The notes below the pieces were generated by a model that was given only the letters and a program-made list of their open reading frames with translations, was not told the DNA's origin and ran no database searches. Below, piece after piece: positions 1 to 64,000 of a stretch of 64,000 nucleotides of DNA (position 1 is the first letter of the stretch; each line of letters starts with the position of its first letter). The DNA is taken from assembly GCF_017352215.1 (NCBI RefSeq), contig NZ_CP071444.1:124001-188000 (forward strand). The letters are read 5' to 3'. A program made the position numbers and the translations under genes. The DNA is from Alkalibacter rhizosphaerae (GTDB lineage: Bacteria; Bacillota; Clostridia; Eubacteriales; Alkalibacteraceae).

Positions 1-2
1 TG

Positions 3-320
3 AATACAGACGAGGGCTCCCGATATTTGGGGGAAGTGGCCCTGGTGCCCCATGATTCTCCCATATCCAATACAGGCATGATCTTCAAGAATACCCTTTT
101 TGACGAAAATGCTTCCTGCCATTTTGCCTTGGGCAAGGCCTACCCCACTTCTTTGAAGGATGGAGGCAAATTGTCCGAAGAGGAACTGAAAGACCGGGGT
201 GTCAACGACAGTCTGGTCCATGTGGATTTTATGGTGGGCGGTCCGGATCTCGAAATCGTTGGAGTGGATGAAAAAGGAGAAGAAACACAACTGTTTATGA
301 ATGGAAACTGGTCCATCTGA
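3..320 (+). CDS. M29-family aminopeptidase, C-terminal end (partial)
   Basis: Only the last ~105 codons lie in the window; the frame is open from base 3 to the TGA at 318-320. The residues run YLGEVALV, SPIS, LFDENASCHFALG, and end near GPDLEIVG. This is the usual C-terminal half of M29 (AmpS/PepS type) metallo-aminopeptidases, cytoplasmic enzymes that release N-terminal residues from peptides with a two-metal centre. The Glu, His and Asp residues in these blocks belong to the family's metal-binding region. The gene is followed directly by a long palindrome that could end transcription. The N-terminal half cannot be judged, so the exact subfamily is open. Confidence 0.85.
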   Translation, partial: NTDEGSRYLGEVALVPHDSPISNTGMIFKNTLFDENASCHFALGKAYPTSLKDGGKLSEEELKDRGVNDSLVHVDFMVGGPDLEIVGVDEKGEETQLFMNGNWSI

Positions 321-330
321 TTTTTAAATG

Positions 331-378
331 TAAATGGGGACGGTGACTTTTTTGCAAAAAAGTCACCGTCCCCATTTA
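331..378. repeat. 48-bp perfect palindrome, REP-like or bidirectional terminator
   Basis: Bases 331-354 are the exact reverse complement of 355-378, with no loop. Each arm has a GC-rich block (GGGGACGGTGAC) followed by six T and a G, so T runs lie at the centre rather than after the stem. The element sits between two convergent genes and could stop transcription in both directions. The GGGGACGGT core resembles short palindromes seen repeatedly in clostridial genomes and linked to REP-associated (Y1) transposases; that link is from memory of such elements and is an inference here. No second copy was noticed in the window. Confidence 0.8.
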
Positions 379-394
379 AAAGGGTGCTTTTATT

Positions 395-1150
395 CTATTC
401 TTTGTTCTTATAAGAATCGATGATCTGACGAATCTTTTCGTTGGGATGATCTTCATAAAGTCCTCCATGATAACAGATGATTCTGGCGATGTCATATTCC
501 AGAAGCTTCTCCAAGGAGGTCATGGCCTGATCCATGTTTGGGGTATAAACGGGATTGGGGCCGATGAGTTTGCCGTCCAAAAAATTGAAAGTGTCACCGG
601 CTATGAGGGTCCTGCTGTTGTAGTGGTACAGGCAAATATTGCCGGGTGTATGTCCTGGAGTATGAATGACCCGAACACCGCCGCCAATGGGCAGCAGGTC
701 TCCGTCTTTGAGCATGCGGATCACCTTGATGTCGGAACCGTCTTCATATTCCGATTGCTTCTCCCCTTCCATCTTCCTGCGCAACAGTTTGAAAAGAGAA
801 GGCATTTTCTTTTTTGCACCTTTGATCAGTTCCTGATCTCCGACGATATAGCTTTTTTCCGCTTCATGGAAATAGACTTCAATAGTTTTATCAAAGGATT
901 CCAGAATGCCATGAAGACCGCCGATGTGGTCGAAATCCTGGTGTGTCAGGATGATCGTCTCCAATTCGTCAAAAGACAGATCGTCTTGTTGAAAAAGGTC
1001 CATGATCTTTCCCAGGTATTCGGGACCTTCCAGTCCAGTATCCACCAAAACAAGAAAATTCTTGTCCTTGATGACACTAGGATGAAGAAAGGATGGATGG
1101 GGCATCTCCACCGGCAGTTGCAGCATGTATAGTTGATCGGTTATTTTCAA
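395..1150 (-). CDS. MBL-fold metallo-hydrolase
   Basis: A 251-residue metallo-beta-lactamase-fold protein. The metal motif reads THQDFDHIGG, a variant of HxHxDH in which the second His is Asp. Further family ligands are visible in IHTPGHTPG, in the GDTF stretch and in CYHGG near the end. Such proteins hydrolyse esters, thioesters or lactones in the cytoplasm; the substrate cannot be told. A TTG start at 1150 is preferred because it has an AAAGGAG ribosome site 8 bases upstream and matches the usual N-terminus (KITDQLYML). A longer frame reaches 1246 but would run through the likely -10 box. It converges with the aminopeptidase gene. Confidence 0.85.
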   Translation of the reverse strand: MKITDQLYMLQLPVEMPHPSFLHPSVIKDKNFLVLVDTGLEGPEYLGKIMDLFQQDDLSFDELETIILTHQDFDHIGGLHGILESFDKTIEVYFHEAEKSYIVGDQELIKGAKKKMPSLFKLLRRKMEGEKQSEYEDGSDIKVIRMLKDGDLLPIGGGVRVIHTPGHTPGNICLYHYNSRTLIAGDTFNFLDGKLIGPNPVYTPNMDQAMTSLEKLLEYDIARIICYHGGLYEDHPNEKIRQIIDSYKNKE

Positions 1151-1217
1151 GACTTCCACTCCTTTTGGTTTCGGAAATTTTATACAACGTTCCTTTTTTT
1201 CAAAACCACTCATCAAT

Positions 1218-1226
1218 ATCATACCA
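1218..1226 (-). promoter_or_regulatory. Extended -10 promoter for the MBL-fold gene
   Basis: On the minus strand the sequence reads TGG-TATGAT, an extended -10 element about 68 bases upstream of the TTG start. No good -35 box is seen, as is common with extended -10 promoters. A nearly identical block precedes malQ. Confidence 0.45.
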
Positions 1227-1378
1227 CAAAAAAGAGTATTTTTCATTCTTCAAAATACTTTGGAAACGAATGTTGGCATGAAATTCAACCGATTGGTCGC
1301 ATCAAACAGGCCTTTTGGGGTATATATAGTTTAATAAGGAAAAATATGGACAAATTCGATACGAGGAGTGAGGATGAT

Positions 1379-2278
1379 ATGAAAATTGGAATCATAGGTT
1401 TGGGAAAAATGGGCTATCCCTTGGCTCTCCAATTAAAAGACCGGGGACACACGCCTGTTGCCTTCAACCGGAGCCCCGAAAAAGTGGACAATATCAAAAA
1501 CGAGGGCGTGGAAGGTGCCTATACACTGGAAAACCTGCTCTCCAAACTGGATATCCCAAGGATCGTCTTCATGATGATCCCGGCCGGTGAAGCCGTGGAC
1601 TCCATGATCGCTTCCCTGTCTCCTCTGCTTTCGCAAGGAGATATCCTCATCGACGGCGGCAACAGCCACTACAAGGATACAAAGAAACGATATGCCATAA
1701 TGAAAGATCAAGGGATCCATTACATGGATGTAGGAACCAGCGGTGGTGTGGACGGTGCAAGAAACGGCGCCTGCATGATGGTAGGCGGCGACAGAGAGGC
1801 CGTCGCTCAGGTGGAGAAGGCGCTGCAAGACTTATGCGTCGAAAACGGTTATGCCCACGTGGGACCAAGCGGATCCGGTCATTACGTCAAAATGATCCAC
1901 AACGGCATCGAATACGGCATGATGCAAGCCATTGGAGAAGGTTTTGAGATCTTGTCGGAAAGCGAATACGACATCGATCATCAACAAGTTGCTAAACTGT
2001 GGCAGCACGGTTCCGTCATTCGAAGCTGGTTGATGGAATTGACCGAAAATGTCTTTATCCAGCATGATGATCAGTTAAAAGACATCGTGGGTGTGGTAAA
2101 CGCCAGCGGCGAAGGGCTATGGACCGTAGAAGAAGCCCTGGAGCGAAAAGTGCCGGCTCCGGCCATCACCGCTTCCCTCTTTGCCCGTTATCGCAGCCAG
2201 CAGGCAGACACGTTCAGCGGCAAGCTTCTAGCCGGTCTGCGCTTTCAATTTGGCGGCCACAAAATGGAAACGAAATAG
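1379..2278 (+). CDS. gnd: 6-phosphogluconate dehydrogenase, decarboxylating (short form)
   Basis: A 299-residue enzyme that converts 6-phosphogluconate to ribulose 5-phosphate and CO2 while reducing NAD(P). The N-terminal Rossmann motif is GLGKMG, followed by DGGNSHYKD, the substrate block VGTSGGVDGARNGACMMVGG and the catalytic HYVKMIHNGIEYG. About 300 residues marks the short, often NAD-linked, class rather than the 470-residue one. The ATG at 1379 has GAGGAG 10 bases upstream; an in-frame ATG at 1346 would add 11 residues not typical of the family. It lies 17 bases ahead of zwf, so the two form an oxidative pentose-phosphate operon. Confidence 0.93.
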   Translation: MKIGIIGLGKMGYPLALQLKDRGHTPVAFNRSPEKVDNIKNEGVEGAYTLENLLSKLDIPRIVFMMIPAGEAVDSMIASLSPLLSQGDILIDGGNSHYKDTKKRYAIMKDQGIHYMDVGTSGGVDGARNGACMMVGGDREAVAQVEKALQDLCVENGYAHVGPSGSGHYVKMIHNGIEYGMMQAIGEGFEILSESEYDIDHQQVAKLWQHGSVIRSWLMELTENVFIQHDDQLKDIVGVVNASGEGLWTVEEALERKVPAPAITASLFARYRSQQADTFSGKLLAGLRFQFGGHKMETK

Positions 2279-2295
2279 ACATTGGAGAGATGGAT

Positions 2296-3792
2296 ATGAA
2301 TGAATTGTCCTGTACCATGATCATATTTGGTGCCACTGGAGATCTGACCCGGCGAAAGCTGATCCCCGCCCTCCACCAGCTGCAATACGGTGGACATTTA
2401 CCGGAAGATTTCCAAGTGGTGGCCATCGGTCGAAGGGAGATCACCCAGGAGGAATATCGAGAAGACCTGTTCCACGCCATGGTCGCATATACCAGGATCC
2501 TCATCGACGAAGACAGTTGGGAAACCCTGGCCCGGCGCATCACCTACTACAAGATGGATCTGACCAAAACAGAAGAATACCGGGGATTGCAGACCTTTTT
2601 AAAAGAACGACAGCATGGAGAAAACTTTTCCTGCAATCAACTTTTTTACCTCGCCATGGCACCGGAATTTTTTACAGTCATCGTGGACGGCTTGAAAGAC
2701 ACCGGGATCCTGGAAGAAACGGGAAATTGGAACCGGTTGGTTTTGGAGAAACCCTTTGGAAAGGATCTGGCCAGCGCCAAAGTCCTCAACGAAAATATCC
2801 AAAGAGCTTTTCGGGAAGAGCAGATCTTCCGGATCGACCATTACTTGGGCAAAGAAATGATCCAAAACATCACCATGCTTCGCTTTCAAAACACCATCTT
2901 TGAACCCTTGTGGAACAGCCGCTACATCGACAACATTCAAATCAGCGTGTCTGAACTGGACGGAGTCGGTTCCAGGGCCCCCTACTACGACCAAACCGGC
3001 GCACTTCGGGACATGGTCCAGAACCATCTGCTCCAAACTCTGGCCATTACAGCCATGGACCCACCAAAGACCATGGAGGCCGACCAGATCCGGGATGCAA
3101 AAGTGAAGCTGTTGAGTGAACTGATCCTTTTCACGGAGGAAACCAGCAAGACCAACGTGGTGTTTGGACAATACGAAAGCTACAAAAATGAAATTGGCGT
3201 ACAAGAAAATTCCGTCACGGAAACGTTTGTTGCCCTCAAGCTTTTCATCGACAATGCCAGATGGAGGGGTGTCCCGTTTTATTTGACCACGGGCAAGAAG
3301 CTGCCGGAAAAATCCGCCCAAGTGACCGTAGAATTCAAGGCGCCCAACCAGTGTGTCCAACCAGAAGGAGAACCTTGCCAGGTCTTTGACATGCAGCCGG
3401 GATCCCAGGTGAACATCCTGGAAATCAAGATCCAGCCTAAAGAAGGCATCAGCCTGCGCCTCAACACCAAGAAACCATCCGTGATCAGCGAAACGGTGGT
3501 TGCGGAAATGGAGTATTGCCAAAGTTGTCAAAACAACTTCAATACACCGGATGCTTACGAGAAGCTGTTGCTGGATGTCATCCATGGGGATTCCACCCGA
3601 TTCACCCGTTGGGATGAACTGGCTTTGACCTGGTACTTCATCGACAGCATCCATCTGGATCAGGTCCCTCTTTGCGAATATGAGGACCTGGGCCGGGGAC
3701 CATGGGAAGCCCATGAACTCCTGGAACGGGACCAACGCAAGTGGTGGCATGTAGAAACTCATAAAAAGGAGGCACCCAATGAAGATCCATGA
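2296..3792 (+). CDS. zwf: Glucose-6-phosphate 1-dehydrogenase
   Basis: A 498-residue cytoplasmic enzyme that oxidises glucose 6-phosphate to 6-phosphogluconolactone with NADP or NAD. The coenzyme motif is IFGATGDLTRRK, and the substrate signature is RIDHYLGKEMIQN with the catalytic His. Length is normal. The ATG at 2296 has GGAGAG six bases upstream; the ATG at 2290 is too close to it. The end overlaps the next gene by 14 bases, which suggests translational coupling. No gene for 6-phosphogluconolactonase is seen beside it; the cyclase-family protein downstream is not a known replacement. Confidence 0.95.
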   Translation: MNELSCTMIIFGATGDLTRRKLIPALHQLQYGGHLPEDFQVVAIGRREITQEEYREDLFHAMVAYTRILIDEDSWETLARRITYYKMDLTKTEEYRGLQTFLKERQHGENFSCNQLFYLAMAPEFFTVIVDGLKDTGILEETGNWNRLVLEKPFGKDLASAKVLNENIQRAFREEQIFRIDHYLGKEMIQNITMLRFQNTIFEPLWNSRYIDNIQISVSELDGVGSRAPYYDQTGALRDMVQNHLLQTLAITAMDPPKTMEADQIRDAKVKLLSELILFTEETSKTNVVFGQYESYKNEIGVQENSVTETFVALKLFIDNARWRGVPFYLTTGKKLPEKSAQVTVEFKAPNQCVQPEGEPCQVFDMQPGSQVNILEIKIQPKEGISLRLNTKKPSVISETVVAEMEYCQSCQNNFNTPDAYEKLLLDVIHGDSTRFTRWDELALTWYFIDSIHLDQVPLCEYEDLGRGPWEAHELLERDQRKWWHVETHKKEAPNEDP

Positions 3793-4399
3793 CATCACCA
3801 TGACCATTGAAGAAACCATGCAGGTCTATAAAAACAAGGAAGAAAAGAAGCCATCCATTACCGTCACCAGGGATTTCGCGTCATCCAACGCCATGGAGAG
3901 CCATATTTCCATGGACATGCACACCGGGACCCATCTGGACATGCCACTGCATTTCGTGCAAGGAGGTCCTCCCCTGGAGACCTTGGACCTGGATCGTCTG
4001 GTCACCAGGTGTCGGGTACTTGATCTAACCCATGTGAGGGATGGCATCACCAAAGCGGATCTTCAACAAAAGGACTTGTCCGGTGTTTCTTTTGTGCTCT
4101 TAAAAACAAAAAATTCCTTGGAAGACGACTTTCGCTTTGATTTTATTTTTTTGAAGGCAGACGGCGCCGCTTATTTGAAAGAGCTTGGACTGGATGGTGT
4201 GGGCATCGATGCTTTGGGGATCGAAAGGGATCAACCGGACTACGGGACCCACAAGACCTTGCTGGAAAACGGCATCCTCATTCTGGAAGGTCTCCGTTTG
4301 GCGCAAGTGAAAGAAGGGATCTACCAGATGATCGCCCTTCCCTTAAAGATCAAGGGAGTGGAAGCATCACCCGCCCGGGTGATCTTGCTGGAAGAATAG
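3779..4399 (+). CDS. Cyclase-family protein (kynurenine formamidase-like metal hydrolase)
   Basis: A 206-residue protein of the cyclase family, which includes kynurenine formamidases and other metal-dependent amide or lactone hydrolases. The metal motif HTGTHLDMPLHF is clear near residue 45, and the later block with GVGIDALGIERD is also typical. Strong ribosome site AAAAGGAGG precedes the ATG inside the end of zwf. No tryptophan-degradation genes are nearby, so formamidase activity is not supported by context. Its position behind zwf and gnd could hint at hydrolysis of a sugar lactone, but this is inference only. Confidence 0.8.
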   Translation: MKIHDITMTIEETMQVYKNKEEKKPSITVTRDFASSNAMESHISMDMHTGTHLDMPLHFVQGGPPLETLDLDRLVTRCRVLDLTHVRDGITKADLQQKDLSGVSFVLLKTKNSLEDDFRFDFIFLKADGAAYLKELGLDGVGIDALGIERDQPDYGTHKTLLENGILILEGLRLAQVKEGIYQMIALPLKIKGVEASPARVILLEE

Positions 4400-4433
4400 C
4401 AACTTGGATAACTTAAAAAGAGGAGGAAAAACA

Positions 4434-4715
4434 ATGGCAAACATTCAACATGTAGAAGGACAGGACAAGGGAAAGGTCTTGATCTATACCTTAAGCACCT
4501 GTTCCTGGTGCAAGAAAACAAAACGATTATTGAAAGATCTGAAAGTGGCCTATGATTATATCGACGTGGATCTGGAAGATATGGAAGAGCAGGATCGGCT
4601 GGAACTTATCATCATGAAATTCAATCCCCGAGCCAGCTTCCCCACCATCGTCATCAACGATACAGAATCCATCAACGGATACAAGCCGAGAGAGATCAAG
4701 GAGCGATTCAAATGA
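4434..4715 (+). CDS. Glutaredoxin-family thiol-disulfide protein
   Basis: A 93-residue thioredoxin-fold protein with the active site C23-S-W-C26 and the cis-proline block SFPTIVI that places the substrate. It probably carries electrons to protein disulfides in the cytoplasm. The ATG at 4434 follows AGAGGAGG; a frame opening at 4404 lacks a ribosome site. The stop codon overlaps the start of the next gene (ATGA), a ferredoxin-thioredoxin-reductase-like protein, which makes that protein the likely source of its electrons. It could equally be called NrdH-like; no ribonucleotide reductase gene is nearby. Confidence 0.88.
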   Translation: MANIQHVEGQDKGKVLIYTLSTCSWCKKTKRLLKDLKVAYDYIDVDLEDMEEQDRLELIIMKFNPRASFPTIVINDTESINGYKPREIKERFK

Positions 4716-5209
4716 TCGATCAAGAAAGAATCAATGAATATTTAAAAACCCTGCAAGCAGATGCGGAAAACGGAGGATACCTTCTAAATCCCGACCGGGA
4801 ATTCCTGGAGGATCTGGCACAGGGACTCTTGGAAAATACGGATCGATACGGTTATCAGGCCTGTCCCTGCCGTTTGGCCAACGGGAACATGGAAAAGGAC
4901 CTGGACATCATCTGTCCCTGCGACTACCGGGATGAGGATCTTAACGACTATGGCGCCTGCTATTGCGCCCTGTACGTCAATGAATCCATTGCCAATGGCG
5001 AGCAGGAACCGGAAGCCATACCCGACCGAAGAAAGGAAGTCTTGGCTAAAAAATCCGATCCAATCAAAAAGGGAGCCGCTGTTTCCAAAACGGCCTTCCC
5101 TGTATGGCGCTGCAAGGTATGCGGTTATTTGTGTGCCCGAAAGAATCCTCCGGAGCGTTGCCCCATTTGCAAGGCACAAAAGGAACGATTCGAAGAATTT
5201 GTCTTTTAG
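4712..5209 (+). CDS. Ferredoxin-thioredoxin reductase catalytic domain fused to a rubredoxin-like domain
   Basis: A 165-residue two-domain redox protein. Residues 51-85 hold the catalytic FTR pattern CPC-x14-CPC-x12-CYC, which in the family binds a 4Fe-4S cluster and an active disulfide. Residues 132-155 hold two Cys pairs (C134-x2-C137 and C150-x2-C153) in a rubredoxin or rubrerythrin-type iron knuckle. The family reduces thioredoxin-like partners with electrons from ferredoxin; the rubredoxin-like tail suggests that electrons arrive through it here. The partner is probably the glutaredoxin-like protein encoded just upstream with a four-base overlap. Its stop overlaps the convergent HAD gene by three bases. 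Confidence 0.88.
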   Translation: MIDQERINEYLKTLQADAENGGYLLNPDREFLEDLAQGLLENTDRYGYQACPCRLANGNMEKDLDIICPCDYRDEDLNDYGACYCALYVNESIANGEQEPEAIPDRRKEVLAKKSDPIKKGAAVSKTAFPVWRCKVCGYLCARKNPPERCPICKAQKERFEEFVF

Positions 5210-6072
5210 TCCATATCCAAATCGTTTAATATAAATTTTTCAATAGCGTAAGCAACACCGTGGGAATCGTTGGTTTTTGTAACGTAATCCGCGGTGTTTT
5301 TTACATGGTCGGAAGCATTGCCCATGGCCACTCCGAAACCGGCATGACGGAGCATCTCCAAATCGTTATAGCTGTCGCCGAAGGCGATGATCTCTTCCCT
5401 ATTGATGCCGTAATGCTCCTGCAATACGATCAGCCCGTGGGATTTGGTAACATGGACGGGCAATACGTCAAAGTTTTTCAACCCGGAATAGGATATTTTT
5501 GCACAGTCTCCCCAATGCTCTTCGATCCAGCGGGAAGTCTCTTCCATGCCGTGGGCCTCCGGATCGTTGTTCAAGGTGGTCACCTTGTAGGCTTTGTGTT
5601 TTTTATCCAAGATATCAGAAACGATCTCTTCATGGGTCTTGGTTACACGGACTCCCTTTTCATAGATCCCTGCGGCGATGGCTCTTAAGCCCATGCGCTG
5701 AAGAAATCCCAAATAATTCATGGAACGGTTGGAGACGCTAGCATAATCAAAATTGATGGTATAAGTAAGTCCATGGCGATGAATTTCCTCCAAAATTTTG
5801 ACCAGGCAATCCGGTTGAAAATAATCTTCGAAAAGAACTTCCCCCGTTACAGGATCTTTGATCAAAGCCCCGTCGTTGGATACAATGGGCTCTACAATTC
5901 CAAGTTTCTTTACGATGTGAAGCATGTTGTTGAAATTGCGACCGGAGGCCAGTGTGACCCGGATCCCAGCTGCTCGCGCCCGATCCAATACATTTCTGCT
6001 TTGTCGGGAGACGTTGTGGTTGGATTTCAATACCGTACCATCCATGTCCATTACGATGAGTTTGTATTTCAT
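5206..6072 (-). CDS. Cof-type HAD-superfamily phosphatase
   Basis: A 288-residue hydrolase of the Cof/YidA group. Motif I is MDMDGTVL with the nucleophilic Asp, a Lys lies in the middle, and motif IV is AFGDSYNDLEML. The cap between them is of the C2 type. Such enzymes remove phosphate from sugar phosphates or nucleotides in the cytoplasm; substrate is unknown. It lies 17 bases downstream of the DJ-1-like gene and is probably co-transcribed with it. It converges tightly with the FTR gene, leaving no room for a terminator between them. Confidence 0.88.
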   Translation of the reverse strand: MKYKLIVMDMDGTVLKSNHNVSRQSRNVLDRARAAGIRVTLASGRNFNNMLHIVKKLGIVEPIVSNDGALIKDPVTGEVLFEDYFQPDCLVKILEEIHRHGLTYTINFDYASVSNRSMNYLGFLQRMGLRAIAAGIYEKGVRVTKTHEEIVSDILDKKHKAYKVTTLNNDPEAHGMEETSRWIEEHWGDCAKISYSGLKNFDVLPVHVTKSHGLIVLQEHYGINREEIIAFGDSYNDLEMLRHAGFGVAMGNASDHVKNTADYVTKTNDSHGVAYAIEKFILNDLDMD

Positions 6073-6089
6073 GCTGTCTCCATTTCTCC

Positions 6090-6635
6090 TTAGTCGGCGA
6101 TCAAACTTTTTCGCAACGATTCTGACGTTTCCAAGTCGATGAACAATTCCACCAGCTTCAACGCAAAGTCCACTGCTGCTCCAGCACCTTTTCCTGTAAC
6201 GAAATGAGAGGAAACGGCAACTTTTTCATCCACCAGGACCGCTCCTTCCAGGTATTGTTCAAACCCTGGATAACAAGTGGCAAACTGGCCCTTCAATAAT
6301 CCCAGTTCACCCAAGATCTTAGGTGCGGCACAGATGGCGGCGATCCATTTCCCCCGGGAATCATGGTCCATCAACAGTTGGATCAATCCGGAATGATTCC
6401 CCAGATTCAAAGTACCCGGCATTCCTCCAGGCAACACCAACAGGTCTGTATTCACAAAAGATCTTTCGGAAAAACGGTCATCTGCCACGACGGAAATGCC
6501 ATGGGCGCCTTCCACGATGTGATCTTCTTCCATACTGACGGTTTTTGTGTCAAATCCTGCGCGGCGCAACACATCCACGGTGGCCAACGCTTCGATCTCT
6601 TCAAATCCATTGGCTAAAAAAACTGCTACTCTCAA
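6090..6635 (-). CDS. DJ-1/PfpI-family protein
   Basis: A 181-residue protein of the DJ-1/ThiJ/YajL group. It starts AVFLANGFEEIEA, has the elbow AAICAAPKIL with the reactive Cys, and ends with TGKGAGAAVDFAL. Family members act on glyoxals or glycated products, or protect against oxidative stress. A methylglyoxal synthase gene lies elsewhere in this window, which makes a glyoxal-related role thinkable but not shown. A GGAGGA ribosome site precedes the ATG. It is the first gene of a two-gene operon with the HAD phosphatase. Confidence 0.88.
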   Translation of the reverse strand: MRVAVFLANGFEEIEALATVDVLRRAGFDTKTVSMEEDHIVEGAHGISVVADDRFSERSFVNTDLLVLPGGMPGTLNLGNHSGLIQLLMDHDSRGKWIAAICAAPKILGELGLLKGQFATCYPGFEQYLEGAVLVDEKVAVSSHFVTGKGAGAAVDFALKLVELFIDLETSESLRKSLIAD

Positions 6636-6682
6636 AGGATCCTCCTCCAGTCTTTTCTATCTGTTTCCATTCTATTACTTCC

Positions 6683-6711
6683 ATGAAATATTTTCAAGTT
6701 TGTGGTATGAT
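6683..6711 (+). promoter_or_regulatory. Promoter of malQ (extended -10)
   Basis: TATGAT at 6706-6711 is preceded by TGG, giving an extended -10. ATGAAA at 6683-6688 is a weak -35, 17 bases away. The malQ ATG lies 31 bases after the -10. No other promoter-like site is seen in this gap. Confidence 0.45.
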
Positions 6712-6741
6712 ATCCTATATCTCATTCTAAAGGAGACGATC

Positions 6742-8199
6742 ATGAGCACGAGTTTCGGCATCATACTCCATGTTTCATCCCTACCTTCCAAAGAACCCTT
6801 GGGTAATCTGGGAAGGGATGCATTAAAATACCTTGATTTTTTGCAGCGAGCAGGCGCCTCTTATTGGCAGATCCTGCCCATTCACCCCATCGACCACGTC
6901 TATTCCCCTTACGCCTCTTCTTCCGCATTTGCCGGTGAAATTCGCTACATCGATATCAACATGCTGGACGATGATGAATTAAAGGATCAATATCAAATTC
7001 TGATGGAAAAAGTATCCGGTTCTTCCCAGGCAAATTATGAGCTGGCTTATCAGTTGAAAATGCCCATTTTAAAAGAGTATTTTTTGCGCAGGCACAAGGA
7101 ATCAAGTCCTGTCCTGGAAACCTTTCAAAAGGATCATCCATGGGCATGGGATTACTGCCTGTATGAAGCATTGAAGATCCAATTTGGAGGCAAGCCCTGG
7201 CTTCTCTGGCCGGAAGGGATCCGCACAAGGGACCCCCATTCTTTGGACTTTTACGGAAAGTTGCTGTCAGAAGACATTCGCTTTTTTCTCTTCACCCAGT
7301 ACTTGTTCTTTTCCCAGTGGAAAAACTTGAAAAAGGAAGCCAAAAAACGAAACATCGAGATCGTCGGTGACATTCCCATGTACGTGCCCTTGGACAGTGT
7401 GGAAGTCTGGTGCAACCCTTCCCTGTTTTCTCTGGACCATACCTTTCATCCCCACCATGTATCCGGCGCACCACCGGATTATTTCACGCCGGAGGGTCAG
7501 AAATGGAATACACCCGTTTACGAGTGGTCCAACCACGCCAAAGACGGCTATTCCTGGTGGAAAAAACGGATCGCCCATGCTTTTCGCTGTTTTGACGTGG
7601 TCCGTCTGGATCATTTCCGGGGCTTCGAATCCTTTTGGGCCGTACCACCGGCAGATGAAGATGCCCGAAACGGCCACTGGAAACGGGGACCCGGCATGGA
7701 TTTTCTCCACCAGCTGAAAAAAACCTTCCATGATAAGAAATTCATCGTGGAAGACCTGGGAGATATCACACCGGAAGTGGAATGGCTAAAATCAGAATTT
7801 GGATATCCCGGCATGCGGGTCCTCCAATTTGCCTTCGACAACGACCCTTCCAATCCCCATTTGCCCGGGTCCGTCAATGACCATTATGTTTACTATACCG
7901 GCACACACGACAACCCTCCCCTGCCTTACTGGTACGCCACCTTGGACGATTGGGGACGGCAAACGGTAGATAAAATGATGGGCACCAAGGATGGGACGCC
8001 TGTCATCGACCAGTTGCTGGAAGCGGTTCTAAACAGCAATGCCGCTTTTGCCATGATCCAATTCCAGGATCTGCTGGAGCTGTCTCCCGCCAATCGGATG
8101 AACCGCCCCGGCACCATCAAAAACAACTGGGTATACAAGGCAGATCCGGATCCAGACTGGAAGCAGCTGGAAGACAATATTAAGAAACTTCGTCAATAA
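6742..8199 (+). CDS. malQ: 4-alpha-glucanotransferase (amylomaltase)
   Basis: A 485-residue GH77 enzyme that moves alpha-1,4-glucan segments between chains and releases glucose. Visible blocks are the N-terminal SSLPS, YSPYASSSAFAG, GDIPMYV, VVRLDHFRGF with the catalytic Asp, ED-LGDITPEV with the acid Glu, and GTHDN near the end. AAAGGAGA precedes the ATG at 6742; the frame is open further upstream but without support. It faces the glg operon and would handle the short dextrins left by GlgP and the debranching enzyme. A bidirectional terminator separates the two. Confidence 0.95.
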   Translation: MSTSFGIILHVSSLPSKEPLGNLGRDALKYLDFLQRAGASYWQILPIHPIDHVYSPYASSSAFAGEIRYIDINMLDDDELKDQYQILMEKVSGSSQANYELAYQLKMPILKEYFLRRHKESSPVLETFQKDHPWAWDYCLYEALKIQFGGKPWLLWPEGIRTRDPHSLDFYGKLLSEDIRFFLFTQYLFFSQWKNLKKEAKKRNIEIVGDIPMYVPLDSVEVWCNPSLFSLDHTFHPHHVSGAPPDYFTPEGQKWNTPVYEWSNHAKDGYSWWKKRIAHAFRCFDVVRLDHFRGFESFWAVPPADEDARNGHWKRGPGMDFLHQLKKTFHDKKFIVEDLGDITPEVEWLKSEFGYPGMRVLQFAFDNDPSNPHLPGSVNDHYVYYTGTHDNPPLPYWYATLDDWGRQTVDKMMGTKDGTPVIDQLLEAVLNSNAAFAMIQFQDLLELSPANRMNRPGTIKNNWVYKADPDPDWKQLEDNIKKLRQ

Positions 8200-8200
8200 A

Positions 8201-8224
8201 AGCCCCTTTTGAAGGGGCTCTTTC
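8201..8224. terminator. Bidirectional terminator between malQ and pulA
   Basis: An 8-bp stem (8201-8208 with 8212-8219, AGCCCCTT and its complement) has a three-base loop. A T-rich stretch follows on the plus strand, and on the minus strand the stem is followed by TTTATT. It can end both convergent transcripts. Confidence 0.85.
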
Positions 8225-10182
8225 TATGAGGTGGTGCAATCTTCCGTCAATCGGAAAATGCCAAAATCGTGTCCGTTCAAGTAGATGCCGTGAGGGTCCA
8301 GGTTGTTTTCCCGATTTTCCATGGAGATCTTCCCTTCCATGTCGAAGAGTTGCTCGATGCATAGATGTTCGATGGAAATTTCGTATTCTTTGATCAGATG
8401 GTCCGTCAGATTCCTGGTAGTGATCAGCTTGGGATCTTCTCCACTGTTGACGGCAATAAACAGAAAACGGTTGTCTAGTTTTGGATCTCTGATGGTATAA
8501 CCCAATACGTGGCAATTGTCTACCTTCAAATCCATGAATTTCAAATGATTCTTGATGTCCTCCACGCTTCGCAGGCGAAATTCCACATGCCTTCGTCGAA
8601 AGTCGATAAGATCCTTCATAAAATGAAAAAATGCAAGATTTTCCTTTTTTTTGTGCCAGTCCATGGCGTTGATGGAGATGGGGGCATTGTAGCTGTTGCT
8701 GTTTCGCTGCTTGCTGCGAAGAAATTCATTGCCGGCATGGATCAAGGGAACTCCCTGGGCCAAAAACAACAAGGCAAAGGACAATCTGTTTTGCCGATCG
8801 ATAAAGGATTCGGTCCCATGGGGATACACTTTTTTCATTTTGTCGTACAAGATCAGATTGTCGTGGGAATTGATGTAATTGATGCTTTCTTTCGGGCTGG
8901 AGGCAAAACCGATGTGGCCGTCGTCGTAATAGATGGATCCGGCGATCCCGGTCTCCACGCCATGGAGCTTGTCGCAGTCGCCCTGCACAAATCCCCGGCC
9001 TTCTCCATTGCTGTCCCCTTTTACCGCATCCCGGAAATTGTCGTTCAAAAATGCATAAGAAAGGGTCATTTGCTTGCCCTTGGTGGTTCGCTGTGCATCG
9101 GGCAGTACCGACTCTCCACCCATCCAGGGTTCCCCGTAGATGAAAACATCCTCCCGTTTGGAGCGCAGCCGTTCCACCAGAAGATGGACCGTCTCCATGT
9201 CGATGAGGGCCATCAGGTCAAAGCGAAAGCCGTCCATGTTGAAGCTGTCCAACCAATACTCCAGAGATTCAAAGAGGAACCTTCTAGTCATAAACCGCTC
9301 CGATGCCAGCTCGTTGCCCACGCCGGACCCGTCGGACAAGGTCCCGTCGGGCCAGGTCCGATGGTAATATCCTGGGGCCAGCTGCTCGAAATTGCTGGTT
9401 TTTCCACGATAGGTATGATTGTAAACCACATCCATGACAACGGAGAATCCTTCCTTTTGCAGGGTCATGATGAGTATTTTCAATTCATAGATCCGGTTGT
9501 AGTAGGAATTGGGATCGGTGGCATAGGAGCCTTCCGGCACGTTGTAATGCTCGGGATCGTATCCCCAGTTGTAGTTGTCGTCTTCGTAAAAGAGACGGGG
9601 ATCTTCATCCACCGTTAAAAAGTCGTATACGGGCAGCAGGTGGATATGGGTGACACCCAATTCTTTGAGATGGTCCAATCCTGTGGACAATCCGTCACAA
9701 GTGGTCCCTTTTTCCACCATGCCCAAATATTTGCCCCGATGCTCCGCTCCAGAGCTGGCATCCACGGTAAAATCTTTCACATGGACCTCGTAAACGACGG
9801 CATCCAGACAATTAGTGCAAGCGGACCGATGATCGGCCACATGTTCCTTCCATCCAGGAGGATCCATTTTCTCCGGATCCAGAATCACGGATTTGGTGCT
9901 GTTTTCCGTAATCCCCAAGGAATAGGGGTCCGTCACTTCCTTCCCTCCGTCCAAAAGAAAGGTATAGCACTTGCCGATGAAATGTCTTTCCAAACGGCAT
10001 TCAAACACATGGTTCTCATCCCGTATCATGGGGTATGTCCTTCTTCGCACTTGTTTTGGGTGATCGTATAAAGCCAGTTCCACTTGATCACAACCGGGGG
10101 CCCATACCCGAATGACGATACCGTCTTCCGTCACGATGGGGCCCAGTGCTTTTGTGGTGGTCTTGTAATCGATCCAGTTCAT
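8224..10182 (-). CDS. pulA: Type I pullulanase (glycogen/starch debranching enzyme)
   Basis: A 652-residue GH13 enzyme that cleaves alpha-1,6 branches. An N-terminal CBM48-type region (IRVWAPGCDQVELALYD) leads to the pullulanase type I signature YNWGYDP, the region with VVYNHT, the nucleophile block GFRFDLMALID, the acid FIYGEPW and the NSHDN block. No signal peptide is present, so it works in the cytoplasm, fitting glycogen turnover. The ATG at 10182 has AAAGGGA 10 bases upstream, located in the end of glgP; the longer frame to 10203 lacks a site. GlgX is the closest alternative, but YNWGYDP and the length favour pullulanase. Confidence 0.88.
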   Translation of the reverse strand: MNWIDYKTTTKALGPIVTEDGIVIRVWAPGCDQVELALYDHPKQVRRRTYPMIRDENHVFECRLERHFIGKCYTFLLDGGKEVTDPYSLGITENSTKSVILDPEKMDPPGWKEHVADHRSACTNCLDAVVYEVHVKDFTVDASSGAEHRGKYLGMVEKGTTCDGLSTGLDHLKELGVTHIHLLPVYDFLTVDEDPRLFYEDDNYNWGYDPEHYNVPEGSYATDPNSYYNRIYELKILIMTLQKEGFSVVMDVVYNHTYRGKTSNFEQLAPGYYHRTWPDGTLSDGSGVGNELASERFMTRRFLFESLEYWLDSFNMDGFRFDLMALIDMETVHLLVERLRSKREDVFIYGEPWMGGESVLPDAQRTTKGKQMTLSYAFLNDNFRDAVKGDSNGEGRGFVQGDCDKLHGVETGIAGSIYYDDGHIGFASSPKESINYINSHDNLILYDKMKKVYPHGTESFIDRQNRLSFALLFLAQGVPLIHAGNEFLRSKQRNSNSYNAPISINAMDWHKKKENLAFFHFMKDLIDFRRRHVEFRLRSVEDIKNHLKFMDLKVDNCHVLGYTIRDPKLDNRFLFIAVNSGEDPKLITTRNLTDHLIKEYEISIEHLCIEQLFDMEGKISMENRENNLDPHGIYLNGHDFGIFRLTEDCTTS

Positions 10183-10186
10183 AGAG

Positions 10187-12625
10187 TCACCATCCCTTTC
10201 CATCCGTCAGGCTCTTGATGTTCCATATCTCTTTTGCATAGCGCTGGATGGTGTAATCCGAAGAAAAGACGCCGCTGGCCGCCGTATTTCGAAGGGACAT
10301 GGCCGCCCATTGCTTTTCATCCTGGTACAAGTCGTTGATGGTGGCCTGCGCTCTTTTGTAGTCGTTGAAATCTTTAAGGACAAAAAACTTGTCCCCGTAT
10401 TTGACCAACGTGTCGTAAATGGCCCGAAACTCTTCCTGGGATACATGGAATTCGCCGCTGATCAGGCTGTTCACTGTTTCCCGTATGACCTGGTCGCTGT
10501 TGTAGAGGGCAGCCGAATCATAGGATCCAGTTCGGTACAGTTCGTGGATTTCATCTGCCTTCAGGCCGAAGAGGACGATGTTCTCCTCTCCCACCTCATC
10601 CCGGATCTCGATATTGGCTCCATCCAGCGTCGCCAGGGTGATGGCTCCATTCATCATGTACTTCATGTTGCTGGTGCCGGAAGCTTCTTTTGTGGTGGTG
10701 GAGATCTGCTGGCTGACGTCGGCTGCCGGGATCATGTTGGTGGCTACGCTTACATTGTAATTCTTCAGAAAGACCACCTTGATCTTTTCCTTGATGGTCA
10801 GATCGTTGTTGACCGTCTTGGCTACGGTGTTGATCAGCTTGATGATCTCCTTGGCGATATAATACCCTGGTGCCGCTTTACCGGCAAACACGAAAGTCCT
10901 GGGTGTAATGTCCATATTGGGGTTCGCCTTCAAGGTCTTGTACAGATGCATGACGTGGAGGATGTTGAGCAACTGTCGCTTATACTCGTGGATCCGCTTT
11001 GCCTGCATGTCGAAGATGCTGTATGGGTTGACAGTGATGCCAGTGGTATAGTGGATGTATGTGGCCATGGTCACCTTGTTGCGGTGCTTGATCTTGGCGA
11101 TCTCCTCCAGGACTGCAGGATCGTCTTCATAGGCCCTCAATTTGTGCAATTCCCTTGGATTGGTCATGAAGTCGTCTCCGATCAGGTCCCGAACCAGAGA
11201 TGTAAGACCCCGATTGGCACTGAGGAGCCAATGACGATGGATGATCCCGTTGGTCTTGTTGTTGAACCGCTCCGGATAGATCTGATAAAAATGATTCAAT
11301 TCCTTGTCTTTCAAAAGATCGGAATGGAGTTTTGCAACCCCATTGATGCTGTGGGTCCCGACGATGGCTATGTTGACCATGTGTACCGCATTGTTTTTGA
11401 TGATGGACAACTTCTCCAGTTTAGCTGGATCTTGGACGTTGTATTTGGATTTTAAGGCATGGACAAACCGGTGGTTGATCTCTTCCGTGATCTGCCAGAT
11501 CCTGGGCAACAGTTCCCGATAGAGGCCTACATCCCAGGTTTCCATGGCTTCCGCCAGCAGAGTGTGGTTGGTGAAGGCGCAAGTCTTTACCGTGATCCGC
11601 CAGGCATCTTCCCACTCGAAATTATACTCATCCATCAAGATCCGCATCAGTTCCGGTACGGCCATGGCCGGGTGGGTGTCGTTGATGTGGATGGCCACAT
11701 ACTCCGGCAGTTTTGCCAGGGGTCTTTCCAACCGCAAATGGTTTCTTAGAATGTCCTGGATCCCGGAAGAAACCAGGAAGTATTCCTGCTGCAGCCGCAA
11801 CCGCTTGCCATCATATGTGGTGTCATCCGGATATAAGACTTGGGAAATGCTTTTGACCCGGTTGATCTGTTCAAAAGCTCCGCAAACGTTCCCCTTGCCG
11901 AATTCCACCAGGTTCAAATCGTCCTTGCTTTCCGCACCCCACAATCGCAGGGTGTTCACGTTGTCGTTTCGAAATCCCAAAACGGGGATATCATAAGGAA
12001 CGGCATAGACCGTCTGATAATCCACATGTTTGAAGGTGTATTTATTGCCTCCTTTGGGAATGTAGAGGATCCTGCCGCCGAAGCGGACCTCCAGTTTTTC
12101 CTGGTACATTTTTCGTTCCCAGATGTTTCCTTCCACCAGCCAGCTGTCCGGTTTTTCCCGCTGTGCTCCATTGTCGATGACTTGCTGGAACAGCCCCTTT
12201 TCATAGCGAATCCCATATCCATGCCCAGGCATGGCCAAGGAACTGAGGGAATCCAAAAAGGCCACAGCCAGTCTACCAAGACCTCCGTTGCCCAGGCCCG
12301 GTTCATGTTCCGCATCCAGCAAATCTGCCATGCAGACGCCCCGTTCTTCAAAATATTCCTCTGCAATATCATAGACATCCAAATATTCCAGATTTTTTCG
12401 TAAAAATTTTCCGGTCAAAAATTCCATGGAAAAATAATAGACTGCTTTTTCTCCACTTTCCTCCTGCTTTCTCCTGGTGGCATGCCACCGTTTTCCGCTG
12501 AAGATCTTCACCAGGGCGCAAAGGGCCGTATATTTTTCCTGGATCGTGCTTTCCTCAAAATCGTCTCCAAAAATGGAGTACAACATCTTTTCATATTCTG
12601 TCACAAAAACATCTTTAGTCAGCAT
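10187..12625 (-). CDS. glgP: Glycogen/starch phosphorylase
   Basis: An 812-residue GT35 enzyme that releases glucose 1-phosphate from glycogen ends. The pyridoxal phosphate motif EASGTSNMKYMMNGA with its Lys is near the C-terminus, and the family blocks GNGGLGRLA, IHINDTHPAMAVPELMR and NGIIHRHWL are all present. Length is normal. GAGGTG precedes the ATG. It is the fifth gene of the glg operon, 10 bases after glgA, and overlaps the region of the pulA ribosome site. It is the breakdown counterpart to the synthesis genes upstream. Confidence 0.96.
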   Translation of the reverse strand: MLTKDVFVTEYEKMLYSIFGDDFEESTIQEKYTALCALVKIFSGKRWHATRRKQEESGEKAVYYFSMEFLTGKFLRKNLEYLDVYDIAEEYFEERGVCMADLLDAEHEPGLGNGGLGRLAVAFLDSLSSLAMPGHGYGIRYEKGLFQQVIDNGAQREKPDSWLVEGNIWERKMYQEKLEVRFGGRILYIPKGGNKYTFKHVDYQTVYAVPYDIPVLGFRNDNVNTLRLWGAESKDDLNLVEFGKGNVCGAFEQINRVKSISQVLYPDDTTYDGKRLRLQQEYFLVSSGIQDILRNHLRLERPLAKLPEYVAIHINDTHPAMAVPELMRILMDEYNFEWEDAWRITVKTCAFTNHTLLAEAMETWDVGLYRELLPRIWQITEEINHRFVHALKSKYNVQDPAKLEKLSIIKNNAVHMVNIAIVGTHSINGVAKLHSDLLKDKELNHFYQIYPERFNNKTNGIIHRHWLLSANRGLTSLVRDLIGDDFMTNPRELHKLRAYEDDPAVLEEIAKIKHRNKVTMATYIHYTTGITVNPYSIFDMQAKRIHEYKRQLLNILHVMHLYKTLKANPNMDITPRTFVFAGKAAPGYYIAKEIIKLINTVAKTVNNDLTIKEKIKVVFLKNYNVSVATNMIPAADVSQQISTTTKEASGTSNMKYMMNGAITLATLDGANIEIRDEVGEENIVLFGLKADEIHELYRTGSYDSAALYNSDQVIRETVNSLISGEFHVSQEEFRAIYDTLVKYGDKFFVLKDFNDYKRAQATINDLYQDEKQWAAMSLRNTAASGVFSSDYTIQRYAKEIWNIKSLTDGKGW

Positions 12626-12635
12626 TCTTCCACCT

Positions 12636-14072
12636 CTATTTTTTCATCAGATTGCCGTACAACTTTCGATATTTTGCCGAAGAGGCATTCCAGTCGTTTT
12701 TTGACTTCATGGCTCTTCGGATCAGTTCTTTCCATGCATCTTTGTCGTTGTACGTGCTGAGTGCATGTTTAATGGTAAATAGCATATCATGTGCATTATA
12801 ATCGGTAAAGGAAAATCCGTTGCCTGTTTGCTTCTCCCGATCGTAAGGCTCCACCGTATCCCGCAATCCGCCGATGCTCCGCACGATGGGTATGGTACCG
12901 TAACGCAGGGAGATCAACTGGCTGATCCCGCAAGGTTCAAACTTGGAAGGCATTAAAAACATATCGCTGCCTGCATAGATCTGGTGGGCCTCCCCTTCGG
13001 AGAAGTGGATATTGGCCCGAACTTTTTCCGGATAGCGGTGTGCAAAGTAACGGAACATGTCTTCGTATTCCTTGTCTCCTGTTCCCAGGACGACGAACTG
13101 GATGTCCTCCTGGATCAGTTCTTCAAAAATGTGGGCCACCAGGTCCAAGCCCTTCATGTCTACCAGGCGGCTGACCATGCCGATCATGGGAATGTCCCCT
13201 TCTGTAGGTAGTCCCCAACGGTTTTGCAGCCAGGCCTTGTTCTCCCGTTTTCTGGTGTGGACGCTGCGCAGGTCATAGTTGCTGTATAAGTGGGGATCTT
13301 TGGAGGGGCTGAATTCCTCGTAGTCGATGCCGTTGACGATACCGTGGAGTTTGTCCTGGTGCTTTCGAAGGATCCCATCCAGCTGTTCGCCGAAATACGG
13401 ATCCAATATCTCGGTGGCGTAGCTTTCCGAGACCGTGGTCACTGCATCGCTGTAGACGATGCCCCCTTTCATAAAATTGATCTGGTTGTAGAAACGGATC
13501 CCGTCTTCGTGGAAATAGCGGATGTCGATCCCCATGACGTCTCCCATCATGTCTGCATCGAAAACGCCCTGGTATTTCAGGTTGTGGATGGTGAAAACCG
13601 TCTTCATGTTTTTATAGTCTTCATCCCCGATGGCAAAGTCGGCCACATACAGGTTCATCAACGCTGTATGCCAGTCATTGGCGTGGATGACATCCGGTTT
13701 GAAATCCACATGCTTGCACAAGAGGACAGCCGCTTTGGAAAACCAGCTGAATCGTTCTCCATCGTCAAAAAAACCGTAGATGCCGTCCCGGTTGAAATAA
13801 TATTCATTGTCCAAAAAATAATGAAGGACACCATTGTGTTCCAGGGAAAAAACGCCGACGTACTGGTTGCGCCAGCCCAAGTCCACAGTATACTCCGTCA
13901 CTTTCTCCAAAAGATCTCCGTATTTTTCTTTGATGCTTTTATACAAGGGAAGCACCACCCGCACCTGGGTAGTGCCCTTGTTCAGCGCCGCCGGCAAAGA
14001 ACCGGCCACGTCGGCCAGTCCTCCTGTTTTTATGAATGGGACCACTTCTGCGGCTGCAAATAAAATATTCAT
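12636..14072 (-). CDS. glgA: Glycogen synthase (ADP-glucose type)
   Basis: A 478-residue GT5 enzyme that adds glucosyl units from ADP-glucose to glycogen. The N-terminal ADP-glucose block KTGGLADVAGSLP is clear, and the C-terminal catalytic region has PSKFEPCGISQL with the conserved Glu. AAGGAGG lies before the ATG, which overlaps the glgD stop by four bases (ATGA), indicating coupled translation. Length and order within the operon are standard for Clostridia. Confidence 0.96.
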   Translation of the reverse strand: MNILFAAAEVVPFIKTGGLADVAGSLPAALNKGTTQVRVVLPLYKSIKEKYGDLLEKVTEYTVDLGWRNQYVGVFSLEHNGVLHYFLDNEYYFNRDGIYGFFDDGERFSWFSKAAVLLCKHVDFKPDVIHANDWHTALMNLYVADFAIGDEDYKNMKTVFTIHNLKYQGVFDADMMGDVMGIDIRYFHEDGIRFYNQINFMKGGIVYSDAVTTVSESYATEILDPYFGEQLDGILRKHQDKLHGIVNGIDYEEFSPSKDPHLYSNYDLRSVHTRKRENKAWLQNRWGLPTEGDIPMIGMVSRLVDMKGLDLVAHIFEELIQEDIQFVVLGTGDKEYEDMFRYFAHRYPEKVRANIHFSEGEAHQIYAGSDMFLMPSKFEPCGISQLISLRYGTIPIVRSIGGLRDTVEPYDREKQTGNGFSFTDYNAHDMLFTIKHALSTYNDKDAWKELIRRAMKSKNDWNASSAKYRKLYGNLMKK

Positions 14073-15202
14073 CGTTGCGCCTCCTTGCTGATGACCATGT
14101 CTTTTTCCACAACATAAGGCACCGTATGGTTTCCGATGATCTCCACCCCGTCTTCCACGGTGACGTATTTGTCCAGGATGGCGTTGACGATGACGGCATT
14201 CTCTCCAATGACCGTCTTTTGCATGATGACGGAATTTTTGACAATGGCGTTTTTCCCGATTTTTACGCCCCGGAACAAGATGGAATTTTGGACACTGCCA
14301 TCCAGGGTACAGCCGTTGGCGATCAAAGAGTTTTTCACGACGGCGTTCTCCTTGTAGAAGGTGGATGGCTCGTCCTGATTTTTGGTATAGACGATGCCGT
14401 ATTTGAAGAACATTTCGTTGTAGATCTCCGGCTCCAACAAGTTCATGTTGGCGTCAAAATAATTCTTTACATTTCGTATGCTTTCGATATGGCCTACATG
14501 TTCGAAACAGTTGAATTTGTATTTGTTGATCCCTCGTAGAAGGGCATCCCTCAAATAACGGGCATTCCCCTCTTCAATGGCTTCCCGGACCAGTTGCCGG
14601 TATACCTCTTTTTTGATGAACAGGCTTCCTACATACAAGTCGAACTCTTCTTCCGTACCCAGGTTGGCTCCCACGCTTTTCACACACCCGTTGTCGTCCT
14701 TTTTGATTTTTTCACAGTTGATGAATTTCCCGTTGGGATCTTTTACCCGTTTGCAGATCAAGGTGACATCTGCATCCGTCTCCTTGAAATGTTTGTAGGC
14801 TCGCTCCATGTCGATTTTCACCAGCATGTTGGTGTTGCTGAGAAAAATATTGTCTTCCGTACTTCGGGCAAAAAATTCGTCATTGTTGAAGAATTGCTGC
14901 AAGTCACCATACCCACCGTTTTTTTCCTCATCAAAAAGGGGCGGGAAAATAAACAGTCCTTTGAATCGCCGGTTCAAGTCCCAGGGCTTTCCACTGCCCA
15001 TGTGGTCCATGACACTTCGGATCTTGGTGCCTGTAAAGACACCGATGTTGTTGATGTCGTGATCCACCATGTTGGACAGGAAAAAATCCGCCAACCGGTA
15101 TCGACCGCCAAAGGGCAGCATGGCCATGGGCCTGCTTTTGCATAACTTTCCGAAATTTTCTTCAATATTGTTGAAGTCGATGATCCCCATGCAATTATCC
15201 AT
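14069..15202 (-). CDS. glgD: Glucose-1-phosphate adenylyltransferase subunit GlgD
   Basis: A 377-residue homologue of GlgC that lacks the GGxGTRL nucleotide motif at its N-terminus, which starts instead with GIIDFNNIEENFGKL. It keeps PFGGRYRLADFFLSN and the C-terminal left-handed beta-helix repeats. In Bacillota GlgD forms a mixed complex with GlgC and mainly adjusts its activity. It lies 14 bases after glgC and overlaps glgA. The ribosome site is a run of G just upstream of the ATG at 15202. Confidence 0.95.
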   Translation of the reverse strand: MDNCMGIIDFNNIEENFGKLCKSRPMAMLPFGGRYRLADFFLSNMVDHDINNIGVFTGTKIRSVMDHMGSGKPWDLNRRFKGLFIFPPLFDEEKNGGYGDLQQFFNNDEFFARSTEDNIFLSNTNMLVKIDMERAYKHFKETDADVTLICKRVKDPNGKFINCEKIKKDDNGCVKSVGANLGTEEEFDLYVGSLFIKKEVYRQLVREAIEEGNARYLRDALLRGINKYKFNCFEHVGHIESIRNVKNYFDANMNLLEPEIYNEMFFKYGIVYTKNQDEPSTFYKENAVVKNSLIANGCTLDGSVQNSILFRGVKIGKNAIVKNSVIMQKTVIGENAVIVNAILDKYVTVEDGVEIIGNHTVPYVVEKDMVISKEAQR

Positions 15203-15216
15203 TTTTGTCCCCCCTA

Positions 15217-16353
15217 TTATTCTTCAATGATGGTGTCTTCTGATACCAGGAAAACCTTGCCATTGTCTTTGTCTCCAATAACCTGGCCCTTTTTCACCGT
15301 GACCCCTTCCATGACCACGGCGTTGTAGACTCGTGCACCTTCTTCGATGGTGGCGTTGGACAGGACCACGCTGTTGTGAACGTAGGCATCCTGTTTCACC
15401 CGAACTTCACTGAACAATACGCATCGGTCCAGGTGACCTTCTACGATGCATCCTTCGTTGATCAGAGAGTTGTACACTTCTGCCGTGTCGGAAACAAACT
15501 GGGGCGGCAAGTTTTTGTTTTTTGTAAAGATCCGCCAGCTCCGATCATACACATTCAGGGTATCGTCTTCGGAGAGCAGGTCCATGTTTGCTTCCCAGTA
15601 ACTTTTTATCGTTCCTACGTCTTTCCAATATCCTTCGAAGGTGTAGGCCACCATCTTTTTGCCGTCTTGCAGCATGGTCGGGATGATGTCTTTTCCGAAG
15701 TCGTTGCTGGAATCGGGATTTTTGATGTCCTCGATCAGATATTCGCGGAGTACCGGCCAGTCAAAAATATAGATCCCCATGGAAGCAAGATTGCTTTTTG
15801 GTTTTTCCGGTTTTTCTGCAAACTCCACGATCTGTCCTTCTTCATCGGTGGCCATGATGCCGAAACGGGATGCTTCCTCCCAGGGCACTTCAATGACAGA
15901 TATGGTGGCCTGGGCATTTTTCTCCTTGTGGAACTCCAGCATCTTCTTGTAATCCATTTTGTAGATGTGGTCGCCGGACAAGATCAACACGTAATTGGGA
16001 TCCACATGATCGATAAAGCTGATGTTCTCGTAAATGGCATTGGCCGTCCCCTGGTACCATCTGCCTCCAGCTTCATTGGTATAGGGAGACAAGATCCGAA
16101 GGCCTCCCGTGTTTCGGTCAAAATCCCAATGGGATCCGATCCCGATATGTTCATTGAGCTGGAAGGGCTTGTACTGGGTCAGGATCCCTATGTCTGTAAT
16201 GCCCGAATTGGCGGCATTGCTCAAAGGAAAATCGATGATGCGGTACTTCCCGCCAAAGGGCACGGCAGGTTTTGCAATGTCCTTTGTCAAGGTGCGAAGC
16301 CTGGTTCCCTGGCCGCCTGCCAGGAGCATGGCCAATACTTTTTCTCTCTTCAT
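15217..16353 (-). CDS. glgC: Glucose-1-phosphate adenylyltransferase
   Basis: A 378-residue enzyme making ADP-glucose from glucose 1-phosphate and ATP, the committed step of glycogen synthesis. The catalytic [17 protein letters not shown] motif is intact, as are [14 protein letters not shown], the [10 protein letters not shown] block and the C-terminal hexapeptide repeats. The start has GGAGGG upstream, and the ATG is one base after the glgB stop. Together with GlgD it forms the usual clostridial heteromer. Confidence 0.97.
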
Positions 16354-16354
16354 G

Positions 16355-18280
16355 TTATTGCCCTCCTTTTTTTCCGCGTGTCGTTTGGTTCGGTGAATTT
16401 TTTAGAACGACCCCTCCCAGGGCCGGTATGTCCACGGTTATGGAATACGGTCGATGGTGATGACCTTGCTTTCGGGTCCTGGCGGACTTGGGCCGGAGGG
16501 TGTTTCCACCATACCGGATCCGGTCCGAATGGAACACGGTCTTGTAGGATCCCGGTTCCATCACCCCGATGGGATAATCCGTTCTGGCTACAGGGGTGAA
16601 GTTCAAGGCAATGAGCAGGCGATCCCCCCGCCTGTCCACCCGTTCGTAGATCAGAATGCTCTCCTGATGATTTTCATGCTCCACCCAGTCAAAGCCGTCG
16701 AAACTTTCATCCAGTTCGTACAGGGGTTTCTCTTCCTTGTAAAACTTGTTGAGTTCGCTGACGTAGGTGAGCATTTTCCCGTGAAGTTCATAGTCCAGTA
16801 AAAACCAGTCCAGTTCCTGCCATTCGTTCCATTCGATGAATTGGGCAAACTCCCCTCCCATGAATAGAAGCTTTTTGCCGGGATGGGTAAACATGTATAA
16901 GTACAACAGTCGAAGGTTGGCAAATTTTTGTTCGTATTCCCCGGGCATCTTGTCCAAGAGAGACCTTTTCCCATGGGCCACTTCGTCGTGGCTCAGGGGC
17001 AGTACGAAATTCTCGGAGAAGGCGTAGGTGATGGAAAAGGTCAGGGCATGCTGTTTTCCTTTTCGATATAGAGGATCCGTCTCCATGTAATCCAGGATGT
17101 CGTTCATCCAGCCCATGTTCCACTTGAAGTTGAAACCCAGTCCTCCCTGGTCCACCGGCCCGGTGACCAGTGGCCATGCGGTGGATTCCTCGGCAATCAT
17201 CATGGTGCCGGGAAAATGTTCAAAAACCACCTTGTTCAGTTTTCGAATAAACTCGATGGCTTCGAAATTTTCAAAACCTCCTTGTTCGTTTTTCAGATCC
17301 GCACCGGCAAAATTCAAATAGAGCATATAGGCCACTGCATCGATGCGCAGCCCGTCAATATGAAAGTATTCATGCCAGTACATGGCGTTGGAAATGAGAA
17401 AACTGAGAACTTCCGGTTTGGAAAAATCGAAGTTGGAGGTGCCCCACTGGATGTTGTCAGCCCTGCGGTTGTCCACGGATTCAAAACAGGCGGTCCCGTC
17501 AAACATGCGAAGGCCGTGGTCGTCCCGGCAGAAATGGGCCGGGGCCCAGTCCAAAATGACGCCGAACCCGTTTTGGTGAAGAAGGTCCACAAAGGCCATG
17601 AAATCCTTCGGTGTCCCATATCGGCTGGTGGGTGCATAATATCCGGTGGTCTGATACCCCCAGGATCCGTCGAAAGGATGTTCCATCACCGGCATCAGTT
17701 CCACATGGGTAAAGCCGGTCTTTTTCAGATAGACCACCAGTTCTTTTGCGATCTGGCTGTAGGAGAGCTGGCTCTCGTCCCTCCCCTTCTTCCAGGATAG
17801 AAGATTCATTTCATAAATGGAAATGGGGCGATCATAGGGTCGGGTCTTGTTTCGGTTTTTGATCCAGTTTCGGTCTTTCCATCGGTACTTGGTAATGTCG
17901 AAAAATTTGGATGCCGTCCCCGGACGTTCCTCGCTGTGAAAACCATAAGGGTCTGCTTTCATTCCTACAGAACCGTCCTGGCCGATGATCCGGTACTTGT
18001 ACTTGTCGAAGGTTTCAACACCGCTGATGCAGATCTCCCAAAGGCCGCTGTTGTGGATCCGCTCCATGGGCAGGGAGTCTTCCTGCCAGTCGTTGAAATC
18101 GCCTACGACAAAAACTGCTTGAGCCCTGGGGGCCCAAACGACGAATCGGGTGGCTTTTTCATAAGGATGTGCTCCGAGAAATTCGTAGCTTCGATAAAAC
18201 GTACCTTCATGAAACAGATGGGCGTCAAAAGAACCCTTGTTGGAATAGTAGTAAGGGGGATTTGCCTTTTCGTTTGCCAT
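16355..18280 (-). CDS. glgB: 1,4-alpha-glucan branching enzyme
   Basis: A 641-residue GH13 enzyme that introduces alpha-1,6 branches. A CBM48-type region at residues ~20-120 ([16 protein letters not shown]) precedes the catalytic barrel, with [21 protein letters not shown] (nucleophile) and [10 protein letters not shown] (acid), then [16 protein letters not shown] precedes the ATG. The end has a basic tail (TTRGKKGGQ). It is the first gene of the glg operon and follows a good sigma-A promoter. Products of this gene are the substrate for PulA at the other end of the operon. Confidence 0.96.
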
Positions 18281-18315
18281 GGAAAACCTCCTGTGGAAAC
18301 ATTTGTATTACTGGT

Positions 18316-18345
18316 ATTATACCCTTCTAACTTTTTCTAAACCAA
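18316..18345 (-). promoter_or_regulatory. Promoter of the glg operon
   Basis: On the minus strand TTGGTT (18345-18340) and a perfect TATAAT (18321-18316) are 18 bases apart. The glgB ATG lies about 36 bases after the -10. This is the only strong promoter seen for the six-gene operon. Confidence 0.65.
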
Positions 18346-18368
18346 TTATATGCTCCAACAACTGGGTA

Positions 18369-18401
18369 CAAAAAGACCCCAAGCATTCCTGCCTGAGGTC
18401 T
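18369..18401 (-). terminator. Terminator after the aroD-aroK-efp group
   Basis: A 12-bp stem (18390-18401 pairing with 18374-18385, two G-U pairs) has a four-base GGAA loop and is followed on the minus strand by five T. It lies just after the acidic Cys-rich protein gene and insulates the glg promoter. Confidence 0.85.
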
Positions 18402-18412
18402 TTGATGTTTTC

Positions 18413-18874
18413 TTATTCTGTTTCGTCTTCTTCCGAATCGCTGTGACAGTCACAGTCTTCGTCGTCGCATTCGCACATCAGGTCCATAATGTCCAAAACG
18501 TAACCGCATTCGGGACATTCCAGTTGGAAATCTTCATCTTCCATGTCGTCGAAATCGGTGATGAATTCCGCTCCGCAATTGGGGCATTCCACTTCGAAGA
18601 TGTCGTCTTCGTCGAAATCGTCCTCATCATCGTCGTCATCCAGCATTTCCAGGTCGTAGAGTTCGTCTTCCACTTCCATGAGATCTTCATCGATCAGTTC
18701 CACATAATCTTCCAGATCGTCGTAGGCTTCATCCAGCCCTTCTACCGCGTCGGTCAAATCTCCTAAAATCTCGATGATCTTCAGAAACAATTTGCCTTCT
18801 TTTGTGGTCTCGTCGATTTCCATTCCATCGCACAATCCCTTGACATAAGACACTTTTTCTTTAATGTAGTCCAT
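18413..18874 (-). CDS. Acidic Cys-rich protein with a CD1247-type N-terminal domain
   Basis: A 153-residue protein starting MDYIKEKVSYVKGL. A helical N-terminal region of ~80 residues (CD1247-type domain in Clostridia, by memory) is followed by a strongly acidic stretch and two Cys pairs, ECPNCGAEF and ECPECGYVL, which should form a zinc ribbon. A further Cys-rich acidic tail follows (CECDDEDCDC). Its function is unknown; a metal-binding or transcription-related role is possible. AAAGGAGG lies eight bases before the ATG at 18874 (another ATG is at 18877). It follows efp and ends at a clear terminator. Confidence 0.75.
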   Translation of the reverse strand: MDYIKEKVSYVKGLCDGMEIDETTKEGKLFLKIIEILGDLTDAVEGLDEAYDDLEDYVELIDEDLMEVEDELYDLEMLDDDDDEDDFDEDDIFEVECPNCGAEFITDFDDMEDEDFQLECPECGYVLDIMDLMCECDDEDCDCHSDSEEDETE

Positions 18875-18933
18875 CATGCAAACCTCCTTTTGTTCATTAT
18901 AACCCAACCTGGATCATATTGCATTACTTTGCA

Positions 18934-19491
18934 TTAAACTCTTTCCATATACTCCCCGGTCCTCGTGTCGATGCGGATCACATCGCCGATCTCCACGAAC
19001 AGCGGTACGGTGATCTGGGCACCGGTCTCCACGATGGCCGGTTTGTTGGCTCCTGTTGCCGTATCCCCTTTAAATCCGGGATCCGTTTCCGTCACTTCCA
19101 GTTCCACAAAGAATGGGGCTTCTACCGAGAAGGCCTGTCCCTTGATGAACTTGATGGTGGCGTTGTTGTTTTCCTTCAGGTACTTCATGGCTTCTTCCAC
19201 CTGGTCGTAGTTCAGAGGGATCTGTTCGAATGTCTCCTGATCCATGAAGTAATACAAGTTGCCGTCGTTGTAGAGATACTGCATTTCCTTTGTTTCGATG
19301 TGGGCTTTCGGAAACTTCTCCGACGGATTGAATGTCCGCTCCACAACACTGCCTGTTTTGACGTTTTTTATCTTTGCACGCACAAAGGCCGCACCTTTTC
19401 CCGGCTTGACGTGCTGGAAATCGATGATCACATAGACATCGTCATCCATTTCAAAGGTGATCCCTTTTCTAAAATCTCCTGCAGATACCAT
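18934..19491 (-). CDS. efp: Translation elongation factor P
   Basis: A 185-residue three-domain factor that relieves ribosome stalling at polyproline. The KOW-like N-terminal domain carries [14 protein letters not shown], where the Lys in the PGKG loop is the residue modified in other Bacillota. The C-terminal block with [19 protein letters not shown] and the [18 protein letters not shown] end is classic. GGAGGG precedes the ATG. It is downstream of aroK with a 42-base gap that contains a TATAAT box. Confidence 0.96.
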
Positions 19492-19524
19492 ATTATCCCT
19501 CCGTATGATTGCTGTAATACCTTA

Positions 19525-19530
19525 ATTATA
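19525..19530 (-). promoter_or_regulatory. Possible -10 box ahead of efp
   Basis: A perfect TATAAT on the minus strand lies 34 bases before the efp ATG, in the short gap after aroK. No convincing -35 was found. It could give efp a promoter separate from aroD-aroK. Confidence 0.35.
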
Positions 19531-19533
19531 CTA

Positions 19534-20058
19534 TCATAAAGCACTCCGCTTTTCCATATAATTTTCCATAATAAGTGACACACTATCCGCTACATTATGC
19601 CGGTCCGTTTCCACGCTGAAATGGTTCTGGTTGTAGTAGGGATAGCGCCTGTGCATCATGTGTCGGATGGTACGTTCCGGATGGGGTCCCTGGATCAGCG
19701 GTCTGGTGGTGCTTTCCTTGAGTCGGAAGTATAGATTACGGGGAGTTGCCTTCAAGGCCACCACAAAAGAATGCTCCATCAGCAGCTGCCGGTTCTCCTC
19801 TTTTATGACGATGCCTCCACCGGTGGAGATGACCTGTTTTTCCTTCTGCAAGATCTCTTTCAGAGCCTTGGTCTCCAGTTGGCGGAAGTAGGTTTCCCCC
19901 CAGCAGGAAAAGATCTGGCTGATGGTCATCCCTTCCTGTTCTTCAATAAACCGATCCACGTCCACGAATTCGTAGTTCAAGGCTTTGGCCAGGTTTCGTC
20001 CGATGGTGGTCTTCCCCGTCCCCATAAAACCGATCAGGGAGATGTTGTTTCTACTCAT
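19534..20058 (-). CDS. aroK: Shikimate kinase
   Basis: A 174-residue P-loop kinase that phosphorylates shikimate in aromatic amino acid synthesis. The Walker A motif is GFMGTGKTTIGRNLA; the substrate residues appear in DVDRFIEEQEG, FRQLE and STGGGIV; the lid is around RPLIQG. The start overlaps the aroD stop by four bases (ATGA), so translation is probably coupled. Length is typical. Other shikimate genes are not in the window. Confidence 0.94.
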   Translation of the reverse strand: MSRNNISLIGFMGTGKTTIGRNLAKALNYEFVDVDRFIEEQEGMTISQIFSCWGETYFRQLETKALKEILQKEKQVISTGGGIVIKEENRQLLMEHSFVVALKATPRNLYFRLKESTTRPLIQGPHPERTIRHMMHRRYPYYNQNHFSVETDRHNVADSVSLIMENYMEKRSAL

Positions 20059-20828
20059 GGGGTATCATCCTCATCGTTCAGGATCTCCAGGACCCGCCGG
20101 AGTTTTGTTGTCTCTATCTGACCCGGTGCCGAGGTCTTGTTCTTTTCCGCTGCAAAGGTCATGCAGCTGCCGAAGGTGGAAGCCCCGATCCTTGTTATTT
20201 TGCCAAGATCCCCCATGGAGATCCCCACATATGGAATGGTCAATACATCCCAGGCGTTGGCACAAGCGGCAAAAAGACCGGCCACATCCTTGGGAGACTG
20301 GGGCATGACGGCGATCTTCACCAGGTCGGCTCCCATTTGTTCCCCCTGGATAAATTGGTTGACCATCTCCTCCACTGTTGGGGTACCGTCAAAATTGTGG
20401 TAGGAGACCAGGGTGGCCACCCCTTTTTGGGTAAAATGCTCCAACCCCTCCTGGAGGATGGCGGGATCCCAAGACATCTCCAGATCCACCATATCCACAC
20501 ATCCGGAAGCATCGATGGCCCTGTAAAGCCCAAAAACGCCTTTGGCGTCCATTTTTCCATTGCCCCCTTCTCCTTGACTGCGGTAGGTGGCCAAGAGAGG
20601 CAAATAGGGCATATGCCCCCTTAATGCAATAAAAATGTCCTGGGCGTTTCCCAGCTGGTTTTCTTCCAAAAGATCCAGGCGGATCTCCATCAGGTCCGGT
20701 TGGGCGATCCCCGCCTGCTTGCCTTCCTTGATGGCCTCCACCACGGTTTTTTCCAGAACTGGAACACAGATGTTGGTGTTTTCCTTATTCAGTTTTAAAT
20801 TCTTGATCGTGACCGTTGATTTCTTCAT
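20055..20828 (-). CDS. aroD: Type I 3-dehydroquinate dehydratase
   Basis: A 257-residue class I (Schiff-base) enzyme converting 3-dehydroquinate to 3-dehydroshikimate. The catalytic Lys is in DLVKIAVMPQ and the His in VSYHNFDGTP. The EIRLDLLEE block near residue 50 is also typical. AAGGAG is six bases before the ATG at 20828; the upstream ATG at 20843 overlaps that site and is less likely. It begins the aroD-aroK-efp group and follows the terminator of the pilus operon. Confidence 0.94.
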   Translation of the reverse strand: MKKSTVTIKNLKLNKENTNICVPVLEKTVVEAIKEGKQAGIAQPDLMEIRLDLLEENQLGNAQDIFIALRGHMPYLPLLATYRSQGEGGNGKMDAKGVFGLYRAIDASGCVDMVDLEMSWDPAILQEGLEHFTQKGVATLVSYHNFDGTPTVEEMVNQFIQGEQMGADLVKIAVMPQSPKDVAGLFAACANAWDVLTIPYVGISMGDLGKITRIGASTFGSCMTFAAEKNKTSAPGQIETTKLRRVLEILNDEDDTP

Positions 20829-20850
20829 GACCTGCTCCTTCATTCAATGG

Positions 20851-20884
20851 GAAAAAGCCCGAAACCATATGGGAGTTTCGGGCT
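20851..20884 (-). terminator. Terminator of the pilD-pilO operon
   Basis: A 10-bp GC-rich stem (20875-20884 with 20856-20865, AGCCCGAAAC type) has a nine-base loop and is followed by five T on the minus strand. It lies directly after pilO. Confidence 0.9.
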
Positions 20885-20889
20885 GGTGT

Positions 20890-21906
20890 TTATTTCTTCA
20901 AGGTAAAAGTAAAAGTGTCCGTATTTCCGTTGATGTCTTCCACCACCACTTCGAACGTTCCCGGAGTGGTGACCATGACGTCGTTGTACTGGAGACTGAT
21001 CTCCCGACCATTGAGGGTCGCTTTCTCCAAAGGATGGAAACTGACAAATTTCAGATAGACCCGGTTTCCTTCCACGGTCCCGCCGCTGATCAGATCCAAG
21101 GGATCATCCACAACGATGCGAGGTCCGAACAAACCGGTTTGCGGATTGTCTCCCGTGTTGGCGTTTCCGTTGGTGTCACCATCATCATCATCATCTTCGT
21201 CATCATCATCGTCGTCTCCATTGGTACCACCAGTTCCGCCAGTACCGCCTGTACCACCGGTCCCACCGGAAGCAGGAGGTATGTAGTCAAATGGGTTTTC
21301 CTTGCCGAAATCCTTGCCTTCGATGAATTCATAATCTTCAAAAGCCGTAAAGCTTTCTCCATCTTTCAAGAATGCATAGGAACGAAGGACGATGTTGGCA
21401 TTGACCAAACCGTCGCTCAAGTTGTAGTTCACCGATTCCACCGTCAGTTTTCTGCCGTTGGTATAGACCAACCGGACAAACTCATCCAGGGTCGCATATT
21501 TGCCGGACAGGTTCATCCGTACATCTATGCTGTTGAGGAAGGTGCCTTCATGCCCTTCCGTTTCCGCTTTCACCGGCAATCCGAAGTCTACGCTTCCCAA
21601 GTCCACGTCGGAGTCTTCCACCTGTTTCAAAAGATCCAGATACAACAAGGGTAGCATGGTGTCTCTTGGTATGACTTCATCCAATTGGTTGGAGAGTTCC
21701 TCGATCCTGGCTTCTTCCACTTCCAAGGTGTTTCCCCGGTCCAGTGCCTGAAGCTCGTCCAAAACCGTCTGGCGTTGGGCCAAGGTAGCCTTATTGGCTG
21801 TCCACTCGTCGTATTTCGGAAGAATCAAATAGTTGATATATAGGAATCCGATTCCCACGACCAACAACAAAGTGACAAGTATTCTTTCCCGTCTGCTCAA
21901 ACTCAT
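20890..21906 (-). CDS. pilO: Type IV pilus PilO-like protein with an acidic linker and an extra C-terminal domain
   Basis: A 338-residue bitopic membrane protein. Residues 1-8 are basic, 9-29 form the membrane helix, a coiled coil follows to ~80, and a ferredoxin-like PilO domain runs to ~190. PilO with PilN and PilM aligns the pilus machine at the membrane. The odd part is the rest: a Gly-Gly-Thr repeat (~213-228), a run of eleven Asp/Glu (231-242), an Asn/Gly-rich bridge, and a ~80-residue beta-rich domain (~262-338) outside the membrane. Family members are usually about 200 residues. It overlaps pilN by four bases and is the last gene of the operon. Confidence 0.85.
   Translation of the reverse strand: MSLSRRERILVTLLLVVGIGFLYINYLILPKYDEWTANKATLAQRQTVLDELQALDRGNTLEVEEARIEELSNQLDEVIPRDTMLPLLYLDLLKQVEDSDVDLGSVDFGLPVKAETEGHEGTFLNSIDVRMNLSGKYATLDEFVRLVYTNGRKLTVESVNYNLSDGLVNANIVLRSYAFLKDGESFTAFEDYEFIEGKDFGKENPFDYIPPASGGTGGTGGTGGTGGTNGDDDDDDEDDDDDGDTNGNANTGDNPQTGLFGPRIVVDDPLDLISGGTVEGNRVYLKFVSFHPLEKATLNGREISLQYNDVMVTTPGTFEVVVEDINGNTDTFTFTLKK
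21178..21270. repeat. Trinucleotide and GGT-codon repeats inside pilO
   Basis: Plus-strand CATCAT/CGTCGT triplets at ~21178-21219 encode the Asp/Glu run, and degenerate nine-base units at ~21220-21270 encode five Gly-Gly-Thr units. Such tandem codons can change length by slippage in steps of three without breaking the frame. Confidence 0.7.
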
Positions 21907-22445
21907 TGCTGATCACCTCCGTTGCTGTACACTAAATTCATGTTGAATTCATAAATATCGTTGTCTGCGGCCCGTACGGAGTTGATCCATACGTTGGAGA
22001 CATTGTCGATCTGGTTCAGTTTGGCGGCAAAATCGGCCACTTCATCCCGTGATTTGGCTACGCCGCTGATGGTCATGGTACCGCTGCCCGTATTTTGCGT
22101 GATAAAGCTGACGCTTTCCGGCAAGGTGGTCTCCACTTTGGTCAACAAGTTGTAAAAGTTGATCTTGTTCACGTCTAGTTCAGATGATCTTTGCTCTCTA
22201 TAAGCCAATTCCTGTTGTTTTTTCTCCACCAGGGTCTTTCTGGCTTGTACTTCCGCTAAAGCGGCGATTTGGTTTTCCACATCCACCAAGTCCCGTTCCG
22301 TTTGACGGTTGAAACTGTACAAGGCTCCGTAGCCCACCAAAAGGAGTGCCAGAACCAGTAAAACCAGAAGAATATTCATGGAACGTTTCTTCTTGACATC
22401 TTTTTTTAGATTGAGATCCTTAGGTAGCAGGTTGATATCGCGCAT
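21903..22445 (-). CDS. pilN: Type IV pilus PilN-like protein
   Basis: A 180-residue bitopic membrane protein. The short cytoplasmic end has INLLPKDLNLKKD, the conserved NLLP motif that docks into PilM. A membrane helix follows (~26-43), then a coiled coil with KQQELAYRE and a ferredoxin-like domain. GGAGGG lies seven bases before the ATG at 22445; a GTG two codons upstream is less likely. It overlaps pilO and sits just after pilM. Confidence 0.9.
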   Translation of the reverse strand: MRDINLLPKDLNLKKDVKKKRSMNILLVLLVLALLLVGYGALYSFNRQTERDLVDVENQIAALAEVQARKTLVEKKQQELAYREQRSSELDVNKINFYNLLTKVETTLPESVSFITQNTGSGTMTISGVAKSRDEVADFAAKLNQIDNVSNVWINSVRAADNDIYEFNMNLVYSNGGDQQ

Positions 22446-22447
22446 GG

Positions 22448-23536
22448 TCACACCCTCCTAACGACGGCGCCGATGGCATCCACAAGGAACGGCACATGAT
22501 TGTTGCTCTTGAGATCTTTGAACGCTACGTTCACCAACCGGTCCACCCACACGGTAGGAATGTTGGTGTAGCGCTGGATGTATTCACCCACGCCGGGGAT
22601 GCAGGACCCGCCGCCCACCAGGAAGATCCGGTCCAGCTTTTTCTGTTTGGACATGGATATGAAAAATTCCAAGACTTGATTTATTTCCATGGTGATGTCG
22701 TAGAGCACGTTGGTGATCTGGTCGTAGAGCATTTTTTCCACTTCGTTGAGTTCCTCTTTTCGGAGAAATGCGAAGTCGTTGTTTCGTTTCCATTCTTCCG
22801 CCTCATCCATGGACATGTCCAGTGCTTCGGATATGATCTTCGTTATATCCCGTCCACCGACGGCCAAAGAACGCTGCAGGAATAATTTCTGATTTTCCAA
22901 TAGGGTGATGCCTGTCTTCTGGTTTCCCAAATCGATGATGGCTATATCCTTGGCTTCCCCACCGTCGGGCAACCGCAAATCGAAACAAGTCACCGGTCCG
23001 TTCACCAACTTGATCAGGGCGTTGGACTGGACGTCCACCACTTCGATCTCCACGTTGTTTCGGTTGAAGATCTCCAGGTACTCGTAAACCATGTTTTTGG
23101 GAACGGCGACACCCTGCATGGTGTTCATCATGACCTCTTCACCGTCTTCGTTCTGGCGCACGAATTCGTCCACCAGGCTGCTGTCCACGATATAGTTTTC
23201 CATCCGGTCCGGCAACAATACGGACATTTCGTACTTGACGGCTTCCTTGAGTTCGTTCATTTCCATTTTTGGAAGATCAAAGGTCCGTATGACCACATCG
23301 CTGGATGAAAGAAGGAGCCTGGCTTCCCCCAACTTCCCGTGCTTCAAAAAGGTATCCACCATTTTCCCCACGGCTTCCGGGTCCGTCACGTTGCCATTAT
23401 CGATGGCTCCGTCCGGTGTGGGCAAGATCTGATAGCCTTCCACCTGGATCTCCCGGTCCCGAAGAGTGGCGGTGACCATTTTTGAATTCTTGCTGCCAAA
23501 ATCAAACACCGTTACTGATTGCTTTTTGCCTAACAA
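22448..23536 (-). CDS. pilM: Type IV pilus assembly protein PilM
   Basis: A 362-residue actin-like cytoplasmic ATP-binding protein. The phosphate loops appear as VFDFGSKNSKMV near the start and in IIDLGNQKTGITL, with FLVGGGSCIPGVGEYI as the adenosine motif. It binds the PilN N-terminus and links the inner-membrane complex to the motor ATPases. A TTG start at 23536 follows a run of six G. The gene order pilM-pilN-pilO is the standard one. Confidence 0.92.
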   Translation of the reverse strand: MLGKKQSVTVFDFGSKNSKMVTATLRDREIQVEGYQILPTPDGAIDNGNVTDPEAVGKMVDTFLKHGKLGEARLLLSSSDVVIRTFDLPKMEMNELKEAVKYEMSVLLPDRMENYIVDSSLVDEFVRQNEDGEEVMMNTMQGVAVPKNMVYEYLEIFNRNNVEIEVVDVQSNALIKLVNGPVTCFDLRLPDGGEAKDIAIIDLGNQKTGITLLENQKLFLQRSLAVGGRDITKIISEALDMSMDEAEEWKRNNDFAFLRKEELNEVEKMLYDQITNVLYDITMEINQVLEFFISMSKQKKLDRIFLVGGGSCIPGVGEYIQRYTNIPTVWVDRLVNVAFKDLKSNNHVPFLVDAIGAVVRRV

Positions 23537-23560
23537 ACTTCATCCCCCCTTTTACGAAGT

Positions 23561-24637
23561 TTACTGCGATTGCGTAAACTCCTCCACGTACACTTGCCCT
23601 CGATTCGCCGGTTCGGTGATCTCCATGGTCAGGTATTCTTCCAACCCTGTCAGGAACTGGGGATCGTACTCCAATTCCAGATCAAGGGGAGTGGACCCGA
23701 AGGTCTCCACCAACCCGAAAACACCATGGATCCGTCCATCCACCATGGAATGGACCTGGCAACCGCTCAAGATCATCATTCCGGTGATCTCCACATCCTC
23801 CAACACCACCCTGTTGCAGCGACGAAGGATCAGAAGTCCCGAAAAACTTCCCCCCACGGTCAGTTCCTCCACGTTTTCAACCACGAACACATCCAAATCA
23901 TCCGGCATGGAACCAAGATCCACAACTTGTGAATATTGATTCCCTTCAATTCCCATTCTATCACCACAACGGTTCTGAAGTAAATAAATAAATTCACCCA
24001 TCATGATGTCGTCGTATAATGGCAGAACAGATGGGTTCAAGACGTAGGAATTATGAAAACTTTCCCAACGGATAGACTCTAAGTATATATTGCCATTTAT
24101 ATGCATGTTTAAACGGTTTGGACCGCCAAAATTGAAAATATTCATATTTTTAAGGGTTCCGATGCCTACCAATGGCGGTGTTGCCCGGATCTTTGCCAGA
24201 TCCTCGATGAAAAGATCCTCTGTAGAATAGATCCCATAGCCGGCCATGTCCTTCAAGGATAGAACAGGCAGGCTTTTGACGACCCTACCGGAAAAATGTC
24301 TTTCCAGTACATTATTTTTCACAAACACGTCCAAAGTTCTTTCGTAGTCGGAAACATAAGAGATCCGGTACCGGTAAGAATGTTCCTCGTTCCAAACAAC
24401 CCAGCCCGAATCCCATGCCGTCGTCCATTCCCTCTCCAATAGTTCCAGGGCAAGTTCCCGGACGCCATAAGCCAATTTCTCCATGGAGATGCTCTCCCCA
24501 TAGTGGACGATGCTTTTGTGGTGGAGGAGGGTCATGGGGGTGAGAAGCAGGGAAAAAAGGGACAAAAAAAGAACCAGCATCAACACCACAAGCAGTATGG
24601 CACCTCTGGTGGATCCGGTTTTCCCTCCCCTACTCAA
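23561..24637 (-). CDS. PilX/GspK-like minor pilin (second set)
   Basis: A 358-residue protein with a hydrophobic N-terminal helix after a short basic leader (STRG then AILLVVLMLVLF). Like GspK and PilX it lacks the Glu at position 5 found in other pilins. The remaining ~300 residues are beta-rich, with repeats such as VTGGSFSGLLILRRC and VEITGMMILSGC that suggest a beta-solenoid. In related systems this pilin caps the tip complex. The TTG start at 24637 overlaps the previous gene by eight bases and has no good ribosome site, so it probably relies on coupling. It closes a FimT-PilV-PilW-PilX series. Confidence 0.7.
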   Translation of the reverse strand: MSRGGKTGSTRGAILLVVLMLVLFLSLFSLLLTPMTLLHHKSIVHYGESISMEKLAYGVRELALELLEREWTTAWDSGWVVWNEEHSYRYRISYVSDYERTLDVFVKNNVLERHFSGRVVKSLPVLSLKDMAGYGIYSTEDLFIEDLAKIRATPPLVGIGTLKNMNIFNFGGPNRLNMHINGNIYLESIRWESFHNSYVLNPSVLPLYDDIMMGEFIYLLQNRCGDRMGIEGNQYSQVVDLGSMPDDLDVFVVENVEELTVGGSFSGLLILRRCNRVVLEDVEITGMMILSGCQVHSMVDGRIHGVFGLVETFGSTPLDLELEYDPQFLTGLEEYLTMEITEPANRGQVYVEEFTQSQ

Positions 24638-25115
24638 GGGTAACCACCGGAGAAGCCGGTGTGACCACTTTGGTCAGGCGATAGACTTGTTCTTCAAAAG
24701 TACTCTCCACGGTCAACAGAACAGTACCGTCTTCCTGGGCTTCCATTTGAAAGGAAGTTATGGGATAGGCCATCTGGGACTTGGATCCCAAACCGATGGA
24801 ACGCAGATTTTCATAGACCTTGTTCTTGTGCAAATAGATCCCCTCCAGGCTATAATAATTGAGATAAACAGGATTTTCCAGATCCCTCAGATACATGGTT
24901 CCATTCTCAACAATGATCCGGTCCGACTGTTCCAGTTGTCGTTCCAGCAGGATCATGGTGTGACGAACGTTGGTTTCCACATCCATCCGGTTGGTCAAAG
25001 CACGTACCGTCTTGAGTTGGTTTCCCAGAATTCCCATGGCCATGCTCCATGCCAAGCTCAGCAAGAGCATCCCTATCAGCAGTTCAATCAAGCTATACCC
25101 TTTGGCTTTCTTCAT
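24630..25115 (-). CDS. PilW/GspJ-like minor pilin (second set)
   Basis: A 161-residue prepilin with the cleavage site KAKG/YSLIELLIG, Glu at position 5 and a hydrophobic helix to ~25. The following region has LERQLEQSDRI and a beta-rich end with DGTVLLTVEST, typical of PilW/GspJ/ComGF-type pseudopilins. Its ATG overlaps the stop of the preceding gene (ATGA). It probably sits at or near the pilus tip together with its neighbours. Confidence 0.78.
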   Translation of the reverse strand: MKKAKGYSLIELLIGMLLLSLAWSMAMGILGNQLKTVRALTNRMDVETNVRHTMILLERQLEQSDRIIVENGTMYLRDLENPVYLNYYSLEGIYLHKNKVYENLRSIGLGSKSQMAYPITSFQMEAQEDGTVLLTVESTFEEQVYRLTKVVTPASPVVTLE

Positions 25116-25471
25116 GGCACATGTACCAGGGTTTGGAGGCCGATTCCATTTTCTTTCTGCCAGACTTCCACTTCCAGGGTCCGATCCTTCCCCTCATAAG
25201 GTTTGATGGTCACCTCATAATATTCACTGCAATGGAGCTGCTCCAAAGCCTCATAGGTCGCAGGTGATGCCGGTCCTTCCTTCAGATCCGATACCACGGC
25301 TTCCAACACTTCCTCCGCCCGATTCGTCTGTTCGTAGCGACTGGACGCCCTGGCCATGGCGGACAAATAAAAGGTAGACATGAATAGAAAAGAAATGGAT
25401 AAAATGCAAAGAATAAAGATGGATACGATGATCTCGATAAACGTAAAACCTTTCACCTTCAGGATGATCAA
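25112..25471 (-). CDS. PilV/GspI-like minor pilin (second set)
   Basis: A 119-residue prepilin with the site KVKG/FTFIEIIVSIF and Glu at position 5. The later part contains YEQTNRAEEVLEAV, a feature of PilV/GspI-type proteins, which have short bodies. The likely start is TTG at 25471, overlapping the stop of the previous gene as TTGA; a GTG five codons later is also possible. It is cleaved by the prepilin peptidase encoded two genes upstream. Confidence 0.75.
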   Translation of the reverse strand: MIILKVKGFTFIEIIVSIFILCILSISFLFMSTFYLSAMARASSRYEQTNRAEEVLEAVVSDLKEGPASPATYEALEQLHCSEYYEVTIKPYEGKDRTLEVEVWQKENGIGLQTLVHVP

Positions 25472-25914
25472 CCCTCTTTCCAGTAAATTCTGCCGCTTCC
25501 GATTTGCACGACAATGGTTTTCTTGGTTCCTGATTTATTTTGGAAGGTGATGCTTCCACCGGAACTGACGGTGCCTTCCGGATAGAAGATCAATTTTTTG
25601 CTGCTGTAGGTGTTGGTGACCAAACGCAGGTTCTCATGATAGGGTATTTTTTCCGTCGTAGTGCCGGAAGGAGTGACGGTCTGAAGATACATGCAACTGC
25701 CGGATACAAGGACCTGCCGCTTCCGGCCATCCAGGATGGTCTGGTTCCTTGCCTCCACCAGACTCTTATGGATCACCCGGATATCCTGGTCCAATGCCCG
25801 CTGGTCTTTGATGGTGGAAAACACGTTTGACCCAAAACCGGCCACAGCAAGCAAGATGCCCAGGATCCCAACCACCACCACAAGCTCCAGATAGGTGATC
25901 CCGCGGTTTTTCAA
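25468..25914 (-). CDS. FimT/GspH-like minor pilin (second set)
   Basis: A 148-residue prepilin with the site KNRG/ITYLELVVVVG, Glu at position 5 and a helix to ~28. The body has IHKSLVEARNQTILDGRKRQV and beta strands like those of GspH/FimT. It is the first gene of an H-I-J-K-like series of minor pilins. TTG at 25914 overlaps the pilD stop (TTGA), again pointing to coupled translation. Confidence 0.8.
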   Translation of the reverse strand: MKNRGITYLELVVVVGILGILLAVAGFGSNVFSTIKDQRALDQDIRVIHKSLVEARNQTILDGRKRQVLVSGSCMYLQTVTPSGTTTEKIPYHENLRLVTNTYSSKKLIFYPEGTVSSGGSITFQNKSGTKKTIVVQIGSGRIYWKEG

Positions 25915-26669
25915 AGGAGGAAGCCCAAATACCAGCTGATGAGGTTGGAGCCGAAATACAGGGTCGTCAGAGCCGCCAGGGCGATCCAGGGACCAAAGGG
26001 TATGGCATCCTTCCGCTTTTTGATTTTAGTCGCCAAAAGTACTACTCCAAAGAACCCCCCGTAGATAAAGGACAGAAACAAGGTCAACAGGGTATGCCAC
26101 AGTCCCAGATAGAGGCCCAGTACAAACATGAGTTTCACATCCCCCATGCCCATGCCGGCACCACCGGTGAGGAGGACCAGTAGAAACAAGGGTATAAATC
26201 CAGCCAAAGCGCCAAAGACGGCATCCTTCCATGGGATGAAGCCCAGGGCCAGGTTGGCGACGACAAAGATCACTAGCAAAAAGACATTCAGTTCATCGGG
26301 TATGATCTGATGATCCAGGTCGATGAAGGTCATGGCAATGAGGACTGCCACAAAGACAAGGTGGACCAAGAGCATCCAGGAGAGACCAAACTGCAGATAG
26401 GTGAATAAAAACAAAAACCCCGTCAACAACTCTACTAACGCATACCGAGCCGGTACCTTGGCCTTGCAATAGCGACATTTCCCTCCCAGCATCAACCAAC
26501 TCAAAACGGGAACCAGATCCACCGGTTTGAGCGGTGTCCCGCACTGGGGACAGTGGGAAGGCGGCGATGCAATGGACTGCCCTTCCGGTAGCCGATAGAT
26601 CACCACATTCAAAAAACTCCCAATCAACAAACCGAATACAAATACGACGAACATGTAATACCATTCCAT
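25911..26669 (-). CDS. pilD: Prepilin peptidase
   Basis: A 252-residue membrane aspartic protease that removes prepilin leaders and may methylate the new N-terminus. The N-terminal GSFLNVVIYRLP motif is followed by two Cys pairs (CPQCG and CRYCK) that form the zinc-binding loop, several membrane helices, and the catalytic Asp residues in DLDHQIIPDELN and GMGDVKLM. AAGGGG precedes the ATG. One peptidase gene serves both minor-pilin sets and the major pilin here. Confidence 0.94.
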   Translation of the reverse strand: MEWYYMFVVFVFGLLIGSFLNVVIYRLPEGQSIASPPSHCPQCGTPLKPVDLVPVLSWLMLGGKCRYCKAKVPARYALVELLTGFLFLFTYLQFGLSWMLLVHLVFVAVLIAMTFIDLDHQIIPDELNVFLLVIFVVANLALGFIPWKDAVFGALAGFIPLFLLVLLTGGAGMGMGDVKLMFVLGLYLGLWHTLLTLFLSFIYGGFFGVVLLATKIKKRKDAIPFGPWIALAALTTLYFGSNLISWYLGFLL

Positions 26670-26750
26670 GATGTCAACCCCTTACATTACTTCCTGATTT
26701 CTTTTTCTCCATCTTACCATGATTTCCTTCAAAAATTTTAGAGAGGAATA

Positions 26751-26778
26751 AAAAAACTCCGGCAAGTTGCCGAAGTTT
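26751..26778 (-). terminator. Terminator after the first minor-pilin set
   Basis: A 12-bp stem (26767-26778 with 26754-26765, one wobble) has a one-base formal loop and is followed by T-rich sequence on the minus strand. It separates the PilX-propeller-PilW genes from the pilD operon, so the two sets are transcribed separately. Confidence 0.8.
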
Positions 26779-26799
26779 TTAAAAAATTTCATTTAAAAT

Positions 26800-27264
26800 T
26801 TATTCATAGTAGATCACCGAACCGCTTCCCGGCGTAGTGTTTGTTATGTTGTTTAGTAAAACATTGGTATCGATTTGATAATTGTTTTCTCCAGATGCAT
26901 CGCTTCCTTGGATCGTGTAGGATACCATATAATGAGTACCGCTATTTACGATTTCAAAACTTATTCCATTGACCAAAGGATACTTTGCCGAAAGAGATGT
27001 TAAATCCATACTGTCCGCCAATGCATTGTCTGTGGTGCTGATTTCATCCACATTTCGCAATTCTTTCGTCACATATTGGGAAGCCATACGTACGTCAAAC
27101 TGCACCTGGGAAAGTGCTGTACCTTTGTTGTATAGGCTGTTGTTAAAGAAAAAGAAGCTAAAGATCGCACCCAGGATCAAAATTGCTATGGCAAGAGTGA
27201 TGACGAGCTCAACCAACGTCAGACCTTTTCTGTTTTCACGAAACCATTTTTTTGTCATTTTCAT
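26800..27264 (-). CDS. PilW-like minor pilin (first set)
   Basis: A 154-residue prepilin with the leader ending NRKG/LTLVELVITLA, Glu at position 5 and a long hydrophobic helix ending in FSFFFFNN. The region VQFDVRMASQYVTKELRNV matches PilW-type proteins, and the rest is beta-rich with many Asn, Ser and Thr. The ATG at 27264 has GGAAGA upstream. It follows the propeller gene by six bases. Base composition is more AT-rich than in the second set. Confidence 0.78.
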   Translation of the reverse strand: MKMTKKWFRENRKGLTLVELVITLAIAILILGAIFSFFFFNNSLYNKGTALSQVQFDVRMASQYVTKELRNVDEISTTDNALADSMDLTSLSAKYPLVNGISFEIVNSGTHYMVSYTIQGSDASGENNYQIDTNVLLNNITNTTPGSGSVIYYE

Positions 27265-27270
27265 CGCCTA

Positions 27271-28818
27271 TCATCTTCCTACAACAGATTTCAAATCTAC
27301 ACCAAGACCTGTTGTCGGGATCCAACTTGTTCCATTGTTGGAATATAGAACTGTTCCGCTATCTCCGACAATAATATAATTTGTTCCACGTGCATGGATA
27401 CTTCTTAAACTGTTTGTTCCAACGTATTGGATACTCCAGTTACTTCCTCCATCAACGGAAGTTAAAATCAAACCATTATCTCCAACCGCAATAAAACTAC
27501 CGTTGAAATATATAACATCATTGATATTTCCAACAGACGCTATTGTACCTGTTGTCCATGTGCTGCCATCGGATGAAGAAACGATTCGTCCATTATCTCC
27601 AACACCGATCAGTAAATTACTGCCACTATACGCACCGGAAGTAATTGCACGCAAGTCATCGCTTATATTCGTCACAGCTTCATTCCATGTAGAGCCGTTT
27701 GAAGAATACAATAATCTTCCGGAATCACCGACGGCATTCAACACATACGTACCAGCAAAGTCGGTAGAAACAATATCGTGAAGGGCATAACTCATACCAG
27801 TATCCGGTGTGCCGGGATCATAGTTGTTCGACCAAAAGCTACCATCCGACGATGAATAGATCCTGCCATCTCTTCCCACTACATAAAACTTCTCATACTG
27901 CGATGACCATGCAACCCCAAGAAGATCTTCCGCTGATACAGACGTTCTGGTCCAAGGTTCTAAGTCATGAGACAGTAAAAACAAACCATCGTCTCCTACT
28001 ACAGCATAAGATGTTCCATTGCTTGCCGATGCGTTGATTACACTTGTAACAAGTCCGTTTAAACCGATCTTAGAAGATCGATCCATCCAAGTAATATCAG
28101 TTATCGTTCCTTCCAATTCAGTAACGAAGACAGATGTATTCCCGATGGCCAAAAAGTCCGGTTGATCTACACGAAACTTTGCTCGCGCCAACTGATCCGG
28201 TTTTCCTGATATGGGGGTTCGTACACGAACGATGAACTCATTACTCAGCAAATGATCATAATAGTAGTTCCATGAATAACTGGGATCCACAGTATTTGGC
28301 AGTGTAAAATTCAAAGATGTATCACTGGAAACCGTTGGAGTGTTGATGGTTGCCAAAACGATACTTCCAAACTTGTCCAACAATTCCACCGTTGTGCTTC
28401 CACTTGTAAAATTTGTATTTTCACCATTCACCACGATTGTTCTGTTCTGATATCCTTCGGATTTAGACGTCGGATCGATGGATATGGTCGGAACCTTTGG
28501 CAAAAACGTGACCAATTTAGAATCCTTGTCTCCAACCGTCTGTTCGGATTCAACCAATCCACCTTCGATGGTAACATCTGTTCCACCAAAATCGATCACC
28601 AAATCCTGACTGGCTCCTGCATCCTTTGTTCCCAATCTCGTTTCGATATCTCCTTGCGCATTGCTATATGCTTCTCCACGATCTCCTGCTCCAAATATCC
28701 AAAGGATGGATGACGTAAAGAGAGAAATGAAAAGTATGGCCATGATCGCAAATACAGCCACCGCAATTACGACCTCGATCAAGGTCATTGCGTCTTTATT
28801 TTTTATCCGTTTTATCAT
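27271..28818 (-). CDS. Modular PilV-type minor pilin with an IPT-like domain and an Asp-box beta-propeller
   Basis: A 515-residue protein, three to four times the size of a usual minor pilin. The leader ends KNKDA/MTLIEVVIAV, with Ala rather than Gly at -1 and Glu at +5, then a hydrophobic helix to ~43. Residues ~109-202 look like an IPT/TIG Ig-like domain (VVNGENTNFTSGSTTVELL). From ~222 to the end there are six clear and one weaker repeats of the type VGDxGxIxxSxDGxxW, the Asp-box pattern of sialidase or YCF48-like propellers. It is likely displayed at the pilus tip as an adhesin or sensor. AGAAGG is seven bases before the ATG at 28818. What the head binds is unknown. Confidence 0.82.
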   Translation of the reverse strand: MIKRIKNKDAMTLIEVVIAVAVFAIMAILFISLFTSSILWIFGAGDRGEAYSNAQGDIETRLGTKDAGASQDLVIDFGGTDVTIEGGLVESEQTVGDKDSKLVTFLPKVPTISIDPTSKSEGYQNRTIVVNGENTNFTSGSTTVELLDKFGSIVLATINTPTVSSDTSLNFTLPNTVDPSYSWNYYYDHLLSNEFIVRVRTPISGKPDQLARAKFRVDQPDFLAIGNTSVFVTELEGTITDITWMDRSSKIGLNGLVTSVINASASNGTSYAVVGDDGLFLLSHDLEPWTRTSVSAEDLLGVAWSSQYEKFYVVGRDGRIYSSSDGSFWSNNYDPGTPDTGMSYALHDIVSTDFAGTYVLNAVGDSGRLLYSSNGSTWNEAVTNISDDLRAITSGAYSGSNLLIGVGDNGRIVSSSDGSTWTTGTIASVGNINDVIYFNGSFIAVGDNGLILTSVDGGSNWSIQYVGTNSLRSIHARGTNYIIVGDSGTVLYSNNGTSWIPTTGLGVDLKSVVGR

Positions 28819-28847
28819 GTTCACACCTTCTAACTGTATACTTGAAT

Positions 28848-29912
28848 TCAATTGATCCATTTATATCCTGTATACCTAACTCCCACACCAGAAGTGTCTA
28901 TGTTGAAACCATCCATGCTGCCGTTGTAAACTATCGTAGTGTAGTTGTGGATCATGACATCTTTTGCAATGATGATCCCATCCAAAACCTTGCTTGGATC
29001 GTTACCTGTGGAATTATTATAATCAACAAGTCGAAGGGGTGCGTAGATACCTACATTTGTAAACGTCAAACCGGAACCTGCCATGCTAAAAGCATCTGTT
29101 CCCATCGCGTAGATGTAAAGTTTTGAACCATCTGCAGTGATCGATCCCTTCAATTCCACAACACCGTCGACATACAGATGCACTTCTCCGCCTCCAGTGA
29201 TCATGATTTTTTCGTTATCATTTCCTAATTTAACGCTGGAAGCATACAAAATCAACTCTTCACCTGCATTGACATTGATCAAATATCCATACTTTTCTTT
29301 TCCGGAGTAAGTGTAATCACTCAAGTCTCCATCGTATGATGCTGGCTCTTCAATGGGCGGCAAGTCCGTTATGGACGTGTGCCCTTCTTCGTATACAACC
29401 TTGTCATTTAAATCGATCTCATCCGTTATGGAAGCTATTTCACCACCAGTAATGGTTGCTCCATTACCGTTACCGTCATTAGATATGATATTCTTTGCCA
29501 ATATTGCAAAATCAAACAAACCACCAAGGGATTCTTCCAGCTGTATCTTGACAATGTCTTTCTTCCCGTTAAAAGTCCCTTCCGAAGTAATAACGATGGC
29601 ACCTGTTGTTGCATCCTCATCGACACTGACTCTAAATTCTCCGTTTCCTATTTGAGAATTTGGTGCAGAAAATCCCGCATCGATCAAGTCATCGGCATCA
29701 TCATTTCCGTCTTGTATCATATATTCCGCAATAGCCTGTGCGCCTGATCGTGCAACATAATATGCTTGCAACTGCTCTTCATTGTGTTTTGCAAATGTAT
29801 TTTCGGATACACTGACCCGCAGGATGGAAACGCCTAATACCATCATGATCATCATGACGACAAGCACCGTAACCAATGCGGATCCTCTGTTTTTATAGAT
29901 ATACTTTTTCAT
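28848..29912 (-). CDS. PilX-like minor pilin with a beta-rich body (first set)
   Basis: A 354-residue protein with the leader KNRG/SALVTVLVVMMIMMV and no Glu at position 5, as in PilX and GspK. The region AKHNEEQLQAYYVARSGAQAIAEYM is the PilX N-terminal domain signature. The remaining ~280 residues carry repeats like VHLYVDGVVELKGSITADGS and LYIYAMGT, suggesting a beta-solenoid. GGAGG lies before the ATG at 29912. It is the first gene of the set and would start tip assembly for the propeller pilin. Its paralogue in the second set ends at 23561. Confidence 0.8.
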   Translation of the reverse strand: MKKYIYKNRGSALVTVLVVMMIMMVLGVSILRVSVSENTFAKHNEEQLQAYYVARSGAQAIAEYMIQDGNDDADDLIDAGFSAPNSQIGNGEFRVSVDEDATTGAIVITSEGTFNGKKDIVKIQLEESLGGLFDFAILAKNIISNDGNGNGATITGGEIASITDEIDLNDKVVYEEGHTSITDLPPIEEPASYDGDLSDYTYSGKEKYGYLINVNAGEELILYASSVKLGNDNEKIMITGGGEVHLYVDGVVELKGSITADGSKLYIYAMGTDAFSMAGSGLTFTNVGIYAPLRLVDYNNSTGNDPSKVLDGIIIAKDVMIHNYTTIVYNGSMDGFNIDTSGVGVRYTGYKWIN

Positions 29913-29952
29913 TTCGATTCCTCCTCGAAATAACATCCACTTTATCGTAAAC

Positions 29953-29958
29953 ATTATA
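29953..29958 (-). promoter_or_regulatory. Possible -10 box for the first minor-pilin set
   Basis: A perfect TATAAT on the minus strand lies 40 bases before the PilX-like ATG. The -35 position (29976-29981, TGTTTT) is weak and overlaps the T run of the terminator just upstream. Confidence 0.4.
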
Positions 29959-29969
29959 CCCCAAATTTA

Positions 29970-29999
29970 TAAAAAAAAACAGCAATCAAAATTTGCTGT
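29970..29999 (-). terminator. Terminator upstream of the first minor-pilin set
   Basis: A 7-bp stem (29993-29999 with 29979-29985, ACAGCAA type) with a seven-base loop is followed by nine T on the minus strand. It ends transcripts coming from the pilin side and directly follows the 71-codon open frame. Confidence 0.8.
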
Positions 30000-30004
30000 C
30001 TAAA

Positions 30005-30220
30005 TCAAGGATCTTTTATGGCTAATGCAACAATAGAATAAGTCATTTCAAACTTTTCCTCTCGAACTAACTTAGTAGAATCCTTAATGGAATTCTTTAA
30101 AAGTATATATTTTGATTTAATTTGGTATTTATCATAATCGGTGATTGTCAAATTGGTTGTCGTTTCTCTTATGAATCGATTCAGCCAAAAAACTTGTTCT
30201 ATGGTACAGTTATGAACCAA
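30005..30220 (-). other. 71-codon open frame, possibly a gene remnant
   Basis: The frame opens with TTG after an in-frame TAG about ten bases upstream and ends at 30005, five bases before the terminator stem. It has no clear ribosome site. The peptide (FIRETTTNLTITDYDKYQ, then REEKFEMTYSIVALAIKDP) is not recognised. The close fit to a strong terminator suggests it is the 3' end of something once transcribed; a short translated gene is possible but unsupported. Confidence 0.3.
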
Positions 30221-30739
30221 TCTAACTATCTATCTGGATTTTTTACCTTTGCAACTTCCAGTATTGCTCTCTGTTTGCCAAAGAATTGGTGTCGAGATTT
30301 CTTAGTCTATTATTCTTCTACATAATCGCGATAATTAATTTTCCCAAAATATCTTATTATCTAAGAATTACTTGAAATCAATGTGATATATTCCTTGATA
30401 ATTAATTAGCTTATGAAAAGCCTTGTTTGCCCAAGGCTTCGAAGTTCTTTTTCTTCTATTTGATCAATTTGTCTTAAAATTCTTTACTGTAGGTAGCCAC
30501 GGAATTCTTCACTCTTGACCACTTGCATAGCATATAATATTTTGATCACCTGACAGATATCCAAACTAAGGGGCAATAATTTTGTTAGATTTCTTCAGTC
30601 ATAAAATTTATTAAAACAAATGACCCCTGTTTATTTCAAGGATCACTTGTCAATTGATATTTTAAATTTTCCTTTAATCACTTTTCACTTCTTAGTATGG
30701 TTTGATGTTTTGATCTAAAAAATCTTTATCACTATAAAC
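30221..30739. other. AT-rich intergenic stretch without a recognisable gene
   Basis: About 520 bases with many stop codons in all frames. On the minus strand short open pieces occur, for example codons around 30594-30484 ending EEFRGYLQ then TAA, which look like a decayed coding sequence but match nothing recognised. A hairpin lies at 30418-30439. With the frame at 30005-30220, this makes an ~800-base gap between the major pilin gene and the first minor-pilin set. Confidence 0.5.
30418..30439 (-). terminator. Weak hairpin, possible end of the major pilin transcript
   Basis: A 7-bp stem (30433-30439 with 30418-30424, AAGCCTT type) has an eight-base loop and is followed on the minus strand by only four T. 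It is the first hairpin noticed downstream of pilA, some 300 bases after its stop. Confidence 0.4.
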
Positions 30740-31084
30740 CTATGGCCTAGCTGGTGTTGTTCCAGTTAAATTACCATTAGCATCTACGGCAATTGCGGTA
30801 ATGGCATTCCCATCTGACCAAGCAGAACCTGGTTCTAAATAATTTGGTTCCAAATCAGCTAATGCTGGAATCGCACCATTATTATCTGCCATATACAAAG
30901 TAACAGCGCTTTGTATCACTCGCTCAGTCGCATCATCAGCAGTAGTTCTAGCATTGTTAAGTGTACCAAGAAATCTAGGTACTGCTATTATTGCTAAAAT
31001 AGCCAAAATCGCAATTACAACGATCAACTCAATAAGCGTGAAACCTTTTCTGTTCTTAAACAATTTCTTTCGGATGCTTAACAT
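30740..31084 (-). CDS. pilA: Major type IV pilin
   Basis: A 114-residue prepilin with the textbook leader NRKG/FTLIELIVVIA, Glu at position 5 and a hydrophobic helix to ~40. The body is short, with ARTTADDATERVIQSAVTLYMADN and a C-terminal beta region ending TTPARP. No Cys pair is present, so there is no disulfide-bounded D region. GGGGGA precedes the ATG. It has its own strong promoter with an overlapping dyad, which fits a highly expressed main subunit. It lies between pilC and the minor pilins. Confidence 0.9.
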   Translation of the reverse strand: MLSIRKKLFKNRKGFTLIELIVVIAILAILAIIAVPRFLGTLNNARTTADDATERVIQSAVTLYMADNNGAIPALADLEPNYLEPGSAWSDGNAITAIAVDANGNLTGTTPARP

Positions 31085-31122
31085 TATTATTCCCCCTAAT
31101 TTAAATTTATGAAACTAAATTT

Positions 31123-31154
31123 CTATGACAATTATATATCCATAATTATCATAG
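31123..31154. promoter_or_regulatory. Dyad overlapping the pilA promoter, candidate operator
   Basis: CTATGACAATTAT (31123-31135) and ATAATTATCATAG (31142-31154) form an inverted repeat of 13 bases with one mismatch and a six-base gap. It spans from about the start point to the inner edge of the -35 box. A bound dimeric regulator here would block RNA polymerase. The protein is not known. Confidence 0.55.
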
Positions 31155-31159
31155 TTCAA
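31131..31159 (-). promoter_or_regulatory. Promoter of pilA
   Basis: TTGAAC (31159-31154) and a perfect TATAAT (31136-31131) are 17 bases apart on the minus strand. The expected start near 31124 gives a ~40-base leader, too short for a riboswitch. Confidence 0.75.
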
Positions 31160-31176
31160 TCATTATTTTGTAATTT

Positions 31177-32391
31177 TTATGAAATAATGCTATAAAGATC
31201 GAACATTGGAAGAAGCATACTGATAATTATAAAGGCTACGATGATCCCTAAAACGACGATGATGATCGGCTCGAGGATGGTGGTCAGCTGGCTGATAGCG
31301 GTGTCCACTTCCGTTTCATAGAAGTCAGAAACTTTGCCAAGAACGTAATCCAAAGTTCCGGAAGTTTCCCCTACCTCAACCATCTGGTACACCAAGGGCG
31401 GGAATGCTCCGTTGTTTTCCATGCTGGCTCCTAGACCAAATCCTTTTCGGATCCCGTCTTTGACATCCCACAGGCTTTCTCGAATGTACTCGTTGCCTAC
31501 GACTTTTTCCACGATATCCACTGCCTGGATAATATCAACCCCTGCAGTCAACATGACTTCCATGTTGCTGGCAAATCGGTTCATGGCGATCTTGTTGTTC
31601 AACTCTCCGAATGCGGGGATTTTCAACTTGATCTCATCTACCTTGAGACGTCCCTGCTTTGTACTGACATATCGCCTATACAATAGGATGGCAGCACCAA
31701 TAACCAAAATATATACATACCAGAAATTTTTAATGCTGTCACTAATAGCTATGAGTGCTTTTGTAGGTCCCGGCAGCTCCGCATCAAAGGATGCAAACAT
31801 GGTAACGAAGGTCGGCACCACGAAAGTAAGCAGTAAGATAACCACGGAAACGGCGACTATGGATACGACGATCGGGTAGGTGATGGCGCTCTTCACCTTC
31901 TGGTTGATTCGGTATTCCTTTTCAAAGTGGTAGGCCATCTTGTCCATGACTTCATCCAGGTTTCCGCTGACCTCCCCCGTTTCGATCATGTTGACCAGAA
32001 TGCTTGGGAAGATTTTAGGCTCCTTTGCAAAGGCACTAGATAGACTGTTCCCCTTTTGCACGTCTTCGTGCAAGGCTTCCACTACTCTTTGGAGTTTTTT
32101 GTTCGTAGATTGTTTCTTTAAAATATCCAAGCTGTCCACTACCGTGATGCCGGAGCGGAGCGTTGTAGCAAATTGTCGGCAAAATAATGCCAGATCCCTC
32201 AACTTCACTTTTTTTTCAAAGAATGTGACATCCGTGCTCAACTTGCTCTTTTGTCGTTCTTCTTTTATTTCCACCGGAATGTAGCGCTTCTCCCGGATCA
32301 GGCCGACGACCTCGTCCTGGGTTGCGGCTTCAAAGGTACCCTTGATGGTTTTTCCGTTCATGTCTTTGGCCGTATAAGAATATGTTGCCAT
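31177..32391 (-). CDS. pilC: Type IV pilus platform protein PilC
   Basis: A 404-residue inner-membrane protein of the GspF family, which turns under the motor ATPases to add or remove pilins. Two GspF domains are visible, each starting with a helix bundle (FCRQFATTLRSGITVVDSL and FASNMEVMLTAGVDIIQAV), with membrane helices near 170-190, 220-240 and at the C-terminus. A run of six G precedes the ATG. It follows pilT by 22 bases and ends ~90 bases before the pilA start, inside which the pilA promoter lies. Confidence 0.94.
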   Translation of the reverse strand: MATYSYTAKDMNGKTIKGTFEAATQDEVVGLIREKRYIPVEIKEERQKSKLSTDVTFFEKKVKLRDLALFCRQFATTLRSGITVVDSLDILKKQSTNKKLQRVVEALHEDVQKGNSLSSAFAKEPKIFPSILVNMIETGEVSGNLDEVMDKMAYHFEKEYRINQKVKSAITYPIVVSIVAVSVVILLLTFVVPTFVTMFASFDAELPGPTKALIAISDSIKNFWYVYILVIGAAILLYRRYVSTKQGRLKVDEIKLKIPAFGELNNKIAMNRFASNMEVMLTAGVDIIQAVDIVEKVVGNEYIRESLWDVKDGIRKGFGLGASMENNGAFPPLVYQMVEVGETSGTLDYVLGKVSDFYETEVDTAISQLTTILEPIIIVVLGIIVAFIIISMLLPMFDLYSIIS

Positions 32392-32413
32392 GTTGCGATC
32401 CCCCCTTTTTTTC

Positions 32414-33478
32414 CTATACCATCATGCGTTTTCGCATGGCTTCCTGGTCTACGGAGTAGAACAGGGCATTGTCCATGCTGATGACTCCTTTGGAATACAG
32501 ATCATATAAATAGCTGTCCATGGTGACCATGCCTGCTTTGCCACTCATTTGGAGTATGGAATTGATCTGGTGGTTCTTTCCTTCCCGGATCAGGTTTCGG
32601 ATAGCTGGGTTGGCGATCATGATCTCCAAGGCCACGATCCGTCCATGTCCGCTTTTCTTGGCCAACAACTGTTGGGATACAACGGACTGGATGACGCTTG
32701 CCATCTGGGTCCGTACCTGTTGCTGCTGATGAGGCGGAAAGACGTCGATGACCCGGTCAATGGTCTTGGCGGCACCAATGGTGTGCAGGGTGGATAGGAC
32801 CAAGTGGCCTGTTTCTGCCGCCGTCAGTGCAATGGCGATGGAATCCAGGTCCCGCATCTCCCCTACCAGAATGACATCCGGGTCTTCCCGAAGGGCGGCT
32901 CGTAGAGCATCCTGATAGCTGGTGGTGTCCTGGCCGATCTCCCGTTGGTTGACCATGCTTTTTTTGTGACGGTGAAGGTATTCGATGGGATCCTCCAAGG
33001 TCAGGATATGGGCGCTTCGCTCGCTATTGATGATGTCGATCATGGAGGCCAGGGTGGTGGATTTACCACTACCGGTAGGACCCGTAACCAAAATCAATCC
33101 CTTGTTGATCCTCGTCAGTTGTTCCATGGTCTTTGGCAGGTTCAACTCTGCCATGGTTGGGATCCCGGAACCGATGACCCGTAGAGCTACGGTATAGCTG
33201 GTCCGCTGCTTGAAGGCGTTGACCCGGAACCGTCCGTACCCGGACCAGGAATAGGAGAAGTCCACTTGTCCCGTTTCTTCCAGGGCTTTTCTCTGGCTGT
33301 CGTTTACCATGGCCGTTGCCAGCTGTTTCGTCTCGTCCTGGGTATAGGGAGCAATGTCCCATAAAGGATGGAGCTCTCCGTCGATTCGGATCATGGGTGG
33401 CAGCCCTACAGTGATGTGCAGGTCGGAAGCCTTGCTTTCAATAGTCGCTTTGAGCAGTTGGTCGATATCGTTTTTCAT
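32414..33478 (-). CDS. pilT: Twitching motility ATPase PilT
   Basis: A 354-residue hexameric retraction ATPase. Walker A is GPTGSGKSTTLASM, the Asp box and Walker B are in LTLEDPIEYLH and VILVGEMRDLDSI, the His box in HLVLSTLHTIGA, and AIRNLIREGKNHQI is the PilT-type C-terminal motif. Its presence shows that the pilus can retract and separates this locus from competence-only comG systems. ATG at 33478 has GAGGTG upstream; a GTG three codons earlier is less likely. It lies 13 bases after pilB. Confidence 0.95.
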   Translation of the reverse strand: MKNDIDQLLKATIESKASDLHITVGLPPMIRIDGELHPLWDIAPYTQDETKQLATAMVNDSQRKALEETGQVDFSYSWSGYGRFRVNAFKQRTSYTVALRVIGSGIPTMAELNLPKTMEQLTRINKGLILVTGPTGSGKSTTLASMIDIINSERSAHILTLEDPIEYLHRHKKSMVNQREIGQDTTSYQDALRAALREDPDVILVGEMRDLDSIAIALTAAETGHLVLSTLHTIGAAKTIDRVIDVFPPHQQQQVRTQMASVIQSVVSQQLLAKKSGHGRIVALEIMIANPAIRNLIREGKNHQINSILQMSGKAGMVTMDSYLYDLYSKGVISMDNALFYSVDQEAMRKRMMV

Positions 33479-33491
33479 TTGCTTCACCTCG

Positions 33492-35180
33492 TCATTCTGA
33501 TGTAAAGAACGTGATTTCCAGTGTTTCTTCGATGGATGTGACTCCTTGAAGGATCAAATCCCTGGCGTTTTCCATAAGGGGGATCATGCCGTCCGCCTTT
33601 GCCTGGTCCAGCAATTGGTCGTAAGTGGCGCCGGTTGTGATCATTTCCCTCATGTTCCGGTTGATTTTGAGCACTTCATGGATTCCCATACGTCCCTTAT
33701 ACCCAGTATTGTTGCATGCAATACACCCTTTTGGTTTAAATATGATAATTTTTTCACCCGGATCCACTCCAAGCATCTTCTTTTCGTGGTCGTTGGGCTC
33801 GTATTCTTCTTTGCATTTGACGCAAAGTTTCCGGATCAAACGCTGGGAAATGATGCCGTACAGGGAGGACGATACCAGGTAAGGGGGTATCCCCATGTCC
33901 ACCAGACGACTGATGGTGCTGGCTGCGTCGTTGGTGTGGATGGTACTGAAGACCAAGTGGCCTGTGATGGAGGACCGGATGGCGATCTCTGCCGTCTCCA
34001 CGTCACGGATCTCCCCGATCATGATGATGTCCGGGTCCTGCCTTAAGATGGAGCGAAGGCCACTGACAAAAGTCAAACCTGCTTTTACGTTGACCTGGAC
34101 CTGGTTGATCCCGTCCAGCTTGTACTCTACCGGATCTTCCACCGTAACGATGTTATCCGTCATGGTGTTCAGGTTGCGTATGAGTGTATACAAGGTGGTG
34201 GACTTACCGCTTCCGGTAGGGCCCGTCACCAAAATAATGCCGTAAGGTGCAGAGATGAAATCTTGGATCATGGGCATCTCTTTCTCTGTAAATCCCAGAT
34301 CGGACATCCGCATTTGAAATTGGGCTTGGTCCAGGATCCGAATGACCACTTTTTCCCCATAGATGGTGGGAAGGATGGAAACCCGAAAGTCGATGTCCCG
34401 GTTGTCGATGCGCATGACAATGGCCCCGTCCTGGGGGATCCGCCGTTCTGCGATGTTCAGATCAGAAATGATCTTGATCCGGCTGACAATGGCGTTGTGG
34501 GTACGGACATCCAGCTTCATCATTTCCAGCAGGACCCCGTCCACCCGCATCCGGACACGGATCCGGTCGGCAAAAGGTTCGATGTGGATGTCACTGGCTT
34601 TGCTGCGCACCCCTGTTTCAATGATGTTGTTGACCAGACGCACCACGGGAGCGTTGTTGATCTGCTCCATGTTGTCTGCCGTGGTCTGGTCCAACTCCTC
34701 CAGGCTTTGGGACCGGTTGAATTCCTCCACGGCCCGGGCGGCGTCGTCCGTATTGTAGAAACGTTCGATCAGGTCGATGATCTCCCGCTTTGTAGCAATG
34801 AGTGGAATGATGTGCTTTTTCGTCACCAGGCGAAGGTTGTCCAATGCGATGATGTCCAGCGGATCATTGATGGCCACCACCAGGTTGTCCATGGTGTCGT
34901 AAAAAAGCGGAACGGTTACATGCTTCTTAGCCAGCACGTAAGGAATGGACTTGACTGCTTCCTTGTCCACAAAAGTATTTTCAAAATCCACCCGGGAGAT
35001 CCCCAACTGCTGCTTCAGGGCCTCGATGATGTCGTCTTCATCCACATACCCTTCTTCCACCAGAAGTTCTCCCAGCTTGTTTTTCTTTGCCTGTTGAAGC
35101 TTGATGGCTTCCGTCAGTTGTTCTTCCGTCAATTTTCCGCTGGAAACCAGGATGTCTCCGATCCTCTTTACGCTTCTCAT
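33492..35180 (-). CDS. pilB: Type IV pilus extension ATPase PilB
   Basis: A 562-residue GspE-type ATPase that powers pilin addition. An N-terminal MshEN/GspE N-domain (ILVSSGKLTEEQLTEAI and DEDDIIEALKQQLG) is followed by Walker A GPTGSGKSTTLYTL, VEDPVEYKLDG, Walker B IIMIGEIRDVET, the zinc Cys set (CVKCKEEY and CIACNNTG) and a short C-terminal domain. AAGGTGAGG precedes the ATG. MshEN domains can bind c-di-GMP in some relatives; whether this one does cannot be seen. It begins the pilB-pilT-pilC unit. Confidence 0.95.
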   Translation of the reverse strand: MRSVKRIGDILVSSGKLTEEQLTEAIKLQQAKKNKLGELLVEEGYVDEDDIIEALKQQLGISRVDFENTFVDKEAVKSIPYVLAKKHVTVPLFYDTMDNLVVAINDPLDIIALDNLRLVTKKHIIPLIATKREIIDLIERFYNTDDAARAVEEFNRSQSLEELDQTTADNMEQINNAPVVRLVNNIIETGVRSKASDIHIEPFADRIRVRMRVDGVLLEMMKLDVRTHNAIVSRIKIISDLNIAERRIPQDGAIVMRIDNRDIDFRVSILPTIYGEKVVIRILDQAQFQMRMSDLGFTEKEMPMIQDFISAPYGIILVTGPTGSGKSTTLYTLIRNLNTMTDNIVTVEDPVEYKLDGINQVQVNVKAGLTFVSGLRSILRQDPDIIMIGEIRDVETAEIAIRSSITGHLVFSTIHTNDAASTISRLVDMGIPPYLVSSSLYGIISQRLIRKLCVKCKEEYEPNDHEKKMLGVDPGEKIIIFKPKGCIACNNTGYKGRMGIHEVLKINRNMREMITTGATYDQLLDQAKADGMIPLMENARDLILQGVTSIEETLEITFFTSE

Positions 35181-35217
35181 TGCCTCACCTTCATTCCGTT
35201 TCAGTCTGCTTGTTATT

Positions 35218-35245
35218 ATTATACCACGATTTATAAAAATGCAAA
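35218..35245 (-). promoter_or_regulatory. Promoter of pilB-pilT-pilC
   Basis: On the minus strand TTTGCA (35245-35240) and a perfect TATAAT (35223-35218) are 16 bases apart, 38 bases before the pilB ATG. It lies just inside the gap after mgsA. Confidence 0.6.
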
Positions 35246-35255
35246 ATTTTATATA

Positions 35256-35675
35256 TTACAAATCTGCTTGCATGTCCTGTCTGGGGTATTCCTTGTCCAT
35301 ATAGTCCGAATGGATCAGATAATTGGCCGCCGTGGTGTTCATGGCCACGGGAATGTCGTAAAGGACGCTGATGCGCAGCAAGGCTCGTATATCCGGATCG
35401 TGGGGCTGGGCCGTCAACGGGTCCCAAAAGAAAATGAGCATGTCGATGCGGCTGTCGGCAATGGCGGCGCCGATCTCCAGATCCCCGCCAAGGGGTCCGC
35501 TTTTGTAGGCTTGGATGGTCAGACCCGCCTCCCGGCTCAAAACACCGGAGGTGGTCCCTGTGCCGCACAGGTGATGTTGCTCCAGGATGTGCTTGTTTTC
35601 TTTGGTCCAGGACAAGAGTTCTTTTTTCCGGTTGTCGTGGGCCACCAATGCGATGGTTTTTTTCTTGGGGCTGAA
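35256..35675 (-). CDS. mgsA: Methylglyoxal synthase
   Basis: A 139-residue enzyme that converts dihydroxyacetone phosphate to methylglyoxal and phosphate, a bypass of glycolysis under phosphate limitation. Visible motifs are ALVAHDNRKKEL with the phosphate-binding His, CGTGTTSG, and SGPLGGDLEIGAAIA with the catalytic Asp. AAGGAGG precedes the ATG at 35675. It is four bases after trhP and so probably transcribed with the tRNA-modification genes. The toxic product links it in logic, not by location, to the DJ-1-like protein near the window start. Confidence 0.93.
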   Translation of the reverse strand, partial: FSPKKKTIALVAHDNRKKELLSWTKENKHILEQHHLCGTGTTSGVLSREAGLTIQAYKSGPLGGDLEIGAAIADSRIDMLIFFWDPLTAQPHDPDIRALLRISVLYDIPVAMNTTAANYLIHSDYMDKEYPRQDMQADL

Positions 35676-35679
35676 CATG

Positions 35680-36927
35680 TTAGGCCTCCTTGTTCTCCTT
35701 GCGGAGGATGTCCCAGATGGTGGGGGTTTCCTCCATGGGGATGCGTACGATCTGTTTGGGATGGGGGGCGCTTTCCATGGAATTCCCATCTTCATCCACG
35801 ATGGAAGCAACAGTCAGGGATTTTGCCGGTCGTCCCGGGCCCATCCATTCCAGCTGGTCTCCCACCACGATCTTGTTTCGTACTTCCACTAGGGCTTCCT
35901 TTTTCTCTTCATCATGACCCACCACGCTGCCGACGAAGTCGTAATTCCTTGTATAGGAGCTGGTGGAGTAATGATGGGCATCCACCCCGGGTTTTTCAAA
36001 GGCAAAGCCTTCCGTGTAGCCCCGGTGGCTGATCTTTTGGAGTTCTTCCATCCAGGTCGGATCTTCCTTGTATCCTTCCGGATCCGCCATAAAGGCATCG
36101 ATTGCCTGGCGGTAGACGTTGGTGACGGTAGATACGTAAAACAGGCTCTTCATTCGTCCCTCGATCTTGAAACTGTCCACCCCTGCCCTGATGAGTTCCG
36201 GGATCCGGTGGATCAGACACAGATCCTTGGCGTTAAAGATGTAGGTGCCCCGTTCGTCCTCTTCAATGGGAAAGTATTCTCCAGGTCGTTTTTCCTCCAT
36301 GAGCCGATAGTTCCACCGACAAGGTTGGGCGCAGTCTCCCCGATTGGCATCCCGGCCTGCCATATAGTTGCTGAGCAGGCATCGACCCGAATAGGACATG
36401 CACATGGCACCGTGGACAAAGGTCTCCAGTTCCAGGGACGGATCCGTTTTCTTTCGCAACTCCGTGATCTCGCCCAGACTCAATTCCCGGGCCAGTACGA
36501 TCCGGGATACACCCTGCTGATGCCAGAAATTGGCGCTGTGATAGTTGGTGTTGTTGGCCTGGGTGCTTAAGGACACCTTTAGTTCCGGTGCCGTTTGACG
36601 CACTACATGAAATATACCCGGATCTGCCACAATAACACCATCTACGCCATATTTGCTCAAATTTTTTACATAGTCCTCCAAACCGGAAAAATCTTCGTTG
36701 TGGGCGAAGATATTCAGGGTAACATATGCTTTTTTCCCGTGCTTATGCACAAAATCCAGTCCTTCCAACATTTCCAGACGGGTGAAATTCCCCGCTTTGG
36801 CTCGAAGTCCATAGGCAGACCCGGCCATGTAGACCGCATCTGCACCATAGGCAATGGCGTATCGGAGCTTCTCCAGATTTCCTGCTGGAGCCAACAGCTC
36901 CGGTTTTTTGATCATGTTTTCATTCAT
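35680..36927 (-). CDS. trhP: U32 family protein, tRNA 5-hydroxyuridine synthase type (TrhP)
   Basis: A 415-residue protein of the U32 group that, despite the 'peptidase' label, hydroxylates RNA bases with prephenate as the oxygen source in studied members. The start is PELLAPAGNLEKL, the core has ETFVHGAMCMSYSGRC and GDCAQPCRWNY with the cluster Cys residues, then FNAKDLCLI and SFKIEGRMKS. This matches TrhP (YegQ, YrrN/YrrO), which makes 5-hydroxyuridine at tRNA position 34. GGAGGAG precedes the ATG at 36927, overlapping the end of trmR by eight bases. The pairing with trmR strongly supports this role. Confidence 0.88.
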   Translation of the reverse strand: MNENMIKKPELLAPAGNLEKLRYAIAYGADAVYMAGSAYGLRAKAGNFTRLEMLEGLDFVHKHGKKAYVTLNIFAHNEDFSGLEDYVKNLSKYGVDGVIVADPGIFHVVRQTAPELKVSLSTQANNTNYHSANFWHQQGVSRIVLARELSLGEITELRKKTDPSLELETFVHGAMCMSYSGRCLLSNYMAGRDANRGDCAQPCRWNYRLMEEKRPGEYFPIEEDERGTYIFNAKDLCLIHRIPELIRAGVDSFKIEGRMKSLFYVSTVTNVYRQAIDAFMADPEGYKEDPTWMEELQKISHRGYTEGFAFEKPGVDAHHYSTSSYTRNYDFVGSVVGHDEEKKEALVEVRNKIVVGDQLEWMGPGRPAKSLTVASIVDEDGNSMESAPHPKQIVRIPMEETPTIWDILRKENKEA

Positions 36928-37600
36928 GGCCTTCTCCTCCTGTGTTTTCCATGTGGTCTCTGTTCCATATGCTGACGGCCACCCCATCCCCCAAGGGAAT
37001 TATGGTGGTATGTATTCTGGGATCTGCGCTGATCTCTTCCAAAAATCGCCGCATCCGCTTGACGATGGTGATCTTTCTTCTCTTTAACACCGTATTGCTG
37101 GCCACCATGCCTCGAAACAGTACGTTGTCGGAGATGATCATCCCTTTTGGAGACAGCAGGCGCAGACAATCTTCCAGCATGTGGACATAATGTCCCTTGG
37201 CGCCATCGAGGAAGATCATGTCGTAGGGTCCCTCCAAGGTCTTGATCACCTGGGAGGCATCCCCCGGATGGATCTTTATTTGGTTTTCCAACCCGGCTTC
37301 TTTGATGTTTTTTTCCGCCTTTTCGATCATCTCTTCACTTAGTTCCACCGAATCCACTTGCATGGCATGGTGGATGGAAGCAAAGCGGATGGCGGAGTAG
37401 CCGATGGCAGTGCCGATCTCCAGGATCTTCTTGTAATCGTGGGAACGGACCATCACTTCCAGATACTGGGCCACTTCCGGGTGGATGATTGGTACGTGTT
37501 CTTCTGCGGCTTCTATTTCCAATCGATTCAACAGATCGTTTCGTTTGGGCAGGAGACCCCGTATATAGTCTTCGATGTAGTCCTGGTTGATCTGGCCCAT
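36920..37600 (-). CDS. trmR: tRNA 5-hydroxyuridine O-methyltransferase (TrmR/YrrM type)
   Basis: A 226-residue class I SAM-dependent O-methyltransferase. The SAM motif is ILEIGTAIGYSAIRFA, with VDSVELSEEM, MIFLDGAKGHY and ISDNVLFRGMV following, as in the YrrM/CCoAMT-like family. In Bacillus subtilis YrrM methylates 5-hydroxyuridine to 5-methoxyuridine at the tRNA wobble position, and its gene adjoins yrrN/yrrO. The same order is seen here with trhP overlapping. The ATG follows the ylbF stop by one base. Confidence 0.88.
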   Translation of the reverse strand: MGQINQDYIEDYIRGLLPKRNDLLNRLEIEAAEEHVPIIHPEVAQYLEVMVRSHDYKKILEIGTAIGYSAIRFASIHHAMQVDSVELSEEMIEKAEKNIKEAGLENQIKIHPGDASQVIKTLEGPYDMIFLDGAKGHYVHMLEDCLRLLSPKGMIISDNVLFRGMVASNTVLKRRKITIVKRMRRFLEEISADPRIHTTIIPLGDGVAVSIWNRDHMENTGGEGHE

Positions 37601-37601
37601 T

Positions 37602-37934
37602 CTACAGCCCTAGGTCCATGCCTTCCGTTATGATCTTCATGACGTCCTGATAGATCTGGGAAAAGGCATACTGGGCTTGAAAATATTCTGCAATGGCCGG
37701 AATGGCCATCAAGGCCCCCGTCATCTGGTTGAAGCTTTCCACCTGTTTCTGGGAAGGTTCCTGGCCCATCATCTGCAGGGTCTGGACTTCCATTTGCTTT
37801 TTCATGTAGTCGGTGACCATCTCCCAGTCTTTGGGGTTTTCCATGACCCGCTTCTGGGTTTGGACCATCCGCTTGTATTCGCTGCTTTCCTTGATGGCCT
37901 TGGCCAACGCGTGTGCTTCATCATAAATTCTCAT
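37602..37934 (-). CDS. YlbF-family protein
   Basis: A 110-residue, largely helical protein of the YlbF/YmcA family (EAHALAKAIKESSEYKR at the start and YFQAQYAFSQIYQDVM near the end). In Bacillus such proteins form the RicA-RicF-RicT complex that guides RNase Y-dependent mRNA processing. Here the gene lies just downstream of the RNase J gene, so a link to RNA processing is plausible but inferred. GGAGG precedes two ATG codons at 37937 and 37934; the second has better spacing. Confidence 0.8.
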   Translation of the reverse strand: MRIYDEAHALAKAIKESSEYKRMVQTQKRVMENPKDWEMVTDYMKKQMEVQTLQMMGQEPSQKQVESFNQMTGALMAIPAIAEYFQAQYAFSQIYQDVMKIITEGMDLGL

Positions 37935-37952
37935 CATATTCCTCCTTGGATT

Positions 37953-37983
37953 TGAAAAAGCGATGCACCGTAAAGTGCATCGC
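37953..37983 (-). terminator. Terminator of rnj
   Basis: A perfect 9-bp stem (37975-37983 with 37960-37968, GCGATGCAC type) with a six-base loop is followed by five T on the minus strand. It lies between rnj and ylbF. Confidence 0.9.
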
Positions 37984-37994
37984 CGTTGTTCCGT

Positions 37995-39659
37995 TTACAC
38001 TTCCATCAATATGGGGAGTATCATCGGTCTTCTTTTCGTTTTTTCATACAGGAACCGATCCAGGGCGTCCCGAAGTTCGCTTTTGATCTTGTTCCAGTCG
38101 GTGATCTTCTTCTCTTCGCACTTGATCAATGCGGCTTTTACCACGTTTCGGGCTTCGTTAATCAATTCTTCCGATTCCCGTACGTAGACGAACCCTCTGG
38201 ATATGACATCCGGTCCGGCAACGGTCTTCCCTTTGCTCAAGGTGACCACCACCATGAAGATGCCGTCTTCTGACAGGTGCTTTCGGTCCCGCAGTACGAT
38301 ATTTCCCACATCGCCGATGCCGGAACCGTCCACCAGGACGATGCCCGACGGGGCCTTGCCTATATCCCGACAGCTGTTTTTATCCAGTTCCACAATGGTG
38401 CCGTTGTTGACCACCAGGGTGTTCTCTTCCGGCATTCCCAGGCTTTGGGCCAAGTCCACGTGATGCTTGAGCATCCGGTACTCTCCATGGACGGGAATGA
38501 AATGCTTGGCATTCACCAAGGTGTGGATCAATTTCAATTCTTCCACACGGGCGTGGCCGGATACGTGGACTTCCGCCAATTTCTCGTAGACCACTTCCGC
38601 TCCCAATTTGAACAGGTTGTTGATGACCTGATAGACCATCTTTTCATTTCCCGGTATGGGAGATGCGGAAAAGATGACCAGGTCCCCTGCCGTAATGGAA
38701 AATTGTCTAAATTCACCAACAGCCATCCGGCTGAGGGCTGCCATGGTCTCTCCCTGGCTTCCCGTGGCCACGACCACGATCTCATGGGGTTCGTACTTGT
38801 TGATGTCCCGGATATCGATCAAGGTCCCATCCGGGATGTCCAGATATCCAAGCTCGGTGGCGGTCTTGCTGACGTTGATCATGCTTCGACCGCTGACGGC
38901 CACCTTTCGGCCATGGGCCACGGCAGCATCTACGATCTGTTGCACCCGATGGATGTTGGAGGCAAATGTGGCCACCACGATCCGGGTCTCCACCCCGTCA
39001 AATAGTTCCATAAAGCGCTTCCCGACGGATTTTTCCGACAGGGTCACTCCGGGCAGCTCCACATTGGTGCTGTCCGCCATCAACAGGTCCACCCCTTCTT
39101 TGCCGATCTCTGCAAACCTCGGCAGGTCGATGACTTCCTCGTCAATGGGGGTATAGTCGATCTTAAAGTCTCCCGTGTGCAGGACCGTGGCGGCGTCGCA
39201 ACGGACGCATACGGCAACGGCGTCTGCGATGGAGTGGTTGACCCGGATGAATTCCACGTTGAAACCTCCCAGGTCGATGCGGTCTTTGGGGCGTACGACT
39301 TTTCGTACGGAATCCCTCATGAGGCCGTGTTCCGTCAACTTGTTTTCGATGAGTCCCATGGTCAGCTTGGTGGCGTAGATGGGTACATTCATTTCTTTCA
39401 ATAAATAGGGGATGGCGCCGATATGGTCCTCATGACCATGGGTCACCACGACCCCCCGGATCCGATCCTTGTTGTTGATCAGATATGTCATATCGGGCAA
39501 CACGATGTCGATCCCGTACATGGTTTCGTCCGGGAACGTGATGCCGCAGTCCACGATTATTATATCCCTCTTGTATTCGAATACGGTGAGATTTTTTCCG
39601 ATCTCACCCATTCCTCCGAGGGGTATAATCTTCAATTTGCTGTTTTTCTGTTTTGCCAA
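37995..39659 (-). CDS. rnj: Ribonuclease J
   Basis: A 554-residue metallo-beta-lactamase and beta-CASP ribonuclease with 5'-3' exonuclease and endonuclease activity, central to mRNA turnover in Bacillota. The metal motif is THGHEDHIGAIPYL; the CASP motifs include HTGDFKIDYTP, GSQGETMAALSRM, SGHAR and VHGEYRML. The C-terminal domain ends near KTKRRPMILPILMEV. A TTG start at 39659 has AAAGGAG seven bases upstream and gives the usual length; a longer frame to 39704 has no support. Paralogue type (J1 or J2) is not decided. Confidence 0.94.
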   Translation of the reverse strand: MAKQKNSKLKIIPLGGMGEIGKNLTVFEYKRDIIIVDCGITFPDETMYGIDIVLPDMTYLINNKDRIRGVVVTHGHEDHIGAIPYLLKEMNVPIYATKLTMGLIENKLTEHGLMRDSVRKVVRPKDRIDLGGFNVEFIRVNHSIADAVAVCVRCDAATVLHTGDFKIDYTPIDEEVIDLPRFAEIGKEGVDLLMADSTNVELPGVTLSEKSVGKRFMELFDGVETRIVVATFASNIHRVQQIVDAAVAHGRKVAVSGRSMINVSKTATELGYLDIPDGTLIDIRDINKYEPHEIVVVATGSQGETMAALSRMAVGEFRQFSITAGDLVIFSASPIPGNEKMVYQVINNLFKLGAEVVYEKLAEVHVSGHARVEELKLIHTLVNAKHFIPVHGEYRMLKHHVDLAQSLGMPEENTLVVNNGTIVELDKNSCRDIGKAPSGIVLVDGSGIGDVGNIVLRDRKHLSEDGIFMVVVTLSKGKTVAGPDVISRGFVYVRESEELINEARNVVKAALIKCEEKKITDWNKIKSELRDALDRFLYEKTKRRPMILPILMEV

Positions 39660-39676
39660 AAATATTCTCCTTTCGA

Positions 39677-40123
39677 TTAACTCTTTCCGCTCTTTTTCTG
39701 GCAATCTTCACAAATGCCAAAAAAAGTAACGTTGTGATTCGTTATCTTGAATTTTTTTTCTTTTTCGATGTGTTGTTCCAATGCGTCGAAATACTCATCT
39801 TGTATTTCGATTACCGATCCGCAATGATTGCAAACGAGATGATGGTGATTGTGATGTTTTTTCCCGTCGGATATTTCGTACCGATGGCATCCGTCGTCAA
39901 AATACTGCTTGGACAGAATGCCCACTTCTTCCAACAGCTGTACTGTTCGATATATGGTGGCAATGCCGATTTCCGGGCAGTTTTCTTTCACTTCCCGGTA
40001 AATTTCATCAATACTCATGTGACAATCCTTGTTGTCCGTGATTGCGTTGATTACGTGTCGTCGCTGTGGTGTCAACTTGTAGCCGTGATCTTTCAATAAT
40101 TCCTTGTAGCTTTCGATAGGCAC
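39677..40123 (-). CDS. fur: Fur-family transcriptional regulator
   Basis: A 148-residue metal-responsive repressor. The winged helix reads KLTPQRRHVINAI and IGIATIYRTVQLLEEVG, the dimer domain has HHNHHHLVCNHCGSVIEI and FFGICEDC, giving the two Cys pairs of the structural zinc site and the His-rich metal site. Fur, Zur and PerR cannot be told apart with certainty; Fur is the default. The GTG start at 40123 has AGGTGA upstream. Its promoter is almost consensus, and the region after it has repeated CAATT blocks that could be an operator. Confidence 0.85.
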   Translation of the reverse strand: MPIESYKELLKDHGYKLTPQRRHVINAITDNKDCHMSIDEIYREVKENCPEIGIATIYRTVQLLEEVGILSKQYFDDGCHRYEISDGKKHHNHHHLVCNHCGSVIEIQDEYFDALEQHIEKEKKFKITNHNVTFFGICEDCQKKSGKS

Positions 40124-40166
40124 GAAATCACCTGCTTTTATCAATTAATAACAATTCTCAATTGGG

Positions 40167-40195
40167 ATTCTATCGGTTTTGCCTATTTTTGTCAA
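40167..40195 (-). promoter_or_regulatory. Promoter of fur
   Basis: A perfect TTGACA (40195-40190) and TAGAAT (40172-40167) are 17 bases apart on the minus strand. Just downstream, three CAATT blocks at 40142, 40152 and 40159 (plus strand) might bind a regulator, possibly the product itself. Confidence 0.7.
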
Positions 40196-40196
40196 G

Positions 40197-40226
40197 GAAA
40201 AGAAAGAGGGAGGAATCAGTCCTCCC
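40197..40226 (-). terminator. Terminator overlapping the end of the DUF1292 gene
   Basis: A 7-bp stem (40220-40226 with 40208-40214, GGGAGGA type) with a five-base loop is followed by a pyrimidine tract on the minus strand. The stop codon of the DUF1292 gene (40216-40218) lies in the loop, so coding and termination signals overlap. Confidence 0.75.
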
Positions 40227-40488
40227 AGGAAAGCTCGTCATAGATCTTTTGGATCAAATCCAGTTCGGCGTCGTCTTCCACCGGCATGAGCACTTCCCCT
40301 TCTTCGTCTTCTTCGATGCGGAAGGCGAACATGTCGTCGCTGTCATCTTCTGCTTTTTTCAGCAGGGCGTATTCGGTTCCTTCATGTTCCAGGGTAACGA
40401 TGATCTCAAACTCCATTTCCTCCCCTGTTTCTTCATCCACCAAAAATATGGTGTCTTCGTGCTCGTGTTCATGATCGTGATTGCTCAT
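40216..40488 (-). CDS. DUF1292-family protein (YrzB-like)
   Basis: A 90-residue, very acidic protein starting SNHDHEHEHEDTIFLVDE and then EEMEFEIIVTLEHEGTEYALL. DUF1292 proteins of unknown role are common in Bacillota and often sit next to ruvX and ireB, as here. The His-rich start could bind metal ions; this is inference. GGAGG is nine bases before the ATG at 40488. It lies 17 bases after ruvX and closes the alaS-ireB-ruvX neighbourhood. Confidence 0.85.
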   Translation of the reverse strand: MSNHDHEHEHEDTIFLVDEETGEEMEFEIIVTLEHEGTEYALLKKAEDDSDDMFAFRIEEDEEGEVLMPVEDDAELDLIQKIYDELSWED

Positions 40489-40505
40489 TGTACTACCTCC
40501 TGTTT

Positions 40506-40922
40506 TCATTTTTTAATGGAATCCATGTAGCTTTGCAAAATGTTTTGTGCCGCCAGCATGTCTACTCTTTCTTTTTTTAGTTTCTCTTTTGTATTGGTGT
40601 CCTGCATGGTCTGGTAGGCCAGCCTGCTGGTCAGCCGTTCGTCCCAAAGGACCACTTCCACCGGCAACCGCTTTTTTAGGAAATTTGCAAACCCAACGAC
40701 CTTTTGTCCCTGGGAGCCTACACTTCCGTCCATGTTCTTGGGCAGTCCCACTACCAGGACGCCTACTTCCTTTTCTTCTATAATGGATCGAAGATTTTCA
40801 AGGTCTCCGTCCATGCTGGATCTTTTCAGGGTCTTTAAACCCTGGGCCGTGATTCCCAACAGGTCGCTTACCGCCAACCCGATGGTTCGGTCTCCTACGT
40901 CCAGTCCCATCCATCGCTTCAT
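40506..40922 (-). CDS. ruvX: Holliday junction resolvase-like protein RuvX (YqgF)
   Basis: A 138-residue RNase H-fold protein. The start MGLDVGDRTIGLAVSD carries the first catalytic Asp, VVGLPKNMDGSVG and VVLWDERLTSR follow, and ERVDMLAAQNILQSYM holds the last acidic residue. The family acts in pre-16S rRNA 5' maturation or on branched DNA; the rRNA role is better supported in bacteria. It follows the AKR-ferredoxin gene by six bases. Length is normal. Confidence 0.92.
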   Translation of the reverse strand: MKRWMGLDVGDRTIGLAVSDLLGITAQGLKTLKRSSMDGDLENLRSIIEEKEVGVLVVGLPKNMDGSVGSQGQKVVGFANFLKKRLPVEVVLWDERLTSRLAYQTMQDTNTKEKLKKERVDMLAAQNILQSYMDSIKK

Positions 40923-40928
40923 AATCCA

Positions 40929-41876
40929 TTATACCACCTTTATGCAAAATTGGGGACATACTGCGGCACAATAGCCGCAGAGAATGCATGCATCCCGGTC
41001 CACCCTTGCCTGACCATCTTCGAACCGCAGCGCCTTTTGGGGGCAAACCGCCACGCAGTTGCCGCACCCCTCGCACCAGCTGTCGATGTGGAGATGCCGG
41101 TTTTGTTTCTCCGTCTTTTCGGACAGTTCATGGGATACGGGTCTTCCCGCTACCAGAGCGGCATTGTATTCCACTTCTTCCACCGTCTGCATCCCCACCG
41201 CCATGGAGTGGATGTATTCCTTCTCCAAGACGAAGCGAAATGCTTCCCTTCGGTCCTTGATCAAATGGCCCCCGCCCAGAGGTTTCATGGCGAAGATGCC
41301 TTTTCCTCGGTCATGGGCTTTTCGAAGGGCCTCTTCCATCTGCAAAAAAGATCCGTCGGCAATGCCAAGTCCCTTCTTGTTGAAAATGGGATGGATCACC
41401 CCGATTTCCGGATATTCCATTGCTCCATAAACCCCCGCCACATGGTGGGTGGAAATGCCGATATGGCGGATCAAGCCCTTTTGCTTTGCCTCCATCAGGC
41501 ATTCTACGGCTTCCCAATGTCCCCGAATGGTGTGAACGCTTTCCGTTTCGTGGAGCATCCAGATGTCGATCATGTCCCGATCCAGGCCTTTTCTGGCTTT
41601 TTCGAGGCTGTCTTTCATGGCCTTCCATGTATAGTCGTAGGATTTGGATGCAAGGATCCAGTCCCTGCTGGTCCGCTTCAATCCTTCTTTTATATGATCG
41701 TAGTTTTGGTACAGATCGGCAGTATCCAGGAAATTGATCCCCAGATCCCAGGCCCGTTCCAAAAGCAAAGCCCCTTCTTCCCGGCTAAGGTTGGCCTGGA
41801 GGGGCCCCATGGTCAGGGTGCCGAATGCCAGCTTTGACACCGTCAGGTCTGTCTGTCCCAGTTGGATGTAGTGCAA
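40929..41876 (-). CDS. Aldo/keto reductase fused to a C-terminal 2x[4Fe-4S] ferredoxin domain
   Basis: A 315-residue protein with an aldo/keto reductase barrel at ~1-240 and a two-cluster ferredoxin at the end. Barrel residues of the catalytic set are seen in FLDTADLYQNY, ILASKSYDY and IWMLHETES. The ferredoxin has CEGCGNCVAVCP and CILCGYCAAVCP. The fusion suggests electron exchange between ferredoxin and a carbonyl or alcohol substrate, which is unknown. The TTG start at 41876 has GGAGG upstream. It sits between ireB and ruvX, usually neighbours, right after a terminator. Confidence 0.88.
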   Translation of the reverse strand: MHYIQLGQTDLTVSKLAFGTLTMGPLQANLSREEGALLLERAWDLGINFLDTADLYQNYDHIKEGLKRTSRDWILASKSYDYTWKAMKDSLEKARKGLDRDMIDIWMLHETESVHTIRGHWEAVECLMEAKQKGLIRHIGISTHHVAGVYGAMEYPEIGVIHPIFNKKGLGIADGSFLQMEEALRKAHDRGKGIFAMKPLGGGHLIKDRREAFRFVLEKEYIHSMAVGMQTVEEVEYNAALVAGRPVSHELSEKTEKQNRHLHIDSWCEGCGNCVAVCPQKALRFEDGQARVDRDACILCGYCAAVCPQFCIKVV

Positions 41877-41895
41877 AGGACCACCTCCCATGATA

Positions 41896-41922
41896 TAAGA
41901 AAGACCCTTTTACAAGGGTCTT
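41896..41922 (-). terminator. Terminator after ireB
   Basis: A perfect 9-bp stem (41914-41922 with 41901-41909, AAGACCCTT type) with a four-base loop is followed by a T-rich tail on the minus strand. It lies between ireB and the AKR-ferredoxin gene. Confidence 0.8.
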
Positions 41923-41926
41923 CTAC

Positions 41927-42187
41927 TCAATCCAAATGTTGAAAATAGTACTTTACCAGTTCTTCCAAAAGTTCATCTCGTTCGATTTTTTTTATTAAGT
42001 TTCTCGCGTTGTTGTGGCTGGTGATGTAAGTAGGATCTCCAGACATGATATATCCCACCAGTTGGTTCACCGGTTTGTACCCTTTTTCCTTCAATGCCTG
42101 GTACACTTGCCGGACCAGTTCCTTGATCTGTTGGGATTTGTCATCTTCAATATCAAATTTTACCGTATAGTCCTTTTTGTTGTCCAT
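41927..42187 (-). CDS. ireB: IreB-family regulatory phosphoprotein (UPF0297)
   Basis: An 86-residue helical protein starting [13 protein letters not shown], with the block [26 protein letters not shown] that defines the family. In Enterococcus, IreB is phosphorylated by the PASTA kinase IreK and lowers cephalosporin tolerance. The kinase gene is not in this window. AAAGGAGG precedes the ATG at 42187. It follows alaS by 64 bases, the conserved arrangement in Bacillota, and ends at a clear terminator. Confidence 0.93.
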
Positions 42188-42251
42188 ACAAACCCTCCTT
42201 TTCAACGCCATTTCTGTAGTACCGTTACATCTGAGTTTACTCTATCCTGCT

Positions 42252-44891
42252 TTATTTTACAAGCATTTTTTCCAGTACGGACTTTCCGGTTTCCAAGGCT
42301 TCCTGGATTTTAGAAGGATCTTTCCCACCGGCCTGGGCCATATCCGGTCGTCCTCCTCCACCGCCTCCGGTGGTGGCCGCCACTTCCTTGGCCAGTTTGC
42401 CGGCATGGAAACCTTGGGACACGGCTTCTTTCGTGCCCATGGCCACGATATGAACCTTGCCGTCCTTTTCTCCGGCGATCAGTACCACGCCCTGGGTCTT
42501 GTCTCGCAGGCCGTCTGCCAGGTCCCGGATGTCGTCCATTTCATATCCCTGGACCGATGCAGCCAGGAAGGAAATTCCGTGTATATCCACGGCTTTGCTT
42601 AGAAAATCTTCAGAAGCGTTTTTATTCAACTGTTGTTTCAGTCCCTGGATCTCTTTCTCCAGCGATTTAATGGTAGAAAAGAGTTCCTCGATCCGCTGGT
42701 TCACATGTTCCGGATTGGATTTGAGAAGGACGGCCGTTTGTCGAACCTGCCCTTCCAGACCGGCTACATATTCCAGGGTGTTGACTCCCGTCACCCCTTC
42801 GATCCGTCGGACACCGGCTGCGATGCCGTTTTCCGAAACGATCTTGAACAGGCCGATCTGGCTGATGTTGTCCAAATGGGTTCCTCCGCAAAGTTCCATG
42901 CTGTAGTCGGCGATGCGGACCACTCGGACCGTCTCCCCGTATTTTTCCCCAAATAGAGCCACTGCTCCCAATTCCCTGGCCTTTTGGATGTCCGTTTCAA
43001 ATTTCTCCACTTCCAGGGCCCGTCGAATGGCTTTATTGACCCGGCTTTCCACGTCTTCCAATTCTTCTTTCGTCAATTTCTCAAAGTGATGGAAGTCAAA
43101 ACGGAACCGCTTGCTGTCCACCAGGGATCCTGCCTGTTCCACATGGTCTCCCAATACTTCTTTCAAGGCTTTGTGGAGAAGATGGGTGGCCGTGTGGTTT
43201 CTGGCCACGCTCATGCGATGGATCTCATCCACTCTTGCCCGGACCATGTCATTGACACGAATGGAGCCTTCCACCACGGTGCCGTGATGGATATGACGTC
43301 CCAGGCTTCCTTTTTTGCAGTCATCCACCTGGATCTTGCACTCATCATGCTCCACCGTTCCAATGTCCCCCACCTGGCCGCCGCTTTCTGCATAAAAAGG
43401 CGTGGTGTCCATGACGAAAAGAACTTGTTGTCCCTCTCTGGCGTCTTGGACCGGTTGTCCGTCCACCACCATGCCAAGGATCTTTCCAGTGGCCTCCAGT
43501 GTCTGGTACCCTACGAATTCCGTTAAAGTATCTTCCGTCAAATGGGTGAACAAGTCGTCCCCCCATGCGTTGTTGTCCTTGTCGGATCGGGCTTTTCTGG
43601 CCCTTTCCTTTTGTTTTTTCATCTCTTCATGAAACGTGTCTTCATCCACGTCCATCCCCGACTCTTCCAGGATGTCCCTGGTCAGATCCAGGGGAAAACC
43701 GAAGGTGTCGTAAAGTCGGAAAGCCGTCTCTCCGGAAAGGATGTCTTTTTCTTCCTTTTTCAACTTCTCCATTTCTTCTTCCAGGATCATCAGACCCTGG
43801 TCGATGGTTTCTTGAAACTTCTCTTCTTCCAGGCGGATGATCTTGGCGATGGTCTCTTCCTTTTCCACCAGTTCCGGATAGGCTTCTCCGGAAGTCTTTT
43901 TCACTTCCCTGGACAACTGGGATAAAAAGGTTCCTTCGATCCCCAAAAGCTTCCCGTGTCGGGCAGCCCGTCGAAGCAGACGGCGAAGGACATAGCCTCT
44001 TCCCTCGTTGCTTGGAAGAACCCCGTCGCCGATCATAAAGCTGACGCTTCGAATATGATCCGTAATGACCCGGATGGAAATGTCATTCTTTACGTCGTCC
44101 TTGTATTGGATCCCGGCAAGTCCGCATACCGTATCCAGTACGTGACGGATGGTGTCCACTTCAAAAATGGTGCCTACATCCTGCATGATGGTGGCCATAC
44201 GCTCCAGGCCCATGCCCGTATCGATGTTGGGATTGGCCAGAGGATGATAGTTTCCTTCCCCATCCTTGTCGTACTGGGTGAATACCAGGTTCCAAAACTC
44301 GATGTAGCGGTCGCACTCGCATCCGACGGCGCAATCCGGATTTCCGCAGCCATGATCTTCTCCACGGTCAAAATAGATCTCCGAACAAGGACCACATGGT
44401 CCCAGGCCGTGCTCCCAGAAGTTGTCCGCTTTCCCAAGTCGGACGATCCGGTCCGGTGCCAGACCCACGATCTTGTGCCAGATGTCGTAGGCTTCATCGT
44501 CTTCTTCGTAGATGGACACGTACATTTTATCTTCCGGGATCTCCATGACTTCCGTCACGAATTCCCATGCCCATTTTATGGCTTCTTCCTTAAAGTAGTC
44601 TCCAAAAGAGAAGTTGCCCAGCATCTCAAAGAAAGTGCCGTGACGGGCCGTTTTTCCTACGTTGTCGATGTCCGGTGTTCGAATGCACTTTTGACAGGTG
44701 GTCATCCGCTTGCTGGGCGGGATCTCGTCTCCTGTAAAATAAGGCTTCAAGGGTGCCATCCCGGAGTTGATCAACAAGAGGCTGTTGTCGTTGATCGGCA
44801 CCAGGGGTGCGCTTTGCTTTCGCAAATGATCCTTGCTTTCGAAAAATTCAAGATATTTTTCCCTGATTTCATTTAATCCCATTGTTTTCAT
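42252..44891 (-). CDS. alaS: Alanine-tRNA ligase
   Basis: An 879-residue class II synthetase. The aminoacylation domain is N-terminal (FFESKDH, APLKPYFTG, TCQKCIRTPDIDNVG, GLERM), the editing domain has HTATHLLHKAL and CGGTHLDNISQIG with the zinc His and Cys residues, and the C-terminal DHHA1-like domain ends with GGGGGGRPDMAQAGG. ATG at 44891 has GGAGG with an eight-base gap. A T-box leader with a near-consensus promoter controls it, so expression should rise when alanyl-tRNA is low. It heads the ireB-ruvX neighbourhood. Confidence 0.97.
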   Translation of the reverse strand: MKTMGLNEIREKYLEFFESKDHLRKQSAPLVPINDNSLLLINSGMAPLKPYFTGDEIPPSKRMTTCQKCIRTPDIDNVGKTARHGTFFEMLGNFSFGDYFKEEAIKWAWEFVTEVMEIPEDKMYVSIYEEDDEAYDIWHKIVGLAPDRIVRLGKADNFWEHGLGPCGPCSEIYFDRGEDHGCGNPDCAVGCECDRYIEFWNLVFTQYDKDGEGNYHPLANPNIDTGMGLERMATIMQDVGTIFEVDTIRHVLDTVCGLAGIQYKDDVKNDISIRVITDHIRSVSFMIGDGVLPSNEGRGYVLRRLLRRAARHGKLLGIEGTFLSQLSREVKKTSGEAYPELVEKEETIAKIIRLEEEKFQETIDQGLMILEEEMEKLKKEEKDILSGETAFRLYDTFGFPLDLTRDILEESGMDVDEDTFHEEMKKQKERARKARSDKDNNAWGDDLFTHLTEDTLTEFVGYQTLEATGKILGMVVDGQPVQDAREGQQVLFVMDTTPFYAESGGQVGDIGTVEHDECKIQVDDCKKGSLGRHIHHGTVVEGSIRVNDMVRARVDEIHRMSVARNHTATHLLHKALKEVLGDHVEQAGSLVDSKRFRFDFHHFEKLTKEELEDVESRVNKAIRRALEVEKFETDIQKARELGAVALFGEKYGETVRVVRIADYSMELCGGTHLDNISQIGLFKIVSENGIAAGVRRIEGVTGVNTLEYVAGLEGQVRQTAVLLKSNPEHVNQRIEELFSTIKSLEKEIQGLKQQLNKNASEDFLSKAVDIHGISFLAASVQGYEMDDIRDLADGLRDKTQGVVLIAGEKDGKVHIVAMGTKEAVSQGFHAGKLAKEVAATTGGGGGGRPDMAQAGGKDPSKIQEALETGKSVLEKMLVK

Positions 44892-44936
44892 ATTTCATAC
44901 CTCCATGGTGTGTTTTTCAAAAACTGTTTCCTGCAA

Positions 44937-45150
44937 ACAAAAAAATCCCCAAAAACCCAGGGACGACATATACCGCGGTACCACCCTGATTAATCTGTAG
45001 GATCCTCTCTCTGGACGTAACGAGTCCGACGCGGATGTTTTCATCCGTGCTCCGGATCAGCATGGCAAAGTCGTTTTCTTAAAAACCTTTCAGCCTGGGG
45101 TTTTCTCTCTGACAAGTCGTCTCTCTGCCACATGGTTCCTTCACTGCAAT
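44937..45150 (-). promoter_or_regulatory. T-box riboswitch leader of alaS
   Basis: The 15-base T-box AGGGTGGTACCGCGG is intact on the minus strand at 44998-44983, in the antiterminator. A terminator-like GC region then leads into seven T at ~44943-44937. Upstream, paired segments (GGCAGAG with CTTTGCC, then GGATG with CATCC) look like Stem I and Stem III. A GCC triplet at 45066-45064 is a candidate Ala specifier, but the fold was not computed. Amino acid identity rests mainly on the downstream gene. Confidence 0.9.
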
Positions 45151-45167
45151 TTCTTCAACTCCTTCGT

Positions 45168-45196
45168 ATTATAAGGTTTTCCATCCTTTCTGTCAA
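45168..45196 (-). promoter_or_regulatory. Promoter of the alaS T-box transcript
   Basis: Consensus TTGACA (45196-45191) and TATAAT (45173-45168) with a perfect 17-base spacing on the minus strand. The expected start near 45161 gives a ~270-base leader to the alaS ATG. Confidence 0.88.
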
Positions 45197-45282
45197 CGGA
45201 AAGCCAAGGAAAATCACCAGAAAATTCCTATATACAAAATGTGTACAAGTCCCGTCCAAAAGGTAATATTCCTTGAAAATGA

Positions 45283-45312
45283 TTGATATTTAGGGACCAT
45301 TGATATTATAAT
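45283..45312 (+). promoter_or_regulatory. Promoter of the class A PBP gene
   Basis: TTGATA at 45283-45288 and TATAAT at 45307-45312 are 18 bases apart, 37 bases ahead of the ATG. It is divergent from the alaS promoter, ~85 bases away. The rest of this 458-base gap is filled by the T-box leader. Confidence 0.65.
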
Positions 45313-45349
45313 TGGAGATGATAATTTCTCTAATCAAGGAGGCATACGA

Positions 45350-48300
45350 ATGTCAGAGCATAAGAATGAGACGAATCCCGTTTCAGAAGCACAAAAGAAC
45401 GACACATCCAATAATAATAAAAAGAGTAAAAAAAGAAAGAAAAAACCCTTAACGGTGAAGCAAAAAATATTCAAAGTTTTCAAATGGTTTTTCCTGCTTC
45501 TCTTTATCCTGCTCCTCGTTGGAGGCAGCGTAGGCGGATACATGGTCTACAACTGGGTCAAGGACGCACCTCCCCTGGACATGACCAAGTTCGACTACAT
45601 TGAGCCATCCCGCATCGTGGACAAAGATGGAGAGTTCTACCAGGAACTCCAGGGAACGGAAAAGCGGGAGATCGTCTCCATCGATCAGATACCGGATATC
45701 GTCCAGAAGGCCTTTATCTCCATCGAAGACGAGCGGTTTGAAGAGCACAACGGCGTGGACATCCAAGGCTTCACCCGTGCAGGTCTGGAAGTGATCCGAA
45801 CCGGATCCCTCAGCGGTCCTGGGGGCAGCACCATCACCCAGCAGCTGATCAAGCTGACCCACCTGACTCCCGAAAAGGCTTTGGAGAGAAAATTCACCGA
45901 GATCTATTTGGCCATGGAACTGGAAAAAGTCTTGACCAAGGACCAGATCATGGAGGCCTACCTTAACAAGATCAACTTTGCTTACGCATGGGGGGTCCAA
46001 TCCGCATCGGAAGTGTACTTTGGCAATGACATATCCGAAGCGACCGTAGCACAAGCAGCCGTTTTGGCCGGGATCATCAAAAGCCCCACAAACTACAAAC
46101 CTTATATCATCGAAGAAAAAGAAGAAGGTGTTTTTGGCATCAAAGTGGACGAAGAAGGCAAAGTCGTATACAACGAGAAAAACCTTCTCCGGGCCAAGGC
46201 CGTCGTAACCCAGATGCTCAAGCTGGGGCACATCACCCAAGCCCAGCACGATGAAGCGGTCTCTCAGTTGGAAAACAACGATTTCGGATTGCAGCTGCCG
46301 GAAGAAAATGAGATCTACAGCTACTTTACAGATGCCTTGTATGAACAGCTGATCACCGATCTGGTGGAAACGGATCAGTTCAGCTTCAACACTAGAGAAG
46401 AAGCCCAGGTCTATCTGCTCAATTCCGGATTGACCGTCCACTCCACCCTGGATCAACGGATCCAAAATATCCTGGAAGAAAAGATCCAGGACGACACCCT
46501 CTTCCCCAAACAGAGTTCGACGGCCAGAGCCGCTTCCGCCGCTTTGACGAAAGAAAGGGGCGAGGAAGTCAACTTCATGCCGGAAGGTGCCATGACCATT
46601 ATTGAGAACGGTACTGGCCATGTGGTCGGCATCGTCGGCGGTCGATCCAAGGAAACCAGCCGGTCCCTGAACCGGGCAACACAGAAATTCCAGATCGGTT
46701 CCTCCACCAAGCCTTTGACTACTTATGCACCAGGCATTGAGACCAAGCGGATCACTGCAGCGAGTACTTTTGACAACATCCCCATTCAGATCGGCAGCTG
46801 GAAGCCTGGAAATGCCGGCGGATTCACCGGAATGACCAGTGTTCGGGAGGGCATCAAGCGGTCCATCAACGTCATCGCTGTTCAGGCTTTATATGCCACT
46901 GGCATCGAAAATGCCGCCCATTACGCTGAACTTTTAGGACTGGAGATCGTACGGGAAGGCGACCGTAATGACATGAACGGCTCCGCCCTGGCCCTTGGCG
47001 GTTACACTCATGGGCAAACAACCTTGGCCATGGCCAGTGCCTATAGTACATTCCCGGACCAGGGAACCAGAACTGTTCCCATCATGTATACGAAAATCAC
47101 CGATCACGACGGAAATGTCGTATTTGAAAATCCGGAAGAGAAAGTACGGGTATTTTCCGAGCAGACGGCCTACATTGTCACCGACATGTTGCGCGCCGTC
47201 GTTCGAGGAGGGACCACTTCCGTCTCCGTTTCCGGAATGGACATCGCAGGAAAAACAGGAACCACCAATGACCAGATGCATGCGTATTTCGCCGCTTTTT
47301 CCAAATACTATACTGGAGCGGTATGGTATGGTTATGACCAGAATAAAGTGACAGCAGGTGGTCGAACCTACAACCTCAACATCGGGATCTACGGAGGAAG
47401 CAGACCGGGACCCGCCTCCTTATGGCAGTCTGTCATGCGGGAGATCCACAAGGACCTTCCCAATGCCAATCTTCCTTCCCGACCAAGCGGAATCGTGACA
47501 GCAAGTGTAGATAAAGTCTCTGGCCTGCTTCCCACGGAATTGACCGAAAAGGATCCGAGAGGGTCCATGGTTGGATCGGAAATGTTTATATCCGGAACCG
47601 TTCCGACGGAATCCGACGATTACCACATCGAGGTTCGCATGGACGTGAGCACCGGCAAAGTCGCATCGGAATTTTGTCCGGAACATCTGGTAGAAACGGT
47701 GGTTCGGATCGAAAAACCGGAGGACCGGTTCCCCGGAAACATTCGACCAGCCAATGCAAATTACGTACCCAATTCGGAAAAGGGCGTCCTGGCCCCGGAC
47801 TTGGAGGATATTTGTACCGTACATACAGGCAACAGCATCATCGATTTGGCCATTTTGAACGCCAATGGCGGTACGGTGGACAACATCACCATCACTCAAG
47901 GTGAAAGCACAGTGATCCGCATCCGCGGCGTCACCCAAAGAGGAGAATATGTAGATTTTAGTGGAGGCAAGCTGACGGTGACTCCGTCTACAGGAAATGT
48001 ATCCGTTGTTCCCTCTTCCGCCGGCAATTATACGGTGACGGGAATATCTCCTGGCAGCGGGAAAATCGAAGCCACCATAACCTACGAGTACAAGGTCCCT
48101 GTGGGAGAAAAAACGGAAACACGGACCTATTCCTACTCGGACAGCATGAACTACACCATCAAGCAAAGCAATCGTCCGCCCACCATCACCCTATCTTATA
48201 AAGGGAAAAACGGTGTCAACATCACCGATGAGATTTTTGTAGGGACAAGTTTCAGCACCAGCAACATCAGTGTGAAGGCAACGGATCCGGACCAGGGAGA

Positions 48301-48487
48301 TCAAGCAAACATAACCGGTCCGGCCATCACCTTCAACGGAGCAGCAGCCGGCCAGGTGGATACCAGCAAAGCCGGTACCTACGTCATCACCTACACCGCA
48401 ACCGACAAGAGCGGAGCCGCCACCAAAGGCACCTTGACTTTGACGGTTCGCGAACAGGAAGTTCAGGCAGAACCTGTAGAAGACTAA
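45350..48487 (+). CDS. Class A penicillin-binding protein (PBP1A type) with C-terminal Ig-like domains
   Basis: A 1045-residue bifunctional peptidoglycan synthase. A very basic cytoplasmic tail (to ~45) precedes one membrane helix (~46-68). The GT51 domain has the catalytic Glu in SIEDERFEEHNG (E126) and GGSTITQQLIK. The transpeptidase has SSTK (S451), SIN (505-507) and KTG (635-637). After ~residue 830 there are two beta-rich regions: a big Ig-like part (TITQGESTVIRIRGV) and an Ig or cadherin-like part (VDTSKAGTYVITYTATD). Family members usually end at 700-900 residues, so the tail is an addition that may bind the wall. AAGGAGG precedes the ATG. Confidence 0.93.
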   Translation: MSEHKNETNPVSEAQKNDTSNNNKKSKKRKKKPLTVKQKIFKVFKWFFLLLFILLLVGGSVGGYMVYNWVKDAPPLDMTKFDYIEPSRIVDKDGEFYQELQGTEKREIVSIDQIPDIVQKAFISIEDERFEEHNGVDIQGFTRAGLEVIRTGSLSGPGGSTITQQLIKLTHLTPEKALERKFTEIYLAMELEKVLTKDQIMEAYLNKINFAYAWGVQSASEVYFGNDISEATVAQAAVLAGIIKSPTNYKPYIIEEKEEGVFGIKVDEEGKVVYNEKNLLRAKAVVTQMLKLGHITQAQHDEAVSQLENNDFGLQLPEENEIYSYFTDALYEQLITDLVETDQFSFNTREEAQVYLLNSGLTVHSTLDQRIQNILEEKIQDDTLFPKQSSTARAASAALTKERGEEVNFMPEGAMTIIENGTGHVVGIVGGRSKETSRSLNRATQKFQIGSSTKPLTTYAPGIETKRITAASTFDNIPIQIGSWKPGNAGGFTGMTSVREGIKRSINVIAVQALYATGIENAAHYAELLGLEIVREGDRNDMNGSALALGGYTHGQTTLAMASAYSTFPDQGTRTVPIMYTKITDHDGNVVFENPEEKVRVFSEQTAYIVTDMLRAVVRGGTTSVSVSGMDIAGKTGTTNDQMHAYFAAFSKYYTGAVWYGYDQNKVTAGGRTYNLNIGIYGGSRPGPASLWQSVMREIHKDLPNANLPSRPSGIVTASVDKVSGLLPTELTEKDPRGSMVGSEMFISGTVPTESDDYHIEVRMDVSTGKVASEFCPEHLVETVVRIEKPEDRFPGNIRPANANYVPNSEKGVLAPDLEDICTVHTGNSIIDLAILNANGGTVDNITITQGESTVIRIRGVTQRGEYVDFSGGKLTVTPSTGNVSVVPSSAGNYTVTGISPGSGKIEATITYEYKVPVGEKTETRTYSYSDSMNYTIKQSNRPPTITLSYKGKNGVNITDEIFVGTSFSTSNISVKATDPDQGDQANITGPAITFNGAAAGQVDTSKAGTYVITYTATDKSGAATKGTLTLTVREQEVQAEPVED

Positions 48488-48514
48488 AGAAACCAACAGA
48501 ATATTCAACTACAA

Positions 48515-48548
48515 AATCCCTCCAAGTTCGAGACTTGGAGGGATTTTT
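48515..48548. terminator. Bidirectional terminator between the PBP and beta-helix genes
   Basis: A 12-bp stem (48516-48527 with 48533-48544) has a five-base loop. It is followed by five T on the plus strand and four on the minus strand, so it can serve both convergent genes. Confidence 0.9.
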
Positions 48549-48568
48549 GATCGATCTTTCATTTCATT

Positions 48569-50416
48569 TTATTTATGCTCTTTCCTTTTCCTTTGCATCA
48601 TCCATCCCGATGCAGCCAAAACCAACCACGGGATCGTCGACCCTGTCATACTTCCAGTTTTGGGATTATCCGCTTCCGCTGGTTCCTCCGGAGTGGCTTC
48701 CGGTTCTTCCTCTTCTGTTGGCTCTTCCGGTTCCGGTTCCATCAGGCCGATACCGAATTCTGATCCGATAAGATGAGAAAGGGCAGGAGTCGTCTGAGGG
48801 CCTACAATGGCCCAAACATAGTTTTCGCTCCTATTGACACCGGTATTGGAACAAATGGCCCATTGGCTGCCGTTCCACCAATACAATACCAGTTCTTCTT
48901 CCGGTTCCGGATCTCCTTCATAAAACAAGCGGATCATCAATTCCCCAAGTTCTGTAGGCTGTGCCACTTGAACATCAGCATAGATCCCCAGTTCGCCATA
49001 AAAAGAAGAATTCGTCGGATTGTCATCGTAAGCACCCAAAGTGAGGATACCATTTCCGTCAGTTGCACCAACGTACACTACGCCTTGCAGGGATGCACTC
49101 TCCCCTTCTTCCAAGTGGAACGTCTTTGTATCTGTCAATTCCACCGGATCTTCACTTGTTAACAACCATGGAGAAAAATCGATGTTGTCCCGTACCGCAT
49201 CCCCCGATCCATAAGGGTTTGTTGTTGGATGATAGGGACCGGTCCCGCTGCCCCACCAGTTATGTTCTGCAACAAGTGGAACAATTCCGTTCGATTCAGA
49301 TACTTCATCTACATTTACGTATCCATAATAGGTATAAACACCATAATTGATGTTGTCGTAGATCCTATTGGCATATAGGACATCCCCTTCGTCCACTCGG
49401 ATTCCGCCGGTATGTCCCCTTTCCAATAGACCATTTCCAGTTACAGTATTGCCTTGGATCTGGTTGGAACCACGAGAACTGATTCCATATTCCTTGTTGT
49501 CCTGGACGACGTTGCCTTTTAGTTCACTGTTAGAATCGTTGTTAACCATATGGATTCCGTTGGAACCATTACCGATCAAGGTGTTGTTTGAAACATTAAA
49601 TGTTGATCCTCTCAATTCCATACCGTCGTCCCTGTTTTTGGAAACCGTATTTCCTTGAATGATATTGCCGATGCTCAATCCATTGCTATTGGAATCCGCC
49701 TTGATCCCTGCACTGTTGTTCTCGTTGACGGTATTTTGCAGGATCTGGTTGTCGACTCCCTGTAGCTCGATGCCTCGCCATCCTCCCAGATCTCCATTGT
49801 TGGAAGCGCTGTTGCCCTGGACCACATTTTCGTCACCTAGGATGTAGATCCCTATTTTCCCATTACTGTCCGCCGTGTTTTCTGAAATCGTATTGCCGTT
49901 TCCTTCCACCTTGATTCCGGCAGTATAAGAGGTAGAGGCCACTCCATTCCCTGCAATCAGGCAGTTTTGAACGGTATTGTCATTCCCTTCAATGTGGATG
50001 CCGTTTTCGTTCCAATGTTGGACCGTCAACCCATCCAAGATGACTCCACTGGCTTGTATTGTGATCCCATTGTGGAGAAGATTACCGGAACCTTCCAGAA
50101 TGGAACCATCCTGCCCGAGAATGGTCACTCCGTCTTTTGCGACCAAAAAGCTCTCTTCATAAATGCCAGTCGCTATATGTAGGGTGCCGTTTTCTGTCAA
50201 GCCATTCAAACCGTCTTGGATCGAGGCAAAATGGGTGGTTCCCCATCCGCTGGTCCCGGCATCAAAATCATCGTCCACCCAGGCTTCTTCCACCAACACT
50301 GCCATCGTCTGAGATTCCGTTCCAAAAACCGATCCTACGAGAAAGATCCCTGTCAGTAAAAAGAAAATCATTGCAAGGAACAAGGATCTGATCCCCTTGT
50401 TTCTTTTCAACATCAT
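48569..50416 (-). CDS. Sortase-anchored parallel beta-helix surface protein
   Basis: A 615-residue exported protein. Residues 1-32 are a signal peptide (basic start, then FLAMIFFLLTGIFLVG). Residues ~55-400 hold many right-handed beta-helix turns of the type GIxIxGxxNxxxxNxxxxN, as in NosD and pectate-lyase-fold proteins. A beta-sandwich-like part (~430-560) follows, then a Glu/Pro-rich spacer, the sorting motif NPKTG, a short hydrophobic segment and a basic tail (QRKRKEHK). It is probably linked to peptidoglycan by a class B-like sortase, and may bind or cleave polysaccharide. No sortase gene is in the window. It has its own promoter. Confidence 0.85.
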   Translation of the reverse strand: MMLKRNKGIRSLFLAMIFFLLTGIFLVGSVFGTESQTMAVLVEEAWVDDDFDAGTSGWGTTHFASIQDGLNGLTENGTLHIATGIYEESFLVAKDGVTILGQDGSILEGSGNLLHNGITIQASGVILDGLTVQHWNENGIHIEGNDNTVQNCLIAGNGVASTSYTAGIKVEGNGNTISENTADSNGKIGIYILGDENVVQGNSASNNGDLGGWRGIELQGVDNQILQNTVNENNSAGIKADSNSNGLSIGNIIQGNTVSKNRDDGMELRGSTFNVSNNTLIGNGSNGIHMVNNDSNSELKGNVVQDNKEYGISSRGSNQIQGNTVTGNGLLERGHTGGIRVDEGDVLYANRIYDNINYGVYTYYGYVNVDEVSESNGIVPLVAEHNWWGSGTGPYHPTTNPYGSGDAVRDNIDFSPWLLTSEDPVELTDTKTFHLEEGESASLQGVVYVGATDGNGILTLGAYDDNPTNSSFYGELGIYADVQVAQPTELGELMIRLFYEGDPEPEEELVLYWWNGSQWAICSNTGVNRSENYVWAIVGPQTTPALSHLIGSEFGIGLMEPEPEEPTEEEEPEATPEEPAEADNPKTGSMTGSTIPWLVLAASGWMMQRKRKEHK

Positions 50417-50442
50417 GTTGCATCCCCCTTTTTATAAAACAT

Positions 50443-50471
50443 AGTATAAATATTAAATTTATGATATACAA
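50443..50471 (-). promoter_or_regulatory. Promoter of the beta-helix surface protein gene
   Basis: TTGTAT (50471-50466) and TATACT (50448-50443) are 17 bases apart on the minus strand, 27 bases before the ATG. The site lies right after the thiI terminator. Confidence 0.6.
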
Positions 50472-50482
50472 AATATTAAGAT

Positions 50483-50510
50483 CTGTCTACCCTTTAACAA
50501 GGCAGACAGA
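50483..50510 (-). terminator. Terminator after thiI
   Basis: A 10-bp stem (50501-50510 with 50483-50492, one wobble) has an eight-base loop. On the minus strand T-rich sequence follows after two bases; on the plus strand seven T follow, so it may work in both directions. Confidence 0.65.
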
Positions 50511-50523
50511 CCATTTTTTTGAT

Positions 50524-51696
50524 CTATGTAGGGTATACTTCCAGCCGTTCGCTTTCTGCTATGGCCCGTTCCATCATCTCTTCGATGCCCTCCATGTAGG
50601 ACTCCTGTTTGAGGACATGCTCCATTTTTGGCTTTGTCTGGGGATGCTTCGGGACAAAAATGGTACAGCAATCTTCATAAGGAAGAATGGATGTTTCAAA
50701 AGTATCGATCTCTTCCGCAATGCGGATGATGGCGTGCTTGTCCATGCCGATGACGGGACGGAATACAGGCAGATCCGTGGCAGCGTTGGTCACCATGAGA
50801 CTTTCCAGGGTCTGGCTGGCCACCTGACCGATGCTTTCTCCAGTTATCAGGGCCGATGCCCCGTTTTGCTTCCCGATCCGGGTGGCGATCTTCATCATGT
50901 ATCGCCGCATGATCAGGGTGGAATATTTTTCATCGCAAAACTCCCCAATGGCCAGCTGGATCTCCGTAAAAGGAACCACGAAGAGGGTGATCTTCCCCGC
51001 ATAAACGGCCACCTTTTCCATCAACTTGATGACTTTTTCCTTGGCCCGGTCGCTGGTATAGGGATAGGAATGAAAATGGACCCCCATGACCTCCACTCCC
51101 CTGCTGGCAATCATATAACCGGCAACGGGGCTGTCGATGCCGCCGGATACCAGCAAAGCGGCTTTCCCTCCCGTTCCGACAGGCAAGCCGTTTTTCCCTG
51201 GAAGGATGTCCGTGTAGACATAGGCTTTCTCCCGGATCTCCACGTAGATCTGAAACTGTGGCTGATGGACATCCACCGACAATGCATCGAACCTTTTGAG
51301 CAGGTATCCGCCCAATTCCCCATTCAGCTCCGGGGATGTCATGGGAAAGGATTTGTCTCCCCTTCTCGCCTGTACTTTAAAGGTCGTTTGGCCTTGTTGG
51401 ATCTTCTCCTCCACCAGGACAGCACTGGCTTCCTTGATGGCCTCCAAGTCTTTATCGATGACCGTGGCCACGCTGATGGAGGCGATCCCAAAGATCTGCA
51501 GCAAGCGATGGATGGCAAATTCCAGATCTTCCTCTTCCACTTGCAGAAGAAAACGGCCCTGGATCTTCTCCAATTTTTTATTATTGATGGAGCGCATGCT
51601 GCTTTTGATGTTTCGTATCAGTGTGTCAATAAAAAATCCTTTGTTCAGGCCTTTCAACCCGATTTCTCCGTATCGTATCAATATTACTCTTTTCAA
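50524..51696 (-). CDS. thiI: tRNA 4-thiouridine synthase
   Basis: A 390-residue enzyme that puts sulfur into uridine 8 of tRNA and, in some bacteria, supplies sulfur for thiamine synthesis. An N-terminal ferredoxin-like and THUMP region (~1-165) precedes the PP-loop ATPase domain with VSGGIDSPVAGYM. The C-terminal rhodanese domain found in enterobacteria is absent, as usual in Bacillota, so sulfur should come straight from a cysteine desulfurase. That partner gene lies one base upstream, the nifZ-thiI arrangement of Bacillus. Confidence 0.95.
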   Translation of the reverse strand: MKRVILIRYGEIGLKGLNKGFFIDTLIRNIKSSMRSINNKKLEKIQGRFLLQVEEEDLEFAIHRLLQIFGIASISVATVIDKDLEAIKEASAVLVEEKIQQGQTTFKVQARRGDKSFPMTSPELNGELGGYLLKRFDALSVDVHQPQFQIYVEIREKAYVYTDILPGKNGLPVGTGGKAALLVSGGIDSPVAGYMIASRGVEVMGVHFHSYPYTSDRAKEKVIKLMEKVAVYAGKITLFVVPFTEIQLAIGEFCDEKYSTLIMRRYMMKIATRIGKQNGASALITGESIGQVASQTLESLMVTNAATDLPVFRPVIGMDKHAIIRIAEEIDTFETSILPYEDCCTIFVPKHPQTKPKMEHVLKQESYMEGIEEMMERAIAESERLEVYPT

Positions 51697-51697
51697 A

Positions 51698-52854
51698 TTA
51701 TCTCCTCCTGGCGAACTTTCGCAGTCCTTCCACTTCTTGAACGATTTGCTTTATGGCTGTTTGGATCTCCTCCAACGTATTCAACCTGGAAAAACTGAAC
51801 CGAATGGTCCCTTCCATGTAGGTTTTTTCCAAGGGGAGCTGCTCCAACACATGACTTTGTCCCCGTTTTTTCGAGGAGCAGGCGGATCCGGTGGAAACAT
51901 AGACCCCTTTTCTCTCCAATGCGTGGAGCAATACTTCCCCCGAAGATCGGCAAAGCTGACACTTGCAATATGATGAACAAATCCATCTCCCAAGGGGCTG
52001 TTGATCTGTATGTCTGCAACGCTTTTTTCCAAGGTATCCAAAAAAGCAGTTTTCAGTCCTCTCATTTGTCCTTGGTCGGCTTCCATGTCCAAGTTTTTCA
52101 ATACCTGGTGCCAACCGGCGATCCCAGCCACATTTTCCGTTCCGCTTCGCAACCCGCCTTCCTGCCCACCTCCGTGAAAAATGGGGTGGATCCCCAGGTT
52201 CTTCTTCATGTACAAGGCGCCAAGGCCTTTTGGACCATGCATTTTATGGGCACTCAATGAAACCATGTCCGCCTGCCACTGCCGTGGTTTGACAGGGATC
52301 TTTCCAAAGGATTGGATGCAGTCACAGTGGAAGATCGTGTTTTTATTGGCATTTTTTATCGCTTTGCCGATGGACTCCAGATCCTGGATCACGCCCGTCT
52401 CATTGTTCACATGCATGATGCTCACCAACATGGTATCTTCGTCCAGATTTTCTTCCAACTGGTCCAACCGGACCCTGCCTTCCGCATCCACATCCAGATA
52501 GACCACGTCCATTCCTTCCCTTTCCGCATGGCGAAATGCTTCCAGCACGGATGGGTGCTCCGTTTTGGAAGTGATGAGTTTTCTCCCTCTTCTTTTTTGT
52601 TTTTCGATCCCGCCCAAAATGGCCAGGTTGTTGCTTTCCGTTCCTCCCGAAGTGAAGACGATCTCTTCCGGTTTGACGGAAAGGATCTGTCCCATGGCTC
52701 TTCGACAGCCGTCCACGGCTTTTTCCGCAGTCAATCCCATCCCGTGAAGGGAGGATGGGTTGCCAAACCAAGTGCTGTGGTACTGGTTCATGACCTGGAG
52801 TGTCTCTTCTTCCACCCTGGTGGTGGCGCTATTGTCCAAATATATGATATTCAA
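51698..52854 (-). pseudogene. Cysteine desulfurase with a one-base frameshift
   Basis: A class V aminotransferase-fold enzyme of the IscS/NifS type that frees sulfur from cysteine for ThiI. The first part reads IYLDNSATTRV, TSGGTESNNLA, HVNNETGVIQD, and SLSAHKMHGPKG with the PLP Lys. After SVSFADLRG the frame is lost; the rest (EVLLHALERKGVYVSTGSACSSKK with the catalytic Cys, and FSFSRLNT) continues in another frame to 51698. One extra G in the run at 51937-51941 would restore a normal ~386-residue protein. TTG at 52854 has AGGAGG upstream. It may be a sequencing slip rather than a true pseudogene, since thiI is intact. Confidence 0.85.
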
Positions 52855-52874
52855 TGATTTCCTCCTAAAAGCAT

Positions 52875-53996
52875 TCACAACTGGATGCGGTAGGTATCCT
52901 TGTTGGAATTAAAAAACAAATATCCCTGATGATAAAAGATCTGGGGCGGCGCTCCTGTAAAAATCGTGCCGATGGTCTTTCCCTGGTTGTTGATGTACCG
53001 ATTGATCTCCACCAGATCCGGATATCGGTCGTCCCGTTCCGGAGGGCGTTCCAAAGTCAGGTAATCCTTCTCATCGTCGATGCTTTTGAATACCAGAATG
53101 TCCCGTTTTTCAATGGATGATGTGGAGATGAATTCTGTGGCCGTATTGAAGGTGCGATAGGTGACCGTTGTCACCAGACCATCTTCATTGGTACTCTGAC
53201 GCAAATGACGCAACAGGATGTTCCCGTTGCTGGATCGATCCATATACTCAAGAGTATCTCCATAGGCATTTCCCGTGATGTTCCTCTGGTTTCCATTGGC
53301 CAGCTCTACGTAGATAAAGTCGATGCTGCTTGCCCGAATGGTTCCTTCCCCGCCTTCCAGTTCTTCCGAATACTCCGCCAAGGCGTACAAACGGTATGGA
53401 GTCAGGAACAGGGGTTTGGTGATGCGGAAGGTGTCCTTCTCCCCGACCTTCAATTCCTTCACATTTCCCGTCGAATCCACCACTATGCTGCGATACTCGT
53501 CTCCATCCAGCAAGGATAAAAACATGTTTTTCCCGTCTGTGGACAACACATAGTCCCGAATGATCACGTCCTTTTCCCGTTCATAGAGCAATTTGTCGTT
53601 TTGACCGTTGGGAGATATGGTATAGATCCCTTCTTCATTCTCATAAGCAATGATCTTCTTGTCCACGGACAGCCGTTCATTCCAGGCTTCTTCCGCCAAC
53701 AGGGTGGTAACTTCCGTTTCCAGATCGTAAGCGAAGATCTCGTTGTCCCGGGACGTCAACAATGTATGATCGTTCAACACATCGGTAATGTCTCCCACCA
53801 TTGGTACCCGAAGGGAGGACGTGTTTTCTTCGTCCGACAATTGCAAACTTTCAAAGTATTCTTCATAGGCTGCAGGATCTTCTCCGTTATCCATCGGATC
53901 CGGCAATGGATCCGATGGATCCTCATTGGGAGCACAGGAGATGAACATGGTGATCATAATAACCATGACCATTCCCAGCAAGACTTTTTTAATCAT
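52875..53996 (-). CDS. Lipoprotein of unknown function
   Basis: A 373-residue protein with a lipoprotein signal: basic start, hydrophobic run and the lipobox FISC with Cys at ~21. An acidic spacer rich in Asp and Pro follows (PNEDPSDPLPDP). The rest shows repeated beta patterns such as HTLLTSRDNEIFAYDLET and YTISPNGQNDKLLYE, resembling WD40 or TolB-type blades, so it may be a propeller anchored outside the membrane. I do not recognise a family. GAGG precedes the ATG, which lies inside the end of the DUF1232 gene. Confidence 0.75.
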   Translation of the reverse strand: MIKKVLLGMVMVIMITMFISCAPNEDPSDPLPDPMDNGEDPAAYEEYFESLQLSDEENTSSLRVPMVGDITDVLNDHTLLTSRDNEIFAYDLETEVTTLLAEEAWNERLSVDKKIIAYENEEGIYTISPNGQNDKLLYEREKDVIIRDYVLSTDGKNMFLSLLDGDEYRSIVVDSTGNVKELKVGEKDTFRITKPLFLTPYRLYALAEYSEELEGGEGTIRASSIDFIYVELANGNQRNITGNAYGDTLEYMDRSSNGNILLRHLRQSTNEDGLVTTVTYRTFNTATEFISTSSIEKRDILVFKSIDDEKDYLTLERPPERDDRYPDLVEINRYINNQGKTIGTIFTGAPPQIFYHQGYLFFNSNKDTYRIQL

Positions 53997-54294
53997 TCGA
54001 TTCCTCGTCTTTCACCGTATATTTCACGTATTCTTCTCCGATGACTTTTTCTTTTTTCTTTTCGTCCCTCTTTCGATATCTGCCAAGAATATCACTGAGG
54101 CTGTTCAATGCAGCTAAAATAACCAATAGATCATCGATGTGACCCAAACCGGGAAAAACTGCCTCCGGTATGAAGTCCACCGGCAAAATGAAGTAGACGA
54201 CAGCAAAGATCAATACTGCCTTGTTCCACTTCGGCACGGTATTGTCTTTCAACATTTCAAAGACATAACGGATGTTGCCCAAGTTTTTCATCAT
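53989..54294 (-). CDS. DUF1232 (YkvA-like) membrane protein
   Basis: A ~101-residue protein with one or two membrane segments (WNKAVLIFAVVYFILPVDFIPE and GHIDDLLVILAAL). The block YFILPVDFIPEAV is the hallmark of the DUF1232/YkvA family, whose role is unknown. The C-terminal part is charged (RKRDEKKKEKV). Two ATG codons at 54294 and 54291 follow a GGAAG; the first has better spacing. It overlaps the lipoprotein gene by eight bases. Confidence 0.8.
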   Translation of the reverse strand: MMKNLGNIRYVFEMLKDNTVPKWNKAVLIFAVVYFILPVDFIPEAVFPGLGHIDDLLVILAALNSLSDILGRYRKRDEKKKEKVIGEEYVKYTVKDEESND

Positions 54295-54310
54295 GACGAA
54301 CATCTTCCTT

Positions 54311-54529
54311 TCATTGCTGGCCTTCCTTGGCCTTTCGTTTTTTTGCCATCTGTCGTTTTTTTCGCATCCTTGCCGCGACTTCTCTTTTGTATTGGCGATA
54401 GTTGGCAGCTCCGCTTTTTTTGATCATACGATCGATGCCATGATTGGATTCCAGATAGAATTTCAGGAACACTCCCACCACCACCAGTAAAAAGAAGACA
54501 AACAAAATGGATCCTACTACGGTGCCCAC
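54311..54529 (-). CDS. Small membrane protein with a basic C-terminal tail
   Basis: A 72-residue protein. Residues 2-24 form one membrane helix (VGSILFVFFLLVVVGVFL), and the tail is very basic (ARMRKKRQMAKKRKAKEG). The GTG start at 54529 lies six bases after the dcd stop, with GAGG upstream. No family was recognised. Its location between dcd and the DUF1232 gene suggests co-transcription with both. Confidence 0.6.
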   Translation of the reverse strand: MGTVVGSILFVFFLLVVVGVFLKFYLESNHGIDRMIKKSGAANYRQYKREVAARMRKKRQMAKKRKAKEGQQ

Positions 54530-54535
54530 CGGGAA

Positions 54536-55069
54536 TCAGGCCTCTTCGTCCAAATAGACCCGGCTTCCCACCGGTTTCTTTTGTCCCTGGTATTTCCCCT
54601 TGTAGGGATTCATGGCATATTGGTCCATGGATGCGAAGACCAGCTGACAGATCCGCCGGTCGCTTTTCAATTTGATGGGCAGACGGTTGGCATTGTACAA
54701 TTCCAGGGTGATCTCCCCTTCAAAGCCGGGATCCACCCAGCCTGCGTTTTGAATGAACAATCCCAATCGGCCGATGGAGCTTCTTCCCTCCACAAAAGCG
54801 GTCAGATTGCCGGGAAGCTTGATATATTCCCGGGTGGTGGCCAGCAGGAAGGAATGGGGCGGAATGATCACTTCGTCCGTTTCAAAGGACAGGTAGCGGA
54901 TCTCGTCCGTCAAGGTCATGGACTCGATGCTGTTCTCGTCCAGTTTCAAAAAATGGTTCCCCAATCGGATGTCTACAGATGCCGGCTGGATCTGTTCCGG
55001 CGTGATGGGATCGATGATGAGTTCCCTGGTGCTGAGCAATTCCAAAATCTTTTTATCGGATAATATCAT
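54536..55069 (-). CDS. dcd: dCTP deaminase
   Basis: A 177-residue trimeric enzyme that turns dCTP into dUTP for thymidylate synthesis. It starts [11 protein letters not shown]; the active region is [33 protein letters not shown] with the catalytic Glu and Arg, and QLVF and PVGSRVY follow. Whether it also hydrolyses dUTP (bifunctional type) is not clear from sequence. A run of six G precedes the ATG. It follows mutS2 by 15 bases. Confidence 0.93.
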
Positions 55070-55084
55070 GGTGGTTCCCCCCGT

Positions 55085-57451
55085 CTATTTTAATGTGACG
55101 ATGGTGGCGCCATCGCCACCTTCGTTGAAAGCTCCTATGCGATACGATTCCACCGACCGGTGATTCTTCAACAGATCATGAATGGTCTTTCGAAGCACTC
55201 CGGTCCCTTTTCCATGAACGATGGTAACGGTCTTTAAATTGGCAAGGACCGCGTCATCCAGGTATTTCTCCACATCCAGCATGGCTTCTTCTCCCGTCAT
55301 GCCTCGAACATCCACACTGGATTTGATGCTGGCCGCTTTTCTAGCTACCGTCCTTCGTCCTCCGGCCATGGGGTCTTTTTTCCCTTCCAATCGGCTCAGA
55401 TCGGAAAGTGGGATTCGGATCTTCATGATCCCCGCCTCCACCAGGACGTTTCCGTCCTTGTCCGGTTTGGAGAGCATGACGGCCTTTTGATTCATGCTGT
55501 TGATGAGTACATCGTCTCCCGGTTTGGGTGTTCGACCGGTTTTTGACGGGGTTTTCCGTTTGATTGGACCAAGATCTTCCGAGAGGACATCCTCCCATTC
55601 CTTCAGCGCCCGCCTTTTCGACTCCAGGTCCTTGAAGGCATCTTTGGTTTTCTCGCTTTTTATTTGCTTCATTTCCTGAATGATGTCCCCGGCCAGGGTT
55701 TTTGCATCCTCAATGATCTGCAGGGCTTCCATGGTGGCTTTTTCCTTGGCTTGTCGTTCCTTGTCCTCCAAGGCTTCCTGCCGCTGTTTTAGCTTGACCG
55801 TTTCCCGTTCCATAACGTCCTTTTGCCGCAGGATCTTCTCCAGTTCCGTTCTGGCCTTCTTTTGATTTTCCTGTATTTCGTGGAGGACGTCTTCAAAACG
55901 GATCGTATCCTCACTAAGATATTCTCCCGCCTTATCGATGATCTCCCTCCGCAGTCCCAATCGACCTGCGATCTCGAAAGCATTGCTTTTCCCAGGGATC
56001 CCGATGGTCAGCCGGTAGGTGGGCCGCAAGGTGGCCACATCGAATTCCACACTGGCGTTTTCCATGCCGTCCGTGCTGAGGGCATACTGCTTCAACTCGC
56101 TGTAATGGGTGGTGACCATGGAAAAGACCTTCCGATGGTACAAGTGGTCCAAGATGGACATGGCCAGAGCCGCCCCTTCCACCGGATCCGTCCCCGCACC
56201 CAGTTCGTCGAAGAGCACCAGGGACTCCTGATCCGCCTCCTCCACGATCCGTACGATGTTGGACATATGGGAGGAAAAAGTGCTCAAGCTCTGTTCGATG
56301 CTTTGTTCGTCTCCTATGTCCGCGTACACTTTCTGGAACATGCTCCAGCTGCTGCCTTCCTTTACGGGCAGGAACAACCCGCTTTGGGCCATGAGGCACA
56401 ACAGGCCGGTGGTTTTCAGGGCCACCGTTTTTCCTCCTGTGTTGGGACCGGTCACGATGAGTATGGAATATTCCCCACCGATGTGGATGTCGCTTGCCAC
56501 CACTTCATCTGCAGGGATCAACGGATGTCGGGCCTGGTAGAAATGGATGCCCCGCTCCTCCTGGAGCTTGGGTCGATTGGCCTTCAATTCCAATGCATAG
56601 CGACTTCTGGCAAAGATCACATCCAATTGTACCAAAAGATCATAATCGTATTCCAGTATTTGTTTCTGCTCTCCTACATACTCCGTCAATTCCTGCAGGA
56701 TCCGCTCGATTTCCCGATCTTCCTCCAAGCGCAAGGTCCGAATGGCGTTGTTCATCTCCACCACGGCCATGGGCTCGATAAAAAGAGTGGCTCCGCTGGA
56801 GGATTGATCGTGGACGATGCCGGGAATGCTGCTTCTGGATTCCTGTTTCACAGGCAATACGAAACGGTCCTGCCGAATGGTGATCAAATTGTCCTGCAAG
56901 TGCTTCTGATATGCCGTCAAACCGATCATGGACTGGAGCTTTTCCCGGATCTGGGCATTCTTGCGATGGATCTCCCGACGAGTGCGGAACAACTCCGGAC
57001 TGGCGCTGTCGCTGATCTCCTCTTCGGAAAGAACGGTGTTTTCGATCCGCCTGCGAAGATCCGATACAGGATCCAGGGCGTCGAACATCCGACTTAAAGT
57101 AGGCAGCAGTGTCTGTCTTTCTTGAATATCCTGATAATAGTGTACCACATCCAGGGTGATCTTGAGAAAATCCCGGATGGACAACAATTCCTTCAAAGAC
57201 AGCATGGATCGAATGGCCGCCCGCTTCAATGTCGGTCGAAGATCGGCAAAGGGTGCCATGGGAATGTTGCCGTTTTTGTAAAGAGCCACCACCCCTTCGT
57301 CTGTTTCTTGAAGGAGTTGTTCCACTTTCCGGGGGTCGGTGGTAGGTCTGGTGTTTTCGATCCGCTCTTTGGCCGATCCGCTCCGGGCAAAACTATTCCA
57401 GATCAGCAGTATTTTATGGTATTCCAACACTTGGAAAGTTTTTTCGTTCAT
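55085..57451 (-). CDS. mutS2: MutS2 family protein (endonuclease MutS2)
   Basis: A 788-residue MutS homologue without the mismatch-binding domain. The core and clamp occupy ~1-320, Walker A is GPNTGGKTVALKT (335-342), and FDELGAGTDPVEGAALAM holds Walker B. A coiled coil (~520-600) follows and the C-terminal Smr domain has VDVRGMTGEEAMLDVEKYL and VHGKGTGVLRKTI. The family acts against recombination or, in Bacillus, splits stalled ribosomes. The ATG starts right after the stop of the U32 gene. Length is normal. Confidence 0.95.
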   Translation of the reverse strand: MNEKTFQVLEYHKILLIWNSFARSGSAKERIENTRPTTDPRKVEQLLQETDEGVVALYKNGNIPMAPFADLRPTLKRAAIRSMLSLKELLSIRDFLKITLDVVHYYQDIQERQTLLPTLSRMFDALDPVSDLRRRIENTVLSEEEISDSASPELFRTRREIHRKNAQIREKLQSMIGLTAYQKHLQDNLITIRQDRFVLPVKQESRSSIPGIVHDQSSSGATLFIEPMAVVEMNNAIRTLRLEEDREIERILQELTEYVGEQKQILEYDYDLLVQLDVIFARSRYALELKANRPKLQEERGIHFYQARHPLIPADEVVASDIHIGGEYSILIVTGPNTGGKTVALKTTGLLCLMAQSGLFLPVKEGSSWSMFQKVYADIGDEQSIEQSLSTFSSHMSNIVRIVEEADQESLVLFDELGAGTDPVEGAALAMSILDHLYHRKVFSMVTTHYSELKQYALSTDGMENASVEFDVATLRPTYRLTIGIPGKSNAFEIAGRLGLRREIIDKAGEYLSEDTIRFEDVLHEIQENQKKARTELEKILRQKDVMERETVKLKQRQEALEDKERQAKEKATMEALQIIEDAKTLAGDIIQEMKQIKSEKTKDAFKDLESKRRALKEWEDVLSEDLGPIKRKTPSKTGRTPKPGDDVLINSMNQKAVMLSKPDKDGNVLVEAGIMKIRIPLSDLSRLEGKKDPMAGGRRTVARKAASIKSSVDVRGMTGEEAMLDVEKYLDDAVLANLKTVTIVHGKGTGVLRKTIHDLLKNHRSVESYRIGAFNEGGDGATIVTLK

Positions 57452-59839
57452 CTACAACACACCTCTGTTAAAATGTCCTTTTGTCCATCGTTCCTTTTGT
57501 TCGTCGAACCAGGCCGGGTTCCCGGAGGAGGGAGCTGTCAGGGCTTTCCGGTAGGATTCCACCATTTCCTCCATCCGATCCTCCTTTTCCAGAAAATCCA
57601 GGCGGATCTTGTGGAGGCTTTCCATCTCCGGGACTTCATCGATCAGACAGAGTTCCTTGGCGTTGTACACATGGGTCCGACCGGATCCATCGATCCGTAC
57701 TGGGAAACTATATCCTTTTGGATCTTCCAGAGTGTACCCGCCGGTATTGGGGGGCAGATCCAAACCGTACTGGAGCAGCATCAGTTCTTTTCTTCCTTGA
57801 ACCACCAGACCGGTCTTCATGTTTCCCGTCGGGATCAGATCCTTCAGCTCTTCCTGGTTCAGTTCAGCGGACAGGTAAGCCAGTTCCACCCCTAAGGATC
57901 CCAGCACGTCCAAGGTTCTGGCATTGAAAACATTCAAACTGTCATCCGTTTCTATGGAGAGGTGATGGTTTCGAACCATCTCCAGACCTTCATAGGATCC
58001 GACCAAAAAACCATGGATGGGTAGATCCACCAGTTTCTCCAACGATTCCTTGAGAACTTGGACTTCCCCTTCCCGAATGATCTTGGGCAAGGCAATACGA
58101 AGGCGTTTTCCCTTCTCGGCAGTCAGCTGGCTGGCTGTACCCACGTCATTCAGATCCAAAGGATCATCCCAGTCGTAGACGATCTCGTCGGCTGAAGTCT
58201 CCAACGCTCTTTTCAGCATTTCCAAGTTGTTGATGCGAAGGGAGATTTGTGCATTTTCCCTTTTCCGGGACCTTGTAGCTGTAGGATCTGGAGACCAGGT
58301 TTTAGCTTCTATCTTGGTACGACGGTATTTCGACAGCACCAGTTCTTCCAACGCTTCCACGGCCTGACGCCGCAACTGGTTGATGGCTGAAACGGGCATA
58401 AACAGGGATCCTTCCATTTCCACTTGAAGGGATTCTGCTTTAAACGGGGTATTGTTGAGTTTTCCCAGTTGTTCCAGGATCCGTTCCTTGGTCAAAGGCG
58501 CATTTTTCGCCTCTTGCACGGTTGTTTCTCCTGTCACTTCCAATCGGTCGTCTTCCATCTTCAATTCCATAACTGGAAAGGCATTTGCTTCCAGAGTCAC
58601 CTTCCAATGGAATCCCCTTCTATTGCTCAGGTCTTCCCGCATGCTGCTTTCAATGGTTTGTCGTTGTTTGCCGTCCGATGTCTTGTAAATGTGATCTCCC
58701 ATGACCGGGGCCCGATGCAGACTGACGAATCCGAGGGACCCCTTTTGTACCGTTTCCACCGGTTTTCCCTGCTGGTCGAAAAGATCGGACAAAGTTTCCC
58801 CGAACTCGCTTTTCGATCCGGCGATCAGGATCCCGTCTCCTTTCGAAATGTCTTCTTCGGCTCGAAAACCATATCGATAGCCAGAGATCTTGTGAATGGT
58901 CCCAATAAGGGTACGATCTGCCTGTTCCTCCTGGCCGACTAGGAGATCCTTACCTGCCGGATGGGCATTTGTCAGATACCCTTGAGTGAACTTTCTGTTA
59001 AATACTTCATGAATAGCAATGTTTGTCTTGTCTTTCCGATTTTCAGCCAATGCGTCCAATCCCCTGCGATACGCCTGGACCGCCGTATAAACGTACTCCG
59101 GATTCTTCAATCGTCCTTCGATTTTTAAGGAATCCACTCCCGTTTGCAAGATTTCCTCCAACAAGTCCAGTGTATTCAAGTCTTTGGGACTGATCAAGGG
59201 GCCCTTTCGAACCAGTTGCTTCTGACTGTCGTATAGTTTGTAGGACTTTCGACAAGGCTGTGCGCACCTTCCCCGGTTTCCGCTTCGTCCACCGATAAGA
59301 CTGCTCATGTAGCACTGTCCAGAATAGGAAATGCAAAGGGCTCCGTGACAAAAGATCTTGATCTCTGCCCTGGCCTTCGCTTTTATGGCGCGGATCTCTT
59401 CCAAGGTCAGTTCCCTGGCCAAAACGATCCGGTCAAAACCAAGTTCTTCCAAGAGTCCTACTCCTGGAGAACCATGAACGAACATCTGGGTGCTGCTGTG
59501 CTGGGGAAAATCGGGATAACGGTCCCGGATCAGGGAGAACAATCCCAGATCTTGAACGATCAAGCCATCCAGCCCGATCTCATACAATTCATCCACCAAG
59601 GCCATGGCCGCTTCCAATTCTTCTTCCTTCACAAGGATGTTCACCGTACCATAGAGCTTCACGCCATGAAGATGGCAATGTCTGGTTGCTTCCTCCAGGT
59701 CTTCTCTGGAAAAATTCCCGCCTCTTTGTCTTGCATTGAATTGTTTTGCTCCGATATAAACGGCGTCGGCTCCTGCCCGGACCGCTGCATATAACGCTTC
59801 CAGCGTTCCTGCCGGTGCCAGTACTTCCGGTAATTTCAT
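57452..59839 (-). CDS. U32 family protein with DUF3656-like region (RlhA type)
   Basis: A 795-residue protein with the U32 core at ~1-330 (EVLAPAGTLEALYAAV, ALCISYSGQCYMSSLIGGRSG, GRCAQPCRKSYKLYD, SLKIEGRLKNPEYV) and a long C-terminal extension to 795 that matches the DUF3656-bearing branch. The best known member, RlhA, makes 5-hydroxycytidine in 23S rRNA with the cluster Cys set seen here. The second U32 protein in the window (trhP) has no such extension. Its start overlaps the dacF stop by four bases. Confidence 0.85.
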   Translation of the reverse strand: MKLPEVLAPAGTLEALYAAVRAGADAVYIGAKQFNARQRGGNFSREDLEEATRHCHLHGVKLYGTVNILVKEEELEAAMALVDELYEIGLDGLIVQDLGLFSLIRDRYPDFPQHSSTQMFVHGSPGVGLLEELGFDRIVLARELTLEEIRAIKAKARAEIKIFCHGALCISYSGQCYMSSLIGGRSGNRGRCAQPCRKSYKLYDSQKQLVRKGPLISPKDLNTLDLLEEILQTGVDSLKIEGRLKNPEYVYTAVQAYRRGLDALAENRKDKTNIAIHEVFNRKFTQGYLTNAHPAGKDLLVGQEEQADRTLIGTIHKISGYRYGFRAEEDISKGDGILIAGSKSEFGETLSDLFDQQGKPVETVQKGSLGFVSLHRAPVMGDHIYKTSDGKQRQTIESSMREDLSNRRGFHWKVTLEANAFPVMELKMEDDRLEVTGETTVQEAKNAPLTKERILEQLGKLNNTPFKAESLQVEMEGSLFMPVSAINQLRRQAVEALEELVLSKYRRTKIEAKTWSPDPTATRSRKRENAQISLRINNLEMLKRALETSADEIVYDWDDPLDLNDVGTASQLTAEKGKRLRIALPKIIREGEVQVLKESLEKLVDLPIHGFLVGSYEGLEMVRNHHLSIETDDSLNVFNARTLDVLGSLGVELAYLSAELNQEELKDLIPTGNMKTGLVVQGRKELMLLQYGLDLPPNTGGYTLEDPKGYSFPVRIDGSGRTHVYNAKELCLIDEVPEMESLHKIRLDFLEKEDRMEEMVESYRKALTAPSSGNPAWFDEQKERWTKGHFNRGVL

Positions 59840-61124
59840 TTTTTCACCATCATTTTCTTTCGTATTCCAAGGAAAAGGATCAACACTACGGATCCCGTGG
59901 CTCCCAGGGGCAACCAGTCTTCCACAGGTGCCCGTCCCTTGACCACTGCTGCAGGGACATTCTCCAGCACCCTGTCCTCCAACACCATCTCTAAATTTCC
60001 TACGAGCTCCCCATCTTCCAGGGTTTTCAACAACCGATGGGTTCCTTCCTCATTGGGGCCAAGTTTATCCGTCTCCAGAACGAAACGAAAAGAAACGTCC
60101 TTCAATGAGTCCTTCTGTACCAGATGGGACATGGATCCCAGGCTGGTCAGCTCCAGTTTTTCACCGGGAAAAAACAAAAGGCCCTCCAATTCAAGAATAT
60201 GATCCCAGTCCTCCCTAGCGGGATCTCCCACCCACTCCATGCCGTCAAAGATGCCGTCCATGATTGCAATGCCTTCTTCATAGACCAAAGGGATGTCGCT
60301 GTGAAGGACAATGCCGATGATGGACGTATCACCCTCTTCTGCCGAGAATATGAGACAGCGTCCGGCTTCATTGGTATTTCCGGTTTTTACCCCGGTCACT
60401 TCCTCCCGGTATTGGGGGTTGGCTCCCTTCTGGTACAAAAACCAGACATCGTCCAGCTTTTGGTGATGATAGAGATTGGTGGAGTAGAATCGGTACCTTC
60501 CATCTTCCGTCTCGTATAAGGGCATGTCCAGCAAGGAAGAGACGAAGTCGTTGCTTCTTATGGCTTTTGTCAGCGTCAAAAGATCCTTCGCTGAAGTGAC
60601 ATGGGAGGGATCATGAAGCCCGTGGGGGTTGATAAAGTGGGAGCTTGTCATTCCCAGCTCTTCCGCCTTTTGGTTCATAAGATCCCCAAAGACTTGCAAT
60701 GCCTCGTTTACAGGGAGCCGGGGATCGTTATTCACCTTTCTGGCCGTATGGACGGCCAGGGCCATGGCGGCGTCGTTGCCGGAAGGCAGGAGAAGACCGG
60801 CCAGAGCATCCTTTATGGAGATCTCCTGATTTTTTATCAGATAGGCCCTGCTGCTTTGGGGGAGATCTGGTCCATCTCCTCCCCAGGCACCATGATGTCT
60901 TCCAAAGCGTTGTTGTCCAAAACCACCTGGGCCGTCATCAGCTTGGTCAGACTGGCCGGATACATGGCCTTCTCTTCATTTTGTGTATAAAGGACCTGTC
61001 CGGAACCTTCTTCCACCACCAAAACGGCTCGATCCTGGGGAAATTCCAACTCCAGCATGTCCCCCGCCAGGACCGGCTGCTGCAATGCCAAAAGCAGAAG
61101 AATGCTCCAAATCCATTTTTTCAT
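59836..61124 (-). pseudogene. D-alanyl-D-alanine carboxypeptidase with a one-base frameshift
   Basis: A DacF/PBP5-type low-molecular-mass PBP that trims peptidoglycan stem peptides. The first part has a signal peptide (KKWIWSILLLLALQQPVLA) and the motif STK region ASLTKLMTAQ. After EMDQISPKAAG the frame is broken; the second part carries PSGNDAAMALA, GVKTGNTNEAGRC (KTG) and a C-terminal membrane anchor ending RKKMMVKK. One more G in the run at 60846-60848 joins them as AAGAYLIKNQ. With that base the protein would be ~430 residues and normal. The start ATG at 61124 is one base after the M16C stop. Confidence 0.85.
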
Positions 61125-61125
61125 C

Positions 61126-64000
61126 TTATTCTTCAAATACCTGGATGATCTCGCCAAACAGGTCTTTTTCCTTTTTGATTTTTTGCTCGTCTCCCAGTAC
61201 ACAGAAGTGGTTTTGCTTCATGGCATCCTCCACGATCTCGGCGGCGCCCACCACATCCTCTACGCTGCATTCCAAAATGGCCAGGCGCTCCTTTTGAAGC
61301 AAGGCATCATCCACATTTCGGAACAGATTGCCGGTGGCAAAGGCTCCCTTCATGTTTGGGGTCATGGGTGTATCCAAACCGCTCATGGTTCCGATGATGT
61401 ACTTGTCCATGGTGGAGCGGTCCGCTTTGAAATTTTTCAGGTACTCCCCGGCCCGGTCAAAGACGTCCAGGGTGTTTTTCAAGTTGGGGTCCCGATAGGA
61501 TCCCATGAAGAGGCTTCCGGTCCTTCCAACGGAGAAGAAGGCGCCATAGGCTCCACCTTGCACCCGGACCTTGTTCCACAGGTAATCCGTGCTCATGATG
61601 GTTTTCACTACTTGTAGCGATGCATCGTATTTGTGGCCCAAGGCTGCAATATTGTAAGCTTTTCCCACGTAGAGTACTTTGCCGGGGGTAGCGATCCCCT
61701 CGTTTTTCGGGGCCAGGGCAAAGGTCAAATCTGCGTTTTGCGCCGGTTTGTTACCAAGAAGAGGCAGGAAGTCCTTCATCTCCTTTTCCACCAGAGAAAG
61801 GCCTTCCCGGCTTCCTGTGTGGCTGATGCGCAGTCTTCCTGCATCAAACACGGACGTTGCCACCCTTTCCATATTTTCAAAGATGTTTTCCCAGCTCTCT
61901 TCAAAATTCGCATCCAGTCGGGAGATGAACCGGAAAAAGTCCAGGCCGCCGATCTGTTCCGCATATTTGGACGTATTGCTCAAATAACTCATGACGCGAC
62001 CGGAGACGATCTTGTGGCCAACGGTCATGAAATCCATTTCCGCCTTGGATTTTGTGCTTTGAAGTACTTCTTTCAGCCGCTGTTTCTCATCCATACGGGT
62101 GCGCAGAAGCATTTCCTTCAGCAACTCGAACAACCGGGTAGTCTTTTCTTCCAGTACCCTTGCCTTTACCACCAGTTTTGGCCGGAAAACATCCAGGGCT
62201 TTTGCATCCCCAAAAATGTCGATATCCAGGTCGATGCCTCCAGTATGCATTTCGATGGCATGGTTCAGTTTTACGTAATCGTAGGCATGGGTCCCCGCTT
62301 CTCCGATATAGTGGGTCAATAAGGACAGATAACCCAGGTCCTCAACTGGGATGTGGTCCACATCGAAGTACAAACGAATGTAATTGATCCCGTTGGTGGC
62401 AATGGGATGATGGATCCACTGTACCCCGTCTGCCTCTTCCACTTCCATGGGAATGGGTTCAATGGTCCTTCGAATGTCGGTGATGGGCAGTACGGGCATC
62501 TTGTCGATGTCTTCCTGTGAATCCGGCGTATTCTGGACTTCCAGCAGATGGAGGGTATCCTTCTGCATCTGTTCCAGCGCTTCCTGTGAAAGACTGTTTT
62601 TCAATTTTTCCAGCTCCAGGGCCACTTCTTCATCTTTCTTGGCGGACAAGCCTTTTTCCGGCAAGAGGACCACTGTAGCCACATGAGGGTTGTCCAATAA
62701 ATGGGTCTGGATCAATTCTTCAAAATATCCATTGTCCGCTTCTGCCTTGATCCGGTCCAAATATCCTTGGAATTCGAGATGGATGCTTGGATCTTCACCG
62801 TGAAGCCAGCTTTCCATGATCTCCATGTTATAGATCAAACCCTTGGGATAAGATCCGTGATCGGCTTCCCTTAATTTGAATTCGGTATAGTTGATGGCTC
62901 CCTGGACCATGTCTTTGTCCAGTCCTTCCCGAACCAGAGATTCCAAAGTGTCCCGTATGGTCTTTTCGAAAAGGACCTCGTCCCCTTCATTGGCATTTTT
63001 CGCCAAGATGCTGACCACCGGCTGGAGGATGCTGCCGTCGTAATGGCCTTCCACGTCCTTGCAGATCCCCGTTTCCAGCAAGGCTTTGTTGATGGGCGAG
63101 GATGGGGCGTCGGAAAGGATATGGGTGAGCATGTCCAGCGCGAGATGCTTCTCCCCGTCGGTGCAGCGATGGGTGACAAAACTCATGGACAGGTAAGTCT
63201 TGTCCTTGGCTTCCTCCCCTTCTCCGATGGGATAGGTCTTCATCACTTTGATGGGTTTTTCAAAGGGAGGTTGGATCCCGATATCCCCGGCATCTTCTAT
63301 GGGTTCGAAATCCTTCAGGTAGGCCTCGTTCAAATAGGCCAGATGCTTCAGAACATCGCCGTTGCCATAGAGATAAATGTAGCTGTTGGACGGATGGTAA
63401 TAGGTCTTGTGGAATTGCAGGAAATCTTCATAGGTCAGCTTGGGAATGACTTCCGGATCTCCCCCCGATTCGTTGCCGTAGGCGGTCTCCGGAAAGAGGA
63501 TCTCCTGGATCCTGCGACCCAGGACGTCTTCCGGATTGGAAAAAGCGCCTTTCATCTCGTTGTAGACCACGCCATTGTAGGCGATGGGATCTTCCAGTTC
63601 TTCCAAATGATAGTGCCAGCCCTCCTGGTAGAAGATCTCCGGACTGTCGTAGATCCGCGGATAGAAGACCGCATCCAGATACACGTCCATCAGGTTCATG
63701 AAATCCCTCTCGTTCATGCTGGCCACAGGATACATGGTCTTGTCCGGGAAGGTCATGGCATTCAAAAACGTGTTCATGGAGCTTTTCATCAACTCCACAA
63801 AGGGTTCCTTCACCGGATATTTACGGGATCCGCAAAGGACGGAATGCTCCAAAATATGGGGCAGTCCTGTTGAATCGGCAGGAGGTGTTTTGAAGGTAAT
63901 GGAAAAAACCTTGTTTTCATCGTCGTTGGACAGGTAGAACAATCTTGCTCCCGTCTTCTCATGTTCAAACAAGAAACCGGTGGATCGATTCTCCTCGATC
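61126..64000 (-). CDS. M16C-family zinc peptidase (presequence protease-like), 5' end missing
   Basis: At least 957 residues are visible and the frame is still open at the window edge, so the start lies beyond 64000. The inverted zinc motif HILEH is in STGLPHILEHSVLCGSRKYP, with the distal Glu in VVYNEMKGAFSNPEDVLGR. The four-domain layout and length match PreP-like M16C enzymes, which degrade peptides inside a closed chamber. It lacks a visible export signal in this part. It is the first gene in the window of a long minus-strand run that continues to thiI. Confidence 0.92.
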   Translation of the reverse strand, partial: IEENRSTGFLFEHEKTGARLFYLSNDDENKVFSITFKTPPADSTGLPHILEHSVLCGSRKYPVKEPFVELMKSSMNTFLNAMTFPDKTMYPVASMNERDFMNLMDVYLDAVFYPRIYDSPEIFYQEGWHYHLEELEDPIAYNGVVYNEMKGAFSNPEDVLGRRIQEILFPETAYGNESGGDPEVIPKLTYEDFLQFHKTYYHPSNSYIYLYGNGDVLKHLAYLNEAYLKDFEPIEDAGDIGIQPPFEKPIKVMKTYPIGEGEEAKDKTYLSMSFVTHRCTDGEKHLALDMLTHILSDAPSSPINKALLETGICKDVEGHYDGSILQPVVSILAKNANEGDEVLFEKTIRDTLESLVREGLDKDMVQGAINYTEFKLREADHGSYPKGLIYNMEIMESWLHGEDPSIHLEFQGYLDRIKAEADNGYFEELIQTHLLDNPHVATVVLLPEKGLSAKKDEEVALELEKLKNSLSQEALEQMQKDTLHLLEVQNTPDSQEDIDKMPVLPITDIRRTIEPIPMEVEEADGVQWIHHPIATNGINYIRLYFDVDHIPVEDLGYLSLLTHYIGEAGTHAYDYVKLNHAIEMHTGGIDLDIDIFGDAKALDVFRPKLVVKARVLEEKTTRLFELLKEMLLRTRMDEKQRLKEVLQSTKSKAEMDFMTVGHKIVSGRVMSYLSNTSKYAEQIGGLDFFRFISRLDANFEESWENIFENMERVATSVFDAGRLRISHTGSREGLSLVEKEMKDFLPLLGNKPAQNADLTFALAPKNEGIATPGKVLYVGKAYNIAALGHKYDASLQVVKTIMSTDYLWNKVRVQGGAYGAFFSVGRTGSLFMGSYRDPNLKNTLDVFDRAGEYLKNFKADRSTMDKYIIGTMSGLDTPMTPNMKGAFATGNLFRNVDDALLQKERLAILECSVEDVVGAAEIVEDAMKQNHFCVLGDEQKIKKEKDLFGEIIQVFEE

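Follow-up and report, generated by a model that had tools for sequence, protein, structure and literature searches.

The window analysed here, a stretch of 64,000 nucleotides, carries a type IV pilus locus in which one 515-residue protein joins a prepilin leader and helix to a C-terminal Asp-box β-propeller. With a probability of about two in three, this propeller pilin is a modular minor pilin in the PilV/GspI position presenting a ligand-binding propeller on the tip of a type IV pilus that can be retracted. The leader would be cut by the prepilin peptidase of the locus, the N-terminal helix would pack with PilX/GspK-like and PilW/GspJ-like partners into a tip complex, and the putatively seven-bladed propeller would be held out at the tip as an adhesin-like, ligand-binding head. 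A single polypeptide would then do the job that is divided elsewhere between a pilin and a separate PilY1.

The propeller pilin and its locus

The pilus locus occupies the minus strand of positions 20890–35180, on which all features given below by window coordinates are located. Its genes follow in the order PilB/PilT/PilC-like, PilA-like, PilX-like, propeller pilin, PilW-like, PilD-like, a second minor-pilin set, and PilM/N/O-like. The names PilB, PilT, PilC, PilD and PilN are presumptive and are backed by conserved gene order in relatives. The genes for the platform and for the retraction and extension ATPases (pilC, pilT and pilB-like, 31177–35180) were assigned from open reading frames and synteny in relatives; the PilT-like ATPase implies that the pilus would be retracted. 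The major-pilin-like gene (PilA, 30740–31084) scores 40.1 bits with N_methyl, the ComGC and GspG models staying below cut-off. The prepilin peptidase-like gene (PilD, 25911–26669) was recognised from its reading frame and relatives, and the pilM, pilN and pilO-like genes (20890–23536) include a PilM_2 match at 1.2e-36, with PilO/T2SSM below cut-off.

The propeller pilin gene itself (27271–28818) was defined by its reading frame, profiles and an AlphaFold2 model. On one side it is flanked by a PilX/GspK-like minor pilin of 354 aa (28848–29912; start chosen behind GAGGAGG, the longest reading frame reaching 29954), which is above cut-off for PilX_N (31.9 vs 25.5) and DUF7305 (30.5 vs 27) and below it for GspK (3e-7). 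On the other side lies a PilW/GspJ-like minor pilin of 154 aa (26800–27264), above cut-off for N_methyl and matching the W profile of this triad at 7e-43, a score to which the protein contributed as one of the seeds. These matches bear out the PilX- and PilW-like neighbours named in the first-pass annotation; the interval drawn there, 26800–28818, holds the propeller pilin and the PilW-like gene, whereas the PilX-like gene falls just outside. Its view of the three genes as a second, separate set also held, as the same locus has another minor-pilin set at 23561–25914 (GspH 25468–25914, V2 25112–25471, W2 24630–25115 and X2-like 23561–24637).

Translation from the start just downstream of AGAAGG gives 515 residues, and the longest reading frame 529. 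The basic leader MIKRIKNKDA (residues 1–10, 28789–28818) is followed by MTLIEVVIAVAVFAIMAILF, with cleavage predicted after Ala10. The helix carries Glu at mature position 5 and a hydrophobic stretch of 21 residues. NCBIfam TIGR02532 is above its cut-off (17.4 vs 16.3) and Pfam N_methyl falls 0.2 bits short (21.0 vs 21.2), in agreement with the pilin leader and helix initially read from the 515-residue protein. Residue −1 is Ala; the remaining 11 sequences aligned over the pilin module carry Gly there, in L083 one column away. The pilin module (residues 11–107, 28498–28788) ends in an FLP motif and was aligned with four stand-alone pilins of about 115 aa. For the PilV (TIGR02523) and GspI (TIGR01707) models, no match to the propeller pilin was listed at E ≤ 0.01; three relatives (L083, L084, L103) match both, each below cut-off. 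The PilV/GspI position is given by gene order, the propeller pilin being placed between PilX/GspK-like and PilW/GspJ-like genes in all nine genomes that have one. Homology to GspK/I/J-type and PilX/V/W subunits suggests a position at the pilus tip.

The head comprises residues 223–515 (27274–28152) and was delimited with Asp-boxes, AlphaFold2, Foldseek and VIA-align. The strict pattern S-x-[DN]-G-x(2,3)-W occurs five times, at 323, 372, 415, 454 and 493, while 20,000 shuffles of residues 226–515 gave a mean of 0.044 and a maximum of 2. Blade-like units also begin at 274 and, in degenerate form, at 225, which brings the total to seven. In viral contigs no relative was found, and a contig scan with the common pilin pattern returned, among the matches listed, the protein already known from G176 (L103) and one of other architecture (L104). 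As these scans added few relatives, the alignment used for structure prediction had two rows. On this basis AlphaFold2 modelled residues 271–500 at block pLDDT values of 56–87 and the region of blade 1 (residues 223–268) at about 25–44. The first eight Foldseek hits comprised six YCF48-titled chains, a designed propeller of seven blades and a chain from an entry with the title RCII/PSI complex, with TMt values of 0.57–0.70 for the YCF48 and designed matches. VIA-align gave Z scores of 22.5–23.6 over the 50 rows listed, with matches to seven-bladed structures spanning residues 221–515; as these matches are spread over unrelated propellers, they support the fold and not a family. Structure prediction, proposed in the first pass as a check, returned a propeller over residues 271–500 with YCF48-titled matches. 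The earlier count of about seven Asp-box blades stood in part: the five strict motifs exceed chance and residues 271–500 are modelled, but blade 1 was not confirmed.

Among family models, Pfam DUF6242 exceeds its cut-off in three stretches (38.8 vs 29 bits, E 1.2e-9), and PSII_BNR/YCF48 (PF14870) stays below in the propeller pilin (21.6 vs 27 bits) and above in a relative, L086 (39.8 vs 27). No PilY1 domain (PF05567) was detected in the protein by hmmscan at E ≤ 1. DUF6242, the Asp-boxes and the propeller model together represent an extra C-terminal domain that is not specific to type IV pili, which is the mark of a modular pilin according to PMC8179133. Between module and head, residues 108–222 (28153–28497) form an undefined linker domain, lacking a profile match and modelled at low pLDDT. 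The IPT-like domain originally placed here found no support: Pfam, TIG included, gave no match at E ≤ 1, a five-row profile gave no match in the PDB at E ≤ 5, and residues 101–235 modelled alone from the single sequence reached a mean pLDDT of 36.9. Conservation is also lowest in the linker: across nine sequences its mean pairwise identity is 21.5%, whereas the propeller reaches 29.0% and the pilin module 31.9%.

Recurrence of the head on a shared gene triad

Leader proteins with C-terminal Asp-box repeats, the search for which had been suggested from the sequence, were found in at least eight more Bacillota genomes. With the protein as query, propeller pilins were identified in at least four of 391 class-drawn genomes (the window's own, G000, together with G108, G176 and G221) and in at least six of 398 phylum-drawn genomes (G000, G478, G516, G582, G661 and G771), i.e. 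in at least nine distinct genomes from six families; loci were examined for the best matches only, which makes these counts lower bounds. All nine proteins are encoded in a single frame of 491–575 aa with leader and Asp-box repeats, and each of the other eight genomes has at least one pil assembly gene within the fetched stretch. Several of these loci seeded the X, V and W profiles, hence the profile scores are not independent evidence; the gene order is. Among 61 close relatives, G000 alone has a propeller pilin, a match in G052 being devoid of a leader. Among the loci fetched, 38 further ones contain an Asp-box reading frame with no recognised leader; L035, which begins at a contig end, could belong to either group.

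A profile restricted to the pilin module led, from its best-scoring short matches, to 24 further genomes in which V is a protein of 108–163 aa with no head. W adjoins V in all 24, and in 22 they are accompanied by X, both misses lying near contig ends; at least three of these genomes (G720, G761, G467) show the order V, W, X. Four aligned short V proteins stop at an F-[LI]-P-like motif, past which the headed proteins continue. As the same position holds a short headless pilin in 24 genomes, the head is best described as an addition.

In six of the 24 unheaded triads W is 489–971 aa long. Pfam recognises fn3 in two of these proteins, Flg_new together with aBig_2 in a third and Flg_new_2 in a fourth, and finds nothing above cut-off in the last two; where repeats can be named, they are of fn3, Ig-like or InlB-like type. 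Mutual exclusion of heads on V and W was considered and is at most suggestive (a W of at least 489 aa occurs in 0 of the 9 headed triads and in 6 of the 24 without a V head; two-sided Fisher test, p 0.16). Distant minor-pilin sets (L144–L158) include long V-like pilins of 369–628 aa with other heads, and in several of these sets W also measures 422–527 aa and X just 127–171 aa. Ten long V-like proteins, those of L145, L155 and L157 among them, were scanned as candidate propellers and none matched a propeller family: L155 has CarboxypepD_reg/SpaA, L157 has TIG, and seven have N_methyl only. In L145, a LamG/ConA-like domain matches weakly and below cut-off, and a Pfam receptor-binding family with that fold falls just short of its own. 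In G582 and G516 (L085, L086), another PilB/PilC-like pair lies within a few kilobases of the propeller triad, followed in L085 by a second minor-pilin set.

A tree was calculated for 25 triads (the nine headed and 16 others; eight of the 24 unheaded were omitted, mostly for cut or split genes). It groups G108, G176 and G221 (UFBoot 100), G478, G516 and G582 (UFBoot 100), and G661 with the W-headed G637 (UFBoot 96), and it places the window triad in a clade (UFBoot 91) beside four triads with headless V. Presence of the V head requires five changes on the best tree; over 1000 bootstrap trees, five changes were counted on 722, four on 264 and three on 14. Five or fewer changes occurred in 37 of 1000 label shuffles, indicating that the heads cluster above chance. 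The backbone is weakly supported and gives no direction of gain versus loss. On the shared triad, the propeller head appears to have been acquired or lost repeatedly, in three to five changes. The tree of propellers only is poorly resolved, and the head nearest to that of the window is not discernible from it. Tentatively, and with the odds leaning against it, the X–V–W triad might be viewed as a chassis that Bacillota use generally for the pilus tip, with a head that is exchanged in evolution: an Asp-box propeller at the end of the pilin fold of V in some lineages, and in others extensions on W that are fn3, Ig or InlB-like or unassigned. As a counterpart of the PilV–PilY1 pair in a single protein, the propeller form would then have arisen separately and been moved or lost three times or more.

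In the genome of the window, the triad is bordered by an intrinsic terminator behind it (26752–26780; 13-pair stem, −16 kcal/mol, z −5.0) and by a terminator-like hairpin in front of it (29977–30001; −9 kcal/mol, z −3.15). Also in front of the triad is a −10-like TATAAT (29953–29958) that was read from the sequence, for which no −35 was found and which is absent from the promoter scan list. Neither type of site is in excess in the region (3 terminator-like sites vs 2.7 in shuffles, 17 promoter sites vs 15.8). A decayed transposase remnant, IS3-like by genes, lies between pilA and the triad (30163–30573), with 72–79% collinear identity to six other places in the same genome; one of these copies (L167) carries rve and HTH_Tnp_1 genes. 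The GC content over 26500–30000 is 0.39–0.44 versus 0.45–0.54 in the flanking pil genes, that of pilA being likewise low (0.35–0.39). The pil clusters of G002 (same genus) and G003 (same family) have no triad between pilA and pilD. In G002, its place is taken by one additional small pilin together with a DUF5658 membrane protein (L018:9401–10057). No triad was present in the stretches fetched from G004 and G005, and the propeller pilin had no match in G001–G005. For G001, of the same genus and listed as complete, neither PilB nor PilD of the window gave a match, and the pilus locus may have been lost there. The low GC, the transposase piece, the flanking hairpins and the TATAAT and GAGGAGG motifs fit a cassette that would have been acquired and would be transcribed separately.

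Role of the propeller head

Propeller columns kept in at least eight of nine rows are structural in kind (G, W, V, A, L, the Asp-box S and one D), and no set of polar residues resembling an active site is found among them. Conserved positions of this type speak more for a binding surface that varies than for a conserved enzyme; the missing invariant polar residues might also be due to chance in nine divergent, weakly aligned sequences. Counting against a modular pilin at the tip are the Ala at −1, the N_methyl score 0.2 bits short, and the poorly modelled blade 1 and linker.

Rather improbably, the propeller could be an assembly or priming part that steadies X–V–W or stops full retraction and binds no outside ligand. 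The head does accompany a conserved triad, and pilus extension in M. xanthus requires PilY1 as well as minor pilins, with a proposed cork function (PMC7541494). Conversely, V is headless in 24 triad genomes, so the triad as such can do without the head; 18 of these 24 are also devoid of a W of at least 489 aa. Asp-box propellers occur in glycosidase and sialidase-like enzymes, and the best match of the protein to such a family, the NCBIfam model F510_1955 glycosylhydrolase (NF045728), is weak. At 30.2 bits against a cut-off of 175, however, the similarity is attributed to the shared repeat, and apart from the S and D of the Asp-box the nine rows share no set of acidic residues or arginines; an enzymatic head is hence quite unlikely. 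We give equally little credit to the triad as a separate, pseudopilus-like secretion device in which the propeller handles a secreted substrate away from the motility-pilus tip, for although X resembles GspK, hairpins on both sides of the triad suggest a separate transcript and the locus has another complete set of minor pilins, a second PilB/PilC was not seen within the window's locus and the fetched stretches of G108 and G176 show the triad alone as minor-pilin set beside pilB, pilC, pilT and pilM.

For the preferred assignment, a modular minor pilin with its propeller displayed at the tip, the packing of the helix and the exposed head are most likely by analogy with PilB and PilC of S. sanguinis and with the PilVWX–PilY1 complex.

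Comparison with known systems

Modular pilins are already known: a 2021 survey reports more than 1,200 of them in 264 architectures (PMC8179133), and the propeller it mentions is that of PilY1. No pilin with an Asp-box head was described in the literature searched, the list in Dataset S1 of PMC8179133 lying outside it, and no YCF48–pilin fusion was found there as judged by titles. The Asp-box propeller head is apparently an undescribed variant, that dataset aside. The first-pass statement that no such pilin is known therefore agrees with the literature searched, but the implied rarity is tempered by the 264 modular architectures of that survey; the architecture itself recurs in at least eight more genomes. 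PilC/PilY1 is reported absent in monoderm bacteria (PMC9934059); matches to PF05567 were 0 of 14 in chosen genomes and 0 of 249 in phylum genomes, with control genomes also at 0 of 14 both times, so that these counts do not establish absence of PilY1, of which the first pass had seen none. A recurrent propeller head on a PilV-like subunit is a defined candidate for pilus-tip specificity in monoderms. Moreover, headed and unheaded triads provide a natural comparison for the role of the head and for a possible substitution of PilY1 by a fused propeller.

YCF48 acts in photosystem II assembly. The YCF48/PSII_BNR and DUF6242 propellers share the Asp-box repeats with the window protein and differ from it in having no pilin leader. 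The GspK–GspI–GspJ tip complex of type II secretion is alike in its three subunits, whereas the family models stay below cut-off here and GspI is not known to carry a head. Also close are two working modular pilins of S. sanguinis, PilB and PilC, whose heads are of the vWA and lectin kinds (PMC8179133, PMC9934059). Like the window protein they combine a class III leader, a small pilin module and a bulky C-terminal head, and they belong to a monoderm type IV pilus with a proposed tip complex of minor pilins; in PilC, moreover, pilin and head are separated by an Ig-like domain. The heads themselves differ, vWA and a ConA-like lectin in S. sanguinis versus an Asp-box propeller in the window protein. 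PilY1/PilC with PilV, PilW and PilX, as presented in PMC7541494, likewise combines a propeller with the same minor pilins and is proposed to sit at the tip, the propeller pilin being set apart from PilY1 by a prepilin leader in place of a Type I signal peptide.
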